NCBI GenBank assembly: GCA_943788425.1
Contig: CALSQF010000011.1
Location: 1-64,000 of the forward strand
Direction: 5' to 3'
Length of the DNA stretch: 64,000 nucleotides
DNA from: an uncultured Planktomarina sp.
GTDB lineage: Bacteria > Pseudomonadota > Alphaproteobacteria > Rhodobacterales > Rhodobacteraceae
Each line of letters begins with the position of its first letter. Position 1 is the stretch's first letter. The notes below the pieces were generated by a model. The model was not told the DNA's origin. It ran no database searches and was given only the letters and a program-made list of their open reading frames with translations. The translations under genes and the position numbers were made by a program. Positions 1-64,000 of the stretch are shown piece after piece.

Positions 1-659
1 AAAAGACATCAAAACTCCTCGAGCCTGACAGCCTCGTTGACAAACTTGTCGCCGCGATCCGCGATTCCATCATTGCGGGCGATCTCGAAGCAGGCGCTCA
101 CATCGGCATCAAGAAGATTGCGGATGAATACGGTGTCAGCATGATCCCGGTCCGCGAGGCCCTTGCCCGTCTGCTCGCATCGCGGCTTGTACGCGCCGAG
201 GCAAATCGTGGCTATTTCGTCGCCTCAAAACCCTCTCGTTCCGATTTTTTCGAATTCGTCGAGGCGCGCGAATTGTTCGAGACCTCCGCCGTTGCGCGCG
301 GCTTCGAAAAGGCCACGCCAGAGCATGTCCGCAAGCTTCGGAAACTGAATGAAAAAATGCGCAAGGTCGCAAAGGCGGGCCGAGCCAACATGATGGTCGA
401 ATGGGGCAATCTGAATGCCGAATTTCACAGCGTTCTGGTTGGCATGGCCGAAAATGCCTACCTGAGTGAGCTCTACGCTGACCTCTCGTTTGGCAATATG
501 CACTTCCAGTTGGTGCGCAACTACCCTGCCGAAATCATAGGGTTGGATTTGCTGGTCGCACAGCATGAAGAGATGATCGACGCGCTTGAGAATGCCGATC
601 AAAGCGGGCTCTTGTCCTGCCTATCGAACCATATTCGAAATCTGACAAAAGCCGATTGA
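1..659 (+). CDS. GntR/FCD-family transcriptional regulator, 5' end outside window
   Basis: The frame is open from base 3, so the start lies upstream of the window; about 218 residues are visible. The N-terminal part is a GntR winged helix (the stretch KKIADEYGVSMIPVREALARL carries the recognition helix and the PVREAL motif). The C-terminal part is a helical FCD ligand-binding domain, as in FadR/VanR-type regulators. Such proteins usually repress a neighbouring catabolic operon until a small carboxylate binds. It lies 110 bp upstream of the FAD dehydrogenase on the same strand and is the only regulator in the cluster, so it is the natural candidate for the AT-rich palindromes at 719, 2197 and 7967. 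That link is inference. The internal ATG at 141 would cut the HTH in half and is not the start. Confidence 0.9.
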   Translation, partial: KTSKLLEPDSLVDKLVAAIRDSIIAGDLEAGAHIGIKKIADEYGVSMIPVREALARLLASRLVRAEANRGYFVASKPSRSDFFEFVEARELFETSAVARGFEKATPEHVRKLRKLNEKMRKVAKAGRANMMVEWGNLNAEFHSVLVGMAENAYLSELYADLSFGNMHFQLVRNYPAEIIGLDLLVAQHEEMIDALENADQSGLLSCLSNHIRNLTKAD

Positions 660-703
660 CGCACAACCCGCCTGCTGGAACACCATCCTTATTGTAATAG
701 ATA

Positions 704-734
704 TTGCAAAATATTTATATATTATATATAATTT
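704..734 (+). promoter_or_regulatory. Promoter with AT-rich palindromic operator-like site
   Basis: TTGCAA (704-709), a 17-bp spacer and TATAAT (727-732) form a good sigma-70-like promoter for the FAD dehydrogenase gene. The 16-mer ATATTATATATAATTT at 719-734 overlaps the -10 and matches the site before the TRAP operon at 15 of 16 positions. A 17-bp odd palindrome, TTATATATTATATATAA, lies at 715-731. The position fits repression by occlusion, probably by the adjacent GntR protein; the protein-site link is inference. Confidence 0.6.
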
Positions 735-769
735 CTTGTACTTGGGATTAATAGTCAGGGATATCGTGC

Positions 770-2140
770 ATGTCTGTGAAAGAGGCGAAAGATCGCATTG
801 CCGAGATCCTCGGTAACAGGCTGGCCGCCACCCGGGCCGTCAGAGCCGAGCACGCCCGAAACGAAGCGCATTTTCCGGAAGCTATGCCCGACGCTGTTGC
901 CTTCGTCAAAACCACGCAGGAAGTTTCGCAGGTCTTGGCGGTCTGCCACGAAGAGGCCTGTCCGGTGACCGCGTGGGCGGCAGGGACTGCGCTGGAAGGT
1001 CAGCATCTACCGACGAGGGGCGGCCTCGTGCTGAATATGATGGCAATGAACGCGGTCAAGGCAGTGAGCCCAGAAGATATGGATGCGGTGGTTCAGCCGG
1101 GTGTGACTCGAGAGCAGCTCAATGAAAACTTGCGCGCGACGGGGTTGTTCTTCTCGGTTGATCCTGGGGCCAATGCGTCCATGGGTGGCATGGCCGCCAC
1201 GCGCGCTTCGGGAACAACGGCGCTGCGCTATGGTACGATGCGTGACAATGTCAGTGCGCTAGAGGTGGTTCTGGCGGATGGACGGATTATTCGCACAGGA
1301 ACCCGAGCTCGCAAGTCATCCGCCGGGTATGATCTGACAGGTGCATTTATTGGATCCGAGGGCACGTTGGGGGTGATCACCCAGCTGACCGTGAAACTGC
1401 ATGGCGTACCCGAAGCGATCTCGGCTGCCTCCTGCGCGTTCGCATCTGTCGCGGATGCTGTGCAAGCGGTCGTGACAACAATCCAGATGGGCATCCCCAT
1501 CGCCCGAATGGAGCTTTTGGATGCGGGGTACATTGAAGCCCTGAACGTACGGTTCGGGCTCCAATTGCCTGACACGCCGCATCTGTTCCTCGAGTTTCAC
1601 GGCTCCGATGATAGCGTGCGCGAACAGGCAGAGACGGTCGGCACGATTGTCACAGACTGTAATGGGACCAACTTTTTCTGGAAAACCAGAGCGGAAGACC
1701 GAAACGCACTCTGGCAGGCACGGCATGGTGCCTATGAGGCTATGGGCGCGATGCATCCCGGTCGTCGATCTGTCGTGACGGATATCTGCGTGCCAATCTC
1801 GCACCTGCCTGACATGATCGAGGCGGCGCGCTCCGATATTGACGGGTCGACCATACCAGGGGCCATCATTGGGCACGTGGGGGACGGGAACTTCCACGCC
1901 CAGCTGATGGTGCAAGACGGCAATATGGAGGACCTGAAGATCGCCAAAAATCTGGCCAACCGCATGGCGCAGCGCGCATTGGACGTGGGCGGCACGATCT
2001 CTGGTGAGCACGGGATCGGACAGGGCAAGCGCGACCTGATGGAAGCAGAACACGGGGCCGCTTGGGACGTGATGGGCGAGATGAAACACATGTTCGACCC
2101 AAGGGGCATTTTGAATCCAGGCAAGCTCATCCGCGATTAA
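770..2140 (+). CDS. FAD-linked D-2-hydroxyacid dehydrogenase (GlcD/D-lactate dehydrogenase family)
   Basis: 456 residues. The N-terminal half is a PCMH-type FAD-binding domain (FAD_binding_4), including the glycine-rich stretch around residues 66-90 and the conserved region around 130-160. The C-terminal half is FAD-oxidase_C, ending with the family signature ISGEHGIGQGKR. Family members oxidise D-lactate, glycolate or other D-2-hydroxyacids and pass electrons to cytochrome c or quinone. The ATG at 770 follows CAGGGA at good spacing. It is the first structural gene downstream of the GntR regulator and has its own promoter. In this context it probably oxidises a 2-hydroxyacid made or released by the oxygenase that follows; the actual substrate is unknown. 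It is shorter than GlcD, and no GlcE or GlcF partner is present. Confidence 0.85.
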   Translation: MSVKEAKDRIAEILGNRLAATRAVRAEHARNEAHFPEAMPDAVAFVKTTQEVSQVLAVCHEEACPVTAWAAGTALEGQHLPTRGGLVLNMMAMNAVKAVSPEDMDAVVQPGVTREQLNENLRATGLFFSVDPGANASMGGMAATRASGTTALRYGTMRDNVSALEVVLADGRIIRTGTRARKSSAGYDLTGAFIGSEGTLGVITQLTVKLHGVPEAISAASCAFASVADAVQAVVTTIQMGIPIARMELLDAGYIEALNVRFGLQLPDTPHLFLEFHGSDDSVREQAETVGTIVTDCNGTNFFWKTRAEDRNALWQARHGAYEAMGAMHPGRRSVVTDICVPISHLPDMIEAARSDIDGSTIPGAIIGHVGDGNFHAQLMVQDGNMEDLKIAKNLANRMAQRALDVGGTISGEHGIGQGKRDLMEAEHGAAWDVMGEMKHMFDPRGILNPGKLIRD

Positions 2141-2185
2141 GGCATCAATCATGCATTTGGTGCACGCAACTGCAGAGATCTGGTG

Positions 2186-2213
2186 TTGACAATTATATAT
2201 TATATAGTATTTT
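2186..2213 (+). promoter_or_regulatory. Promoter with AT-rich operator-like site before the oxygenase operon
   Basis: A perfect -35 TTGACA (2186-2191) is followed by ATATTATATAGTATTT at 2197-2212, which matches the TRAP-operon site at 13 of 16 positions. A -10 is less clear: TATTTT at 2208-2213 gives a 16-bp spacer. The operator would sit in the spacer. A strong Shine-Dalgarno (AGGAGG) precedes the ATG at 2243. Confidence 0.55.
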
Positions 2214-2242
2214 ACTTCCATGTAACGAGACAGGAGGAATTC

Positions 2243-3241
2243 ATGTCAAAGCCAGCGATCGATGCAGATCCATGGGTCCCTCCAAGTCTCGAAGGAGTGC
2301 AGATCGAGCGAAAGAAGCTGAAGGGATTTATGCGCCGCAGCGATACGATCCCCCTGATACGCCTTCTGCTCAGCGTTTTATCAATCAGCTTTTACGGCTG
2401 GCTTTACTACATCTCTTGGGGGACTATTTGGGTTGTTCCGACAGTAATACTCTTCGGCGGAACGATGTCGCTTTTTGCCTATTCGCTCAGCCATGAATGC
2501 GCCCATGGCACGGCGTTCAAATCGCGTTGGCTGAACGAGACGGTTTTCTGGTTCTCGTCCACCTTGTTCGGCCAAGAACCTCTCTATCGCCGGTACAGCC
2601 ATGCCGAACACCACACATATACTTGGTTCTGGGAAAAAGACGCCCAGATGCCTTTCACAATCCGCCAAAAGGTCAACCTGCTGACATATCTGCGCTGGTA
2701 CACGTCGCTGGAATATCATTATCTCTTTATCAAGATCGCGCTGCTGCATGCGTTCGGTAGATTCTCCGCCCGGACCCGCGAGTTCACGCCGGAAACCGAG
2801 CTCTGGCCGATGCAGCGCAACTCGATGATCTTCGTTGGCATCTGGGTCGTCGCTGCGGCAGTCTCGGTCTACTTCCAGTCTATGGCGCTGGTCTGGTTCT
2901 ACGTCATCCCCAAAATCGTCGGAGACATGATCAACATGACCTATGTCGGCACCCAGCATTTCGAGATGGCCGAAGACGATCTAAACCTTGCGCACACCAC
3001 GCGCTCGATCAAGCCGAACTGGTTCATCGATCTCTATTACTGGAACATGTCCTACCACATCGAGCATCACTTTGCCCCGACGGTGCCGTTTCACGCGCTG
3101 CCAAAGTTGAACGAAGAGATCAAGGACAAGCTGCCGGAGCCGCAAGGGGCGATCCCGATCACAATCGATGTGTACAAGGCGATGCGCAACCGGCACCTGA
3201 GCATCGAGAAAGATGCGCTGGAAATGCCCACAAGCCACTAA
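2243..3241 (+). CDS. MocD-like membrane di-iron oxygenase (fatty acid desaturase fold)
   Basis: 332 residues. It has the three histidine clusters of the membrane fatty-acid-desaturase/hydroxylase superfamily: HECAH at 84-88, HAEHH at 120-124 and HIEHH at 272-276. Hydrophobic segments lie around 37-80 and 195-222. These proteins bind two irons and use O2 to hydroxylate, desaturate or dealkylate. A Rieske ferredoxin and an FAD ferredoxin reductase follow directly, the same trio as mocD-mocE-mocF, known from rhizopine (O-methyl-scyllo-inosamine) catabolism in rhizobia. The start at 2243 is fixed by CAGGAGG eight bases upstream; an in-frame ATG at 2183 lies before the promoter. The rest of the rhizopine pathway is not visible here, so an O- or N-dealkylation or hydroxylation of another small acid is more likely. 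Substrate unknown. Confidence 0.8.
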   Translation: MSKPAIDADPWVPPSLEGVQIERKKLKGFMRRSDTIPLIRLLLSVLSISFYGWLYYISWGTIWVVPTVILFGGTMSLFAYSLSHECAHGTAFKSRWLNETVFWFSSTLFGQEPLYRRYSHAEHHTYTWFWEKDAQMPFTIRQKVNLLTYLRWYTSLEYHYLFIKIALLHAFGRFSARTREFTPETELWPMQRNSMIFVGIWVVAAAVSVYFQSMALVWFYVIPKIVGDMINMTYVGTQHFEMAEDDLNLAHTTRSIKPNWFIDLYYWNMSYHIEHHFAPTVPFHALPKLNEEIKDKLPEPQGAIPITIDVYKAMRNRHLSIEKDALEMPTSH

Positions 3242-3262
3242 CTATCAAGACGGGAGATCGGT

Positions 3263-3580
3263 ATGTCGAGCAATTGGGTTCTGGCCTGCGCCGCAAATGA
3301 TGTCGACGAGGAAGATGTGCTGGGCGTTGAGCTCAACGGTCAGAAACTGGCTGTCTACAATACGCCCAAAGGTTTCTTTGCGACCGACGGCATCTGCACC
3401 CATGAGGTCGCGCAACTTGAGGACGGGCTGGTGATCGGCACGGTGATCGAATGCCCACTGCACCAGGGACGCTTTGACGTCACAAACGGCAAAGCCCTCT
3501 CGGCGCCTGTATGCGTTGATTTGAAGACCTACCCAACGAAGGTCGAGGACGGCGATGTCTATATCGACGTCCCAGCCTGA
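3263..3580 (+). CDS. MocE-like Rieske [2Fe-2S] ferredoxin
   Basis: 105 residues, a single Rieske domain. The cluster ligands are Cys45-x-His47 and Cys64-x2-His67, the standard C-x-H...C-x2-H pattern. There is no signal or membrane segment, so it is a soluble electron carrier. The ATG follows GGGAG and lies 21 bp after the oxygenase stop, so the genes are co-transcribed. It most likely ferries electrons from the FAD reductase downstream to the di-iron oxygenase upstream. The family is annotated as MocE or NirD/bphF-like ferredoxin. Confidence 0.87.
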   Translation: MSSNWVLACAANDVDEEDVLGVELNGQKLAVYNTPKGFFATDGICTHEVAQLEDGLVIGTVIECPLHQGRFDVTNGKALSAPVCVDLKTYPTKVEDGDVYIDVPA

Positions 3581-3642
3581 GCGATGTTGGGTTCGCAGAT
3601 GCGCCCGATACCCCGATTTCCAGCTCTTGGACAGCCCTCGAC

Positions 3643-4854
3643 ATGAGACATGTCGCGATTGTCGGCGCTGGTCTCGCGGGCTTTTCCGTCGCGCGCAGAT
3701 TACGTGAACTGGACTATACAGGGGCTATCACGCTTTTTGGCGATGAAGGTGCCCTGCCGTACGATCGACCGCCGCTCTCCAAGGGATCCTTGAAGGCCTC
3801 TGTGGATGCGTCCGGTGCTACCCTGCGCCCATCAGAGTTCTTTGAGGAAAACCAGATCGCTCTTCGTCCAAGCGAGCCTGTTTTGGGCATCGATACGACG
3901 GCGCGAACGTTGCAGCTACGAGGTGAAGCCTTCGCCTTTGACGCACTGGTATTGGCAACTGGCGCCACGCCACGCGCATTGCCCAATGCCATAATCCGCG
4001 GTTTGCACGGCGTCCACGGCCTGCGCACCCTCGCCGATGCACAACGCATTTCGCAAGCTTTCGGAACGGCGCAACACGCTTTGATCGTCGGCGGTGGATA
4101 CATCGGGCTAGAGGTTGCGGCCGCCGCGGCTGGACGCGGGCTTCGCGTGACCCTCATCGAAGCGGGTCCCCGAATTCTGGGGCGCGTCGCCGGACCGCCA
4201 ACAGCCGATGCCATCCGCGCCGCGCACAAGCGTAAGGGTGTCGACATCCGTGAAGGTGTAGGTCTGTCAGCGTTCGTTGGAACTGACCAAGTGAAGGGTG
4301 CAATATTGTCAGATGGCGCGCATGTGGCTGCGGATTGCGTGATCGTCGGAATAGGGATTGATCCGAACGTCACGCTCGCCAAATCAGCGGGGCTGGCGAC
4401 AGAGAACGGCATCCTTGTCGATCCAACCTGCCAGACATCCCAGCCGGGCATTTGGGCCGCCGGGGATTGCGCAGCCTTCCCGATGGCCGATCAGATCACT
4501 CGGCTGGAAAGCGTCGGCAACGCCATCGAGATGGGAGAGGTCGTTGCCGCAAACATCATGGGCCAGTCGCGACCTTATGCACCGACGGCCTGGTTCTGGT
4601 CCGATCAGTTCGACTTGAAGCTGCAGATGGTCGGCCTCAGCCCGGGATACGATCGGATTGTGACCCGTCCTGGCGTAAACCCAGATGCAATATCGCACTG
4701 GTACTACGCAGGCGAAAGACTGCTCAGCGTGGATATAATCAATGAGCCCAAAACCTATATAATCGCCAAACGCCTGATCGAGACGGGCAAATCTCCGCCA
4801 CCTGCACAGATAGCTGATCAATCTGTCAATCTGAAAGTCTTGCTGAAGTCTTGA
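3643..4854 (+). CDS. MocF-like FAD-dependent ferredoxin reductase
   Basis: 403 residues, the normal length for oxygenase-coupled ferredoxin reductases (BphA4/PdR type). An FAD-binding GxGxxG is at residues 8-13, an NAD(P)H-binding GGGYIG at 150-155, the ATG-like LATGATP near 104-110 and a C-terminal dimerisation domain. It transfers electrons from NAD(P)H to the Rieske ferredoxin. It starts 62 bp after the ferredoxin. No clear Shine-Dalgarno precedes the ATG, and the frame is open upstream without a better start. It is the last gene of the operon; the next gene is convergent and ends 46 bp away. Confidence 0.88.
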   Translation: MRHVAIVGAGLAGFSVARRLRELDYTGAITLFGDEGALPYDRPPLSKGSLKASVDASGATLRPSEFFEENQIALRPSEPVLGIDTTARTLQLRGEAFAFDALVLATGATPRALPNAIIRGLHGVHGLRTLADAQRISQAFGTAQHALIVGGGYIGLEVAAAAAGRGLRVTLIEAGPRILGRVAGPPTADAIRAAHKRKGVDIREGVGLSAFVGTDQVKGAILSDGAHVAADCVIVGIGIDPNVTLAKSAGLATENGILVDPTCQTSQPGIWAAGDCAAFPMADQITRLESVGNAIEMGEVVAANIMGQSRPYAPTAWFWSDQFDLKLQMVGLSPGYDRIVTRPGVNPDAISHWYYAGERLLSVDIINEPKTYIIAKRLIETGKSPPPAQIADQSVNLKVLLKS

Positions 4855-4899
4855 AGCGCGTCCATTCTGATTGGATCGACCTGCCGAAGATGCCCCAGA

Positions 4900-6219
4900 C
4901 TATCGGAAGCCTGTAATCTGCGAAGGCAGATAAAGCGCGATCTGCGGGAAGATCAAAATCAGCACAAGCGTCAACAACTGCAGCCCGATAAATGGAATGA
5001 CGCCACGATACATGTCAGCCAAAGTGATTTCCGGTGGACTAATGGCGCGCAGATAGAAAATCGCTGGCGCCATCGGCGGCGTCAAATAGCTGGTCTGAAT
5101 CATCACCAGAAAGAGGATGCAGAACCACACCGGATCGAAGTCCAGTGACGTGATGATCGGCATCGAGATGGGGATCATCACCAAGACGACCGACACCAGA
5201 TCCAGCGCGAAGCCCGAGATGAAGGCGATAAAGAGGATCAATAGCAATGTATGCCACGGGGTCAGGTTTGCTGCGTCCAACAATGCCCGCACATCGCCAA
5301 CGCCCCCCGACGCGATGAAGACACCGGCAAACATGCTGCCCGCAAGCAGGATGGTCAGCATCATCACCGTGATCCGCACGGTCTTTTGCGCCGCATCGCC
5401 CAGCACCTGAATGCTCAATCGCCTGTTCATCAGGGTCAGCAATGTAGCGCCAACAGCGCCACAGGCTGCCGCTTCTGTCGTCGTCGCAAGGCCCATCAGG
5501 ATTGTTCCAAGAACTGTGAAGATCAGAAAAAGCGGGGGTAGCACGGCAAGAACAGTCATCCGGATCATCGTCAACAAAGGCACTTCCGGGCCTTTATCGG
5601 CCATTTCATGAGGGGCAAGCGCCGGATTCAACGCACATCTGATTACGATGTAGAGAACAAAAAGCATCGCCATCAGAAGACCTGGGAAAAGCAGACCGGC
5701 AAAAAGATCCCCCACAGACACATCCGCGATCGGTGCCAGAATGACCACCAATACTGACGGCGGGATCACAGTGCCAAGCGATCCGCCTGCGCAGATTGTG
5801 CCCGCGATCAGCGACTTGTTGTATCCGTACTTCATCATGATGGGGATCGCCAAAAGCCCGATGACGGTTTCCGTGGCACCCACCACCCCGCTGGCCGCAG
5901 CAAAGATTACTCCCAGCAAAACCGCCCCAACGGCAAGGCCTCCAGGCAGGCGACGGGTCCAGAGATAGAGCGCCTCGAACAGTCTCTCTGCAATTCCAGC
6001 GCGTTCAAGCATGCACCCCATGAACACAAAAAGCGGGACCGCGGCGAGGATGTAGTTTCCGCCTACATCCTGAACTTTGGAGACGAACTGAAACACCGCC
6101 TTGTCGCCGAAGCGGATGAACCCGAACACCAACGAGACGGCAAAGAGCGAATAGGCGACCGGTATCCCGACCAGCAGCAACACCAGCAAGGCCGGAAACA
6201 TGAGAAGTGCGATATCCAT
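4900..6219 (-). CDS. TRAP transporter large permease (DctM/TRAP-T family)
   Basis: 439 residues from the ATG at 6219. This start overlaps the small-permease stop as TGATG, and the long frame upstream is not used. About 12 hydrophobic helices and the conserved glycine-rich stretch GTICAGGSLGTVIPPS, typical of DctM, are visible. It forms the Na+-coupled channel of a tripartite carboxylate transporter. It is the last gene of a dctP-dctQ-dctM operon that runs towards the oxygenase operon. Confidence 0.9.
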   Translation of the reverse strand: MDIALLMFPALLVLLLVGIPVAYSLFAVSLVFGFIRFGDKAVFQFVSKVQDVGGNYILAAVPLFVFMGCMLERAGIAERLFEALYLWTRRLPGGLAVGAVLLGVIFAAASGVVGATETVIGLLAIPIMMKYGYNKSLIAGTICAGGSLGTVIPPSVLVVILAPIADVSVGDLFAGLLFPGLLMAMLFVLYIVIRCALNPALAPHEMADKGPEVPLLTMIRMTVLAVLPPLFLIFTVLGTILMGLATTTEAAACGAVGATLLTLMNRRLSIQVLGDAAQKTVRITVMMLTILLAGSMFAGVFIASGGVGDVRALLDAANLTPWHTLLLILFIAFISGFALDLVSVVLVMIPISMPIITSLDFDPVWFCILFLVMIQTSYLTPPMAPAIFYLRAISPPEITLADMYRGVIPFIGLQLLTLVLILIFPQIALYLPSQITGFR

Positions 6220-6734
6220 CAGGAGGTCCGCTTGGCCACACGGCCGGTTATGAGTGTGCAGAGCGCATTCAGGATGTCGGCGACAATCTGAGCGGCAAAG
6301 AGCATGAAGCCCAGCCAGAACGTCAACCGCGCAGGCCAAACCACCGGGTTCCAGATGCTCTGACCCGATCGCTCGCCGCTGTTCAAGGCTCGCTCGAAGT
6401 AGTCCCAAAGGCCAAAACACAGCCAGATGACAAGTGGTGCGATCAGCAAGAGGCCAATCAGATCCACAAGCGCCTTCTTACGTGCCGAAAACCGATGATA
6501 GAACAGATCGACTCGCACGTGGCCATCGGTCTGGCTGACATAGGCAATGCCCAGCAGGAACAGTGCCCCCATCTGCATATAGGCTGCTTCGTAAGCCCAG
6601 ATCGTGGGCCGCGCGAAGACATATCGGGAAACGACCTCCCACAGCATGGACCCGGCTAGCGGGACGATGAGCCAGGCAACCACCTTGCCGGTGCCGCAAG
6701 TTACAAGATTGATCAGGCGAACGATGGTGAGCAT
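6219..6734 (-). CDS. TRAP transporter small permease (DctQ family)
   Basis: 171 residues with four predicted membrane helices (about 15-33, 48-68, 88-110 and 130-152), as in DctQ proteins. It pairs with the large membrane subunit encoded just downstream and contacts the periplasmic binding protein. Its stop overlaps the dctM start by one base, so translation is probably coupled. It lies 101 bp after the dctP gene. Confidence 0.86.
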   Translation of the reverse strand: MLTIVRLINLVTCGTGKVVAWLIVPLAGSMLWEVVSRYVFARPTIWAYEAAYMQMGALFLLGIAYVSQTDGHVRVDLFYHRFSARKKALVDLIGLLLIAPLVIWLCFGLWDYFERALNSGERSGQSIWNPVVWPARLTFWLGFMLFAAQIVADILNALCTLITGRVAKRTS

Positions 6735-6835
6735 ATATGCAGGATCCCGGACGGCCGGCTTGAGATATCAGATACAGGCAGAGATCAAGGGTGCCGATGA
6801 AAATCGGCGAGACCCCTGTCCCAAAACCCTCTTGG

Positions 6836-7882
6836 TCACTGTGAGGGCTTGCTATCGCGATACTCATGCGCGTTGACCCACCGGGCTTGGAAGGCGCGCT
6901 GGTCTTCCAGAACTCGGGTGAACCAGCCTCCAAGCTCTGCGGCATTCGCATCTTCCCACTCAGTGGTCAGTTCCGCAACTTTCGCCAGAACCTCGTCATC
7001 GACGGTCACAAATTCTGAACCAGCCTCCTCGAAAAATGCGTAGGCATCGGCATCCGCGTTCCCCGTCCGCTCATACACGCGGTGCGCCTGAATATAGGCC
7101 GCATGTTCGATCATGTTCTGGTTGTGTTCGCTGATCTGATCCCAGGCTTCGGTATTGAAGCTGCATTCCATTACGACGGTCGATTGGTGAAAACCGGGAA
7201 GAACGATGTAGGGCGCAACTTTATGGAAGCCCGAAGACTGGTTGAGTGACAGCGCCGACCATTCCACGGCGTCCACGACACCGCGCTCGAGCGCCTGATA
7301 GACCTCGGCACCCGGCGTCACAACGGTCGCGACACCCAGACCCGCGGCAATTTCAGACCATGCGCCAGCGGTTCTCAGTTTGAGCCCGTCGAAATCGCCG
7401 ACGCTTTGGACGCGTCTGCTTGAGAACATCCCGCCTTCCCGCGGAATGTAGGCACAGGGGAATGCGACGAGTTCGGCGGTTTCCATCCGGTACTCGCGCC
7501 ACATCTCTGCACCACCACCCTGGCTGAGCCAATGCTGCATCTGATCTGCGGTCAACCCGCCGGGACGCCCGCCGAACAGAACGGTTGTCTTGTCCGCCCC
7601 GTATTCGTAGCCAATGAAGGTGTGACCGGCTTCGGCGACACCGTTTCTGACTGTTTCACCGACCTTTAACGGGCTTCCCAAAGTGCCCGCGGTGAAGACT
7701 TCGATCGTCACCTCGCCATCGGTCATTTCACCCACCAGATCAGCAAAGCCTTGCGCCCACTCCAGCGGTGGACCGCCGCCCCAAGAAGTCGCCATGCTGA
7801 GCCTTTGCTCAGCGAATACACTCCCTGCAGTCAGAATGGATGCCGACAGAGCGAATGCCGTTAACTTATTGAATTTTATCAC
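6836..7882 (-). CDS. TRAP transporter periplasmic substrate-binding protein (DctP family)
   Basis: 348 residues. I chose the GTG at 7882: GGGAG lies six bases upstream and the following residues form a clean signal peptide (KFNKLTAFALSASI, cut near SVFA-EQ). The longer frame from 7936 would hide the signal. The mature protein reads as a DctP/TAXI-like binding protein; the stretch VVTPGAEVYQALERGVVDAV is typical of DctP proteins that bind 2-keto or 2-hydroxy carboxylates. It should deliver the cluster's substrate to the permease pair. It is the first gene of its operon, behind a palindromic operator-like site. Confidence 0.88.
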   Translation of the reverse strand: MIKFNKLTAFALSASILTAGSVFAEQRLSMATSWGGGPPLEWAQGFADLVGEMTDGEVTIEVFTAGTLGSPLKVGETVRNGVAEAGHTFIGYEYGADKTTVLFGGRPGGLTADQMQHWLSQGGGAEMWREYRMETAELVAFPCAYIPREGGMFSSRRVQSVGDFDGLKLRTAGAWSEIAAGLGVATVVTPGAEVYQALERGVVDAVEWSALSLNQSSGFHKVAPYIVLPGFHQSTVVMECSFNTEAWDQISEHNQNMIEHAAYIQAHRVYERTGNADADAYAFFEEAGSEFVTVDDEVLAKVAELTTEWEDANAAELGGWFTRVLEDQRAFQARWVNAHEYRDSKPSQ

Positions 7883-7966
7883 GTTTTTCTCCCATGAAGC
7901 TTGTGCTGCCGCGTCTTCCGGCACAGTCTCGTCCAAAACAGCTTACCCGGGAGAGTTATAATGTCA

Positions 7967-7997
7967 ATATTATATATAATATGCAGATTGCTTTTAA
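7967..7997 (-). promoter_or_regulatory. TRAP operon promoter with perfect 16-bp palindrome
   Basis: ATATTATATATAATAT at 7967-7982 is a perfect palindrome. On the minus strand it contains a TATAAT -10 (7974-7969), with TTAAAA (7997-7992) 17 bp upstream as a plausible -35. Close relatives of the same 16-mer are found at 719-734 and 2197-2212, which ties the TRAP operon to the same regulator as the catabolic genes. Confidence 0.6.
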
Positions 7998-8853
7998 TGG
8001 CTTTCCTAAGAACCAAAGAGCCGGAGAAATCCATGCCCGCCCTGACGAGCGCTGTGTTAACGCGTTGGAAAAAGGGCCACCTTTTCGCAAATCCGCAATC
8101 GATAAGCGAAGTTTGATAGAATGCCAGCGTCTGGCTTGAGCCGCGCTCGGTGGGAGGCCAATTACCGTATGCTCCAAGGCAAGCCATCAAATGTCAGACA
8201 GAGGCTCGGGGAGCAGGCTGACACCTTTCGCCGGTTGGAACGGGTAACCGGACATCATCAATCTCTTTGACTCGGCCATCGCAGAGGGCTGCCGGAACAA
8301 GCCCTTACCGGTACTCGATGCTGCGCCTCCAGGACCGGTCAAGAGCGGTGACTGCATCGAGTGCAAGGTTGATCTGTATAAGGATCAAACGCCGATTTCG
8401 GCGATTAGGCACATAAGCTTCGGCACTTATTCGCAAGTGACGGGGTTTCGCCAAGGTGTTGCAGAAAACTGGTTCGCGCTGCGTAGGAGGAGTTGAACAG
8501 AAACGACCTTTCCAAAAGCAGACTTTTAAAGTCAATTTGTCAAGGTCGGGTTTGTCCGCATAACAGTCGTTGATGCTTAGCCTAAGCAATGTCTGCTTCC
8601 TCAGTTGGTGCTGGCAAACAAAACCAACGTCGAATGAATTTACAACGCTAACACTAAAGGCCCGTGGTCCGAGACGCGGGGCCCTGGGATTGGGGGCCCC
8701 GGTCCATGGTCCTGCGGATCAACTGTAGCGATCAGGCGCAGTAACCCCTGATTAACTCTGTTTTGATCTGATGTTTCATTGTGGGTAGCATTGTGGGTAG
8801 ATATTTTATCTTAATATTAATATTAATTAAAACAGCCACTTAATTTAGTTATG
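7998..8853 (+). other. Long region without a supported gene
   Basis: About 850 bp with only short open frames. A 94-codon frame on the minus strand (8305-8589) and an overlapping plus-strand frame have no recognisable domain and no ribosome site; both could be remnants of a mobile element. A GC-rich inverted repeat (GGGGCCC at 8678-8684 against GGGCCCC at 8694-8700) lacks a T run. The 12-mer CATTGTGGGTAG is duplicated in tandem at 8777-8788 and 8789-8800, next to the tRNA-Ser. Confidence 0.4.
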
Positions 8854-8943
8854 TGGCGGAGGAACAGGGATTCGAACCCTGGGAGGACTTTCACCCTCGT
8901 CGGTTTTCAAGACCGGTGCATTCGACCACTCTGCCACTCCTCC
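8854..8943 (-). tRNA. tRNA-Ser (anticodon UGA)
   Basis: 90 nt including an encoded CCA. The acceptor stem GGAGGAG pairs with the 3' TTCCTCC. The T arm (GGTTCGAATCC type) is clear, and the long variable arm is typical of class II serine tRNAs. The anticodon loop CTTGAAA gives anticodon TGA, reading UCA/UCG. A tandem 12-bp repeat and AT-rich DNA lie just beyond its 3' end, a common integration position. Confidence 0.95.
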
Positions 8944-9205
8944 GACAGAGCTTACTTAATAGCGAGAAATTGATTCAGCAAGAGCAAGAATGCGTCAGAG
9001 GCGCAAGAAATTGCCTTTGAGCGATGATCGACAATACTGGGCTTTCCACCTGTGGGGCGATCGGGTTACTCTGAGCCGTGACCGGGCAGGCGTTTTGATC
9101 AAGACAGGCGCGGGTTTTGGGTGATCGGTCTCAATGGGCCGGCAATGAATTTTGCGGCAGTCTGGGTCGAGCAGTACCGAAGGCAAATATTACAAGGAGT
9201 GGATC
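8944..9205. other. Intergenic spacer upstream of dacC-like gene
   Basis: 262 bp between the tRNA-Ser and the carboxypeptidase. I see no gene. A strong AAGGAG site at its end defines the start of the next gene. Confidence 0.4.
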
Positions 9206-10372
9206 ATGCCTAAATCTTTCGGACCAACCATGATTTTAGCCATTCTTTGCGCGTGGATCAGTGGGGCCGCCTCGGCGTTTGAAACCAAGGCGCAAGCAGC
9301 CTATGTGCTGGATCATGACAGCGGCACCGTCTTGCTAGCCAAGCAGGCGGAGGTGGCCCTGCCTCCGGCCTCAATGTCGAAATTGATGACGCTCTTTTTG
9401 GCCTTCGAAGCGCTCCGGGATGGACGCCTGCGCTGGGATGAGCGGTTGCCGGTCTCCACCCATGCCATGAGCTATGGCGGATCCACCATGTTTTTGGACA
9501 CCACGGACCGGAGCACCGTCGAGGATCTCATTCGCGGTATTATCGTTTTATCCGGCAATGACGCCTGCGTTGTCATTGCTGAAGCCTTGTCTTTGGATGG
9601 CACCGAAGCTGGCTTTGCTGCGATGATGACCGATCGTGCCAAAGATCTCGGCATGGAAAAATCTGTCTTTTCCAATTCCAACGGCTGGCCCGATATTAAT
9701 CACCGCATGTCGATGAAAGATTTGGCCATTCTGGCGCAGCATTTGATCACGGAGTTCCCTGAGCAATACAAGATGTTTTCAGAAACCGAATTTCTGTTTG
9801 ATGGCCGCGCGCCCAGCAACACGCGCAACCGCAATCCTTTGTTGACACTTGGAATAGGCGCAGATGGCCTGAAGACCGGTCACACGACGGAGGCCGGTTA
9901 TGGTTTGACCGGATCTGCGCAACAAGGCGATCGGCGGGTCATTTTCGTTTTAACCGGTCTGCAAAATCCGCAGGAGCGGGCTGAAGAGGCCGAACGCATC
10001 GTCACTTGGGCCTTTCGGCAGTTCACCTCCAAAACACTCAGCCAGCCGGGCGAAGCTTTGGCTCAAGCCGCGGTTTGGATGGGTAGCAGCCGCGACGTCG
10101 GCCTGGCACTTGATGGCGCTCCTAAAATCCTGATCCCTGTCACAGGTGGTCAGGAAATCTCCTCAAAAATTGTCTATGACGGACCGTTACAAGCTCCGAT
10201 CTCCAAGGGTGATCAGGTTGCCGAGCTTGTCATTTCTGTACCGGGCCTGCCCGAGACCCGCCTGCCACTGATCGCGGTACAAAGCGTTACACGTGGCGGA
10301 TTTTTACCGCGCTTGCGCACAGCGGCACTCGTGCTGTTGCGTAAAGTAAATGGGGGCCTGTCCGGCATATAG
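9206..10372 (+). CDS. D-alanyl-D-alanine carboxypeptidase (PBP5/6 family)
   Basis: 388 residues from the ATG at 9206, set by AAGGAG upstream; it opens with a signal peptide (cut after SGAASA, about residue 24). Catalytic motifs are SMSK at 56-59, SGN at 116-118 and KTG at 223-225, followed by a PBP5 C-terminal domain. The extreme C-terminus may be amphipathic and anchor it to the inner membrane. It trims the terminal D-Ala from peptidoglycan pentapeptides. The next start codon abuts its stop (TAG|ATG), so it heads an operon with tmk, holB, tatD and others. Confidence 0.93.
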   Translation: MPKSFGPTMILAILCAWISGAASAFETKAQAAYVLDHDSGTVLLAKQAEVALPPASMSKLMTLFLAFEALRDGRLRWDERLPVSTHAMSYGGSTMFLDTTDRSTVEDLIRGIIVLSGNDACVVIAEALSLDGTEAGFAAMMTDRAKDLGMEKSVFSNSNGWPDINHRMSMKDLAILAQHLITEFPEQYKMFSETEFLFDGRAPSNTRNRNPLLTLGIGADGLKTGHTTEAGYGLTGSAQQGDRRVIFVLTGLQNPQERAEEAERIVTWAFRQFTSKTLSQPGEALAQAAVWMGSSRDVGLALDGAPKILIPVTGGQEISSKIVYDGPLQAPISKGDQVAELVISVPGLPETRLPLIAVQSVTRGGFLPRLRTAALVLLRKVNGGLSGI

Positions 10373-10987
10373 ATGACTGACGCAAAATTTTTATCCTTTG
10401 AGGGCATAGACGGCTGTGGGAAGTCCACCCAAGCCAAGCGGCTTGCCAGCCATCTCACCGCTGCGGGTCAAGAGGTTGTGCTCACCCGTGAACCGGGGGG
10501 CAGTCCGGGCGCGGAAGCCATACGCCGGCTTTTGCTGACCGGCGCCACCGACAAATGGAGTGCTGAGACCGAACTGTTATTGTTCACCGCCGCCCGGCGC
10601 GATCACCTTGAGCGCACCATCACCCCAGCCCTATCCGCGGGTAAAATCGTCGTCTGTGACCGTTTTGCCGACAGCACCCGTGTCTATCAAGGGGCCACCC
10701 GCGGGGATCTGCGCGGTAAGGTCGATAAGCTGCACACCGCGATGATTGGCCGCGAACCAGACCTGACGCTGATCATTGATGTTGATCCTGAAGTGGCTCT
10801 TGCACGCGGATTGGCGCGCAACTCCGGCGAAGATCGCTTTGAAGATTTCGGCCTGCCGTTCCAACAAAAACTGCGGACGGGCTTTTTAGCCCTTGCGGCG
10901 CAATATCCGCAACGGTGCCGCATCATAGATGGAAATCGCACCCTAGAGGCGATTTTTGCGGATGTATTGGCACTGGCGACGTCATGA
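10373..10987 (+). CDS. tmk: Thymidylate kinase
   Basis: 204 residues. The P-loop is at residues 11-19 (FEGIDGCGKST), the DR(F/Y) motif is CDRFADSTRVYQG, and a LID region is present. It phosphorylates dTMP to dTDP with ATP for DNA synthesis. It starts directly at the previous stop and its own stop overlaps the holB start (ATGA), so translation is coupled. Confidence 0.97.
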   Translation: MTDAKFLSFEGIDGCGKSTQAKRLASHLTAAGQEVVLTREPGGSPGAEAIRRLLLTGATDKWSAETELLLFTAARRDHLERTITPALSAGKIVVCDRFADSTRVYQGATRGDLRGKVDKLHTAMIGREPDLTLIIDVDPEVALARGLARNSGEDRFEDFGLPFQQKLRTGFLALAAQYPQRCRIIDGNRTLEAIFADVLALATS

Positions 10988-12108
10988 GTGATTTGCCACA
11001 AGCCGATCGCATTGCCGGCCTGCCTCACCCGTGTGAAACCGAACATTTATTCGGACATGATGCCGCTTGCGCGCAGGTATTGGAGGCCTTCAATGGTGAC
11101 CGGATGCATCATGCTTGGATGTTGACAGGTCCCAAGGGAATTGGCAAAGCCAGCCTTGCCTATCAAATAGCGCGATTTTTACTCGCCGCCGAACCACCCG
11201 GAGACGGCCTCTTTGGCACACCGCCGCCAGCAACAAGCTTGTTCGTGCCCGCCGATCACCCTTTAGCGACCCGCATAAGAGCCGGATCAGAACCTGGCCT
11301 ATGTATCTTACGCCGGCCAGTGGATTACAAAAACGGCAAGCTCAAGACAGTGATCCCAGTGGATACAGTGCGCGAATTGCGCCGGTTCTTCAGTCTCTCG
11401 GCCGGTGGCAACGGTCGACGCGTGGTCATTGTCGACTGTATTGATGACATGAATGCCAATGCGGCCAATGCGTTGCTCAAAGTTCTGGAAGAGCCACCGC
11501 AAGAGGCAGTTTTGTTGTTGGTGACCCATCAACCAGGCCGAATTTTGCCCACCATTCGTTCGCGCTGCCGCACTCTGGCCTGCGCGCCACTGTCGCCAGA
11601 AGATTTACAACGCGCCTTTGCACAGGCCTTGCCAGGACGAGCGTTTGATCCAGGCTTAATCGCACTTGCGGCAGGCTCTGTCGGACAAGCCGCAGAGCTG
11701 TCGCTTACAGGTGGCGCCGAAACCTACCGGGCGATTGTCAGCCTCAGCCAAGGCTTGCCTCAGTTGGATCGCAGCGCGTTGCTAAAATTGGCCAATTCTT
11801 CAGGCCGTACCAATGATGGGAAATTGGAACAGCTTCTCAATTTGCTAGATCTATTCCTCGCCCGTCTGGCGCGGGCCGGTGTAAGTCTACCCGGCCAAGA
11901 GGCAGCAAGCGGCGAGGCGCAGGTCTTCGCGCGACTCTGCCCCGGACCCGCGGCCGCCCGCATTTGGGCCGATGCCCAGCTCGAGCTTAGTCAAAGGGCC
12001 CAGCAGGGAAAAACGGCAAACCTTGACCCCAGTTCGCTGATCTTAGATATGGGATTGAAGATAGAAGAAACCGCGTCGAAAATTTTGCGCGAGAAAGGTC
12101 TTTCGTGA
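10984..12108 (+). CDS. holB: DNA polymerase III subunit delta'
   Basis: 374 residues from the ATG at 10984, which overlaps the tmk stop. A degenerate AAA+ P-loop is seen in LTGPKGIGKASLAYQIARF, followed by the sensor-like VLEEPPQEAVLLLVTHQPG and IRSRCRTLACAPLS, all typical of delta' in the clamp loader. The tmk-holB-tatD order is widely conserved in alphaproteobacteria. It ends with a GTGA overlap with tatD. Confidence 0.95.
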   Translation: MSDLPQADRIAGLPHPCETEHLFGHDAACAQVLEAFNGDRMHHAWMLTGPKGIGKASLAYQIARFLLAAEPPGDGLFGTPPPATSLFVPADHPLATRIRAGSEPGLCILRRPVDYKNGKLKTVIPVDTVRELRRFFSLSAGGNGRRVVIVDCIDDMNANAANALLKVLEEPPQEAVLLLVTHQPGRILPTIRSRCRTLACAPLSPEDLQRAFAQALPGRAFDPGLIALAAGSVGQAAELSLTGGAETYRAIVSLSQGLPQLDRSALLKLANSSGRTNDGKLEQLLNLLDLFLARLARAGVSLPGQEAASGEAQVFARLCPGPAAARIWADAQLELSQRAQQGKTANLDPSSLILDMGLKIEETASKILREKGLS

Positions 12109-12893
12109 TCAATGCGCCAAAACTGACCGACAGCCATTGCCATCTTGATTTTCCAGATTTTGAGGGCGAGCTGGACCAGATAATAGCACGAGCAGCCGAG
12201 GCCGGCGTGCACCGCATGGTGACGATTTGCACACGCCTGCGCCAAGAGCCGCAAGTGCGCGCTATCGCCGAAATGCAAGCGCCAGTCTTCTATGCGGCCG
12301 GCACCCATCCGATGAATGCAGACAAAGAACCCTTGGCAAAAGCCGAAGAGTTGCTCGCTCTGGCGGCACATCCGAAGTTTGTCGCCATCGGTGAAACCGG
12401 GCTGGATTACCACTATACTGCCGAGAGTGCCGACATCCAGAAGCAATCTCTGTGCGCTCATATTGAAGCCGCTCAAAAAAGTAACCTGCCCCTGATTATT
12501 CATGCGCGCGCCGCCGATGAGGATATGGCTGACATTTTGAAGTCCGAATATCGCAATGCGCCCTTTAGCTGCGTCATGCATTGTTTCAGCTCGTCACCTG
12601 AGCTTGGGCGCACCGCTCTGGATTTGGGATTTTACCTCTCCATGTCGGGCATAGCCACATTCCCAAAATCTCAAGAGGTACGCGATATCTTCGCCTCCAC
12701 CCCATTGGACCGAATTTTGGTGGAAACCGACGCCCCCTATCTCGCCCCGCCGCCCTATCGCGGCAAGCGCAATGAACCGGCCTATACCGCCTTTACCGCC
12801 CAGGTCGGTGCCGATGTCTTCGGCATGGCTGTGTCGGAATTTGCCGCCCAAACGGAGGCCAATTTCGAACGTCTCTTTTGGAAAGCCGCATGA
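12105..12893 (+). CDS. TatD-family metal-dependent DNase/hydrolase
   Basis: 262 residues, with a GTG start that overlaps the holB stop. Metal ligands are visible: the N-terminal DSHCHLDF (HxH), GETGLDYHY, the HARAADEDM histidine, MHCFSSSPE, and the C-terminal ETDAPYLAP aspartate. The length and the PPPYRGKRNEP motif match TatD/YcfH. It is probably a 3'-5' exonuclease or deoxyribonuclease in repair or turnover; the exact substrate in this operon is unproven. Confidence 0.93.
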   Translation: MINAPKLTDSHCHLDFPDFEGELDQIIARAAEAGVHRMVTICTRLRQEPQVRAIAEMQAPVFYAAGTHPMNADKEPLAKAEELLALAAHPKFVAIGETGLDYHYTAESADIQKQSLCAHIEAAQKSNLPLIIHARAADEDMADILKSEYRNAPFSCVMHCFSSSPELGRTALDLGFYLSMSGIATFPKSQEVRDIFASTPLDRILVETDAPYLAPPPYRGKRNEPAYTAFTAQVGADVFGMAVSEFAAQTEANFERLFWKAA

Positions 12894-13678
12894 CGCGCCG
12901 GGTCACAATATTGGGGTGCGGCTCTTCGGGCGGCGTGCCGCGTTTGGGCGACAATTGGGGCGCTTGTGATCCGAACAATCCCAAAAATCGCCGGCAACGT
13001 TGCTCCATTTTGGTTGAGCAATCCGGTCCAGACGGCACAACGCGCGCGCTCATCGACAGCTCGCCCGATTTGCGTACACAATTGCTAACCTCCCAGGTGG
13101 GCCGGTTAGACGCCGTGGTTTACACCCATGCCCATGCGGATCACGTACACGGGCTGGACGATCTGCGGATGATCGTGATCAATATGCGCAGGCGCTTACC
13201 AGTTTGGGCAGATCGGCCAACAAAATCCGATCTGTTGTCACGATTTTCCTATGCGTTTGAAACGCCTGAGGGCTCAAGCTACCCGCCCATCTTGGAGATG
13301 AATGACATCACTGGCCCCTTTGCCATCACTGGTGCCGGTGGCGCGCTAGACTTCACCCCCTTTGAAGTGGCCCATGGCACAATCAACGCGCTGGGGTTTC
13401 GCATCGGCGATATGGCCTATTTGCCTGATGTGTCCGATATCCCCAAAGATGCCTGGTCGCATTTGCAGGATCTTGACCTATGGATTGTGGATGCGCTGCG
13501 CTATGATCCTCATCCCTCTCACACTCATTTGGAAAAAACCCTAAAGTGGATTGCGCAGGTGCAGCCTAAACGCGCCATATTAACCAACATGCATGTGGAT
13601 TTAGACTATGCGACTTTGCAAGCCGAATTGCCCAATGATGTGGCACCAGCCTTCGATATGATGACTGAATTGTTCTAA
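12890..13678 (+). CDS. MBL-fold metallo-hydrolase (PhnP/RNase Z-like)
   Basis: 262 residues from the ATG at 12890 (ATGA overlap with tatD). It has the metallo-beta-lactamase motif THAHADHVHGLDD and further histidines (VAHGT, HTHLEKT, TNMHVDLDY). The N-terminal LGCGSSGGVPRLG is characteristic of the PhnP-like group, which includes cyclic phosphodiesterases. No phn genes are nearby, so the substrate is unclear; its fixed place after tatD suggests nucleic-acid or nucleotide processing. Confidence 0.9.
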   Translation: MTRRVTILGCGSSGGVPRLGDNWGACDPNNPKNRRQRCSILVEQSGPDGTTRALIDSSPDLRTQLLTSQVGRLDAVVYTHAHADHVHGLDDLRMIVINMRRRLPVWADRPTKSDLLSRFSYAFETPEGSSYPPILEMNDITGPFAITGAGGALDFTPFEVAHGTINALGFRIGDMAYLPDVSDIPKDAWSHLQDLDLWIVDALRYDPHPSHTHLEKTLKWIAQVQPKRAILTNMHVDLDYATLQAELPNDVAPAFDMMTELF

Positions 13679-13679
13679 C

Positions 13680-14609
13680 ATGAGCATCCTGCTCCAAGTG
13701 ATCCTTCCGGTGTTTTTCGTGGTTGGCTTCGGATATATTGCCGTCTGGCGTAAGTGGTTCTCTGACGCGGGGGTTGAGGCTTTGATGGCCTTCACCCAAA
13801 ATTTTGCCATTCCTTGTCTGCTGTTTCGCGCCATTTCGACTTTGGACCTGGGGCAAACCTTCCAGCCGGGGTTGCTGGGCAGTTTTTATATCGGCGCGAT
13901 AGCCGGATTTGGCTTGGGTCTGTTTGGCGCTCGTATCTTGTTTAAGCGCAGTTGGGAAGACAGTGTCGCTATAGGGTTTTGCTGCCTGTTCTCAAATACC
14001 GTGCTCTTGGGACTGCCCATCACAGAGCGGGCCTATGGGACGGAAGCCCTAACAGCCAATTTTGCAATCATCGCTGTCCATGCACCGATCGGATATACGC
14101 TTGGCATCACGGTGATGGAACTGTTTCGTGGGCGCGGCCTGGGCGGCCGTGCATTTCTGCGCAAAATATTGATATCAGTATTTAAAAACGCGCTGGTGAT
14201 CGCCTTGAGCCTTGGTTTTGCGATCAACTTATCGGGATTTATTTTACCACAGATCATCACCGATGGTGTTGATCTTTTGTCCCAAGCTGCCTTGCCGGTG
14301 GCTCTGTTTGGCTTGGGCGGTGTTTTGGTGCGATACCGGCCAGAGGGCGATATTCGGGTGATCTTATATATTTGCGCGATTTCGCTTTTGGTTCATCCTG
14401 CGCTGGTTTGGATAACAGGAAGCTATTTCAATCTCTCCACCAGTAATTTTCGCAGTGCGGTCCTGACAGCTGCCATGGCACCCGGGGTCAATGCCTATAT
14501 TTTCGCGCAAATGTACGGGCGCGCACAGCGGGTCGCAGCTTCCGCCGTCTTGATCAGCACCGGTCTCACAATTTTCACCGCAAGCCTCTGGCTCTACGCC
14601 CTGGGGTAG
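13680..14609 (+). CDS. AEC-family transporter (auxin efflux carrier type)
   Basis: 309 residues, highly hydrophobic with about ten helices arranged as two repeats, and the family's MAPGVNAYIFAQMYG near the C-terminus. It starts one base after the MBL gene stop, so it is the last gene of this operon. Bacterial members export or import small organic acids such as malonate or malate; the substrate cannot be read from the sequence. Confidence 0.88.
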   Translation: MSILLQVILPVFFVVGFGYIAVWRKWFSDAGVEALMAFTQNFAIPCLLFRAISTLDLGQTFQPGLLGSFYIGAIAGFGLGLFGARILFKRSWEDSVAIGFCCLFSNTVLLGLPITERAYGTEALTANFAIIAVHAPIGYTLGITVMELFRGRGLGGRAFLRKILISVFKNALVIALSLGFAINLSGFILPQIITDGVDLLSQAALPVALFGLGGVLVRYRPEGDIRVILYICAISLLVHPALVWITGSYFNLSTSNFRSAVLTAAMAPGVNAYIFAQMYGRAQRVAASAVLISTGLTIFTASLWLYALG

Positions 14610-14612
14610 TGC

Positions 14613-15698
14613 TCAAGATTCGGCAAATCTCGAGGCGCGAAAACTCGACAGCAAGGGGCTCGAGCTGCCTTGCAAAATTTCCTGCGCCAACAGCTGACCG
14701 ATCAAAGGACCAAGGGTCACGCCGCTGTGCATAACAGCCAAAAAAACCCCTGGGGCGCCGGGGACCGCGCCCACAACAGGCAGGCCATCCAATGGCACGG
14801 GGCGCTCCCCCAGCTTCACTTCTGCCAGCTGAACATCGGGCTGCCCACGCAATTTTTGGCAAATTCGCGCGATCACAGTGTCCGCAAGTGCGGGCGCATC
14901 CTCAGATGGATCCAAGTCACCGCTGAATATTTCTCCTGCCACAAGACTGCCATCGAGATTTTGTCTAAAATGCACATCAGGCGTCATGAGAATATGATGA
15001 ATGCGCGTCTGCACCGGCCGGGTATGCACGATCATGCCACGTTTATTGTCCATAGGCAAAGCCCAGCCAACACCGGCCAGACCACGGTAGGCCGCGGCAC
15101 CTGTAGCCAAAATCACAAAATCACAGGGCAAATCTCCAGCTGATGTCTGCACAATATGGCCACCGCCAGAACTGGGGTGCACAGCCTTGACGGTCTGTTT
15201 GGGGCAAAGCCTCCCGCCGCGCTGCGCCACATGCGCCAGAAGGGACTGCGCCACAGATTGAGCCTGTGCGGCCCCTTCCATGGGCGTGAACAGCGCATGA
15301 GCTGGACACTGACGCAGATTGGGCTCAAGCGCCGCGATCTCATCGTGATCAAGCCGCCGGGCCCCATAGCCCCGCGCAGTCAGACTGGCAAATTGCGCCT
15401 CAAAATCTTGCCCCACATCTTCCCACCAAAGCGTGCCTGGCCAGCTGACATGGGCCTGTAATTCTAACCTCTGCCCCAAGCCTCGAAAGGTCTCTAGGGC
15501 CGCGTTGCGCAGATCGAAATAGGCTTGGTTTTCGGCAAAACTGGCATTGATCCAGCCAAAAGAATTGGCACTGGCGACGCCGCCCAAAGGCCCCTGATCC
15601 ACAACAATGACCTCAGCACCGAGATCTTGGCAGGCCAAAGCCGTGCTGGCGCCAATGATTCCAGATCCCACGATCACAACTTTTGCAGCTGCCGTCAT
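14613..15698 (-). CDS. FAD-dependent amino acid oxidoreductase (DadA/DAO family)
   Basis: 361 residues. An N-terminal dinucleotide-binding motif (IVGSGIIGASTALACQDLGA) binds FAD, followed by a DAO fold; a second conserved region (GERPVPLDGLPVVGAVPG, then MHSGVTLGP) closes the FAD site. The family oxidatively deaminates D-amino acids or N-methyl amino acids. It is convergent with the AEC gene (3 bp apart) and not clearly part of an operon. Confidence 0.85.
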   Translation of the reverse strand: MTAAAKVVIVGSGIIGASTALACQDLGAEVIVVDQGPLGGVASANSFGWINASFAENQAYFDLRNAALETFRGLGQRLELQAHVSWPGTLWWEDVGQDFEAQFASLTARGYGARRLDHDEIAALEPNLRQCPAHALFTPMEGAAQAQSVAQSLLAHVAQRGGRLCPKQTVKAVHPSSGGGHIVQTSAGDLPCDFVILATGAAAYRGLAGVGWALPMDNKRGMIVHTRPVQTRIHHILMTPDVHFRQNLDGSLVAGEIFSGDLDPSEDAPALADTVIARICQKLRGQPDVQLAEVKLGERPVPLDGLPVVGAVPGAPGVFLAVMHSGVTLGPLIGQLLAQEILQGSSSPLLSSFRASRFAES

Positions 15699-15885
15699 AT
15701 CATGCCCTTCTCTGCGCTGGCGCCTCCTTGACCAGCCATGACACGTTCGCGCCGCGCGACGGAAGCAATTTTCATCCCCAGCGGGGAAAAATGATCACAG
15801 CGGGGGATTGAATCGGACTTTGCCGACCCGCCCCCTTGTTTCTGCCCCATAGAAGGCCAACTCTAGGGGGCACAAGGAATCAAAT

Positions 15886-18075
15886 ATGCACAATAATTCG
15901 CCCGAACAAATGCCCGTGTTGCAAAACCCCGCTCCGAATATGCGCGACCGGGAAAAGATGGAAGGGGGCAAGGCCTTTCGACTTGAAACCGAGTTCACCG
16001 CCGCAGGCGACCAACCCACCGCGATCAAAGAGCTGGTAGAGGGGATCACCGCGGGAGAGTCCAATCAAGTTTTGCTCGGGGCCACGGGCACGGGCAAGAC
16101 CTTCACCATGGCGCGGATCATACAAGACACCCAGCGCCCGGCGATTATTCTTGCGCCAAACAAAACCCTCGCAGCCCAGCTTTATGGCGAATTCAAAGGG
16201 TTTTTCCCCGATAATGCCGTGGAATATTTCGTCAGCTATTACGACTATTACCAACCAGAAGCCTATGTGGCCCGCTCGGACACCTATATTGAGAAAGAAA
16301 GCCAGATCAACGAGCAGATTGACCGGATGCGTCACTCGGCGACCCGCGCTTTGCTGGAGCGTGATGACGTCATTATCGTGGCTTCTGTGTCCTGCATCTA
16401 TGGCATAGGATCAGTTGAAACCTATGGGGCGATGACTCAAGATTTGCACCGTGGCAATTGCTATGACCAGCGCCAAGTCATTGCCGATCTCATCGCCCAA
16501 CAATATCGCCGCAACGACCAAGCCTTCCAACGCGGCACCTTTCGGGTGCGTGGGGACAGTTTGGAGGTTTGGCCGGCGCATTTGGACGACCGGGCTTGGC
16601 GTTTGAGCTTTTTTGGCGAAGAGCTGGAAACCATTGTTGAGTTTGACCCGCTGACAGGAGCGCGCACTGATACGTTTGAACGGGTGCGAATCTATGCCAA
16701 CAGCCACTATGTGACCCCGCGCCCAACCATGCAGCAGGCTGTGATTGGGATCAAAAAAGAGCTGCGTATGCGGCTTGATCAATTGGTGAGCGAGGGAAAA
16801 TTGCTCGAAGCGCAACGGCTAGAACAGCGCACAAATTTCGATCTGGAAATGCTTGAAGCGACAGGCGTATGCAGCGGAATTGAAAATTATTCGCGCTATC
16901 TCACGGGCCGCGCGCCAGGTGAACCACCCCCCACACTGTTTGAATTCATCCCAGACAATGCGATTGTCTTCGCAGATGAAAGCCATGTCAGCGTGCCGCA
17001 GATTGGCGCGATGTATAAGGGCGACTACCGCCGCAAATTCACCCTTGCCGAACACGGATTCCGATTGCCGTCTTGTATGGACAACCGGCCACTCAAATTC
17101 GAAGAATGGGATGCGATGCGGCCTCAGTCTGTTTTTGTCTCTGCCACACCATCCAAATGGGAGCTGGACCAAGCAGGCGGTGTGTTCACAGAGCAGGTGA
17201 TCCGCCCTACGGGCCTGCTGGATCCGCTGGTCGAAATTCGTCCCGTAGAAACGCAGGTTGATGATCTTACAGATGAAATTCGCAAAGTTACCGCCATGGG
17301 GCAAAGGGTTTTGGCCACAACATTAACCAAACGCATGGCCGAAGATCTCACGGAATATTTGCATGAGCAGGGCATTCGGGTGCGTTACATGCACAGCGAT
17401 ATCGATACGATTGAGCGTATTGAGATACTGCGCGATTTGCGGTTGGGCGCCTTTGATGTGCTGCTAGGCATTAACCTTCTGCGCGAGGGGCTTGATATCC
17501 CTGAGTGCGGTTTGGTTGCGATCCTTGATGCAGATAAGGAGGGCTTTTTACGGTCTGAAACCTCTTTGGTTCAAACCATTGGCCGGGCCGCGCGCAATGC
17601 CGATGGGCGGGTCATCATGTATGCAGATCGCATGACCGGTTCAATGGAACGCGCGATTGGCGAAACCAACCGCAGGCGCGAAAAGCAACATGCCTATAAT
17701 GTGGCCCATGGAATTACCCCTCTGACGGTGAAAAAGAATGTCGAGGATGTTCTGGCCGGTCTTTACAAAGGCGATACCGATATGGCGCGGGTCACGGCAA
17801 AGATTGATCCGGCCTTGCAAGGCGGCAATATTCAAACCGTGCTCGAAGGTCTGCGGCTTGATATGCGTAAAGCGGCAGAGAATTTGGAGTTTGAGGAAGC
17901 CGCTCGGCTGCGCGACGAGGTCAAACGCCTCGAGACAGTTGAGCTGACGATCTCAGATGATCCCCTAGCCCGGCAATATGCGGTCGAAAAAGCAGTTGAA
18001 GACGCCCATAACGCCTCCGGCCGGTCAAAAGGTGGACGCGCAGGTCAAAGGGGCGGCGCCCGGCGGCGCAAATAG
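15886..18075 (+). CDS. uvrB: Excinuclease ABC subunit B
   Basis: 729 residues. Walker A GATGTGKT at 65-72, the beta-hairpin [15 protein letters not shown], the helicase motif VI stretch [13 protein letters not shown] and a C-terminal UVR domain (near residues 650-690) are all present. It verifies lesions and recruits UvrC in nucleotide excision repair. An AAGGA site precedes the ATG. The conserved core starts near residue 30; the first 25 residues are a variable extension. A basic glycine-rich tail ends the protein. Confidence 0.97.
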
Positions 18076-18093
18076 ACAAGACCCCACACAAAA

Positions 18094-18124
18094 AGGGGCA
18101 ATAGGATCTGAGCCCTAGTGCCCC
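18094..18124 (+). terminator. Hairpin between convergent uvrB and beta-helix pseudogene
   Basis: AGGGGCA (18094-18100) with TAGG (18102-18105) pairs with CCTA (18114-18117) and TGCCCC (18119-18124). There is no T run on the plus side, so it is a weak terminator candidate between two convergent genes. Confidence 0.4.
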
Positions 18125-18147
18125 CTAACTTGCGAAGAGCGCCAGAT

Positions 18148-18834
18148 TTAGGTGGGGTTGTCCATCCGCTCGGTGAGGTTGACGCTCCTGCGACAGGCAC
18201 GCGACCAGTTCAGTTTCACCTGACTGCCGCTGCCCCCTTGCTCGGCCTCAGAATGTGGCAATTCGTAGATATTCGCACAGCCTGATTGAATGGCTCCAAC
18301 CGGAACAACCGCCTTGACTGTCCACGCGCGGCCATTGAACGGCAGCGATGGCGCAAAATCGACCGTCCAGGTTTGGGTATCTGAGGCTTGGGTATGCTCC
18401 AAAATGCAGGGATTGTAGATTGGCTCACTGATGGCATTGAACGTGTTGCCTTGCACCACGACATTGCGCGCCTTGCTGTGGTTGAGCGTGGCGAAGGTGC
18501 TGTCCACGGACTCGGCGCGGTCAATTGGCCCGTTGATTGAACGAAAGACATTGCCGGTCATCGTAAGCCCATGCACGAAATGGCCTGGTCCATAAGGTTT
18601 AATCACCAAAAAGCTAAACCAAGAGGTTACATCATCGCGCAGCTTTTGCACGGCTTGCGTCCTGGTCAGCTCCAAGCAGCCAGAAAAGTCTTGATCCGCC
18701 GTCGCGAAGGCGGCGTTGGGCTCAGTGTCATAGTCATCTTGCCCGAGCGTGCCGTCCTAGCTCGACCAATGATGCAATCCAAAAGCAAATTTGAGTGGTG
18801 TAAAGACGATACCATCGGTGATTGTTTTGTTCAT
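18148..18834 (-). pseudogene. Right-handed beta-helix protein (GH28-related) pseudogene
   Basis: The ATG at 18834 is preceded by GAGG and gives MNKTITDGIVFTPLKF; an in-frame TAG at 18759-18757 then stops translation after 25 codons. The same frame continues with LELTRTQAVQKLRDD and passes straight to a C-terminal section with beta-helix features (GLTMTGNVFRSI, NVVVQGNTFNAISEPIYNP). From memory, intact relatives in Rhodobacteraceae are several hundred residues long, so a large central deletion seems to have fused the two ends; the total here is only 229 codons. It is convergent with uvrB. Function of the intact protein is not known to me beyond a carbohydrate-active beta-helix fold. Confidence 0.8.
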
Positions 18835-18968
18835 AAAACCTCTTTTCCAAACGCCGCTCCATGCGTTTGTGTGGTTGATCCGCAACCGCAGCCCCTGCGG
18901 TAGGTGCCGCTCTGCGAAACAGGGGTAAAAGCTCGATGTTAAGAAGGCCTAGCTTTAGCGTACGGTGC

Positions 18969-19370
18969 TCACACGCCGGTCTCTTGCGAGGGCAAAAGCT
19001 GGACACCATTAATGCGCCATGCTCCGTCCAATTGGATCATTTGATACGCCATGATGTGATATCGACCCTGGCCGTCGCGAATTTGCACTTTCTGCCAGTA
19101 ATATCCCTCAACCGCGGCGAGTTCCAAGAATGCAATCTCAGACGGGCGGTACACCATAGGATAACCTTGCCTGACCATACGCCCAAACACCTCTGGCGCG
19201 CGAAATATCTGCTGAATCGTTGGACTTGCGTAGGTAAAGGCACGTTCGAAATCATCCGCCTGAAAAGCGGTAATTTGCGCACGAATTGTTGTTTCAATCT
19301 CTTGGCTCTCGGCCCAGGCCGGCAGTGCCGCCGCAACCCAAAAAGCAATTGCTAAAATGAACGGTCTCAT
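18969..19370 (-). CDS. DUF4864-containing secreted protein
   Basis: 133 residues with a signal peptide (cut after LPAWA, about residue 20). The rest is a compact NTF2-like domain of the DUF4864 type, with the motifs FERAFTYASPTIQQIF and VRQGYPMVYRP. AGGAGG lies upstream of the ATG, so expression should be good. Its function is unknown. It sits alone between the beta-helix pseudogene and lysS. Confidence 0.85.
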   Translation of the reverse strand: MRPFILAIAFWVAAALPAWAESQEIETTIRAQITAFQADDFERAFTYASPTIQQIFRAPEVFGRMVRQGYPMVYRPSEIAFLELAAVEGYYWQKVQIRDGQGRYHIMAYQMIQLDGAWRINGVQLLPSQETGV

Positions 19371-19434
19371 AACACCCTCCTGTTGACTAGCATAAAAATA
19401 GGACGCAACGGGAGGGGGTCAAATTCGTCGCAGG

Positions 19435-21009
19435 TTAGGTAAACTCGCCAGCAAGGCCTTTGTCGATCAGGGCTATGCTCTCCTGGATGCCCAAAAGCGC
19501 AATAAATCCGCCAAACCGCGGCCCCTGTGATGCGCCCAAAAGCACCTCATAGAGCGCTTTGAACCAATCGCGCATCGGGTCAAACCGCTCGCGCCCACAG
19601 GCAAAAACCAAAGATTGCAGCGCATCCCCATCCAAACCTTGATCCCAAGCCTTCAGCCCGTCGCGCAGCGCGATCAAAGCCTTACGTTCGATATCCGTAG
19701 GCGCGCGGTAGACTTTGGCAGGTTTGACAAAATCATTGTAATAACGGACCGCAAACCCCGCCGCCGCGTCTAAGTCCGCATGGGTTTCGGCGGAGGCCTC
19801 GGGCGCATAACGTTTGATGAATCCCCAGAGTTGATCTTTATCCTCCGCCCCAGACACAGACGCCAGATTGAGCAGCATTGAGAAAGGTACGACCATTTTG
19901 CTGACCGGTACATGGCCGCCATGAATATGCCAAGCCGGATTGTTCAGACGTGCTTTGTCGTCTTGCCCCTCATAGGCCCGCAATTGCTGGTGATACTCAT
20001 CTACCGCCTTGGGGATGACATCAAAATGCATCCGCTTGGCGGTTTTGGGTTTTAGATACATGAAGTAAGACAGGCTTTCCGTGCTGGCATAGGTCAACCA
20101 CTCATCAATTGACACGCCATTGCCGGAGGTCTTGGAAATTTTCTGCCCATTTTCGTCGAGGAACAATTCATAGCTGAAATGTTCCGGTGCAGGTTGCCCC
20201 AGAATACGGCAAATTTTGTCATAAATCGGGGTATTGGTGGAGTGATCCTTGCCATACATCTCAAAATCCACCCCAAGGGCCGCCCAGCGCGCACCAAAAT
20301 CGGGTTTCCACTGCAACTTGACATTGCCACCCGTCACCGGAAGGGTCATTTCTTCACCCTCTTCAGTGTCAAAGGTGATTGTGCCATTTTGGGCGTCCAC
20401 AAATTTCATCGGCACATAAAGCACCCGTCCTGTTTCAGGATGAATGGGCAGAAAAATTGAGTAAGTCTTCTGACGTTCCTCGCGCAGCGAGGCCAGCATC
20501 ACCTTCATGATGTCATCATATTTTTCCACAGCACGCAGCAAAACCTGATCAAACTGACCCGATTGATAAAACTCCGTGGCACTGATGAAATCATATTCAA
20601 AGCCAAATGTGTCCAAAAACCGACGCAACATGGCGTTGTTGTGATGACCGAAACTCTCATATTCCTCAAAAGGATCTGGTACAGAGGTCAAGGGCCGCTG
20701 CAAATGCTCGATCAGCCTCTCCGGGTTTGGCACATTGCCCGGCACTTTGCGCATACCGTCGAGATCATCAGAGAAACACACAAGCCGGGTTGGCAGGTCA
20801 CTCAATTCTTGGAATGCGCGCATAATCATTGTGGTGCGCGCCACTTCGCCAAAAGTGCCAATATGCGGCAACCCACTGGGGCCATAGCCCGTTTCAAACA
20901 AGACATAGCCCTTTTCAGGCGGCTTATTTTGAAAGCGTTTCAAAATCCGCCGCGCTTCTTCAAAGGGCCAGGCTTTCGATTGAGTAGCAGCGTCTCGCAT
21001 TTTGGACAT
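19435..21009 (-). CDS. lysS: Class I lysyl-tRNA synthetase
   Basis: 524 residues. HIGH-type motif HIGT at 49-52 within [14 protein letters not shown], and the KMSKS-type KISKTSGNG. These are class I aminoacyl-tRNA synthetase motifs, so this is the archaeal-type LysRS that alphaproteobacteria use instead of the class II enzyme. It charges tRNA-Lys. A CTGGAG Shine-Dalgarno precedes the ATG. Confidence 0.96.
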
Positions 21010-21097
21010 GTTTAACTCCAGTTTCCTGACGCTTCCCTATTGCCGCAGAGGCCTCGGGTCAATAAGTTGTACCCACAGCTAGAAAGGTCGTCGCTTC

Positions 21098-21523
21098 GTG
21101 AACACCCATCCCCCGTCTCTGTCATCACAAGATTGTCTGGTTGCGGTCATGATTGCCGTATCTGCAAGTGACGAAAATATTCGCACAGCAGAGCTGATGA
21201 GCATTCAAGCGATTGTAAACCACCTGCCGATCTTTGGAGAATATGATGTAGACCGCATCAAATCTGTGGCCGCTATGGTTTTGGATCTTTTGTCCGAAGA
21301 AGACGGGCTTGACGCTCTGTTTGGCTTGATCCGGGACAGCCTGCCCGTTGGTTTAAACGAAACTGCCTATGCTATGGCCTGCGATGTGGCCGCGGCGGAT
21401 GGAAGACTAGGGCAAGTCGAGTTGCGCATGCTGCAAGAAATTCGCCATGAGCTTGAGGTGGACCGCCTGCATGGGGCGGCTATAGAAGCGGGCGCACGCG
21501 CAAGGTTTCGCACCCTATCGTAA
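21098..21523 (+). CDS. TerB-like tellurite-resistance family protein
   Basis: 141 residues from a GTG start with GAAAGG upstream. All-helical, with the acidic helix pattern of TerB (MIAVSASDENIRTAELMSI and ACDVAAADGRLGQVELRML, the paired metal-contact helices). Despite the name, lone TerB proteins need not confer tellurite resistance. It is divergent from lysS, and its end overlaps the end of dacB by 9 bp. Confidence 0.85.
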   Translation: MNTHPPSLSSQDCLVAVMIAVSASDENIRTAELMSIQAIVNHLPIFGEYDVDRIKSVAAMVLDLLSEEDGLDALFGLIRDSLPVGLNETAYAMACDVAAADGRLGQVELRMLQEIRHELEVDRLHGAAIEAGARARFRTLS

Positions 21524-22972
21524 ATGCCCCAGCCAATCGCGCAAAATCGCATATTGCAAGCTACGAGATCGCGCCTCCCAACCCTTGGCCCCCCGTGGAT
21601 TTTCACTGCCTTTTACTTTTTCACGCCGCGCCATATCGGCTGTCAATATAGAAAAGCCAAGGCTTTTGCCTTTATATGTGAGATATCCGGACAGCGAGCT
21701 GACAAAATTTAATGTACCTGTTTTTACCCGCAGATCCACACCATCCATCGGCTTTCCTTTGTCCCGCAGAATCTTGGGCTTGAGCAAATCGGCCAGCCCG
21801 TTGCGGTGGTGCCAGGCCATGAACATTGCCAGTCCACCAGCCGTAAGCCGCGATTGATCCGACAGACCGGAATGATCAACAACCGCGCCACGCATCCCAT
21901 GGGCCTGAGCAAACTGGCTCAGAGCCGACGCCGATTGGCGCATCGTTGGCGCGCCCGAGGCTGTGAGGCCGATCACCTCAGCCGTTAAATTCGTCGATAA
22001 TTTCAACATTGATTTGGCAATTTCATAATAAGGGCGCGACTCCTTTTGTGCGATATCCACCGTCATCACCGCATCCGGGTATTGCCCCTCAACGATGGTT
22101 GGAGACGGCAGCTGCATCCCCATCTCTGCGCATATCGCCTGAAAGGCTTCACCGGCGTAGCGCCTTGGATTGCGCGCCGGCAACCACCGCCCCCCATCCT
22201 TGCCCAAGACCGCGCGCTGAACGGACCACTGCTCGCGTTCCGGTGAGTGTTGATAGGCATAGCTTGGCGCTACCCGCTCTGCAACGCGCATCCCAATGGA
22301 AGGGATTTGTGGCCGATATATGCGCCCCGGCGCGCTCATCGACAGATCATAGCCGCCACCAGCCTGGCGTGCCCATTCGAATTGCACCCGGTTGAGGTTT
22401 AAGTTCACTCCGGCAATCGCTGGGTTGTAATTGGCTTGCGGCAATTGGCTGCTGTCAATTTCACGTTGGTAGGGAAAACCATTGTCCACAATCACAAGCC
22501 GACCTTTAAACTGTTGAATACCTGTTTTTTGGAGGGCCTTGGCAAAATTGACCAAATCATCTGTGTGCAGAGTGGGATCCGCAGATCCGGTCAAAATGAT
22601 ATCCCCAACAAACGCCCCATTTATGACCCGCCCCTGAATGCTCAAACGTGTGATAAATTGAAAATCGCGCCCAAGTTTCTGCAAGCCATAGGCAGCAGTC
22701 AGTGCTTTGGTCACGCTGGCCGGGGGCAATTCAGTCTCAGGTAAATATGCGTCGAGAAGCCTGCCATTTTCTGGATCCATCAGAGCGCAGCTGACCTGAC
22801 CTTTGAGAGAAAACGAGCGGATAACCGCAGCCGCCCCGCCCAAAAGGTCAGACGATGCAGCAGGCCTTGCGACGGGCCGCAACGAATTCAAGGGCGCCAC
22901 AGCAAAGGCTGAAGAGCCAAGCGCCGCCAGGGCTGTGCTGAGCGCGGCTCTGCGTGTGAGGGTATTTTCCAT
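21515..22972 (-). CDS. dacB: D-alanyl-D-alanine carboxypeptidase/endopeptidase (PBP4)
   Basis: 485 residues from the ATG at 22972 (a TTG six bases earlier is possible). The N-terminus MENTLTRRAALSTALAAL has a twin-arginine pair before a hydrophobic stretch, suggesting Tat export. Motifs: SVTK at 86-89, STN in the LSTNLTAEV stretch, and KTG in VKTGTLNFVSSLSGY. PBP4-type enzymes cleave peptidoglycan cross-links and terminal D-Ala. Its stop overlaps the terB-like stop tail to tail. Confidence 0.93.
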   Translation of the reverse strand: MENTLTRRAALSTALAALGSSAFAVAPLNSLRPVARPAASSDLLGGAAAVIRSFSLKGQVSCALMDPENGRLLDAYLPETELPPASVTKALTAAYGLQKLGRDFQFITRLSIQGRVINGAFVGDIILTGSADPTLHTDDLVNFAKALQKTGIQQFKGRLVIVDNGFPYQREIDSSQLPQANYNPAIAGVNLNLNRVQFEWARQAGGGYDLSMSAPGRIYRPQIPSIGMRVAERVAPSYAYQHSPEREQWSVQRAVLGKDGGRWLPARNPRRYAGEAFQAICAEMGMQLPSPTIVEGQYPDAVMTVDIAQKESRPYYEIAKSMLKLSTNLTAEVIGLTASGAPTMRQSASALSQFAQAHGMRGAVVDHSGLSDQSRLTAGGLAMFMAWHHRNGLADLLKPKILRDKGKPMDGVDLRVKTGTLNFVSSLSGYLTYKGKSLGFSILTADMARREKVKGSENPRGAKGWEARSRSLQYAILRDWLGHLR

Positions 22973-23061
22973 TCCCAATGGCTAGCGGGGCGCGTGGGTC
23001 TTTGGCAAGATGATTTTCCACAGGGCTGGTGCCGAAGGCGGGTGGCTGTTAACCCGGCAGG

Positions 23062-23889
23062 ATGTGGCGTGCGATACTTTTTATGTTCATCGGCATGATG
23101 CTGATCCCAACCGGTGATGCCGCCAGCAAATTGCTGTCGAATAGCCATGGTTATCATCCCTTTTTCATCGCCTGGGCCCGGTTCGCCGTCGGGTCAATCT
23201 TGGTGCTGCCCTTTATACCGCGGAGCTGTTTCACGGTGTTTCGCAACCCGGTGGCTTGGGGTCGCGGATTGCTGCTGGCGACCGGCATCAGTGTCATCAC
23301 CTTCGCCGTTGCATTGGAGAACTTAGCCAATGTTTTCGCCGTCTTTTTCATCGGGCCAATTATCAGCTATATTCTGGCGGCCATCTTCTTGAAAGAAGCC
23401 GTGACCCCCCCGCGCAGCGCCCTGCTCTTCCTCGGCTTCATTGGAATTTTGCTCATTGCCAGACCCGGCTTTGGCTTTTCCATTGGACTGGCTTGTGCCC
23501 TTTTTGCCGGGTGCACCTATGGAGTTTTTCTAACCCTGTCGCGTCTGGCCGCGGGCCAAGAGGAGCCCAAAGCGCTTTTGTTCTCACAAATGCTCATTGC
23601 CACCATCCTCTGCACGCCCATGGCACTGATATATTGGCCCCAGCAGCTCTTCGCCAGCCCGGACATGCTCGCCATCTCTGGCGGCGCCTCTATGCTTGGC
23701 AATATGTTTTTGATCTTCGCCTATAAGCTTGCACCGGCAACCCGCATGGCACCCTTCGTCTACTTTCAACTTGTGGGCGCATTGCTATTGGGATGGGGTG
23801 TCTTTGGCACACTACCCGATATCTGGGGGCTTGCCGGTTTGGCCTTGCTGATGATCTCAGGCTTTGGTTCCGCCCTCTTGCGCCGTTAA
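23062..23889 (+). CDS. DMT-family transporter (EamA domains)
   Basis: 275 residues, about ten helices in two EamA repeats (GDAASKLLSNSHGYHPFFIAW in the first, a second near residue 150). These carriers export or import metabolites; the substrate is unknown. The ATG at 23062 has no clear ribosome site; a later ATG at 23083 (MFIGMMLIPTG) is an alternative start. Its end overlaps the nadD end by 4 bp, tail to tail. Confidence 0.85.
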   Translation: MWRAILFMFIGMMLIPTGDAASKLLSNSHGYHPFFIAWARFAVGSILVLPFIPRSCFTVFRNPVAWGRGLLLATGISVITFAVALENLANVFAVFFIGPIISYILAAIFLKEAVTPPRSALLFLGFIGILLIARPGFGFSIGLACALFAGCTYGVFLTLSRLAAGQEEPKALLFSQMLIATILCTPMALIYWPQQLFASPDMLAISGGASMLGNMFLIFAYKLAPATRMAPFVYFQLVGALLLGWGVFGTLPDIWGLAGLALLMISGFGSALLRR

Positions 23890-24488
23890 CTCCAAGCCCC
23901 GCGGTTGCGAATAGCCGAGGAACTTGCCGGGCTCTGGGGCATATCCACAAAACACCAGGCCGGTGCCGTGCGATGGCTCAAAAGCCTTGAAGCGCGTGCG
24001 GCAAGTCTCTCTGAGGCGAAGCGCCGCGCCGCAGGTGCGCATTGCGCCGCCAGCCCTTCCCCGGGCCGAGCTAGAACACCAACCGGCATAAGCTGGAATA
24101 TATCCTGCCAATCACGCCAGTGATGGATCTGCGCCAGATTATCTGCCCCCATAAGCCAAGTGAAATGCGTGGTGGAATAGATCGCCCGCAGCTCGCGCAA
24201 GCTGTCGCAGGTGAACCTTGTGTCCAGCTGCGTTTCCACATCGGTGATGACGATGCGCGGATGGTCGATCAGGCGTTTCGCATGGGCCACCCGCTTATCC
24301 AGCGGCGCAGGTCCGCGCAGCTTTAAGGGATTGGCAGGGCTAACGAGCCACCAGATTTGATCAAGATCAAAGCGCTTGAGCGCCTGGTCAGAAATCCGCA
24401 CATGCCCTTCATGGGCCGGATCAAACGACCCGCCCAAAAGACCCACACGCCGCCCGGCGTTAGATTGTGGCAAGTTAAACCGCATCAT
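23886..24488 (-). CDS. nadD: Nicotinate-nucleotide adenylyltransferase
   Basis: 200 residues. The nucleotidyltransferase motif GGSFDPAHEGH is at 19-29, and a C-terminal SSSAIRNRG replaces the usual ISSTxIR. It converts nicotinate mononucleotide to deamido-NAD, the step before NadE, which is encoded at 28238-29899. It is divergent from ettA. Confidence 0.95.
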   Translation of the reverse strand: MMRFNLPQSNAGRRVGLLGGSFDPAHEGHVRISDQALKRFDLDQIWWLVSPANPLKLRGPAPLDKRVAHAKRLIDHPRIVITDVETQLDTRFTCDSLRELRAIYSTTHFTWLMGADNLAQIHHWRDWQDIFQLMPVGVLARPGEGLAAQCAPAARRFASERLAARASRLLSHRTAPAWCFVDMPQSPASSSAIRNRGAWS

Positions 24489-24621
24489 TCCTTACCTTTA
24501 GCGCAGATAGACCCCTGCGCAAGCCATGGCCGCACCAGTTTTCTCAATTTCACATTTGCGCCCACGCGCGCGCCACTGTAACAGGGGTTTAAATTCTTCA
24601 GTCTAACACCCGGGGGCACAG

Positions 24622-26277
24622 ATGGCCGCATATCAATATGTATACCACATGGATGGCGTTTCAAAAACTTATCCTGGTGGAAAAAAATGCTTCGAAAACA
24701 TTCGACTATCGTTCCTTCCCGGAGTGAAAATCGGTGTGGTTGGGGTAAACGGCGCCGGGAAATCAACCCTGCTCAAAATTATGGCCGGCTTAGATACGGA
24801 TTTCTCTGGCGAAGCCTGGGCGGCGGAAGGCGCGAAAGTTGGCTACCTGCCACAGGAGCCGAAACTGGAAGAAGGCCTGACCGTCCGCGAAAATATCATG
24901 CTGGGGGTGAAGGCCAAAAAAGACATCCTGGATCGCTATAATGATCTGGCGATGAATTACTCCGACGAGACCGCCGATGAAATGGCGCAGCTGCAAGACG
25001 AGATTGATGCTAATAATCTTTGGGATTTAGATGCCCAAATTGACGTCAGTATGGAGGCACTGCGCTGTCCACCAGACGATGCGATGCCCGAAAATCTTTC
25101 GGGCGGTGAAGCGCGCCGCGTGGCGCTGTGCCGGCTGTTGCTTGAGCAGCCTGATATGTTGCTGCTTGATGAGCCAACCAACCACCTGGATGCCGAAACC
25201 ATTGCTTGGCTACAAAAGCACCTGATTGACTACTCCGGTACAATCCTAGTGGTCACTCACGACCGCTATTTTCTCGATGATATTACCGGCTGGATCCTCG
25301 AGATCGATCGTGGGCAAGGCGTGCCGTATGAAGGCAATTACTCCTCTTGGCTCGAACAAAAGGCAAAGCGCTTGGCCCAAGAGTCCCGTGAGGATAAGTC
25401 CAAACAAAAAACGCTGGAACGTGAATTGGAATGGATGCGGCAGGGTCAAAAGGCCCGGCAGGCCAAATCGAAAGCCCGTATTGCCGCCTATAATGATATG
25501 GCCAATCAATCCGAGCGTGAAAAAGTGGGACGTGCCCAAATTATCATCCCAAATGGACCACGGCTGGGTTCAAAGGTCATTGAAGTCTCAGGGCTTAAAA
25601 AAGCCATGGGCGACAAGTTGTTGGTAGAAGATCTCTCGTTTTCACTGCCACCCGGTGGCATCGTTGGGGTGATCGGCCCCAATGGCGCGGGCAAGACCAC
25701 CCTGTTCAAAATGCTTACCGGGCAAGAACAGCCCGATGAAGGCGCGGTTGAATACGGGGATACAGTGCAATTGTCCTATGTTGATCAATCTCGCGATGAT
25801 TTGGATCCCAATGCCAATGTTTGGGAGGCTATTGCAGACGGTCTTGATGTAGTGCAACTGGGAGATGTGGAGGTCAACGGGCGGGCCTATTGCTCAGCGT
25901 TTAACTTCAAAGGCGCGACTCAGCAGAAAAAAGTCAGCTTATTGTCTGGCGGAGAACGCAACCGGGTCCATATGGCGCGATTGCTGCGTGCAGGTGGCAA
26001 TGTCTTGCTGCTCGATGAGCCGACCAATGATCTGGACGTGGAGACCCTACGGGCGCTGGAAGATGCTCTGGTTGATTTTGCCGGCTGCGCTGTGGTCATC
26101 TCACACGACCGCTTTTTCCTTGACCGGATCTGCACCCATATCCTCGCCTTTGAGGGCGACGCGCATGTAGAATGGTTTGAGGGCAATTTCGAAGACTACG
26201 AGGAGGACAAAAAACGCCGCCTCGGTGTCGATGCCCTGCAACCCACGCGCATCAAGCATAAGAAATTCGCGCGTTAA
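24622..26277 (+). CDS. ettA: Energy-dependent translational throttle protein (ABC-F)
   Basis: 551 residues. Two ABC domains with Walker A GVNGAGKST and GPNGAGKTT, signatures LSGGEARRVALC and LSGGERNRVHMA, and a charged linker (near residues 250-300) with the EttA arm. There are no membrane helices. EttA binds the ribosomal E site and gates the first elongation step by ATP/ADP ratio. The length and the DELEVEN pattern LDEPTNHLDAET match EttA rather than Uup. Confidence 0.95.
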   Translation: MAAYQYVYHMDGVSKTYPGGKKCFENIRLSFLPGVKIGVVGVNGAGKSTLLKIMAGLDTDFSGEAWAAEGAKVGYLPQEPKLEEGLTVRENIMLGVKAKKDILDRYNDLAMNYSDETADEMAQLQDEIDANNLWDLDAQIDVSMEALRCPPDDAMPENLSGGEARRVALCRLLLEQPDMLLLDEPTNHLDAETIAWLQKHLIDYSGTILVVTHDRYFLDDITGWILEIDRGQGVPYEGNYSSWLEQKAKRLAQESREDKSKQKTLERELEWMRQGQKARQAKSKARIAAYNDMANQSEREKVGRAQIIIPNGPRLGSKVIEVSGLKKAMGDKLLVEDLSFSLPPGGIVGVIGPNGAGKTTLFKMLTGQEQPDEGAVEYGDTVQLSYVDQSRDDLDPNANVWEAIADGLDVVQLGDVEVNGRAYCSAFNFKGATQQKKVSLLSGGERNRVHMARLLRAGGNVLLLDEPTNDLDVETLRALEDALVDFAGCAVVISHDRFFLDRICTHILAFEGDAHVEWFEGNFEDYEEDKKRRLGVDALQPTRIKHKKFAR

Positions 26278-26522
26278 GCCAGTCCGTATTAAAAGCGTAT
26301 CCCTGTCTCTCGTTAAGGCGCGTTGCGCGCCGGCACGAGGGTCTTCCCCCTCTGCGCGTCTTCTGGCTTGCAAAAAAAATTCGAAACGGCCATATGGCCC
26401 TTGCGACCGTTACCGCATTTCGACCAACTGTTTTGCTTACAAGGCCACAGTCCTCGACATGAAATGACTGACGCCGACCTGCCGCAATAACGTGGGCAGT
26501 AATGTAAAATGGAGTACACGGG
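26278..26522 (+). promoter_or_regulatory. Long 5' leader of the cold-shock gene
   Basis: 245 bp between ettA and the csp ATG, with no supported gene. Long structured leaders are usual for cold-shock genes. The hairpin GGCGCG-TTG-CGCGCC (26317-26331) may belong to the end of ettA. GGAG at 26511-26514 is the ribosome site for csp. Confidence 0.45.
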
Positions 26523-26729
26523 ATGGCTACTGGCACCGTAAAATGGTTTAACGCAGACAAAGGTTATGGCTTTATTGCACCGGACAATGGCGGCGAAGAT
26601 GTGTTTGTACACATCACAGCTGTACAACGCGCGGGTTTGGACGGTCTGAATGACAACCAAAAAGTAAGCTTTGAAGTCGAAACCGGCCGCAACGGCCGTG
26701 AAGCTGCGACTGATTTGCAAGCACAATAA
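26523..26729 (+). CDS. CspA-family cold-shock protein
   Basis: 68 residues, a single cold-shock OB-fold. RNP1 (KGYGFI) and RNP2 (DVFVHI) are present. It binds single-stranded RNA/DNA and melts RNA structure. It has a long leader and a strong terminator directly after, so it is a single-gene transcript. Confidence 0.95.
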
Positions 26730-26738
26730 TATGATTTA

Positions 26739-26789
26739 GGGCCAATCTAAACCGAGGGTTTATTCCGCATTACTTAGATTGGCCCTTTT
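26739..26789 (+). terminator. Rho-independent terminator after csp
   Basis: GGGCCAATCTAA (26739-26750) is perfectly complementary to TTAGATTGGCCC (26774-26785), followed by TTTT. Confidence 0.92.
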
Positions 26790-26850
26790 CATGGAGCCCC
26801 GGTCTCAAGGGCGGCTTGGGCATGGGCAATTCATGCCAATCCTTTAAGGT

Positions 26851-28170
26851 CTACTGCCGCGAAATTTGTTGCAACAGCGGCAAAAGAGCGCCCATATCCG
26901 GGCCATGAGACTGGCCCGTCAAGGCTTTTCGCAGCGGCATAAACAGAGCTTTGCCCTTGCGTCCAGTGGCCTCTTTGACCGCCGATGTCCAAGCGCCCCA
27001 AGTGCCGGAATCGTAAGGGCCGGCAGGCAGCATAGATAGAGCCTGGGCTACAAAATTCCTATCTTCCACATCAATCACCGGGGTGGCGCCATTTTGGATC
27101 AAATCCCACCAGCCTGCGAGATCATGCAGGGTCGATATATTGCCGCGTGTGACGTGCCAGAAGTCCTCAGCGATTTCAACCGGAACGCCAATAGCCGCCA
27201 CATCTGCAGCAACGGCCTCCAACTCAAGCCCCTGCAAATATTTTGCAGTCAGCGGCACCAAATCAGCTTCGTCAAATTTCGTTGGAGTAGAGCCAAATTT
27301 CGTCAGCTCAAAACCTGCGATGATCTCCTCCATGGAGTCCCGCAGCTCAACCGGATCGGACGATCCCAGACGCGCCAAATGGCTCAACAGCGCCATCGGT
27401 TGCACGCCTGCCGCCCGCATGTCTCGCAAAGCCAATGAACCCAGCCGCTTGGACAGGCCCTCCCCTTTGGGACCAGTCAACAACGAATGGTGGGCAAAAT
27501 TCGGCACTGATCCGCCAATAGCTTGGATCATCTGGATTTGTGTCGCGGTATTGGTCACATGGTCTGACCCACGGACCACATGGGTCACGCCCATATCCGC
27601 ATCATCGCAGATGGAGGCCAGCGTGTAGAGCACCTGCCCATCACCGCGGATCAGCACCGGATCGCTCACTGAGGCGGCATCAATCGACAGATCTCCAAGG
27701 ATCCCATCGCTCCATTCAATTCGTGATTGCTCAAGCTTAAAGCGCCAGTGACCCATGCGTTCTGCACGCAGCGCCGTGCGCTCTGCCTCTGAAAGCGCCA
27801 ATGCCGAGCGGTCATAAACCGGGGGCTTGCCCATATTCAATTGTTTTTTACGTTTTAGGTCTAATTCGACAGGCGTTTCAAAACACTCGTAAAACAGCCC
27901 TTGGTCGCGCAGCTGATCGGCCACTTCTGCATAGCGGTCAAACCGGGCAGATTGACGCTCAATGCGATCCCAATGCAGTCCCAGCCAGTCCAGATCGCGC
28001 TTTATCGCCTCAACATATTCCGCCTTAGAGCGCTCTGGATCTGTGTCATCAATCCGCAGAATAAACTCTCCACCCGCCTGACGCGCGATAAGATAGTTAA
28101 ACAGCGCAGTGCGCAGATTGCCGATGTGAAGGTAGCCCGTGGGCGAAGGGGCAAAACGAGTGGTTGTCAT
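26851..28170 (-). CDS. gltX: Glutamyl-tRNA synthetase
   Basis: 439 residues. The HIGH motif is in APSPTGYLHIGNLRTALFN, and the KMSKS-type LSKRLGS follows GPKGEG. Class I GlxRS; many alphaproteobacteria carry two gltX copies, one of which can mischarge tRNA-Gln, and I cannot tell which this is. CAGGAG precedes the ATG. Confidence 0.94.
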   Translation of the reverse strand: MTTTRFAPSPTGYLHIGNLRTALFNYLIARQAGGEFILRIDDTDPERSKAEYVEAIKRDLDWLGLHWDRIERQSARFDRYAEVADQLRDQGLFYECFETPVELDLKRKKQLNMGKPPVYDRSALALSEAERTALRAERMGHWRFKLEQSRIEWSDGILGDLSIDAASVSDPVLIRGDGQVLYTLASICDDADMGVTHVVRGSDHVTNTATQIQMIQAIGGSVPNFAHHSLLTGPKGEGLSKRLGSLALRDMRAAGVQPMALLSHLARLGSSDPVELRDSMEEIIAGFELTKFGSTPTKFDEADLVPLTAKYLQGLELEAVAADVAAIGVPVEIAEDFWHVTRGNISTLHDLAGWWDLIQNGATPVIDVEDRNFVAQALSMLPAGPYDSGTWGAWTSAVKEATGRKGKALFMPLRKALTGQSHGPDMGALLPLLQQISRQ

Positions 28171-28237
28171 AGGGTTCTCCTGTTGCGCTGTCTTTACACA
28201 TAGGGCGCAGGAGATGTCCAGATATGGCCGCGCGACC

Positions 28238-29899
28238 CTATGTGCTGTGATCGCGCCAGCGATTGGCTATGGGATAGCGCCGATCCAACCAAAAGGCCCG
28301 CGGAGATAGGCGCGTCCCCGGCGCAGATTGGAAGCGCTTATACTCGCTCACATAGATCAAATGCTCGATTTTCTTGACTGTTTTGCGCTCAAAACCGACC
28401 GCCACGCAATCGGCCACTGAGGCCTCATCATCCACCAACATCTGCAAGATACCGTCAAGCACCGGATAGGGTGGCAGGCTGTCTTCGTCTTTTTGATCAG
28501 CGCGCAACTCTGCGCTGGGAGCCTTGTCGATAATGCGGGGATCAATAACCACGCCGTCCGGTCCCCTCATCCAGTCACGGTGATGCGCATTGCGCCAGCG
28601 GCAGATGTCAAACACCCGCGTTTTATACAGATCCTTAATCGGATTATATCCTCCCGCCATATCCCCATAGATCGTCGCATAGCCAACCGCCACTTCTGAC
28701 TTATTGCCCGTTGTCAACAGCATATGCCCCAACTTGTTGGACAGGGACATCAACAACAGGCCGCGCAAGCGAGACTGGAGATTCTCCTCCGTTGTATCCG
28801 CAGGCCGGCCGGCAAAAATCGGCGCCAAACTCTCAGTGATCGCCGCCTGCGGCCCGGTGATGGGCAAGGTTTGCAAGGGCGCGCCCAGCGCTTGCGCCAC
28901 CGAGACAGCGTCCTGAAGCGATGCTTGGCTTGTGAATTGCGAGGGCAACATGACGCAATGCACATTCTGCGGCCCCAGCGCATCAGCAGCAATTGTGGCA
29001 ACAATGGCAGAATCGATCCCACCCGACAGCCCCAAGACCGCCGATGAAAAACCGGTTTTGCGCATATAATCGCGCAAAGACAGAACCATCGCATAGTAGT
29101 CTTGTTCAAAAGCATCCGGCCAATGGGCCAGAGTGCCTGTGCCGGCCTGCCAGCCTTGATCGGTCAGCTCAAAATCCACATGCGCAATGCAATCTTCAAA
29201 CAACGGCAAAGACAGAGCCAAAGCACCACCGGGATTGAGTACGAATGATCCGCCATCAAAGACCTGATCATCCTGGCCACCAACCATATTCACATAGACC
29301 AATGGCAGCCCGGTTTCGACCACCCGCGCGACCATATGCGCCATGCGCACATCCATTTTGCCCCGCGCGAAGGGCGAACCGTTCGGCACAAAAAGCACTT
29401 CTGCACCAGATTCGGCCAAGGCCTCGGGTACATCCGCATGCCAGGCATCTTCGCAAATCGGCGTACCAATCCGCAGGTTGCCTACCCGGTAAGGCCCAGA
29501 GACATCCGCCGATTGATAGAGGCGTTTTTCGTCGAACACATCATCATTTGGCAAAATATGCTTTTTAATTACAGTTTGGATACGGCCGCCAGCAAGAATA
29601 TAATATGCATTATAAAGACCGGTCTGATCACGAAACGGCCCACCGATCCCCATGGCCGGCCCCTCAACACAAGATTGGGCCAGGCCCTGAATTTGCGCTA
29701 TCGTATCGCGGGTAAACGCTGGTTTAAGCACCAGATCTTGCACTTGATAGCCGGTGACAAACATCTCTGGCAACATAACCATATCAGCGCCCGCGCGTTT
29801 GGCCACTTTCCAAGCCTCAAGCGCTTGCGCCGCATTGCCAGCAAGATCACCCACTGTTGCGTTGAGCTGCGCCATGGTTAACCTAAATCTCTGTGTCAT
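28238..29899 (-). CDS. nadE: Glutamine-dependent NAD+ synthetase
   Basis: 553 residues. N-terminal nitrilase-like amidase domain with the Glu-Lys-Cys triad (LPEMFVTGY, KKHILPND, CEDAWHAD), then an ammonia-dependent NAD synthase domain with the PP-loop GLSGGIDSA. It makes NAD from deamido-NAD using glutamine. It is on the same strand as gltX but 67 bp upstream of it, so co-transcription is possible. Confidence 0.95.
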   Translation of the reverse strand: MTQRFRLTMAQLNATVGDLAGNAAQALEAWKVAKRAGADMVMLPEMFVTGYQVQDLVLKPAFTRDTIAQIQGLAQSCVEGPAMGIGGPFRDQTGLYNAYYILAGGRIQTVIKKHILPNDDVFDEKRLYQSADVSGPYRVGNLRIGTPICEDAWHADVPEALAESGAEVLFVPNGSPFARGKMDVRMAHMVARVVETGLPLVYVNMVGGQDDQVFDGGSFVLNPGGALALSLPLFEDCIAHVDFELTDQGWQAGTGTLAHWPDAFEQDYYAMVLSLRDYMRKTGFSSAVLGLSGGIDSAIVATIAADALGPQNVHCVMLPSQFTSQASLQDAVSVAQALGAPLQTLPITGPQAAITESLAPIFAGRPADTTEENLQSRLRGLLLMSLSNKLGHMLLTTGNKSEVAVGYATIYGDMAGGYNPIKDLYKTRVFDICRWRNAHHRDWMRGPDGVVIDPRIIDKAPSAELRADQKDEDSLPPYPVLDGILQMLVDDEASVADCVAVGFERKTVKKIEHLIYVSEYKRFQSAPGTRLSPRAFWLDRRYPIANRWRDHST

Positions 29900-30078
29900 C
29901 TACCTGCTCAATCCTGTCAAACCCATGTCTTATCTATCAGACATCCGCCGAAGCAAAAGCCCAATCGAAAGGGAAATGTGGAAAGACATTGCCCTCACGG
30001 ATGAGGTTTACTAGTCTGAGATGAATAAAAATAGAGTCAGTCCGACGCTGAGCCATTGCCCAAGAGGTTAAAACTTCA

Positions 30079-31521
30079 ATGAATAAGAAGATCGCACATC
30101 TCCTATTGGTCACAGCGACCTTGCTATTGAGCGGCCTAGCCCAGGCGCAAACTGCCACAATCCAGTCGAAACAATATGAAGACGGTGGCTATTATGAGGG
30201 CACGTTCAAAAACGGTCGCCAACACGGCCAAGGCACCTACACCCTACCGTCCGGATATAAATATACCGGCAATTGGGAAAATGGTGAAATTTCTGGCCAA
30301 GGTGAGGCAATCTTTCCTGATGGGTCGGTCTACATAGGTGCATTTTCGAACGGGAAGCCTCATGGAGACGGCCGCGTAACCTATGCAGACGGTGGAACCT
30401 ATGAAGGCAGCTGGGTGGCCGGCAAAATCGACGGAGAAGGCGTGGCGGTTTATGCGAACGGCCTGCGCTATGAAGGGCAGTTTCGCGATACCAAACACCA
30501 CGGCCAGGGTATTCTCACCTCTGACAGCGGATATCGCTATGAGGGCAATTGGGTTGACGGGGAAAAACAGGGCACCGGCACCATTATCTATTCGGATGGG
30601 GCGGTCTACCAAGGATCCATTGAGGCTGGCGAGCGCTCTGGAGCTGGCATTCTAACCATGCCCGATGGAGTGATCTATGAGGGCAATTGGACCAAAGGTA
30701 AAATCAATGGGGAGAGCACCCTCACTCATGCCAACGGCGATGTTTTTACTGGGATTTTGCAAGATGGTAAGCGCGAAGGACGTGGCAAGTTTGTCTATGC
30801 CAATGGCGATGTTTACGAAGGTCAATTCCACAAAGACCGCCGCCACGGCAATGGCACTTTTCTCGCCGCAGATGGGTATCGTTACTCTGGCAGCTGGCAG
30901 AATGGTAAAATTTCAGGGCGCGGTGAAGTGCGCTACCCGGATGGGTCGATCTATATTGGCGCCTTTTTGAATGATCTACCGGAAGGTGTGGGCAAAATAA
31001 CATATCCAGATGGCTCGACATATGAGGGAAATTGGAAAGCCGGGGTCATTGAAGGGGCCGGAAAAGCAACCTACCCCAATGGGTTGGTCTATGAAGGCAG
31101 CTTTAAAAATGCGCAAAACCATGGCTATGGCATTATGACGTTTTCCGACAGTTATCGCTACGAAGGTAACTGGAAAGATGGCAAGCGCCACGGTGCCGGG
31201 CAAGCGCGATACCGCGACGGTACGACCTATGTCGGCGGGTTTGTCGAGGGGCAACGCTCCGGTGACGGCTACATCAAAATGAAGGATGGCTTTAGCTATA
31301 CAGGCGAGTGGCTCGACGGCGAAATCCACGGCTTTGGCACCGCCACCTATGCCAATGGGGACGTCTACACGGGAAGCTTTGTCGATGGTCGCCGCCAGGG
31401 TACGGGCACGATGCGCTATGCCACAGGCGGCGTGGAGAGAGGCACTTGGGACAACGGAGTTTTGCAGCCAGCCGAAGACACGGCACCTGCGCCCGGCGGA
31501 GCGGCTGGCCCCTCCGAATGA
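30079..31521 (+). CDS. Secreted MORN-repeat protein, 18 repeats in two nine-repeat blocks
   Basis: 480 residues. A signal peptide (hydrophobic 6-20, AQA cut near 23-24) precedes residues 38-451, which divide exactly into 18 MORN repeats of 23 residues (pattern YEGxWxxGxxxGxGxxxYxDGx). A 29-residue tail, with an alanine-proline-rich end, closes the protein. Repeats 1-9 and 10-18 match each other in order, so the array arose by duplication of a 207-residue block. MORN arrays form extended beta-hairpin sheets that bind lipid headgroups or proteins; a periplasmic role is inferred from the signal. Its function is unknown. The next gene is convergent and ends 13 bp away. Confidence 0.9.
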   Translation: MNKKIAHLLLVTATLLLSGLAQAQTATIQSKQYEDGGYYEGTFKNGRQHGQGTYTLPSGYKYTGNWENGEISGQGEAIFPDGSVYIGAFSNGKPHGDGRVTYADGGTYEGSWVAGKIDGEGVAVYANGLRYEGQFRDTKHHGQGILTSDSGYRYEGNWVDGEKQGTGTIIYSDGAVYQGSIEAGERSGAGILTMPDGVIYEGNWTKGKINGESTLTHANGDVFTGILQDGKREGRGKFVYANGDVYEGQFHKDRRHGNGTFLAADGYRYSGSWQNGKISGRGEVRYPDGSIYIGAFLNDLPEGVGKITYPDGSTYEGNWKAGVIEGAGKATYPNGLVYEGSFKNAQNHGYGIMTFSDSYRYEGNWKDGKRHGAGQARYRDGTTYVGGFVEGQRSGDGYIKMKDGFSYTGEWLDGEIHGFGTATYANGDVYTGSFVDGRRQGTGTMRYATGGVERGTWDNGVLQPAEDTAPAPGGAAGPSE

Positions 31522-31534
31522 CGTGGGTGGCTGT

Positions 31535-32200
31535 TCACCATGGGACCATAGATCCGTTCTGATCGAAAAATTGCCCGGTCTCATGGGCCCCGCGCGCTTC
31601 AATAACCTCATGCAATCTTGCGGCAGCCTCTGGCGCGGGGCGAGCGTCATATTTGGCTGAAAAGGGCCGGGTTAACGGCGTGTCGACAGTGCCAGGATGC
31701 AGTGCAAAACATGATAGCTGTGGGTGACTGCGGGCCAACTCAATCGCAGAGGTGCGCAAAATTTGATTTAGGGCAGCCTTGGCCGCTCTATAGGATATCC
31801 AGCCCCCCAGCCGGTTGTCACCAATCGACCCTACCCGCGCAGAAAGAACCGCGATCCGTGCAGGGCAATCACGCGGCAGCAAAGGCCCAATCTGCCCTAG
31901 AATGAGCGCTGGACCAATGGCGTTGACCTGCATCTGGGCCGCCATGGTTTGCGCCGTCACAGCCTTAATGGTCTTTTCCGGTCCAACCCCGTCCAGCGTC
32001 AACGCCCCCGTAGCAATGATGATCGTGTCGAAGGGCCCCTTTAGAGTCGCTATTGCGGGGGCGATACTGTGCTCTTGTGTTAAATCTAACCCATGCTCTT
32101 TGCGAGACAGGCCCGCGCACTGCCAACCCTGGCTGCGGTAGGTCTCTGCCAGAGCAGTTCCAATAGCGCCCGAGGCTCCGATGATCAAAATCCGTTTCAT
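31535..32200 (-). CDS. Short-chain dehydrogenase/reductase (CsgA/C-factor-like)
   Basis: 221 residues from the ATG at 32200; the upstream part of the frame lacks a Rossmann motif. The nucleotide-binding motif is GASGAIGTALAE, and the active-site Y-x3-K lies in ISYRAAKAALNQ. Similar proteins are annotated as C-factor or cell-cell signalling SDRs; substrate unknown. Confidence 0.85.
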   Translation of the reverse strand: MKRILIIGASGAIGTALAETYRSQGWQCAGLSRKEHGLDLTQEHSIAPAIATLKGPFDTIIIATGALTLDGVGPEKTIKAVTAQTMAAQMQVNAIGPALILGQIGPLLPRDCPARIAVLSARVGSIGDNRLGGWISYRAAKAALNQILRTSAIELARSHPQLSCFALHPGTVDTPLTRPFSAKYDARPAPEAAARLHEVIEARGAHETGQFFDQNGSMVPW

Positions 32201-32330
32201 GGTTCCGAGATAGGGCCCATCACCAAAACGGCCACTGAATAGCCGCATTTTGCCAAAAATTGCTTGCGTGCAACGGAGTTTGTCCTATTTTTCACTTCCC
32301 ATTTGGGAAATCACAGCTATACCTATGGCC

Positions 32331-32381
32331 ATGGAACATTTGACTGAGCAACTCCTCCTTCTAACACTTAGCCTCGGCTGA
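32331..32381 (+). CDS. Leucine-rich leader peptide upstream of leuA
   Basis: A 16-codon reading frame (M-E-H-L-T-E-Q-L-L-L-L-T-L-S-L-G, stop TGA at 32379-32381) with four consecutive leucine codons among seven. An in-frame ATG at 32325 would add two residues. It lies 76 bp upstream of leuA, the expected place for an attenuator leader. Its stop overlaps the first arm of the hairpin at 32376-32409. Confidence 0.7.
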   Translation: MEHLTEQLLLLTLSLG

Positions 32382-32409
32382 GCGTGCTTTGCGGCGCGGG
32401 ACGCTCGCC
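32376..32409 (+). promoter_or_regulatory. Attenuator-like hairpin between leader peptide and leuA
   Basis: GGC-T-GAGCGT (32376-32385) pairs with ACGCTC-GCC (32401-32409) with one bulged T. The stem begins inside the leader stop region, so ribosome position on the leucine codons could decide its folding. No clear T run follows, so the termination mode is uncertain. Confidence 0.5.
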
Positions 32410-32457
32410 TAAGCCCAGCGCCGAACCTTTCCATGACCCTAGCAGAAGAACAGTCCT

Positions 32458-34023
32458 ATGACCCAAGATCGTGTATATATTTTCGATACCACTTTGCGTG
32501 ACGGTGAGCAAAGCCCTGGCGCAACCATGACTCATTCCGAAAAGCTCGAATTGGCAGAAATGCTTGACGATATGGGCGTGGACATCATTGAGGCCGGATT
32601 CCCTATCGCCTCGGAAGGGGACTTCAAGGCAGTCAGCGACATCGCCAAACGCAGCAAAAACGCTATGATCTGCGGCCTTGCTCGTGCCAATTTCAAAGAT
32701 ATTGATCGCTGTGCCGAAGCGGTGCGCCATGCGGCTCAGCCCCGCATTCATACATTTATCGGCACATCGCCCCTGCACCGTGCCATTCCCAACCTGACCC
32801 AAGATGAAATGGCCGAGCGCATTCACGAAACCGTCACACATGCGCGCAATCTATGCGACAATGTGCAATGGTCGCCAATGGATGCCACTCGAACAGAATA
32901 TGACTACCTTTGCCGCACGATTGAAATCGCCATAAAAGCCGGCGCGAGCACGATCAACATTCCTGATACGGTTGGCTATACGGCGCCGCGCGAAAGCGCA
33001 GAGCTGATCAGGCGTTTAATCAAAGACGTGCCCGGTGCCACAGAGGTGATTTTTGCCACCCATTGCCACAATGATCTTGGCATGGCCACCGCCAATTCCT
33101 TGGCCGCTGTGGACGCTGGCGCACGACAAATTGAATGCACCATCAATGGCTTGGGAGAGCGCGCGGGCAATACCGCCCTCGAGGAGGTCGTGATGGCCAT
33201 GAAAGTACGCAATGACATCATGCCCTACCGCACACAGATCGACAGTACAAAAATAATGGCCATTAGCCGTCGCGTGGCCACGGTGTCAGGCTTTGCGGTG
33301 CAGTTTAATAAAGCAATCGTCGGAAAAAATGCCTTTGCCCATGAGAGCGGGATTCACCAAGATGGCATGCTGAAAAATGCCGAGACTTTTGAGATCATGC
33401 GGCCTGAAGATGTTGGATTGAGCGAAACCAACCTGGTCATGGGCAAACACTCCGGCCGCGCCGCACTGCGCTCCAAGCTCAAGGATCTGGGCATTGATTT
33501 GGCAGACAATCAATTGAACGACGTCTTTGTGCGCTTCAAAGATCTGGCGGATCGCAAAAAGGAGGTGTTTGACGAAGATCTTCTTGCCTTGGTTCGGGCA
33601 GATACCGCCGACGAGCAATCCGATCACCTCAACCTCAAATCTTTACGCGTGGTCTGCGGCACCCAAGGTCCGCAGGAGGCCAGCTTGGAGTTATCCATTG
33701 ATGGGGTTGTGCGCAGTGTTACCGCCACAGGTGACGGCCCGGTCGATGCAACCTTTAATGCGGTCAAAGAGCTTTACCCACATGCGGCGCGTTTGCAGCT
33801 TTACCAAGTGAATGCGGTGACCGAAGGGACCGATGCGCAGGCCACCGTAAGCGTACGGATGGAGGAAGAGGGCAAGATCGCAACCGGACAATCGGCAGAT
33901 ACCGATACGGTGGTCGCCTCAGCCAAAGCCTATATCAACGCCCTAAATCGCTTGATCGTTCGGCGCGAAAAATCCGCGCCCGGGGAGGACTTGAAATCGG
34001 TTTCCTACAAAGACGCCGGCTGA
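32458..34023 (+). CDS. leuA: 2-isopropylmalate synthase
   Basis: 521 residues. The HMGL-type catalytic N-terminus (DTTLRDGEQSPGATM), metal-binding HCHNDLG, GLGERAGN and a C-terminal LeuA regulatory domain for leucine feedback. It condenses acetyl-CoA with 2-ketoisovalerate, the first committed step to leucine. Regulation is suggested by the leucine-rich leader upstream. Confidence 0.96.
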   Translation: MTQDRVYIFDTTLRDGEQSPGATMTHSEKLELAEMLDDMGVDIIEAGFPIASEGDFKAVSDIAKRSKNAMICGLARANFKDIDRCAEAVRHAAQPRIHTFIGTSPLHRAIPNLTQDEMAERIHETVTHARNLCDNVQWSPMDATRTEYDYLCRTIEIAIKAGASTINIPDTVGYTAPRESAELIRRLIKDVPGATEVIFATHCHNDLGMATANSLAAVDAGARQIECTINGLGERAGNTALEEVVMAMKVRNDIMPYRTQIDSTKIMAISRRVATVSGFAVQFNKAIVGKNAFAHESGIHQDGMLKNAETFEIMRPEDVGLSETNLVMGKHSGRAALRSKLKDLGIDLADNQLNDVFVRFKDLADRKKEVFDEDLLALVRADTADEQSDHLNLKSLRVVCGTQGPQEASLELSIDGVVRSVTATGDGPVDATFNAVKELYPHAARLQLYQVNAVTEGTDAQATVSVRMEEEGKIATGQSADTDTVVASAKAYINALNRLIVRREKSAPGEDLKSVSYKDAG

Positions 34024-34139
34024 TCCCCGCCCATTTCGATAAATTGACGGCGTGTCGGGTGAAAACCACCTTACAAGGCCTTGGAAAGGCCACGCCTAAA
34101 CCTTATAGATGGGAAAATTCTAAGTCTACGTCGGCTTAG

Positions 34140-35201
<1,062 letters not shown>

Positions 35202-35231
35202 ACATTAACCGCGCAGCCCTTAGGGAAGCTT

Positions 35232-36116
35232 ATGGCACGGGATCGTAACACGCCAGATCGCTATTCAACAGCCCTTGCGCGGCTGATGCTGGGCGCTTTG
35301 GTCGTTATGCTGCTTGGGCTGTTCTTGCTGTGGCGCATTGACAGTCCACGGGTCGAGCGGCTGCGCATGGAAATCACCGATCGCGTTATTCCCAATTTCG
35401 CCACCATCACTGCCCCGGTGACCTCCGCAGTCAACATCCTGCGCTCAGCGCGCAGTTACACGCGGATCTATCAGCAAAACCAAGAGCTGCGGCGCGAATT
35501 GCAGCAGATGAAGGCCTGGAAAGAAGCAGCGCTTCAACGTGAACAGGAAAACGCGCGGCTCCTTGATCTGAACAATGTGCGACTCGATCCAAAGTTCACC
35601 AAAATCACGGGTGTGGTTCTGGCCGACAGTGGCAGCCCGTTCCGCCAAACAGTACTGCTCAATGTAGGGCGCCGCGATGGGATTGTGGATGGATGGGCGG
35701 CCATTGATGGCATTGGCCTGGTGGGCCGTATCGCTGGCGTGGGCGGGCGCACTTCACGGGTGATCCTACTCACGGACACCTCGAGCCGCATTGCCGTCTC
35801 AATCGAATCCAACGGACAACGTGCGATGATCGTTGGCGATAACACCAGCCGCCCGCCTTTGGAATTCTTGGAGGACCGCGAAACCGTCCGCCCGGGGGAT
35901 CGTGTGGTGACCTCTGGGGATGGCGGGGTCTTTCCGCCCGGCCTGTTGGTCGGCCAAGTCACCCAAACCCAATCGGGACGGCTGCGCGTGCGATTGGCAG
36001 CTGACATGCAAAGACTGGAATTCCTACGCGTGGTGCGCCATCAGCCACGCGAGCCCATCTCAACCGCCGGTGATCTGATCGGGGTGCAACTGTCTGAGCC
36101 AGGAGGGGAGCCATGA
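35232..36116 (+). CDS. mreC: Rod shape-determining protein MreC
   Basis: 294 residues. One membrane helix near residues 16-36, a coiled coil around 75-115 and a beta-rich periplasmic domain (VLADSGSPFRQTVLLNVG). It links MreB to PBP2/RodA. Its stop overlaps the mreD start (ATGA). Confidence 0.93.
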   Translation: MARDRNTPDRYSTALARLMLGALVVMLLGLFLLWRIDSPRVERLRMEITDRVIPNFATITAPVTSAVNILRSARSYTRIYQQNQELRRELQQMKAWKEAALQREQENARLLDLNNVRLDPKFTKITGVVLADSGSPFRQTVLLNVGRRDGIVDGWAAIDGIGLVGRIAGVGGRTSRVILLTDTSSRIAVSIESNGQRAMIVGDNTSRPPLEFLEDRETVRPGDRVVTSGDGGVFPPGLLVGQVTQTQSGRLRVRLAADMQRLEFLRVVRHQPREPISTAGDLIGVQLSEPGGEP

Positions 36117-36652
36117 TGCAAGACCCCCCTCTGCGCATCCTTCGCCTGCAACTGACCTATCTCGCGATTGTTGCGCTGGTGGTTTTGTTGCAAACTCTGC
36201 CGCTGCAAAGCCTGCCCTATCCCTTCGCCCCCGCAGATATGCCGCTCGCCATCACCCTTGCCTGGATCATGCGCCGCCCCGATATCATGAGTCCGATCCT
36301 CATCACCCTGGCCTTTTTATTTGCTGACGCCATTCTACAAAGGCCGCCAGGCTTATGGACATTGATCGTGCTCTGCGCCGCTATTTTCCTGCGCATGCGG
36401 ACACGCGGCCGCAAGGAAGTTCTGTTTCTTTATGAATGGTTCATCATCTCCTTGGTGATCGGGGTGAGCTTTTTGACTCAGTATTTAGCCTTAATGTTCA
36501 CATTTTTGCCAGTTCCAGACGTGCAACCATATATCGTTCAAGTACTGCTGAGCATTTTGATCTACCCGATCTGTAAATGGCTCTTCCGCCCTATGCTTCG
36601 CTTTGCCCTGACGCAAAAAATGCATCCAAGCGCGCCGAGGGCCAGAAGATGA
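36113..36652 (+). CDS. mreD: Rod shape-determining protein MreD
   Basis: 179 residues, four to five membrane helices, with the DMPLAITLAWIMRRPDIMSP region typical of alphaproteobacterial MreD. It overlaps mreC and mrdA by four bases on either side. Confidence 0.9.
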   Translation: MMQDPPLRILRLQLTYLAIVALVVLLQTLPLQSLPYPFAPADMPLAITLAWIMRRPDIMSPILITLAFLFADAILQRPPGLWTLIVLCAAIFLRMRTRGRKEVLFLYEWFIISLVIGVSFLTQYLALMFTFLPVPDVQPYIVQVLLSILIYPICKWLFRPMLRFALTQKMHPSAPRARR

Positions 36653-38601
36653 AATACAATCCCAATGAAATCATCAACTCGGCCCAAAAACTGTCACGGC
36701 GCGCCCTATTGGTTGGCGCCTTACAGCTTGGCGTCGTTACGGCGCTGGGTGCCCGCATGCGTTTCCTACAGGTTAAGGAGGCCGAAAAGTTCCGGCTTTT
36801 GGCCGAAGAAAATCGTATAAACTTGCGGCTCTTGCCACCAGCGCGCGGCATCATGTTTGACCGCGATGGACGGTCCGTTGCCGCCAATGTAACCAACTAC
36901 CGGATTTTACTGGTGCGCGAAGAGACCGAAGATGTCGATCAGGTCTTGACGCAATTGCAAAAGCTCATTGCCATCAGCCCAAGCGATCTGGAAAAAGCCC
37001 GCAGAGAATTATCCCGCCGCAGCGCCTTTGTGCCGGTCACCATCGCCGAGAATTTAAACTGGAATGATTTCGCGCGCGTGGCGGCCAATGCACCGGCTCT
37101 ACCGGGGCTCTTAACTGATGTTGGATTGTCTCGGATCTATCCGCAAAAAGAAAATTTGGCCCATGTGGTGGGATATGTTGGCCCAGTGAGCGATCATTAT
37201 CTATCCCGCACGAAGGATCCTGATCCGCTCCTACAAATCCCGCGGTTTCAGGTTGGCAAAACCGGGGTTGAGGCACAGATGGAGCAGAGGCTACGCGGCT
37301 CTGCGGGACACCAACGAATTGAGGTGAATGCAGTCGGACGGGTGATGCGCGAATTGGAACGCGCCCAAGGGCAGCAAGGCGCCACAGTGAAGCTGACCAT
37401 CGACAGTAAGATCCAAAACTATGCTTTGGCGCGGATGGATGGGCTGTCCGCCTCTGCTGTGGTGATTGATTGCGCAACCGGAGATCTTCTGGCTGTGGCA
37501 TCGAGTCCGAGCTTTGATCCAAATCTCTTTGTGCGCGGCATATCGAGCAAAAATTATAATGCTCTGCGTGATGATATTTTTGGTCCACTTCGGGCCAAAG
37601 CGGTGCAAGGCACCTATGCGCCAGCCTCGACCTTTAAAATGATTACGGCCCTCGCGGCCTTGGAGGACGGTGTGTTGAGCCCAGATGATACGGTATTTTG
37701 CCCGGGTCATTTCGAGATTTCTAACAATCGTTTTCATTGCTGGAAGCGGCGGGGTCATGGCGCTTTGAACGTCGAAGACAGTATCGCACAGAGCTGCGAC
37801 GTGTTTTTCTATTCTATAAGCCAAAAAGTTGGCATCGACAAAATTTCCGCTATGGCGCGCCGATTTGGCCTGGGTGAATATCACGATTTGCCGCTAAGTG
37901 CCGTCAGTCGCGGCGTGGCCCCAACGCGATCGTGGAAGCAAAAATCTTTCGGAAAAGCATGGTTGCTCGGCGATACGGTCAATGCCTCTATCGGTCAGGG
38001 GTATGTTTTGGCCTCTCCGCTGCAATTGGCGATCATGGCCGCACGATTGGGAACGGGGCGGGCTGTGCTGCCCAAATTGGTGCAGTCAATCGACGAAACA
38101 GCCATGCCGTTAGGAACCGGCGCCCCCTTGGATGTGGACCCCGAGCATCTGAAGGTCGTGCAACGGGCGATGTTTGCAGTAACCAACACCAAAAAGGGTA
38201 CGGCCTACAGCAAGCGCATTGCCAGCCCCGATCTTCAAATGGCCGGTAAGACCGGCACAGCCCAAGTGCGGCGCATCACGGCAGAGGAGCGGTTGACTGG
38301 GGTGATCCGCAATGAGGATCTACCTTGGGAAAAACGCGACCACGCGCTCTTTGTCGACTATGCCCCCTATGACAACCCTAAAGTTGCCGTTGCCGTTGTC
38401 GTAGAACACGGCGGTGGTGGCAGCTCTACCGCCGCACCAATCGCCCGCGATATTACCCTTTTCGCTTTGACGGGAGAAATGCCCGCACCAAGCCACTATC
38501 CCGCCGGCCTTCAAGCGCAAATCAGAGAAGAGCAAGAGGAGTTAGCCCCAAAACTCTTTGATTGGAGCACGCTGGACAAAAAAGGGCAGGTACAAACGTG
38601 A
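36649..38601 (+). CDS. mrdA: Penicillin-binding protein 2, peptidoglycan transpeptidase
   Basis: 650 residues from the ATG at 36649, which overlaps the mreD stop. One membrane anchor near 18-36, an allosteric dimerisation domain, and a transpeptidase with STFK at 327-330, SCD in AQSCDVFFYS, and KTG in AGKTGTAQV. It cross-links peptidoglycan in the elongasome with RodA. It ends with a GTGA overlap. Confidence 0.95.
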   Translation: MKYNPNEIINSAQKLSRRALLVGALQLGVVTALGARMRFLQVKEAEKFRLLAEENRINLRLLPPARGIMFDRDGRSVAANVTNYRILLVREETEDVDQVLTQLQKLIAISPSDLEKARRELSRRSAFVPVTIAENLNWNDFARVAANAPALPGLLTDVGLSRIYPQKENLAHVVGYVGPVSDHYLSRTKDPDPLLQIPRFQVGKTGVEAQMEQRLRGSAGHQRIEVNAVGRVMRELERAQGQQGATVKLTIDSKIQNYALARMDGLSASAVVIDCATGDLLAVASSPSFDPNLFVRGISSKNYNALRDDIFGPLRAKAVQGTYAPASTFKMITALAALEDGVLSPDDTVFCPGHFEISNNRFHCWKRRGHGALNVEDSIAQSCDVFFYSISQKVGIDKISAMARRFGLGEYHDLPLSAVSRGVAPTRSWKQKSFGKAWLLGDTVNASIGQGYVLASPLQLAIMAARLGTGRAVLPKLVQSIDETAMPLGTGAPLDVDPEHLKVVQRAMFAVTNTKKGTAYSKRIASPDLQMAGKTGTAQVRRITAEERLTGVIRNEDLPWEKRDHALFVDYAPYDNPKVAVAVVVEHGGGGSSTAAPIARDITLFALTGEMPAPSHYPAGLQAQIREEQEELAPKLFDWSTLDKKGQVQT

Positions 38602-39749
38602 GCTATCTTGAGCATAATCTGGCCGCAGCTCCTGTCGGGTTTCGCAAAATCCTGGCGCTCAACTGGCCAATTTTGATCTTACTCACTGCGATTTCTAGCG
38701 TGGGGTTTGTCATGCTCTACTCAGTGGCAGGTGGCCAAATAGACCTCTGGGCACAACCCCAAATGCTACGTTTTTTCTTGGGCATGCTTGGGCTTTTTGT
38801 GGTTGCCATGGTACCGATTTGGTTTTGGCGCAACATGTCTTTCCCCGCCTATTGTCTCGCAATACTATTGCTCATCGCCGTGGAATTTGTCGGCACGACC
38901 GGCATGGGAGCCCAAAGATGGATCGATCTTGGGGTTATCCGCCTGCAACCCTCAGAGGTCATGAAAATTGCTTTGGTTCTGGTGCTGGCCGCCTATTACG
39001 ATTGGTTGCCCCAACAACAGATTTCGCGGCCATTTTGGGTCTTGCTGCCTGCACTCATGGTTTTATTCCCGGTATTTTTAGTTCTCAGACAACCCGATCT
39101 TGGCACTTCATTGCTTTTGATCATGGGCGGTGGCGCGATCATGTTTTTAGCCGGTGTACATTGGGCCTATTTCGCAACAGTCATCAGCAGCGGCATTGGC
39201 CTTTTGGTAGCCGTGTTTCAATCCCGCAGCACAGGCTGGCAATTGCTCAAAGACTATCAATACAGTCGGATTGACACGTTCCTCAATCCAGATCAGGATC
39301 CATTGGGCGCAGGCTATCACATCACCCAGGCAAAGATCGCGCTTGGTTCAGGCGGTTGGACCGGGCGTGGTTTCATGCAAGGTACCCAATCTCGGCTCAA
39401 TTTCTTGCCCGAAAAACACACTGATTTCATCTTTACCACCCTATCCGAAGAATTCGGTTTCATCGGCTCAATAACGCTATTGGGTCTTTACACATTGGTG
39501 GTTCTAGCCTGCGTGACCTCAGCCCTCAGTAATAAAGACCGCTTCTCGGCCCTATTGATCCTCGGCATTGGCATCACCCTCTTTTTGTTCTTTGCGGTGA
39601 ATATGGCCATGGTCATGGGGCTTGCGCCCGTCGTAGGTGTACCATTGCCATTGGTCAGCTACGGTGGCTCTGCTATGCTCACCTTGCTGCTCGGCTTTGG
39701 CTTGATGCAAAGCGCTCATGTTCACCGTCCAAGGCCAAAAATCAAATGA
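38598..39749 (+). CDS. rodA: Peptidoglycan glycosyltransferase RodA (SEDS family)
   Basis: 383 residues from the GTG at 38598, overlapping mrdA. About ten membrane helices and the SEDS motifs QPDLGTSLL, KHTDFIFTTLSEEFG and PLVSYGGSAML. It polymerises glycan strands with PBP2. Confidence 0.95.
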   Translation: MSYLEHNLAAAPVGFRKILALNWPILILLTAISSVGFVMLYSVAGGQIDLWAQPQMLRFFLGMLGLFVVAMVPIWFWRNMSFPAYCLAILLLIAVEFVGTTGMGAQRWIDLGVIRLQPSEVMKIALVLVLAAYYDWLPQQQISRPFWVLLPALMVLFPVFLVLRQPDLGTSLLLIMGGGAIMFLAGVHWAYFATVISSGIGLLVAVFQSRSTGWQLLKDYQYSRIDTFLNPDQDPLGAGYHITQAKIALGSGGWTGRGFMQGTQSRLNFLPEKHTDFIFTTLSEEFGFIGSITLLGLYTLVVLACVTSALSNKDRFSALLILGIGITLFLFFAVNMAMVMGLAPVVGVPLPLVSYGGSAMLTLLLGFGLMQSAHVHRPRPKIK

Positions 39750-40675
39750 TAAATATCCTATTCGCCGCCCCTCCGGAGCAATTTGAACTCTATGAGCCGC
39801 CGTTGCGCCAGGGTTTGGCGCAGCGGGGGATTCAGGCAGATGTAACAACGGATTATCCGCCAGCTGATATAGATTATGTGGTCTATGCACCTAGCAGCAC
39901 GCTACAAGATTTCACCCCCTACACCCGCTGCAAAGCGGTACTGAGCCTCTGGGCGGGCGTCGAGAAAATTGTCGGCAATAAAAGCCTGACGCAACCCCTG
40001 TGCCGAATGGTAGACAGTGGCCTGCGTCAGGGCATGGTGGAATGGGTTGTCGGCCATACTCTGCGTTACCACCTCGGGATTGATCAGCATATTATCAATC
40101 CAGATCGCAGTTGGCGCGAAATCCACCCACCCTTGGCGCGCGATCGCCCTGTCACAATTCTGGGCTTGGGCGCTTTGGGCCAGGCCTGCGCTGTCGCATT
40201 AACCGCCCTTAATTTTCCCGTAAGCGGCTGGTCGCGCAGACCAAAGCAAATTCATGGTCTGACGTGCCACCATGGACCCGACGGGCTTCAAGCCGCCTTG
40301 CAGAGCGCAGAAATTCTGATTTTGCTTTTGCCAGATACCCCCGAGACCGAACATGTGATCAATGCGCGAACCCTCATGCAGATGCCGCGCGGCTCTACAA
40401 TCATAAACCCCGGCCGCGGGCCGTTGATTGATGATGCAGCCCTTTTGTCAGCACTTGAGCAGGGGCATATTTCAGCCGCCTGTTTGGATGTGTTTCGCGT
40501 GGAACCCTTGCCGCAAGATCATCCCTATTGGCAGCTACCAAATGTCACTGTCACACCGCATATCGCTTCAGGCACCCGCCCAGTCACGGCTGCTGAGGTT
40601 TTGGTCGAGAACATTGTGCGTGGAGAAAAAGGCGCACCATTTTTGCATTTGGTCGATCGGACGGCGGGGTATTAA
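39746..40675 (+). CDS. Glyoxylate/hydroxypyruvate reductase A-like hydroxyacid dehydrogenase
   Basis: 309 residues. NAD(P)-binding GLGALGQA, the D-hydroxyacid dehydrogenase stretch PRGSTIINPGRGPLIDD and the histidine region VTVTPHIASGTRP. The N-terminal architecture resembles GhrA. It overlaps rodA (ATGA), so it is co-transcribed with the rod-shape operon, though no functional link is evident. Confidence 0.88.
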   Translation: MINILFAAPPEQFELYEPPLRQGLAQRGIQADVTTDYPPADIDYVVYAPSSTLQDFTPYTRCKAVLSLWAGVEKIVGNKSLTQPLCRMVDSGLRQGMVEWVVGHTLRYHLGIDQHIINPDRSWREIHPPLARDRPVTILGLGALGQACAVALTALNFPVSGWSRRPKQIHGLTCHHGPDGLQAALQSAEILILLLPDTPETEHVINARTLMQMPRGSTIINPGRGPLIDDAALLSALEQGHISAACLDVFRVEPLPQDHPYWQLPNVTVTPHIASGTRPVTAAEVLVENIVRGEKGAPFLHLVDRTAGY

Positions 40676-40707
40676 GCCCCTCCATTTTTCGCACCAGCGC
40701 CTTCAAA

Positions 40708-41484
40708 TTATCGCAAAGTCGGTGGCTGGCCAGGCGTGCCGCCAGGCGCCGGGCGTTCAGGCGCAGCCTCGGGTATTGGTAAATCAAAGCGCAAGCCGAT
40801 TTTAACAAATCGCGCGACCATAGGATGGTCCGGCAACAGATAAGACACATCCCAAGGCGCCCCATCCAATTGTGAAAACTGCAAATATTCTTGTATCAAT
40901 TTCGCCAAATCAGCCTGGGCCGCAGGAAAGTTGCCCACAAAGCAAATGAGTGGATTTTTGGCTCCAGCACCATCGCGGGCTTGCACCAAACAGGCAAATT
41001 CTGCCAAGCCCTGCGCGGCAGTAAGTTTCACCGAAAGCGCCTCGAGCGCCTTGGGCGGTAAAGCGGGCGGCGCGGTAAGTTCAGAAATCTGTTGCGCCAT
41101 TTCATCAGGCCGCTCATCCAAAGAACGCGCCAGCCAGTCGAGCGTGTCGCGTTCGAACAAATAACCAATGGCCGAAGACCCAGGATTGAGCGCAATACCG
41201 CTGTCCTGCCCAACGAGCATTTGCACCAAAGCCCGGCCTGACACCGACAAGTAATCCGCCTCGCCACCCACCGCCTCTGCCAGATGCAATTCTGTATCAA
41301 AGATCGCGACATAGCTTTGCCCGTCCCGCTCGACAGTTTTGGGCGTGATATTTTTATCGGATGCTTCAGCCTCAAGCACCAAAAATACCTCTGCATCACA
41401 GAGCCGTTCAAGCACCGTGGAAAAGCGCGCGGGATCTTCCGGCGCGGCTTGGAGCATGACAATCGTGCGTTCAAGAGGGGTCAT
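40708..41484 (-). CDS. SseB-family protein
   Basis: 258 residues. An N-terminal SseB domain (MTPLERTIVMLQAAPEDPAR... with GRALVQMLVGQDSGIALNPG) and a C-terminal SseB_C-like half. Function is poorly known outside Enterobacteriaceae. Its first 14 bases overlap the end of the UDG-family gene on the same strand, so the two are an operon. Confidence 0.8.
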   Translation of the reverse strand: MTPLERTIVMLQAAPEDPARFSTVLERLCDAEVFLVLEAEASDKNITPKTVERDGQSYVAIFDTELHLAEAVGGEADYLSVSGRALVQMLVGQDSGIALNPGSSAIGYLFERDTLDWLARSLDERPDEMAQQISELTAPPALPPKALEALSVKLTAAQGLAEFACLVQARDGAGAKNPLICFVGNFPAAQADLAKLIQEYLQFSQLDGAPWDVSYLLPDHPMVARFVKIGLRFDLPIPEAAPERPAPGGTPGQPPTLR

Positions 41485-42091
41485 AGGCCATCTTTCTTAT
41501 CTGGCCAATCCGCGCCCGTAATGCCGGAATGAGCTCAGTTTCAAACCAAGGGTTTCGTTTAATCCATGCAGTATTACGCCATGAGGGATGCGGCAAGACA
41601 AAGCTGTTCTCACCATATGCGCGCCAATTGCGCAAACGATCATTCACCCGCAGCCCGTCGCGCAAATGCCAAGCCTGCGCATAGCTGCCGATCAGCAAGG
41701 TCAAAGAAATTTGCGGAAGTGCCTTCAAGGCCAAGTCACGCCAAGTCTTGGCGCAAATGGCCGGTGGTGCAAGGTCATGGCCAGCGGCGTTATAGCCCGG
41801 AAAACAAAATGCCATGGGCAAGATCGCGCATAGGTTTTGATCATAAAACTCCGCATCGCTCAGGCCCATCCATTGGCGCAGGCGCAGGCCCGAGCGGTCA
41901 TCGAATGGTCGGCCAGAGTGATGAACACGCAGGCCGGGCGCTTGGCCAGCGATCAGTATTTTCGCCTCTGGCGCCGCCCATACGACCGGGCGCGGCTCAT
42001 GCTCTGAAACCCCTTGAGAAAACCGCGTTTCACACAGGCGGCACTGCGCAATTTGCGAAAAAACTTCTCCATTGTGGTTGCTCGTCCGCAT
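41471..42091 (-). CDS. Uracil-DNA glycosylase family protein
   Basis: 206 residues from the ATG at 42091 (a TTG at 42109 overlaps the GGAG ribosome site and is less likely). The UDG fold is shown by ILIAGQAPGLRVHHSGRPFDD and the C-terminal VLPHPSWRN (H-P-S). A Cys-x2-Cys (CRLC) and further cysteines (CAILPMAFC) hint at an Fe-S cluster as in family 4/5 glycosylases, but spacing differs. Base excision repair is likely; substrate uncertain. Confidence 0.82.
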   Translation of the reverse strand: MRTSNHNGEVFSQIAQCRLCETRFSQGVSEHEPRPVVWAAPEAKILIAGQAPGLRVHHSGRPFDDRSGLRLRQWMGLSDAEFYDQNLCAILPMAFCFPGYNAAGHDLAPPAICAKTWRDLALKALPQISLTLLIGSYAQAWHLRDGLRVNDRLRNWRAYGENSFVLPHPSWRNTAWIKRNPWFETELIPALRARIGQIRKMAYDPS

Positions 42092-42137
42092 CGGGTAAAC
42101 TATCTCCAATCACACAAAATCAGTGGAGCGCTCATTT

Positions 42138-43436
42138 ATGTACCGTGTTTGGAATTTTATCGCAAACTACTCAATCTTATTGATTTCCGGGGCTCTCATC
42201 GCACTGATCTGGGCAAACATAAATCCAAGCAGCTACCATCACTTTGTAGAATTTCCACTTTTGTTCAATGATCATATCGGCTTAGACTATAACTATTGGG
42301 CCAAGAGCTTTGGCACAGGTTACGCTGAGTTTGGCGGCGCCGGCAGTCTCAAAGTTCTGAGCCTGCACTATCTCGTGAATGATATGCTCATGGCCTTCTT
42401 TTTTGCGATTGCGGCGAAGGAGGTTTGGGAAGCTGTAATCCTAAAGAATGGCTCGTTGCGTGGGAAGAAGGCGGCAACGCCCCTGTTCGCCACGCTAGGC
42501 GGCATGTTAGGCCCTGTTTCAGTTTATTTGGTATTAGCCGCATTTATGGGCTCAGATACCTACAATGCCGTGGCCAATGGCTGGGCCATACCTACGGCAA
42601 CAGACATCGCGTTTTCCTATTTGGTGGGACGGTTGGTCTTTGGTGCGGGACACCCGGCGGTGCGCTTTTTGCTACTCCTGGCCATCGCTGATGATGCGGC
42701 TGGGCTAATAATTTTGGCAGTGTTCTATCCGCAAGGGGACTTGGCTCCGATCTGGCTAATGCTCTCGGTTGGCGCGGCTGTAGCTGTATATTTGGTGTTC
42801 AACATGCTGCCGCGCCTTTTGGATGTGGGTAAGCAACTGCGCCCAGCTTCGACCTGGGTGCGCAACTACCTCAGCTTTTGGCCCTATCTAATGGCCGCTG
42901 GCCTGTCTTGGTATGGCTTCATGCGCGCAGGCTTACATCCCTCTCTTGGTCTCTTGCCAATCGTTCCAGCCATCCCTCACGCAGATCGCGCATTCGGAAT
43001 TTTCTCGGAAGCAGAGCAATACCTGACAGATCTTCTAAATCACTGCGAACATCTGCTGAAACACCCCGTCGAAGTGGTGCTATTCTTTTTCGGGCTGTTG
43101 AATGCTGGTGTTGAATTTGGCGCTATGGGCGCGGCAACATGGCTAGTTTTGGCCGGTCTGTTGATTGGTAAACCTTTCGGTGTTTTACTCTTTGGCTGGC
43201 TCGGCGCGCGGGTTTTCCGCCTAGGGCTGCCGGATGGCATGCGGATCATAGATCTATTTGTCATCGGCTGTATCGCGGCCATCGGCTTCACAGTGGCACT
43301 TTTCATCGCGGTGGTGGCCTTCGAAGCCGGACCCGTTCAAGACGCTGCGAAAATGGGTGCGCTGTTTTCTTTTGCCGCCGCTGGTATTTCGCTGGTGGTC
43401 GGTAAATTGACAAAAGTTGAGCGGAAAGACCTATAG
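42138..43436 (+). CDS. nhaA: Na+/H+ antiporter NhaA
   Basis: 432 residues from the ATG at 42138, preceded by GGAG eight bases upstream (a GTG at 42123 is an alternative). Twelve hydrophobic helices, the ATDIAFSYLVG motif and the paired aspartates in LAIADDAAGL that carry Na+ and H+. It expels sodium, as expected in a marine cell. Confidence 0.92.
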   Translation: MYRVWNFIANYSILLISGALIALIWANINPSSYHHFVEFPLLFNDHIGLDYNYWAKSFGTGYAEFGGAGSLKVLSLHYLVNDMLMAFFFAIAAKEVWEAVILKNGSLRGKKAATPLFATLGGMLGPVSVYLVLAAFMGSDTYNAVANGWAIPTATDIAFSYLVGRLVFGAGHPAVRFLLLLAIADDAAGLIILAVFYPQGDLAPIWLMLSVGAAVAVYLVFNMLPRLLDVGKQLRPASTWVRNYLSFWPYLMAAGLSWYGFMRAGLHPSLGLLPIVPAIPHADRAFGIFSEAEQYLTDLLNHCEHLLKHPVEVVLFFFGLLNAGVEFGAMGAATWLVLAGLLIGKPFGVLLFGWLGARVFRLGLPDGMRIIDLFVIGCIAAIGFTVALFIAVVAFEAGPVQDAAKMGALFSFAAAGISLVVGKLTKVERKDL

Positions 43437-43512
43437 GCGCAACCTTCAGTACGGGCGTTCAAAGCTATTTGACCAGCTTTGAAGCGCCTGCAGCTAAGCG
43501 CTGGACCGCCTT

Positions 43513-44079
43513 GTGACGTTGCAGCAAGAGTTAGCAGTCATTTTTTCAAAAACCGCCATAGCCGCTGTGAAACAGCAAATTATGACTCTGGAGCTAGAGA
43601 TCGATCAGATAGCGAAATCCTTGGTCATCCATCTAGAAAATGCTCGGCCAAACACCCCAAAGGTCAATACATTGAAGACCTCCATTCGAATGAACAAGGA
43701 TCTCATTCAAGCCAAGCAAGCCGAATTGACGCAAACCACCGGTGGCGCAGATTTGCTGGCCAGTAAAAATGCGCGGATGATCGTCGCGGAAGAAGATTAT
43801 CAAAACCGCGAAATGATGGTGCAAGCTGCGATTCAACGTATTGAGGCTGCCCGCGTGGCCGCGGACTGGCAAGCCCGGCATTTGGCCACATCTGTCGCCT
43901 CCGTACGGCCTGAAGATCCTTCTTATCCGCGCAAGTTTGAAAATACCTTATTATCTTTACTAATTTTCGGAGGTGTTCAATTAATTATGTCACTAACCAC
44001 GTCCATCCTGCATGCGCAGGTTTGGCCCCATGGAAATTTTAAAGCGATCTGTGAAATATCACCAACAATAACCCTTTAA
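43513..44079 (+). pseudogene. C-terminal fragment of a KpsE/CtrB-like capsule export protein
   Basis: An open frame of 188 codons with a GTG start after an in-frame TAA (43496-43498). It contains a coiled coil (about 1-110), the YPRKFENTLLSLLIFGGVQLIMS motif with one membrane helix, and a tail (HAQVWPHGNFKAICE) that does not look like the family. In KpsE/CtrB proteins the N-terminal Wzz-like half and first helix precede this; they are absent. So it is probably the leftover C-terminal half, but a functional short protein cannot be excluded. Confidence 0.55.
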
Positions 44080-44142
44080 GCATTTTTTGCTATTTCAGGG
44101 CTTGAAACGTCCGCGCTTCCGGCGTATCCCCTGCCTCGCTGA

Positions 44143-44217
44143 TGGGTCGTAGCATAATGGTAATGCACCTGTTTTTGGTACAGTAGAGTGCAGGTTCGAG
44201 TCCTGCCGACCCAGCCA
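44143..44217 (+). tRNA. tRNA-Gln (anticodon UUG)
   Basis: 75 nt with encoded CCA. Acceptor TGGGTCG/CGACCCA, D stem GCAT/ATGC, T arm GCAGG-TTCGAGT-CCTGC, anticodon loop TTTTGGT giving TTG. The outer pair of the anticodon stem (27-43) is C-T, a mismatch. It lies inside a patch of pseudogenes. Confidence 0.9.
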
Positions 44218-44257
44218 ACATTCATATCATTTCTATAGCAGTACGATTTTTCGTGTT

Positions 44258-45019
44258 TTGCTCCGTGTATTCAGGGGGCCCGACCAATGTATCTATCTAA
44301 CGGATAATTTCGACCATATGGTTCGCAAGTTCAGTCGGGAAGGCAAGCTTCTTTTAGAAATTGGAACGGCAGGTGTGAGCTCTGGTTTCATGAGTGGCAA
44401 GCCGTTTTGCAAGTGCACCCATTCAGCAGTCTCGCCTTCCGGCGATATTTTCGTGTCCGACGGCTATCAGAACGCGTGTATACACAAGTTCGACGCCAGC
44501 GGCAGGCTGCTTAAAAGTTGAGGCACGCCCGGTACGGGGCCTGTAGAGTTTAATCTTCCTCACAACATCTGCTGCAATGCTAACGGCTGGATCTATGTCG
44601 CTGACCGGGAAAATTCTTGCATTCAGATATTCGATGAAGGCGGCCAATTTGAAACACCGATCAACAATATGCACCGTCCGAGCGGTTTGGCCATTTCTCC
44701 TGGCAGTTGTCCGGATTGCTTCGTCGGTGAGTTGGCTTCGTATTTGGAGGTGAATAGCGAATTTCCAAATATTCGTCCTTTTGTGAGTGTCTTTGACTAG
44801 CAGAGTAATGTTCTGTCACGCCTTGATTCAAAGAATGGTCCGGGCCTAGAACCAGGCCAATTCCTTTCGCCCCATAGAATCGCTTATGGCAGCAAGGGAG
44901 ATCTTTATATTGGTGATGTGGTTGATGCTGACTGGGCTCAAGTTTTTCCAGATCTTGAGAAGCCCCACCAACCTCGAAGGTTTCAAAAACTGAGACTTGT
45001 CAGCCCGTCGGCCCCTTGA
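44258..45019 (+). pseudogene. NHL-repeat six-bladed beta-propeller pseudogene
   Basis: One reading frame gives continuous NHL-like blades (LTDNFDHMVRKFSREGKLL, SDGYQNACIHKFDASGRLL, VADRENSCIQIFDEGG, YIGDVVDADW) but is broken by TGA at 44519-44521 and TAG at 44798-44800; it ends at TGA 45017-45019. The first visible blade starts abruptly 40 bp after the tRNA-Gln, so the N-terminal blades are lost. Relatives are secreted or periplasmic propellers of unknown role, related to peptidylglycine lyase folds. It is clearly dead. Confidence 0.88.
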
Positions 45020-45090
45020 ACCGAGCTTTCAGTTGCTGGGGGGATACCACAACGAGAATCTTGTTGGGTATCGCCCACAGGGCTCAAGTG

Positions 45091-45262
45091 TGCATTCCCT
45101 GTTCGCTTACAAACATTCCCTGATCGGCAAATAATTTTCCCTGTTAATTTTCTTAGGGAAATCACCCGTAAGCCACTGTAACCACGTCTGTATTCCACCC
45201 CGATTTGGGGAATGCCTGCCAAAATCGCATTTTTCCCTGTTAATTCGCTGTTAACAGGGAAT
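45091..45262. repeat. TTCCCTG repeat patch with a perfect inverted repeat
   Basis: TTCCCTG occurs at 45095, 45116, 45137 and 45233, with an inverted copy (CAGGGAA) at 45255. TCCCTGTTAA (45234-45243) and TTAACAGGGA (45251-45260) form a perfect 10-bp stem with a 7-base loop; TTCCCT...AGGGAA (45137-45160) forms a second. It lies between two gene ends and has no coding frame. Possibly a dispersed intergenic element or the end of a lost mobile element. Confidence 0.55.
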
Positions 45263-45314
45263 TCCAGAGGCAGACTGGCTCGCTCGAGACTGTGTGCACG
45301 GCCAGCTTTACACT

Positions 45315-45764
45315 TTAAATTGTCAGGTGTAGTTTTGGTTTCCAGAATGGCCGGAACAGCTCGATTTTTGGACATCTGTCCATGACGACCTGCATCCCAG
45401 CCTCTTCTGCCAGCAGGGCCGCTTCGTGATCCACCACACCGATTTGTCCCCAAAGCACTTTTGCGCCAATCGCGATGGCCTCATTTGTAACATCCATGAG
45501 GTCTTCAGGACGGCGAAACACTTCGACCATATCCACAGGACGATCGATGGCCGCAAGGCTTGGGTAGACTTTCAAGCCTCGGATTTCCTCAAGGCCCGGG
45601 CGCGGATTGACCGGGATCATGTCGTAGCCAGTTTCATTCAACACCCGCAAAACCCCATAGCTAAACTTGGTTTTATCAGGGCTGGCGCCAACCATAGCGA
45701 TAGTTCTGACCGACTTTAGAATCCCCTGCAAATAGCTATCTGAATAGGGTTGAGTATGGTCCAT
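45315..45764 (-). CDS. CoA-binding domain protein (YccU-like)
   Basis: 149 residues. A Rossmann CoA-binding domain (IAMVGASPDKTKFSYGV, then YDMIPVNPRPGLEEI and VDMVEVFRRPEDL, C-terminal MDRCPKIE). Function of YccU-type proteins is unknown. It starts two bases after the ferredoxin gene stop, so it is the third gene of the methanethiol oxidase operon. Confidence 0.85.
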   Translation of the reverse strand: MDHTQPYSDSYLQGILKSVRTIAMVGASPDKTKFSYGVLRVLNETGYDMIPVNPRPGLEEIRGLKVYPSLAAIDRPVDMVEVFRRPEDLMDVTNEAIAIGAKVLWGQIGVVDHEAALLAEEAGMQVVMDRCPKIELFRPFWKPKLHLTI

Positions 45765-45766
45765 GG

Positions 45767-46129
45767 TCAGACCTCCTTTGGGACGGCGATATCAGCCTTG
45801 AGTTCATGAGATTGCAACGGGTCCAAAAATGGGTTGCGATACAGCCGGTCATGGCTTTCCACCCCAATTTCGAGCGTAATGTCAGACAAGGGGCGTGCGA
45901 CGCATAAAATCACGTAACCCTGATTGATTTGCCGATTGTTCAGCGCCACTTGTCGGCGCTGGTCGACCTCTCCTCCGGTCAATTTTGCCGCACAGGTGAT
46001 GCAGCCGCCATATTTGCACCCATAGGGCAAATCTACCCCCTGATCGCGCAGGCTGTCTAAAAGGGGGCGGCGGGGATCCACCACATATTGCGCCCCATCG
46101 CGGTTTGATAAGGTCACAATCACAGCCAA
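45767..46129 (-). CDS. Plant-type [2Fe-2S] ferredoxin
   Basis: 120 residues. Cluster ligands Cys38, Cys43, Cys46 and Cys76 (C-x4-C-x2-C-x29-C). It is soluble and carries electrons. Its start overlaps the end of the methanethiol oxidase gene by 10 bp, so translation is coupled and it may be a partner of that enzyme. Confidence 0.9.
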   Translation of the reverse strand: MAVIVTLSNRDGAQYVVDPRRPLLDSLRDQGVDLPYGCKYGGCITCAAKLTGGEVDQRRQVALNNRQINQGYVILCVARPLSDITLEIGVESHDRLYRNPFLDPLQSHELKADIAVPKEV

Positions 46130-47472
46130 ATATCACTCGTGCAATCGCCGCCTGGGTAGCGCGCTTCATGGCAACGGGACGGGCCATTGGGTTCCTGTCC
46201 AAAGTCGACAATAAAATTCTTGTTTAAGGTCATTCCACCATTTTCCGGATCGCAATCAATCTGCACCATCACACCGCCCTGCTCGCGAATTTCAGGATAA
46301 AATTGATTGTCCCAGGTGCTGAACAAGCTGGTGGTGACATAGAGACGTCGGCCATCGAGAGACAGTTGAAACATCTGCGGCCCGCCAGCCATTTTCACCC
46401 CATTAACCTCCGGCGCTTTTCCCAAGAGGCCGCCCATCCAGACTTGGCCTGTCAAAACCGGGTTGTGCGGATCTGAGATATCATATTGCCGCATATCGCC
46501 ATGTAACCAATTGTTGAGATATAGATATTTATCATCCATCGAGATCAAAATCGCTGACATGACTCCCGGCACCGGAATGGGCCATTCCGGATGCGGCTCA
46601 TTGGCCACATCAATGATCTTCTCCCATTGCCATTTTCCAGCCTCATCGCGCCACCAATGGATCACATTTGAGCTGAGCGCCGCCCCGCAAAACCCATGGG
46701 TGCTGTCAGGATCATGATGGAATTTAACCTCCAAAGGCAAAAGCCCATCCTCGCCAAGATAAATGGTTTCAATTGGGACTTTCTTTTCAAAATCCCAGAA
46801 GTGGAGTTCGCGGCCATATTTCAAATGCCCAACCTCTTCCAAATCAAACCCTGGCATAAAAGTATTTGGGGCGGCCCATTCAGAAGACACCATCACGTTA
46901 TGGCGGGGCTGATACCAAAAATCATATCCAAACTTGATATCTCCCATGGAGTTTTCCCACCGTCCGACGATTTCAAAATCTTTGTTCAGATGGAGATATC
47001 CACCGGGTGCTTCACCTTTGGCATCGCCCAACATGGAAATAATGATTTCAGAGCCTAAACAATGCACCGTATGCGGTCCTGACAAGTTCGTTTTCGACTT
47101 GATCTCCGCACCGTCAATCACCTTGTGCAAACGCGGCGCGCGGGGGTCACTGGCCGTATCGACCACATGGATGTTGTTCGAGCGCACCCCAGGCATCAAC
47201 AAATACGTACGCGACATCGAGCCATCATTGAAACAAGACGAGCAGGCATTCCAACCCATATGGTGCAACTCATCGCCAATGCCAGGCATTTCCAAGCGGT
47301 GGATCACCTGCGAATAGGTCGGACTTTCGGGATCAACATCCACCGTTGCCAGATAGTCGGGCTTTTGAATGCCCGTGCCAGTGTAAATCGCAATGGTATA
47401 GAGCAGCTTTTCACGCGGTGCTTTGATGGCCTCCTGCGGGCTTGAGTAGCCCGGTCCACAACAGTCTTTCAT
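46120..47472 (-). CDS. mtoX: Selenium-binding protein / methanethiol oxidase
   Basis: 450 residues, SBP56 family. The N-terminal MKDCCGPGY, ELHHMGWNACSSC, VHCLGSE and the C-terminal SRCHEARYPGGDCTSD are family hallmarks; the conserved histidines and cysteines bind copper in the bacterial enzyme. It oxidises methanethiol to formaldehyde, H2S and H2O2. I see no signal peptide, although the enzyme characterised from Hyphomicrobium is described as periplasmic. Methanethiol is a product of DMSP breakdown, which fits a marine host. First gene of an operon with ferredoxin and CoA-binding genes. Confidence 0.85.
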   Translation of the reverse strand: MKDCCGPGYSSPQEAIKAPREKLLYTIAIYTGTGIQKPDYLATVDVDPESPTYSQVIHRLEMPGIGDELHHMGWNACSSCFNDGSMSRTYLLMPGVRSNNIHVVDTASDPRAPRLHKVIDGAEIKSKTNLSGPHTVHCLGSEIIISMLGDAKGEAPGGYLHLNKDFEIVGRWENSMGDIKFGYDFWYQPRHNVMVSSEWAAPNTFMPGFDLEEVGHLKYGRELHFWDFEKKVPIETIYLGEDGLLPLEVKFHHDPDSTHGFCGAALSSNVIHWWRDEAGKWQWEKIIDVANEPHPEWPIPVPGVMSAILISMDDKYLYLNNWLHGDMRQYDISDPHNPVLTGQVWMGGLLGKAPEVNGVKMAGGPQMFQLSLDGRRLYVTTSLFSTWDNQFYPEIREQGGVMVQIDCDPENGGMTLNKNFIVDFGQEPNGPSRCHEARYPGGDCTSDIWL

Positions 47473-47583
47473 TCGCTCCGCTCTCCTATTCGTCGCCAGG
47501 CATTCATAATCAATCCAAGATCGCAGGTCTCACCATAACTTCGCGCGCCAGGGAGGTCTCTTGTGCAGTGTTCAACTTTCAAA

Positions 47584-49023
47584 TTAACCTAATCCGTGAA
47601 GCGTTTTGGTTTCAAGGTAATCTTCTAACCCCATCAAACCACCTTCGCGGCCATTGCCCGATTGTTTATAGCCTCCAAAGGGAGAGCCATAATTGAAACC
47701 ACCACCATTAATATGGATTGCACCCGCCCTGAGGCGACCCGCCACCCGTTCGGCGCGCGCGCGATCCCCCGTTTGCAGATATGCAGCCAGCCCGTAGGGC
47801 GTGTCATTGGCGATTTCAATCGCCTCAGCTTCGTCTTCAAATGGGATGATGACCAACACAGGCCCAAAGATCTCTTCCTGCGCAATCCGCATGTCATTAG
47901 ACACATCACAAAAAATGGTTGGCTTCACAAACCAGCCGGCATCTATCCCCTCGGGCCGTCCCAAGCCACCAGCCAGGAGGCACGCGCCCTCCTCAAGCCC
48001 AACTTTAATCATGGCTTGCACCCGATCAAATTGAATGCAGTCAAATAGTGGGCCAATATGCCCGCCCTCCTGCGCCGGGTCTCCCACCTCAGTGGCCTCT
48101 GCTGCGCCTTTGGCAATCTCCAGCACCGCCTCATAACAGCTGCGCTCGACCAATAACCGGGTTGGCGCATCGCAAGATTGCCCCGTATTATACATACATT
48201 CCGCGACCGAGGCATGCACCTGGGCCTCAAGGTCACAATCAGCAAAGACCAAATTGGGCGATTTGCCACCAAGCTCCAAGGTCACGCGCTTGACCGTTTC
48301 TGCCGCATCGCGGGTCACAGCCGTCCCAGCACGGGTTGAACCGGTAAAGGACATCATCTGCACATCCTTGTGGCGCGACAGCGCCGCGCCCACCGTTGGG
48401 CCATCGCCCTGAACCAAATTGAAAACACCCGGCGGAAAGCCCGCCTCATCAATAATTTCAGCATATATCATTGCAGAAATCGGCGTATGTTCCGAGGGTT
48501 TTAATACGCAGCAACAGCCCGTCGCCAAGGCCGGGATGACTTTCAACGCAATTTGGTTCATCGGCCAATTCCAAGGGGTGATTAATCCGCATACCCCGAT
48601 CGGCTCGCGCAACAAAATGTCACCATTATCCAAAGTCTCCCGCTCCACCAACGCGTCCAACGTGCCTATGAAACCCTGCAAATGGCCGATGGCCGCATCG
48701 GCCTGCGCCTCACGGGCCATGGTAATCGGCGCGCCCATCTCCATGCGCATCGCCTGCGCCAAATCTTCAAACCTGCGCTCAGTGGCCGTCTTCAAGCTGT
48801 GCAAAAGTGCCATCCGTTCAGATTTGCGAGTCTCGCTATAGGCTGGGAAGGCCGCAACCGCCGCCGCAACCGCCGCGTCCACATCTGCCGCATTACCCAA
48901 AGGCACCGTGCCGATCTGGCACTCATCGGCCGGGTTCAAAACAGGCATACTAGCCTGTGATCGCGGTGCAAGCCACTGCCCGGCGATGTAAAACTTACCT
49001 AGATTTCTTGTATCGACCGTCAT
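47584..49023 (-). CDS. NAD(P)-dependent aldehyde dehydrogenase
   Basis: 479 residues. Catalytic Cys284 in GQSC, general base Glu250 in LELGGKSPN, and Asn152 in TPWNWP. Substrate cannot be read; the sequence is near betaine/general aldehyde dehydrogenases. It is on the same strand as the CaiB gene 67 bp upstream, so co-transcription is possible. Confidence 0.9.
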   Translation of the reverse strand: MTVDTRNLGKFYIAGQWLAPRSQASMPVLNPADECQIGTVPLGNAADVDAAVAAAVAAFPAYSETRKSERMALLHSLKTATERRFEDLAQAMRMEMGAPITMAREAQADAAIGHLQGFIGTLDALVERETLDNGDILLREPIGVCGLITPWNWPMNQIALKVIPALATGCCCVLKPSEHTPISAMIYAEIIDEAGFPPGVFNLVQGDGPTVGAALSRHKDVQMMSFTGSTRAGTAVTRDAAETVKRVTLELGGKSPNLVFADCDLEAQVHASVAECMYNTGQSCDAPTRLLVERSCYEAVLEIAKGAAEATEVGDPAQEGGHIGPLFDCIQFDRVQAMIKVGLEEGACLLAGGLGRPEGIDAGWFVKPTIFCDVSNDMRIAQEEIFGPVLVIIPFEDEAEAIEIANDTPYGLAAYLQTGDRARAERVAGRLRAGAIHINGGGFNYGSPFGGYKQSGNGREGGLMGLEDYLETKTLHGLG

Positions 49024-49090
49024 AATGCTTCGCTTTCAGCTGGACCATTTCGTCATTATTCACACGCGCAACATTTCTGCACGCAAAAAA

Positions 49091-50230
49091 TCACGCTTTG
49101 AACTCAGCACGAAGAGCCTGGGTTTGCGCGCCTAAATTCGGCACTTTCTGTCCGGGGCCAGCATGGCTTGTCAATGGTAAAGCGGCCAAAGAAACCTCAC
49201 AATCACCAATCTGTGCCACGGAATTTCGCAAAAACGGATGCTCCGACAGATCCGCCACGGAATTGAGTTGCGCATTGGCAATTTGCGCAGCATCCAGTTT
49301 TTCCACCACCTCAGTGGCGGTGAACTGCGCAAAACAAGCCGCTACGATGGCATCCAGCGCGTCGCGATGGGCGTATCGATCCGGGTTATCCGAGAACCTG
49401 GGATCACCGGGCAACTCAGGTCGCTGCAAGACCTGATTGCACAGAGCCGCAAATTCGCGATTGCTTTGTACCGAAATCAACACCTGCGCGCCATCCCTAC
49501 ATTCGAAGGCGCCATAGGGGGAAATGAACGAATGCTTCAATCCCGAGCGTGCCGGCGCGCCGCCCATATAGCGATGTGCCAAAAGTGGCATATTCATCCA
49601 ATCGGCCAGTACATCGAACATGGAAATTTCCAAATCAATGCCCAGCCCCGTCCGTCCTCTTTGGATCAAGGCGCGTAAAATGGCCGAAAAGGCAGTCAGG
49701 CCTGTCGAAAGATCGGTCAAGGAAAGCCCGACACGCGCGGGACTTTCCACGCTGCCGGTCACCGAACACAGACCACTCTCAGCTTGGATCAAAAAATCAT
49801 AGGCCTTCTTTTTCGCCGCCGCGCCCGTTTGCCCATAACCTGAAATCATGCAGGTGATTAAACCGGGGTTATCACGTCGCAGATATACGCCGCTCAGCCC
49901 CATACGCGCCACCGCGCCAGGTGCAATGTTGGAGACAAAGACATCAGCTTTGGCCAGCATACGGTGCATCACCACCAGATCATCGGGATCCTTTAGGTTC
50001 AAGCAAATCGATTCCTTACCGCGATTCAGCCAGGCAAAAATTGCACTTTGTCCATTGGCGCCGGCATCATAGCCACGAGCAAAATCTCCCTCCGGGCGCT
50101 CAACCTTAATCACCCGCGCTCCAGCATCCGCCAGCATCAAACCACAATAGGGCGCCGCCACCGCCTGCTCCAGGGAGACCACCGTCATCCCTTCCAGTTC
50201 TTTATTCAACCCCATGGAATCATCATTCAT
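49091..50230 (-). CDS. Class III CoA-transferase (CaiB/BaiF family)
   Basis: 379 residues (an ATG at 50215 is a shorter alternative start). Characteristic CaiB features: PYCGLMLADAGARVIKVERPEGDFARG, the DLSTGLTAFSAIL stretch with the catalytic aspartate, and FECRDGAQVLISV. It transfers CoA between carboxylic acids. With the aldehyde dehydrogenase it may form a small acid/aldehyde pathway. Confidence 0.87.
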   Translation of the reverse strand: MNDDSMGLNKELEGMTVVSLEQAVAAPYCGLMLADAGARVIKVERPEGDFARGYDAGANGQSAIFAWLNRGKESICLNLKDPDDLVVMHRMLAKADVFVSNIAPGAVARMGLSGVYLRRDNPGLITCMISGYGQTGAAAKKKAYDFLIQAESGLCSVTGSVESPARVGLSLTDLSTGLTAFSAILRALIQRGRTGLGIDLEISMFDVLADWMNMPLLAHRYMGGAPARSGLKHSFISPYGAFECRDGAQVLISVQSNREFAALCNQVLQRPELPGDPRFSDNPDRYAHRDALDAIVAACFAQFTATEVVEKLDAAQIANAQLNSVADLSEHPFLRNSVAQIGDCEVSLAALPLTSHAGPGQKVPNLGAQTQALRAEFKA

Positions 50231-50492
50231 CTTTCAAGCCCGCTTCCTCTATCCCGCCAGTGTGTGTCCTCGGGTTGCGAAAAGACAAGGCCAGAGGCCA
50301 GGCCTGGTGCCAAAAAGGCGGTCAATCTCCAGACCAATCGCGCTGATGTTTTGAAACTCATCTGCCTCATTGCCCATATTTTAGGCAAATCGCGACATCT
50401 ACGGGTTTTTCCATGGGCCCAAAGTTTACGCCGCTCTGCAGCAATTTGAAGGTAGAGTCAGGATCGCATTCGGTAGAACGAAAGGAAGACGA

Positions 50493-50831
50493 GTGAAACT
50501 TATTATTGCAACGATCAAACCCTTCAAGCTCGAGGACGTGCGCGAAGCAGTGTCTGAGGTCGGTGTCAGCGGAATGATGGTGAGCGAAGTTAAAGGCTTC
50601 GGCGCTCAATCCGGTCACACTGAAACATATCGAGGAGCAGAATACACAGTTAATTTTGTTCCCAAAATCAAACTTGAAATCGCAGTCACCGATGCGGCTG
50701 CGGCGGGGGTGGTGGAGGCCATCACCAAAGCGGCACGCACCGGAAAAATCGGTGATGGCAAAGTTTTCGTCCTTGACCTAGAACAAGCCCTGCGCGTGCG
50801 CACGGGCGAAACAAATGAAGAGGCTCTGTGA
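50493..50831 (+). CDS. glnK: Nitrogen regulatory P-II protein
   Basis: 112 residues from a GTG with AAGGAAG upstream. The T-loop tyrosine Tyr51 (the uridylylation site) is intact in TYRGAEYTVNF. P-II proteins bind ATP, ADP and 2-oxoglutarate. Its stop overlaps the amtB start (TGATG), so this is the AmtB-linked P-II. Confidence 0.94.
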   Translation: MKLIIATIKPFKLEDVREAVSEVGVSGMMVSEVKGFGAQSGHTETYRGAEYTVNFVPKIKLEIAVTDAAAAGVVEAITKAARTGKIGDGKVFVLDLEQALRVRTGETNEEAL

Positions 50832-52168
50832 TGCATAGAGAGTTAACAAGTAAATTAGGAACCGTAAGCTTGGCTGCGCTGCTGCTGGCTGTTCCACAAC
50901 TGGCCACGGCGCAAGAGGCGGATGTGACCCCGCTGAATGCAGACATCGGCTTTATTTTCACAACATTTATGTTCCTTGTTTCAGGGTTCTTGGTATTCTT
51001 CATGGCCGCAGGTTTTGCCATGTTAGAAGCCGGTTTGGTGCGCGGCAAGAACGTGGCGATGCAGCTGACCAAAAATATGGCACTGTTCTCTCTGGCGTCA
51101 CTGTTTTTTTACATATTGGGATATAATCTCATGTATCCAGGCGATAGCTGGACCATTCAAAACGTGCTTGGCGCCTTTTCAGTCACAGCGCTTGAGCCTG
51201 TAGGACTGGAAGGTGTGGAAGCTGATTTGACCTACGCCTCTGTTGGTTCAGATTTTTTCTTTCAATTGATGTTCTGCGCAGCCACCGCTTCTATTGTGTC
51301 GGGCGCATTGGCCGAGCGTATCAAACTTTGGCCGTTCCTCGCTTTTGTCATCGTTCTTGTGGCCGTGATATATCCTGTTCAAGCCAGCTGGAAATGGGGC
51401 GGTGGTTTCTTGGATGCAATGGGCTTTCAAGATTTCGCAGGCTCGACAGTAGTGCACTCCGTAGGCGGTTGGGCAGCCTTGACCGGCGCGATCATCCTCG
51501 GCCCACGTTTGGGCAAATACAAAGACGGCAAAGTAAACCCAATGCCAGGCTCGAATCTCGCATTGGCCACCTTGGGAACATTTATCCTTTGGCTCGGCTG
51601 GTTCGGCTTCAACGGCGGGTCACAACTTTACATGGACACATCGGGCAATGTGGCTGATATCAGCCGGATTTTCTCCAACACCAATATAGCGGCAGCCGCT
51701 GGTGCGGTAACTGCGCTAATTTTGACGCAACTCCTGTACAAAAAGCCTGATTTGACCATGATCCTGAACGGCGCCTTGGCAGGTTTGGTGTCCATCACTG
51801 CAGAGCCGCTGACCCCATCACTTGTCTCGGCAACTCTGATCGGTGCTGTTGGCGGTTTTATCGTGGTCTTCGCAGTCCCCCTTCTGGATCGCTTGAAGAT
51901 TGATGACGTAGTGGGAGCCATCCCCGTGCACCTCTTTGCAGGCATTTGGGGCACTCTGGCGGTTTGCTTCACCAACAGCGCGGCCAGCTTCTCGGTTCAG
52001 TTGACTTCAATCGTCATCGTCGGTGCCTTTGTTACAGTGGCCTCCGCCGTGGTTTGGTTGGCGCTCAAAGCGATGTTCGGCCTGCGGGTCAGTGAAGAGG
52101 CCGAAATCACAGGTCTAGACCGTAGCGAGCTGGGCATGGAAGCCTATCCGGAGTTTTCGGGTAGCTAA
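50831..52168 (+). CDS. amtB: Ammonium transporter
   Basis: 445 residues from the ATG at 50831. A signal peptide is followed by eleven helices; the ammonium-channel signature region is FAGSTVVHSVGGWAALTGA, with conserved histidines. It imports ammonium under nitrogen limitation and is blocked by GlnK. A strong terminator follows. Confidence 0.95.
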   Translation: MHRELTSKLGTVSLAALLLAVPQLATAQEADVTPLNADIGFIFTTFMFLVSGFLVFFMAAGFAMLEAGLVRGKNVAMQLTKNMALFSLASLFFYILGYNLMYPGDSWTIQNVLGAFSVTALEPVGLEGVEADLTYASVGSDFFFQLMFCAATASIVSGALAERIKLWPFLAFVIVLVAVIYPVQASWKWGGGFLDAMGFQDFAGSTVVHSVGGWAALTGAIILGPRLGKYKDGKVNPMPGSNLALATLGTFILWLGWFGFNGGSQLYMDTSGNVADISRIFSNTNIAAAAGAVTALILTQLLYKKPDLTMILNGALAGLVSITAEPLTPSLVSATLIGAVGGFIVVFAVPLLDRLKIDDVVGAIPVHLFAGIWGTLAVCFTNSAASFSVQLTSIVIVGAFVTVASAVVWLALKAMFGLRVSEEAEITGLDRSELGMEAYPEFSGS

Positions 52169-52187
52169 ATTCCTTCCTGCCGTACTG

Positions 52188-52222
52188 GGCCCCCTGAAAG
52201 CTAACTTTCAGGGGGCCTTTTT
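52188..52222 (+). terminator. Rho-independent terminator after amtB
   Basis: GGCCCCCTGAAAG (52188-52200) and CTTTCAGGGGGCC (52205-52217) form a perfect 13-bp stem with a CTAA loop, followed by TTTTT. Confidence 0.95.
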
Positions 52223-52684
52223 CTATCCGCCTCTCACGGGAACAGGCAGGCCCTGCTCCAGTTCCCTCAAAAGATCCAACAAAAGCTCGTAGCGCTCAGC
52301 GCCAAGCTGATCTTTATAATTTGCGGCAATCTGTGTGGCCTGCTCCAAGTTGTCATCAATAAGCTGTTGCCCAGCTGGCGAAATGACGACAGTTTGCCGC
52401 CGCCGGTCCTTCGCATTTGACGCACGGATGACGAGGCCATTTTGCGCAAGGTTGCGGATAATACGCGATAGGCTCGGCATCAACAAACAGGCCTGCTGCG
52501 CGATCTGTGTCAAATCTTGCGGACCAAATTCGGACAAAATGCGCAGCACCCGCCATTGCTGTTCGGTCAAACCAGAGGCCCGCAGCATATCGCGGATCGG
52601 CGCCATGACTTTTTCCCGGGATCGCATCAACGCAATCGGTAAAGACCTCCGAGTCGAGGGAAGCTGAAGCTTGGTTCTGGCCAT
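52223..52684 (-). CDS. hpaR: MarR-family regulator HpaR of homoprotocatechuate catabolism
   Basis: 153 residues from the ATG at 52684 (the longer frame lacks domain sequence). Winged helix with LTEQQWRVLRILSEFGPQDLTQIAQ and the wing DRRRQTVVISPAGQ, typical of HpaR. It should repress the divergent hpaE-hpaD operon until homoprotocatechuate is present. It reads away from the TAACATGTTA operator candidate. Confidence 0.87.
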   Translation of the reverse strand: MARTKLQLPSTRRSLPIALMRSREKVMAPIRDMLRASGLTEQQWRVLRILSEFGPQDLTQIAQQACLLMPSLSRIIRNLAQNGLVIRASNAKDRRRQTVVISPAGQQLIDDNLEQATQIAANYKDQLGAERYELLLDLLRELEQGLPVPVRGG

Positions 52685-52759
52685 TGACGCACCTATGAAT
52701 TGCCGTGCAATGTTATTTAAAAATATTGACAGCACAATGAAAAATCAGAACACTCCATT

Positions 52760-52777
52760 TAGTTAACATGTTACCTA
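52760..52777. promoter_or_regulatory. HpaR operator candidate in the divergent hpaR-hpaE gap
   Basis: TAGTTAACATGTTACCTA is nearly symmetric (16 of 18 bases), with the perfect core TAACATGTTA at 52764-52773. It lies 26 bp before hpaE. The MarR family binds such palindromes; the HpaR link is inference. Confidence 0.5.
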
Positions 52778-52803
52778 AAATCTAGGGTTGAAAGAGAGCT
52801 GCG

Positions 52804-54312
52804 ATGTCTGCGTTGGAACAAAATATCGAGAAACTTAATCGTCATTTGGCGCGCTTTGGGCGCAAGGGCGTACTGCACCGGATCGCGGGTGCAGATCATG
52901 CGGGTGGCGACGGTGTCTTTGAAACCCTCTCCCCGGTAGATAAATCCATAATCTGCCAAGTGGCGCGCGGCGACGCAAGCGATATTGATAAGGCCGCCAA
53001 AGCGGCTAAAGCGGCCTTTCCAGCGTGGCGCGATATGCCCACCAAACAGCGCAAGGCAATCTTGATCAAAATTGCTGAGGGCATTGAAGCCCGCGCCGAC
53101 GAGATCGCGCTCTGCGAATGCTGGGACACCGGCCAGGCCTGGCGTTTCATGTCAAAAGCGGCCATTCGGGGGGCGGAAAATTTTCGCTATTTTGCCGATC
53201 AAGTCGAGGCCGCCCGAGATGGGCACCATTTGCAATCGCCCACATTGATGAACATCACGACACGGGTGCCCATCGGCCCAGTGGGTGTGATCACCCCTTG
53301 GAACACGCCCTTTATGCTCTCCACATGGAAAATTGCTCCCGCCCTCGCGGCCGGTTGTACCGTGGTGCATAAGCCTGCCGAAGCCTCCCCGCTCACAGCC
53401 CGTCTCCTGGTAGACATTGCCGAAGAGGCTGGCCTGCCTCCCGGGGTTTTAAACACGGTGCAAGGCTATGGTGAGGATGCTGGCAAAGCGCTAACGGAAC
53501 ACCCGGACATTAAGGCTATCGCTTTTGTGGGGGAAAGCCGGACCGGTTCTATGATTACAAAACAAGGCGCAGATACGCTGAAGCGGACGCATTTTGAATT
53601 GGGCGGGAAAAATCCTGTGATTGTCTTTGAAGATGCCGATTTCGAGCGCGCACTGGATGCGGTGATTTTCATGATCTATTCCATCAATGGCGAGCGGTGC
53701 ACCTCATCTTCCCGGCTTTTGGTACATGAAAATATCAAAGAAGCCTTTGAGGCGCGTTTGGTAGAGCGGGTCAAAAACATAAAGGTTGGCCACCCTCTGG
53801 ATCCAGCCACTGAAATCGGCCCGCTGATCAGCGAAGAGCATTTCGCCAAAGTCACCTCCTATTTCGATATTGCAAAAAAAGACGGAGCCAAAGTGGCCGC
53901 TGGCGGCGAGGTTCTTGGGGATACCGGATATTTTATCCGGCCAACCCTCTTCACCGAGGCGCATAACGCCATGCGCATTGCCCAAGAAGAAATTTTTGGC
54001 CCGGTTCTCACCTCCATTTCCTTTGCCAGTGAAGAGGAAGCCCTTCAGATTGCAAATGACACGCCCTACGGACTCACCGCCTATTTGTGGACCAATGACC
54101 TCACCCGCGCGCTCCGTTTTACAGACAAGCTTGAGGCAGGCATGATCTGGGTGAATAGCGAAAACGTCCGGCACCTGCCCACGCCCTTTGGTGGCGTCAA
54201 GGCCAGCGGCATTGGCCGCGACGGTGGCGATTGGAGCTTTGAATTTTATATGGAGCAAAAGCACATTGGCTTTGCCACCGGAGCCCATAAAATTTCACGC
54301 CTTGGCGTCTGA
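52804..54312 (+). CDS. hpaE: 5-carboxymethyl-2-hydroxymuconate semialdehyde dehydrogenase
   Basis: 502 residues. Aldehyde dehydrogenase with Cys299 in NGERC, Glu265 in FELGGKNP and Asn167 in TPWNTP. The N-terminal LNRHLARFGRKGVLHRIAG is shared by HpaE enzymes. It oxidises the ring-cleavage aldehyde made by HpaD. It lies 22 bp upstream of hpaD and is divergent from hpaR. Confidence 0.87.
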   Translation: MSALEQNIEKLNRHLARFGRKGVLHRIAGADHAGGDGVFETLSPVDKSIICQVARGDASDIDKAAKAAKAAFPAWRDMPTKQRKAILIKIAEGIEARADEIALCECWDTGQAWRFMSKAAIRGAENFRYFADQVEAARDGHHLQSPTLMNITTRVPIGPVGVITPWNTPFMLSTWKIAPALAAGCTVVHKPAEASPLTARLLVDIAEEAGLPPGVLNTVQGYGEDAGKALTEHPDIKAIAFVGESRTGSMITKQGADTLKRTHFELGGKNPVIVFEDADFERALDAVIFMIYSINGERCTSSSRLLVHENIKEAFEARLVERVKNIKVGHPLDPATEIGPLISEEHFAKVTSYFDIAKKDGAKVAAGGEVLGDTGYFIRPTLFTEAHNAMRIAQEEIFGPVLTSISFASEEEALQIANDTPYGLTAYLWTNDLTRALRFTDKLEAGMIWVNSENVRHLPTPFGGVKASGIGRDGGDWSFEFYMEQKHIGFATGAHKISRLGV

Positions 54313-54334
54313 CCGAAAATTAAAGGAGCCCAAA

Positions 54335-55318
54335 ATGCCAGTTCCCAGCCCAAACCTTTACCCAAGCTTCAACACCGTCCGGCTCAGCCATGCCTGCCTC
54401 AATGTCGCAGATTTAGACCGCTCAAAGACTTTTTACACAGAAATTCTTGGTCTGCAGGTCTCGGATGAAACACAGAACCATGTCTATCTGCGCGCCATGG
54501 AAGAACGCGGCCATCACAGCGTGATTTTGCAAAAATCTGACCATCCCGGCACAGTAGATGTCATGGGCTTCAAGACCTATGATGAGGCCGATTTGGATCG
54601 GGCGGAAGCAGAGTTTCGTGCTAAAAATTGCCCCACACAATGGGTCGAGCGCCCCTATCAGGGCCGGACTTTGTTGACTGCGGACAATATTGGAGTTCCT
54701 TTAGAATTTTATCACAAAATGGATCGCCTGCCATCTCTGCACCAAAAATTTGCACTCTATCGTGGCGTAAAACCCTTGAGAATCGATCATTTCAATTGTT
54801 TCTCGCCAGATGTCGACGCCTCTGTGGCGTTTTACAATGAAATTGGCTTTCGGGTGACCGAATACACCGAAGATGAAATCAGTGGAAAACTATGGGCCGC
54901 ATGGATGCATCGCAAAGGCGGCGTGCATGATATGGCTTTCACCAATGGCCGCGGTCCAAGGATGCATCATATCGCGTTTTGGGTGCCTACTCCGCTAAAC
55001 ATCATTGACCTGCTCGATCTCATGGCCACCACTGGCTATGTCAGCAACATCGAGCGCGGACCGGGGCGGCATGGGATTTCAAACGCCTTTTTCCTCTATA
55101 TTTTGGATCCCGATGGGCATCGCATCGAAATCTATTGCTCAGATTATCAAACCGTGGATCCCGATCACGAGCCAATCAAGTGGGACCTCAAAGATCCGCA
55201 ACGCCAAACCCTATGGGGCGCCGCGGCGCCAAAAAGTTGGTTTGAACATGGAACGGAGTTCACAAAGGTTGCGCCGCGCGACAGCGCCTTGAACGCCACG
55301 CCGATCATCGCGCCATAA
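54335..55318 (+). CDS. hpaD: 3,4-dihydroxyphenylacetate 2,3-dioxygenase (VOC type)
   Basis: 327 residues from the ATG at 54335 with AAAGGAG upstream. Two vicinal-oxygen-chelate modules; the metal ligands in the second are His152, His212 and Glu265. It opens the homoprotocatechuate ring next to a hydroxyl. It matches the VOC-type HpaD rather than the LigB-type enzyme. Its end overlaps the end of the pcaB pseudogene by 14 bp. Confidence 0.88.
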   Translation: MPVPSPNLYPSFNTVRLSHACLNVADLDRSKTFYTEILGLQVSDETQNHVYLRAMEERGHHSVILQKSDHPGTVDVMGFKTYDEADLDRAEAEFRAKNCPTQWVERPYQGRTLLTADNIGVPLEFYHKMDRLPSLHQKFALYRGVKPLRIDHFNCFSPDVDASVAFYNEIGFRVTEYTEDEISGKLWAAWMHRKGGVHDMAFTNGRGPRMHHIAFWVPTPLNIIDLLDLMATTGYVSNIERGPGRHGISNAFFLYILDPDGHRIEIYCSDYQTVDPDHEPIKWDLKDPQRQTLWGAAAPKSWFEHGTEFTKVAPRDSALNATPIIAP

Positions 55319-55931
55319 GCACTTTGGCTAAAGCGCCAATGGTTTCAACTTGGGCCAGCAGATCTTCTGCCGCGCTGTGCAGCATCGCGGGCAAAACTAT
55401 CCATTCCAGCGCCCAAGCCGCCACAGAGCGTTCTCGCTCGTGGATTAAGGCCTGATGCATCTCGCCAAGCTGAACAGCATTATAGCGCAACAGGGTGACC
55501 AATAACTTCGTCAAAACTGGGTTTTGCTTATGTGGCATGGCCGAGGAAGAGCCGCCTCCAAGCAATCAAGTCTCATCCAAGCCTTGCTTTGTCATGAGCG
55601 AGATATCCATGCTCATTTTGCCCAAGCTGCTGGACATCAGCGAAAGCCAACCGACCAATTCGCCAAATCTATCGCGCATGACGTGCCAGCTTTTGTCCGG
55701 CGCTGCCGAGCCTAATTGCGCCGCAATCGTAGCCGTGCCCTCTGTCAAATCCTCCGGGCCTATCGGCACGGCCTCAATCACGCAGGCCACAGACTCATTG
55801 CCCAATGACCGGCTGTGAGCCGCTTCAATGCGTAGCATCTGCACCAGTTGCACCTAAGCAGACAGATGCGCCTCTACAAGTTTGTCGCCGGACACTCCTG
55901 TCAGCCAGGCCAGGTCGAATACCAATGTCAT
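55305..55931 (-). pseudogene. pcaB: 3-carboxy-cis,cis-muconate cycloisomerase pseudogene
   Basis: From the ATG at 55931 (MTLVFDLAWLTGVSGDKLVE) the frame is broken by TAG at 55856-55854 and again by TGA at 55568-55566. Between LRIEAAHSRSLG and LGSAAPDKSWHVMRDRF a central part of the enzyme is missing. The fumarase-superfamily signature (GGGSSSAMPHKQNP) survives in the second half. About 209 codons remain, far shorter than the enzyme. Its start overlaps the upstream BKACE stop (ATGA), so the two were an operon. Confidence 0.87.
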
Positions 55932-56770
55932 ACGGCCCTCAAACCTAGAATTTCGCGAGCTTGCGCCGGGCTTGCGACCGGGCGCTCATAGCGGGTGCAA
56001 AGTTCAGCAGCACGGGTAATCAAAGCTGCATTCGAGGGGGCAAGCGTGCTGCGGTCAAGGCGCACATTGTCTTCAAGCCCAGCGCGGGTGTGGCCACCTG
56101 CCGCTATGGCCCATTCATTCACAACCAATTGATTGGGCCCAATACCCGCGGCGCACCACTCAGCTTGCGGCGCGCGCGCTTGCATCTGCGCCACATAAAA
56201 ATCAAAAATCGCACGATCTGCCGGCATAGCATTTTTCACACCCATTACAAATTGCACATAGAGTTTGCCGAATAATTTTCCCTCGTCATGCAGGCGCAAC
56301 GCTTGCAAGATATGTGAAAGATCAAAAGCTTCAATCTCCGGCACCACTTCATATTTTTGCATTTCTCTGGCCAGCCAAGCCACCAAATCCGGCGGGTTCT
56401 CATAAACGCGCTTGGGAAAATTGTTTGAGCCGACAGAAAGTGAAGCCATATCAGGTCTCAGAGACAACATTCCGCCACGCTCTTGCCCCGCACCAGAACG
56501 GCCTCCAGTTGAAAACTGAATGATGACCTCCGGGCAATGCCTGCGCAGCTCTTCTTGCACGCGGGCGAATTTTTCCGGGTCGCTGCTCGGTGTTTCATCG
56601 GCATTGCGCACATGGGTATGAATAATCGAAGCCCCCGCCTCCACCGCCGCCAAGCTGCTCTCGACCTGCTCAGAAATACTGATGGGCACAGCTGGGTTGG
56701 CCGATTTTGTCGGCACCGAACCGGTGATGGCGCAGCACAGAATGCAGGGTTTGTTATGCAGATCAGACAT
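55928..56770 (-). CDS. Beta-keto acid cleavage enzyme (BKACE, DUF849)
   Basis: 280 residues. A TIM-barrel with the zinc-binding HTHVRN, the VGSNNFPKRVYENPP loop and the C-terminal VRLDRSTLAPSNAALI, as in 3-keto-5-aminohexanoate cleavage enzymes. The family condenses a beta-keto acid with acetyl-CoA. Substrate unassigned; it was linked to pcaB, which is now dead. Confidence 0.85.
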   Translation of the reverse strand: MSDLHNKPCILCCAITGSVPTKSANPAVPISISEQVESSLAAVEAGASIIHTHVRNADETPSSDPEKFARVQEELRRHCPEVIIQFSTGGRSGAGQERGGMLSLRPDMASLSVGSNNFPKRVYENPPDLVAWLAREMQKYEVVPEIEAFDLSHILQALRLHDEGKLFGKLYVQFVMGVKNAMPADRAIFDFYVAQMQARAPQAEWCAAGIGPNQLVVNEWAIAAGGHTRAGLEDNVRLDRSTLAPSNAALITRAAELCTRYERPVASPAQAREILGLRAV

Positions 56771-56909
56771 TCATTAACACCGTTTCCTCGTCACCTTGCA
56801 GGTTTATTCTAACAATCTATTAAACCACGTGGAAAAAACACTTTTTTCGTTTAACGCGATAAAACACGCACCGCGCAGAGCCGAAGCCCTACGCAGTGGA
56901 CCTGCAAGA

Positions 56910-58403
56910 TTAGCTTGCGCCACCCATATAAATCGAGATGATCCAGAAGATTAACGCCGAGATCGTCGCCGCGGCCGGTACTGTAATCACCCATGCAGCG
57001 ATGATTGTAAGGAAGTGACTGCGACGCACCAATTTGCGGCGGCGGCGTTCTTCTTTTGGCTGTTCTACGGCCTGTGGAATGGTCACCCGCGCCCGCTTCA
57101 TCCGACGCTGCGAGTCCCATTCGCGAAAGAAGCCCACACCAAATACGCCACCAACAGCGATATGCGTTGAGCTGACCGGCAGGCCCAACCAGCTGGCAAC
57201 AATCACAGTGATGGCCGCTGAAAGCGCAACACAATAGGCCCGCATCGGGTTGAGTTTAGTAATTTGACCGCCCACCATGCGGATCAATTTTGGTCCAAAC
57301 AAAAACAGGCCAAACGATATCCCCAACGCACCGATGGCCATCACCCAGAGCGGAATAGAAACTGCGTCTACGAAACCGCCTGAGGCCGAAGCCTGCACAA
57401 TCGCGGCCAGCGGTCCAACCGCATTGGCCACATCATTTGCTCCATGAGCGAAACTGAGCAACGCGGCGGATACTACCAAGGGGATGCCAAAGAGTTTTTT
57501 CAGCGACTTATTACGATTTTCCAACCCCTCGGCTTGCTTGCGCACAACTGGGATCATAACCAACCAAATGATGACACCTAAACCAAGACCGATCATCATT
57601 ACCGAGGAAAAATCAATTTTCATGATTTTCTTAAGGCCCTTGAGCGCCAAGTACGCAGAAAATGCTCCACCCATAATCCCAACCAAAACCGGCACCCAGA
57701 CACGCGCCGCAGAGATTTTATCGTCCCGATATACAATCCGGGACTTGATAAACCACAGAAACAGGGCGGCAACCACCCCGCCCAAGACCGGTGAAATCAC
57801 CCAGCTTGCGGCGATTTTATACATGGTTGGCCAATTCACAGCTGCAAAACCCGCAGCCGCGATCCCTGCCCCCATAACGCCGCCAACAACTGAATGGGTG
57901 GTCGAAACAGGCGCCCCAACCCATGTGGCCAAATTTACCCAAAGCGCCGCAGACAATAGCGCTGCAAGCATGGCCCAGATAAATATGGAAGCTGTTTGCA
58001 TACTTTGCGGCGCAATAATGCCCTTTGCGATGGTCGATACGACGTCCCCCCCTGCAAGCAAGGCGCCGGCACTTTCAAACACCGCTGCAATTGCAATGGC
58101 TCCGCCCATGGTCAAAGCATTGGCCCCCACTGCGGGCCCCATATTATTGGCAACATCATTAGCGCCAATATTCAGCGCCATATAGGCTCCAAAGCCAGCG
58201 GCGATCACCACGATAAGCGTATTGCCAGTTTGCCCAAACAGATAAAAAGCAACAAGTCCCGCGACCAGAATAAAGGCCAATGACACTCCCAGCCCCATCA
58301 TTGGGCGGGAAGCATAGTCAGTTGCCTGCTCTAGGGCCGAGAATCGGTTTAAATCTCGATCTAGAGTTTCTAAGTGTCGCTGTTCGAAATCATTTTGAGC
58401 CAT
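56910..58403 (-). CDS. Inorganic phosphate transporter (PiT family)
   Basis: 497 residues, about eleven helices in two Pit repeats with the motifs ANDVANNMGPAVGANALT and GANDVANAVGPLAAIV (the GANDxAN signature twice). A charged loop separates the final helices. It couples phosphate uptake to Na+ or H+. No PhoU or DUF47 partner is adjacent. A large ORF on the opposite strand is its shadow. Confidence 0.93.
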   Translation of the reverse strand: MAQNDFEQRHLETLDRDLNRFSALEQATDYASRPMMGLGVSLAFILVAGLVAFYLFGQTGNTLIVVIAAGFGAYMALNIGANDVANNMGPAVGANALTMGGAIAIAAVFESAGALLAGGDVVSTIAKGIIAPQSMQTASIFIWAMLAALLSAALWVNLATWVGAPVSTTHSVVGGVMGAGIAAAGFAAVNWPTMYKIAASWVISPVLGGVVAALFLWFIKSRIVYRDDKISAARVWVPVLVGIMGGAFSAYLALKGLKKIMKIDFSSVMMIGLGLGVIIWLVMIPVVRKQAEGLENRNKSLKKLFGIPLVVSAALLSFAHGANDVANAVGPLAAIVQASASGGFVDAVSIPLWVMAIGALGISFGLFLFGPKLIRMVGGQITKLNPMRAYCVALSAAITVIVASWLGLPVSSTHIAVGGVFGVGFFREWDSQRRMKRARVTIPQAVEQPKEERRRRKLVRRSHFLTIIAAWVITVPAAATISALIFWIISIYMGGAS

Positions 58404-58609
58404 GCGAGCATATTCCTGTTATTTTCGTGGACCCGATAGCAGCTTCGCATAAATTACACAAACATTACTGCAAATTTGGCGATCCACAATTTGTGGCGGG
58501 TCACCATTCCCCACAACAGTAATACAGAACGAACCGAATGATACTAATATCGCTCGTGTATTCAGATTTTCTTGGCTAATGTATCTTTATAGTGGACTTA
58601 GGGCGGATA

Positions 58610-58786
58610 TCATTTTCCGTCGCGGGCAGATTTTTCTTCGCGCGTCAGCTTGTTGTTCCATGTGTTGTTGCTCAAGCCCAGCTCGCTGGGCAAGGGCTTG
58701 GTTTTTCCAACATTGATTTTCCCGCCTTTGTTCAAAAATTCCTGAACAAGAGCGTCATCGGTGGTTTCTTTAGGAATATGCTTCAT
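58610..58786 (-). CDS. Small conserved-looking protein of unknown function
   Basis: 58 residues from the ATG at 58786. The residues EFLNKGGKINVGKTKPLP and LGLSNNTWNNKLTREEK look like a short basic, hydrophilic unit that I associate with small roseobacter or phage proteins, but I cannot name a family. It is alone between the Pit gene and katG. Confidence 0.6.
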   Translation of the reverse strand: MKHIPKETTDDALVQEFLNKGGKINVGKTKPLPSELGLSNNTWNNKLTREEKSARDGK

Positions 58787-58858
58787 GAAGGCATCATAAC
58801 CGCAGCATAGGCAGCTTGTCACCCTCAAATTATTGGCAAATAGATGCCAGCGGTTCAC

Positions 58859-61254
<2,396 letters not shown>

Positions 61255-61280
61255 AGTTTAGATCAACCAAGTATTATTTA

Positions 61281-61312
61281 AAAAGCCCGCTCTGAAGAAT
61301 GGGCTTTTTTTA
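61281..61312 (+). terminator. Rho-independent terminator after katG
   Basis: AAGCCC (61283-61288) pairs with GGGCTT (61301-61306), flanked by an A run and followed by a T run. Confidence 0.85.
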
Positions 61313-61470
61313 TAGGTTTCGAAGCTAAATCTGGTGGCATCGAATTGAGGTAATTTCCCGTAACCACTTTGCCCGTCTTAAAATAAATATTGAAATTATC
61401 TCCTATCTACGCCAAGCTCTAAAAGACACTTTTGAAAGAGAGCGTTAGCAATAGTTCTGGGAGAACAAAA

Positions 61471-62532
61471 ATGAAATTACGCGCGATTGCAACGATGATT
61501 TTAAGTACTAGCGCATTAAGTGCGACCGCTGGAGGTTTTGAGACCAACTCTCTGTCAACATCCTTTATGTACGAAAAAGGCAATTATGCTGAACTTGGTA
61601 TGTCAAGTCGATCGCCTGATGTTAAAGGCACAGTATACGCTCCAACAGGCAGTGCGCTAGCAAAACAAGATTACGTTTCGTTGGCGATGAAGACTGATAT
61701 TTCAAACACCTTATCTGTTGGCCTAACATCCTACAATCAGGGTGCGATACAACTTGATTACTCTTCTGCAGGAAGTCCCTATGCTGTAGCCCTGCCTGTT
61801 GTCGATTTAGACATCAACGCGTTGGCCGTTTTGGTAAAATATTCGCTCTCTGATAATGTGAGCATCCTTGGCGGTGCCAAACAGTCACAAGTTCAGGATG
61901 CGTCAGCCAATATATTTCAGAGTGCTGGATTGCCAGCGTCTTCTGTTTCAGGAGCTACCGAAACAAGTCTCTTGATTGGGGCATCATATACAATTCCTAA
62001 AATAGCTCTGCGCGCTGAACTAATTTACGAAGGCGACGCTGATTTTTCATTAAATACTTCAAATGCAGGCGTTGGAACCGGCAAAACAAGCGCATCTGTT
62101 CCCGATTACATGACCTTGAATTTCCAAAGTGGCATAGCTGAGGATACATTATTATTTGGGTCAATTCGAAAGGCTGACTGGAGCAATCACCAAATTACAG
62201 TCTTTCCCGGCACACCAACAACTTCAAGTTTTACCGATACTACAACATATTCCCTCGGAGTTGGTCGTAAAATAAACGATGCAGTATCTCTTATAGCAAA
62301 TTATTCGACAGAAGCTGCGGGCTCATCGGCTTCTACAACGCCACTTACAATAACCAACGGTTACGATGCAATTGGACTCGCAGTAAGGTATTCAAGTGGT
62401 AATTCAACTGTAACTGCCGGCTACAGCTATGCTAAAGTTGGAAATATAACACTTACATCAGGTCTTGGCGTCGGAGAATTTACCAACAATACAGTTACCG
62501 GCTTCGGTATAAAGATTGGCTATAATTTCTAA
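61471..62532 (+). CDS. OmpP1/FadL-like outer membrane protein
   Basis: 353 residues from the ATG at 61471 with GGGAG upstream. A signal peptide (MKLRAIATMILSTSALSA) is followed by a beta-barrel rich in alternating residues (LSVGLTSYNQG, MTLNFQSGI, YSLGVGRKI), ending in a terminal phenylalanine, the outer-membrane signal. FadL-type porins import long-chain fatty acids or other hydrophobic molecules. The gene is visibly AT-richer than its neighbours, with A/T-ending codons. Confidence 0.75.
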   Translation: MKLRAIATMILSTSALSATAGGFETNSLSTSFMYEKGNYAELGMSSRSPDVKGTVYAPTGSALAKQDYVSLAMKTDISNTLSVGLTSYNQGAIQLDYSSAGSPYAVALPVVDLDINALAVLVKYSLSDNVSILGGAKQSQVQDASANIFQSAGLPASSVSGATETSLLIGASYTIPKIALRAELIYEGDADFSLNTSNAGVGTGKTSASVPDYMTLNFQSGIAEDTLLFGSIRKADWSNHQITVFPGTPTTSSFTDTTTYSLGVGRKINDAVSLIANYSTEAAGSSASTTPLTITNGYDAIGLAVRYSSGNSTVTAGYSYAKVGNITLTSGLGVGEFTNNTVTGFGIKIGYNF

Positions 62533-62551
62533 TAACCATTACCAAACTGAA

Positions 62552-62579
62552 AATACCCCGCTTTGTCGGGGTATTTTTT
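62552..62579 (+). terminator. Rho-independent terminator after FadL-like gene
   Basis: AATACCCCG (62552-62560) pairs with CGGGGTATT (62567-62575), then a run of T. Confidence 0.92.
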
Positions 62580-62600
62580 GATTTAGCAAATCTTTCCTTA

Positions 62601-63032
62601 TTACGTTAAGCTATTTAAATAATTTATTGTTTCTGAACTTAACTCTGATGGTCGCCGTGTTTGGCGATTAACATTAACATGAACAAAATGTCCCTGAGCA
62701 GCCGCAACGTTTTCATCTCCTGAAAATAATCCAACGGCATAAGTAACCGATGACGTGCCCAGCTTACTAACCTTAATCCCAGCGGTAATTATATCAGGAA
62801 ACGCTAATTCTTTAAAATATTGGCATCCAGTTTCCACAACTAAAAATACAGTCTTGCCGAGTTTCAAGTCCAACACGCCTTGTTCCAGCAAATGCCCGTT
62901 CACTGCAGTATCAAACAACTGATAATGCACTGCATTGTTCATATGTCCATAGATATCGTTATCAACCCAACGCGTAGTCAGGATCGAGAAAGCACGATAG
63001 TCAGAACGGGTTTTTTGAGTCTGTCTCACCAA
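62601..63032 (-). CDS. Acyl-CoA thioesterase (4HBT family)
   Basis: 143 residues. Hotdog-fold thioesterase with the DxxGHMNNAVHY active-site motif (DIYGHMNN). It hydrolyses acyl-CoA thioesters; the substrate is unknown. Its start overlaps the end of the alcohol dehydrogenase by 7 bp, so it is the downstream gene of that operon. It is also AT-rich. Confidence 0.85.
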   Translation of the reverse strand: MVRQTQKTRSDYRAFSILTTRWVDNDIYGHMNNAVHYQLFDTAVNGHLLEQGVLDLKLGKTVFLVVETGCQYFKELAFPDIITAGIKVSKLGTSSVTYAVGLFSGDENVAAAQGHFVHVNVNRQTRRPSELSSETINYLNSLT

Positions 63033-64000
63033 GCAGCCTCATAAATTTTCATGGCTGCAGCCTCATCCACAGGGCGCGGGTTGTTGACCAGAAGGCGAGT
63101 TTGGTTAATTGCATCGCGCGCCAGTTTAGGCAAGGCCTCCCACGCGATACCCATCTCCCGCAAGCCTTGCTCAAGCCCACAAGCCTGGCTCAAATCTGCC
63201 ATACCTTGGGCAAACTTCATGGCCGCCTCCGCTACGCTCATTGCCCGCAGGTCCGGAAAAACATGCGGCAAGAGCTGCGCATAAGCCTCAGGCGCAACCT
63301 GCGCATTGAAGCGCAGGACATGCGGCAGAACCAACGCATTAGAGAGCCCATGTGGGACTTTATAGTGCCCACCAATCGGATAGGCCAAGGCATGTACGGC
63401 AGCTACAGGCGAATTGGCAAAGGCCTGCCCGGCCAGCATAGAGCCCAAAAGCATTCCCGTTCGAGCTTCAAGATCATCCGGTTTTTGTACCGCCCGCAAA
63501 AGCATGCGGCCCATAAGCCCCAACGCCTCGACCGCAAGCGCACGGCTGATTGGATTGTTGTTCGGATTGACACTGGCATAGGCTTCAATCGCATGAACCA
63601 TGGCATCAATGCCGGTTGCAGCCGTCACATGCGCGGGCAATCCAAGCGTCAGTTCCGGATCAAGCAGTGCCAGATCAGGCAATAGTAGCGGACTCACCAC
63701 GCCCATTTTCTCCGATGCGCCGGTAGTCACAATCGAAATTGGTGTCACCTCTGAGCCAGTCCCTGCTGTGGTCGGCACCAACACCAGCGGCAAACGCGGC
63801 CCGCGCGCATTGCCAACCCCATAGGCTTCCGCCAATGGCTGACCAGTAGCGGCCAAAAGCGCGGCAAGCTTGGCGACATCCAAGGACGAGCCTCCGCCAA
63901 AGCCAATCACCCCGGTGGCACCGCGCGCTTTCTGCGCAGCCTGCAACACAGTAGATTCTGGTGGATCCGCTTGAACCTGGTCAAAGAGCGTGACCGCCAC
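63026..64000 (-). CDS. Iron-containing alcohol dehydrogenase, N-terminus outside window
   Basis: 324 residues visible; the frame is open to the window end, and family length suggests roughly 50-60 residues are missing. Nucleotide-binding GFGGGSSLDVAKL, metal-site residues in GIDAMVHAIEAY and PHGLSNALVLPHVLRF. It interconverts alcohols and aldehydes with NAD(P). The GTG at the edge is unlikely to be the start. Confidence 0.88.
   Translation of the reverse strand: MAVTLFDQVQADPPESTVLQAAQKARGATGVIGFGGGSSLDVAKLAALLAATGQPLAEAYGVGNARGPRLPLVLVPTTAGTGSEVTPISIVTTGASEKMGVVSPLLLPDLALLDPELTLGLPAHVTAATGIDAMVHAIEAYASVNPNNNPISRALAVEALGLMGRMLLRAVQKPDDLEARTGMLLGSMLAGQAFANSPVAAVHALAYPIGGHYKVPHGLSNALVLPHVLRFNAQVAPEAYAQLLPHVFPDLRAMSVAEAAMKFAQGMADLSQACGLEQGLREMGIAWEALPKLARDAINQTRLLVNNPRPVDEAAAMKIYEAAW

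What the first reader, a model, noticed from the sequence alone, without database searches (positions are those of the whole stretch)
660..7882. MocDEF-like oxygenase fused into a GntR-GlcD-TRAP catabolic cluster for an unknown acid
Seen: a membrane di-iron oxygenase with three His boxes, a Rieske ferredoxin and an FAD reductase form one operon, beside a GlcD-type dehydrogenase, a GntR regulator and a full TRAP transporter. Known: mocD/E/F demethylate rhizopine in rhizobia; TRAP systems mostly carry carboxylates. Inference: the transporter imports a carboxylate, the oxygenase hydroxylates or dealkylates it, and the FAD enzyme oxidises the 2-hydroxyacid formed. No inositol genes are seen, so the substrate is probably not rhizopine. 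This is the best candidate in the window for an undescribed pathway.
Basis: partly seen in the sequence, partly recalled or inferred. Interest (0 to 1): 0.75.

Follow-up and report, generated by a model that had tools for sequence, protein, structure and literature searches.

The report
Demethylation gene cluster with repurposed PanB
A bacterial gene cluster seems to import a methylated hydroxy acid and strip off its methyl groups, and a near-identical relative suggests that the cluster also includes an altered copy of a vitamin-making enzyme that may catch the removed carbon on folate.

Summary
The genes are there as described. A contig of another bin (L003, 99.2% identical over 6,936 bp) continues leftward with a PanB homologue, a DmdA-family demethylase and part of a 2-oxoacid:ferredoxin oxidoreductase. 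A 16-bp palindrome lies before dctP (0 mismatches), glcD (1), mocD (3) and, in L003, between dmdA and panB (1). In this 2.54-Mb genome its only two sites with up to 2 mismatches are in the cluster, though the reversed-pattern control also found two. Transporter and catabolic genes therefore look like one GntR regulon.

PanB homologues recur beside membrane di-iron oxygenases: 10 of 16 MocD-selected family loci, 0 of 3 MocD-selected plasmid loci, 14 of 14 PanB-selected plasmid loci. All 32 non-pathway PanBs aligned have Glu at E. coli position 179 and lack Glu114; all 8 pathway-type ones have Val179 and Glu114. I read them as folate one-carbon acceptors serving oxidative demethylases. The cluster would then demethylate a 2-hydroxy/2-oxo monocarboxylate; 4-dimethylsulfonio-2-hydroxybutyrate is my best single guess. 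Nothing was tested at the bench.

The parts
3..659 (+). GntR-family (FCD) regulator, 5' end cut by the contig edge
   Evidence: Pfam FCD 67.2 and GntR 52.1 bits; complete in L003 3668-4345
719..734 (.). palindromic operator-like site before glcD, 1 mismatch to ATATTATATATAATAT
   Evidence: same site in L003 at 4405
770..2140 (+). FAD-linked D-2-hydroxyacid dehydrogenase (GlcD/LDHD type)
   Evidence: FAD_binding_4 and FAD-oxidase_C; best solved relative mitochondrial D-lactate dehydrogenase 8jdc
2197..2212 (.). weaker operator-like site before mocD, 3 mismatches
   Evidence: perfect copy before mocD in TMED22 L004 4811-4826
2243..3241 (+). MocD-like membrane di-iron oxygenase (FA_desaturase fold)
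   Evidence: PF00487 113.8 bits; three His boxes; own clade with TMED22 protein
3263..3580 (+). Rieske ferredoxin (MocE-like)
   Evidence: Rieske 72 bits; CxH and CxxH; below MocE-family cut-off
3643..4854 (+). FAD ferredoxin reductase (MocF-like)
   Evidence: Pyr_redox_2 and Reductase_C
4900..6213 (-). TRAP large permease DctM
   Evidence: DctM 231.2 bits; passes TIGR00786
6219..6734 (-). TRAP small permease DctQ
   Evidence: DctQ 84.6 bits
6836..7882 (-). TRAP solute receptor DctP
   Evidence: DctP 127 bits; nearest solved relatives 5cm6, 2hzk, 4pet, 2zzv, 7ug8
7967..7982 (.). perfect 16-bp palindrome before dctP, ATATTATATATAATAT

Best explanation
A GntR-controlled catabolic regulon for a methylated 2-hydroxy (or 2-oxo) monocarboxylic acid. 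Steps: TRAP import; methyl groups removed oxidatively by the MocD/E/F-type oxygenase chain and by THF-dependent transfer through the DmdA-family enzyme; the carbon from the oxidative step passed to tetrahydrofolate by a PanB-derived enzyme that no longer makes ketopantoate; the D-2-hydroxyacid oxidised by the GlcD/LDHD-type enzyme to a 2-oxoacid; the 2-oxoacid turned into an acyl-CoA by the IorAB-type oxidoreductase. Shown: the genes, their order in L003, the shared palindrome, the recurrent PanB-oxygenase neighbourhood and the changed PanB residues. Inferred: every reaction, the direction of C1 flow, and the substrate. DMSHB (4-dimethylsulfonio-2-hydroxybutyrate) fits DmdA, GlcD and IorAB but leaves the oxygenase step unexplained.
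For: L003 carries oxidoreductase-dmdA, then divergent panB-gntR, then glcD, mocDEF and TRAP, 99.2% identical to the window over 6,936 bp; oxidoreductase beside gntR recurs in L004. Palindrome: 5 matches (3 places) at <=3 mismatches in the window against 0.03 expected, 5 in L003 against 0.01, 4 in L004 against 0.04; genome-wide at <=2 mismatches only the glcD and dctP sites. PanB within the fetched stretch in 10 of 16 MocD-selected family loci, 5 of 7 genome-contig loci, 14 of 14 PanB-selected plasmid loci: 9 with a fatty-acid-desaturase and 5 with a sterol-desaturase type oxygenase. purU follows in 2 of these 14, folD also in one. In G205 a 72%-identical PanB and a 65%-identical DmdA flank a VanA-type Rieske oxygenase. 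PanB residues: 32 of 32 non-pathway copies Glu179 and no Glu114, 8 of 8 pathway copies Val179 and Glu114; His136 and Glu181 in 40 of 40. L003 DmdA passes the DMSP-demethylase cut-off, 451 against 410.
Against: The window's own assembly has no PanB at E<=0.001 and its best DmdA relative is 37%; the left half is known only from L003. The reversed-pattern control found as many genome-wide hits (2) as the operator in G000, and 3 against 5 in TMED22, where one of the 5 lies outside the cluster. L004 has no PanB, GlcD, TRAP or DmdA on its contig and no DmdA relative in its genome at E<=1e-20; its PanB-like gene is unlinked and without the palindrome nearby. The three MocD-selected plasmid loci, the window MocD's best plasmid hits, have no PanB; two of them sit among guanidino/agmatinase genes. 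L003 PanB passes the canonical panB cut-off (252.7 against 207.55). In the rhizopine-type locus the MocR passes (751.3 against 650) but the tested solute receptor does not (138 against 420). The cluster DmdAs have Thr/Val where 7 of 9 comparison rows have Lys, so DMSP itself may not be the substrate.
Confidence: 0.5

Rival explanations
1. C-C version: the oxygenase hydroxylates a side-chain methyl, GlcD makes the 2-oxoacid, and PanB run backwards removes the hydroxymethyl as methylene-THF (as from ketopantoate), leaving a 2-oxoacid for IorAB.
For: GlcD, PanB and IorAB line up as consecutive 2-oxoacid steps; L003-type PanB keeps Asp45 and Lys112.
Against: Asp84 is Ser and Glu114 is Gln in L003 and L065; PanB also sits with oxygenases in inositol- and rhizopine-type loci where no 2-oxoacid is evident; DmdA is unexplained.
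Confidence: 0.18
2. The oxygenase hydroxylates the substrate without demethylation, as in guanidino-acid clusters; PanB and DmdA are neighbours from another pathway.
For: The window MocD's best plasmid relatives (43-44%) lie near a 5-guanidino-2-oxopentanoate decarboxylase and agmatinase without PanB; GntB arginine hydroxylase is among its NCBIfam matches (45.4 bits).
Against: The palindrome joins the panB/dmdA promoter to those of glcD and mocD; its sister clade in the MocD tree is mostly PanB-linked (9 of 13 rows).
Confidence: 0.18
3. PanB is simply the pantothenate-pathway enzyme, lying by chance beside the cluster.
For: It passes TIGR00222; no other PanB is seen in G000 or G605.
Against: Changed residues; no panC beside it; only 37% identical to the panC-linked PanB of the same genus; 14 of 20 genus genomes show no PanB at all.
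Confidence: 0.07
4. TRAP is an independent neighbour with an unrelated cargo.
For: Opposite strand; absent from L004.
Against: Perfect copy of the palindrome before dctP.
Confidence: 0.07

Closest known systems
Rhizopine mocDEF (rhizobia)
   Same: FA_desaturase-fold oxygenase, Rieske ferredoxin and FAD reductase in one operon; a rhizopine-MocR locus on pRLa11 has MocD-E-F-PanB-PurU
   Different: Different MocD clade, GntR-FCD not MocR, TRAP not sugar ABC, DmdA/GlcD/IorAB partners, MocE below the family cut-off
DMSP demethylase DmdA and the dmdBCD route
   Same: L003 DmdA passes NF009133 and is 48% identical to the P. inhibens DmdA that lies beside dmdD, an AMP-binding protein and an acyl-CoA dehydrogenase
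   Different: No dmdB/C/D neighbours; Lys of SGYSKQGG replaced by Thr/Val
PanB, ketopantoate hydroxymethyltransferase
   Same: Whole-length PF02548 match; passes TIGR00222
   Different: Asp84 to Ser, Glu114 to Gln, Val179 to Glu; no panC neighbour
VanA-type Rieske O-demethylases
   Same: In G205 the same PanB-DmdA pair flanks a VanA_C oxygenase
   Different: Window oxygenase is a membrane di-iron protein

Membership tests
Rhizopine Moc system | MocE family ferredoxin (TIGR02377 cut-off 136.15) | tested here: not met
   122.7 bits
Rhizopine Moc system | MocD in the rhizobial MocD clade | tested here: not met
   window and TMED22 form their own clade, 100/100
Rhizopine Moc system | MocR regulator | tested here: not met
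   regulator is GntR-FCD; rhizopine_MocR not among its NCBIfam matches
Pathway PanB | curated model score | tested here: met
   252.7 against 207.55
Pathway PanB | Asp45, Asp84, Glu114 (metal ligands, recalled from the E. coli structure) | tested here: not met
   D, S, Q in L003
Pathway PanB | panC neighbour | tested here: not met
   none in L003
DmdA | NF009133 cut-off 410 | tested here: met
   451
DmdA | DMSP as substrate | not testable with these tools
   site change Lys to Thr seen
Glycolate oxidase GlcD | TIGR00387 cut-off 567.9 | tested here: not met
   331.4
TRAP transporter | DctP, DctQ and DctM together | tested here: met
Indolepyruvate:ferredoxin oxidoreductase family | full-length match over cut-off | tested here: inconclusive
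   L003 copy runs off the contig (699.7 against 952); the L004 copy passes (1555.3 against 816)

The most novel reading that the evidence does not exclude
A branch of the PanB fold has become a folate-dependent one-carbon acceptor that takes the hydroxymethyl or formaldehyde made by oxidative demethylases (MocD-type, sterol-desaturase-type and VanA-type), marked by Glu179 and loss of Glu114. It would be an enzymatic entry of formaldehyde-level carbon into tetrahydrofolate, found from rhizopine-type loci to this marine-type cluster.
Probability: 0.45. Interest if true: 0.85.

Novelty: new variant of a known kind. Interest (0 to 1): 0.62.

Why it matters
Methylene-THF formation from formaldehyde is usually said to be spontaneous (recalled). 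If these PanB relatives do it, many genes annotated as pantothenate biosynthesis are misnamed, and oxidative demethylation of methylated osmolytes and inositols gets a direct link to one-carbon metabolism. The palindrome gives a handle on the substrate: what releases GntR from it is probably the cargo of the transporter. If the substrate is DMSHB, a new branch of marine sulfur cycling would open.

Tried and rejected
Rhizopine itself: rejected on clade, regulator and transporter. Chimera of L003: rejected because oxidoreductase beside gntR recurs in L004. PanB as housekeeping gene: see rivals. A structure search by sequence for MocD gave no solved relative at E<=0.1. No structure was predicted and no fold search was run. 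The operator was sought in G205 (L065: none) and near the lone TMED22 PanB (one 3-mismatch site about 8.5 kb away). A wide search for close MocD relatives found none beyond the window's own in 397 other genomes of a phylum sample at E<=1e-60 and only a 39% one among 19 others of the genus. Homarine was considered; the search listing showed no gene set to compare.

Literature, ten searches: none of the listings showed a paper on PanB with demethylases; two searches returned no paper. Seen as passages: PMC10107442 (no panB, purU or demethyl in its main text), PMC5395565, PMC11306096, PMC10949508 (its panB is the pantothenate gene). Abstract, start of the introduction and section list: PMC12478193. 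The library lacks most subscription papers.

Rows dropped: of 52 PanB frames found, 33 were aligned with 3 fetched pathway PanBs; the 19 left out were repeats of the same genes, one near-copy (L007) and a partial one (L061). Four rows were added.
Full report
What is there. The window starts at the first base of contig C11 of a 2.54-Mb, 19-contig assembly. At its left end lie a GntR-FCD regulator, an FAD-linked D-2-hydroxyacid dehydrogenase, a MocD-like membrane di-iron oxygenase, a Rieske ferredoxin and an FAD reductase on the + strand, and a complete TRAP transporter on the - strand. His boxes and the Rieske motif are intact. A tRNA-Ser gene (8854-8943) and apparent housekeeping genes follow.

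What the contig edge hid. A scan of 84,980 species genomes found seven relatives of the oxygenase. One, L003, is 99.2% identical to the window over 6,936 bp and reaches 3.7 kb further left. There lie a PanB homologue, a DmdA-family demethylase and part of an indolepyruvate-type 2-oxoacid:ferredoxin oxidoreductase. A second, L004 (Betaproteobacteria MAG TMED22, 71% MocD), has the oxidoreductase beside gntR and mocDEF, but no GlcD, TRAP, PanB or DmdA on its 12.4 kb. The window's own assembly shows no PanB and no DmdA closer than 37%; I take this as a gap at the contig edge, which is inference.

One regulon. The palindrome ATATTATATATAATAT stands before dctP (perfect), glcD (1 mismatch) and mocD (3), in L003 between dmdA and panB (1), and in L004 before mocD (perfect) and between the oxidoreductase and gntR (2). 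In the window 5 matches at 3 places compare with 0.03 expected. In the whole genome only the glcD and dctP sites appear at up to 2 mismatches; the control pattern read backwards also has two hits, so the motif's rarity alone is weak, and what counts is that both real hits fall in this cluster. In TMED22, 5 hits against 3 control hits; four of the five are on the cluster contig. That GntR binds it is inference.

PanB with oxygenases. In the family, 16 MocD relatives other than the window's own passed E<=1e-40 in 198 genomes; 10 have PanB in the fetched stretch, often in the order MocD-PanB-MocE. Of the seven genome-contig loci five have it. On plasmids, three MocD-selected loci have none, while all 14 PanB-selected loci that I opened have a di-iron oxygenase next to PanB: nine of fatty-acid-desaturase type, five of sterol-desaturase type (one tested: FA_hydroxylase). 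The 14 were chosen by me from long hit lists and are not a random sample. Two carry purU, one of these also folD; two carry iolG. One lies in a locus whose MocR passes the rhizopine model, though its tested solute receptor does not. In G205, of the same genus, a 72%-identical PanB and a 65%-identical DmdA flank a VanA-type Rieske oxygenase. A DmdA-like gene (36%, below the DmdA cut-off) follows MocD-PanB-MocE in L036.

PanB residues. Forty PanB proteins were aligned and recounted. All 8 pathway-type copies have Asp45, Asp84, Lys112, Glu114 and Val179; seven are next to panC, and the eighth (TMED22) was not checked for panC. All 32 others have Glu179 and lack Glu114 (29 gaps, 3 Gln); 29 lack Asp84, 29 lack Lys112, 23 lack Asp45. 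His136 and Glu181 are in all 40. Thirty of the 32 are near an oxygenase gene; the exceptions are L066 (a 4.35-kb contig, neighbours not identified) and L090 (no oxygenase seen). For Methylobacterium L104 the oxygenase gene is about 1.2 kb upstream with small genes between. That Asp45, Asp84 and Glu114 are metal ligands and Glu181 the base is recalled. In the tree the pathway PanBs are one group (100/99); L003 and L065 pair (100/99) between them and the 29 remote copies, and the Methylobacterium copy is nearest the pathway group (97/91). Whether Glu179 arose once or more is open.

DmdA, GlcD, DctP. L003 DmdA passes the DMSP-demethylase model (451 against 410) and is 48% identical to P. inhibens DmdA, which lies beside dmdD. 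It has Thr, and L065 Val, where 7 of 9 comparison rows have Lys. GlcD's best solved relative is mitochondrial D-lactate dehydrogenase. DctP's solved relatives include entries named ketoacid-binding and lactate-binding; other ligands are recalled.

Mechanism. Import of a methylated 2-hydroxy/2-oxo monocarboxylate; demethylation by oxygenase plus PanB-like C1 acceptor and by DmdA; oxidation by GlcD; conversion to an acyl-CoA by IorAB. DMSHB would give MTHB, MTOB and methylthiopropionyl-CoA (intermediates named in passages of PMC5395565 and PMC11306096; this catabolic route is my inference). It does not explain the oxygenase, so I give it about 0.15.

Distribution and novelty. At E<=1e-50 the genus sample holds the oxygenase only in the window's genome and, at 39%, in G045 (2 of 20). 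The window's MocD clade is separate from the rhizobial one. The searches listed under Tried and rejected found no paper on PanB with demethylases; that is absence in an open-access library only.

Noticed in passing
window 8854-8943: tRNA-Ser gene directly beyond the cluster, which is rare in its genus: possibly an island insertion site.
   Followed up: no
G000:C16:7395-7673: Only a 103-aa open frame matches PanC in the window's genome, and G211 has a similar 99-aa frame; 14 of 20 genus genomes show no PanC match: possible pantothenate auxotrophy.
   Followed up: partly
L032 and L033, 9335-14552: MocD-MocE beside a 2-oxoacid decarboxylase annotated for guanidino acids and an M24 peptidase, without PanB: possibly a separate hydroxylase pathway.
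   Followed up: partly
L076 and L079: MocD-E-F-PanB-IolG with a TIM-barrel protein and sugar ABC genes: candidate O-methyl-inositol catabolism.
   Followed up: no
L006 and L008: A dihydroxy-acid-dehydratase-type gene (identified in L008; same cluster family in L006) just before MocD, and a TRAP permease after MocE: another acid pathway of this kind.
   Followed up: no
window 29599-29614: A second AT-rich palindrome, TATAATATGCATTATA, far from the cluster.
   Followed up: no
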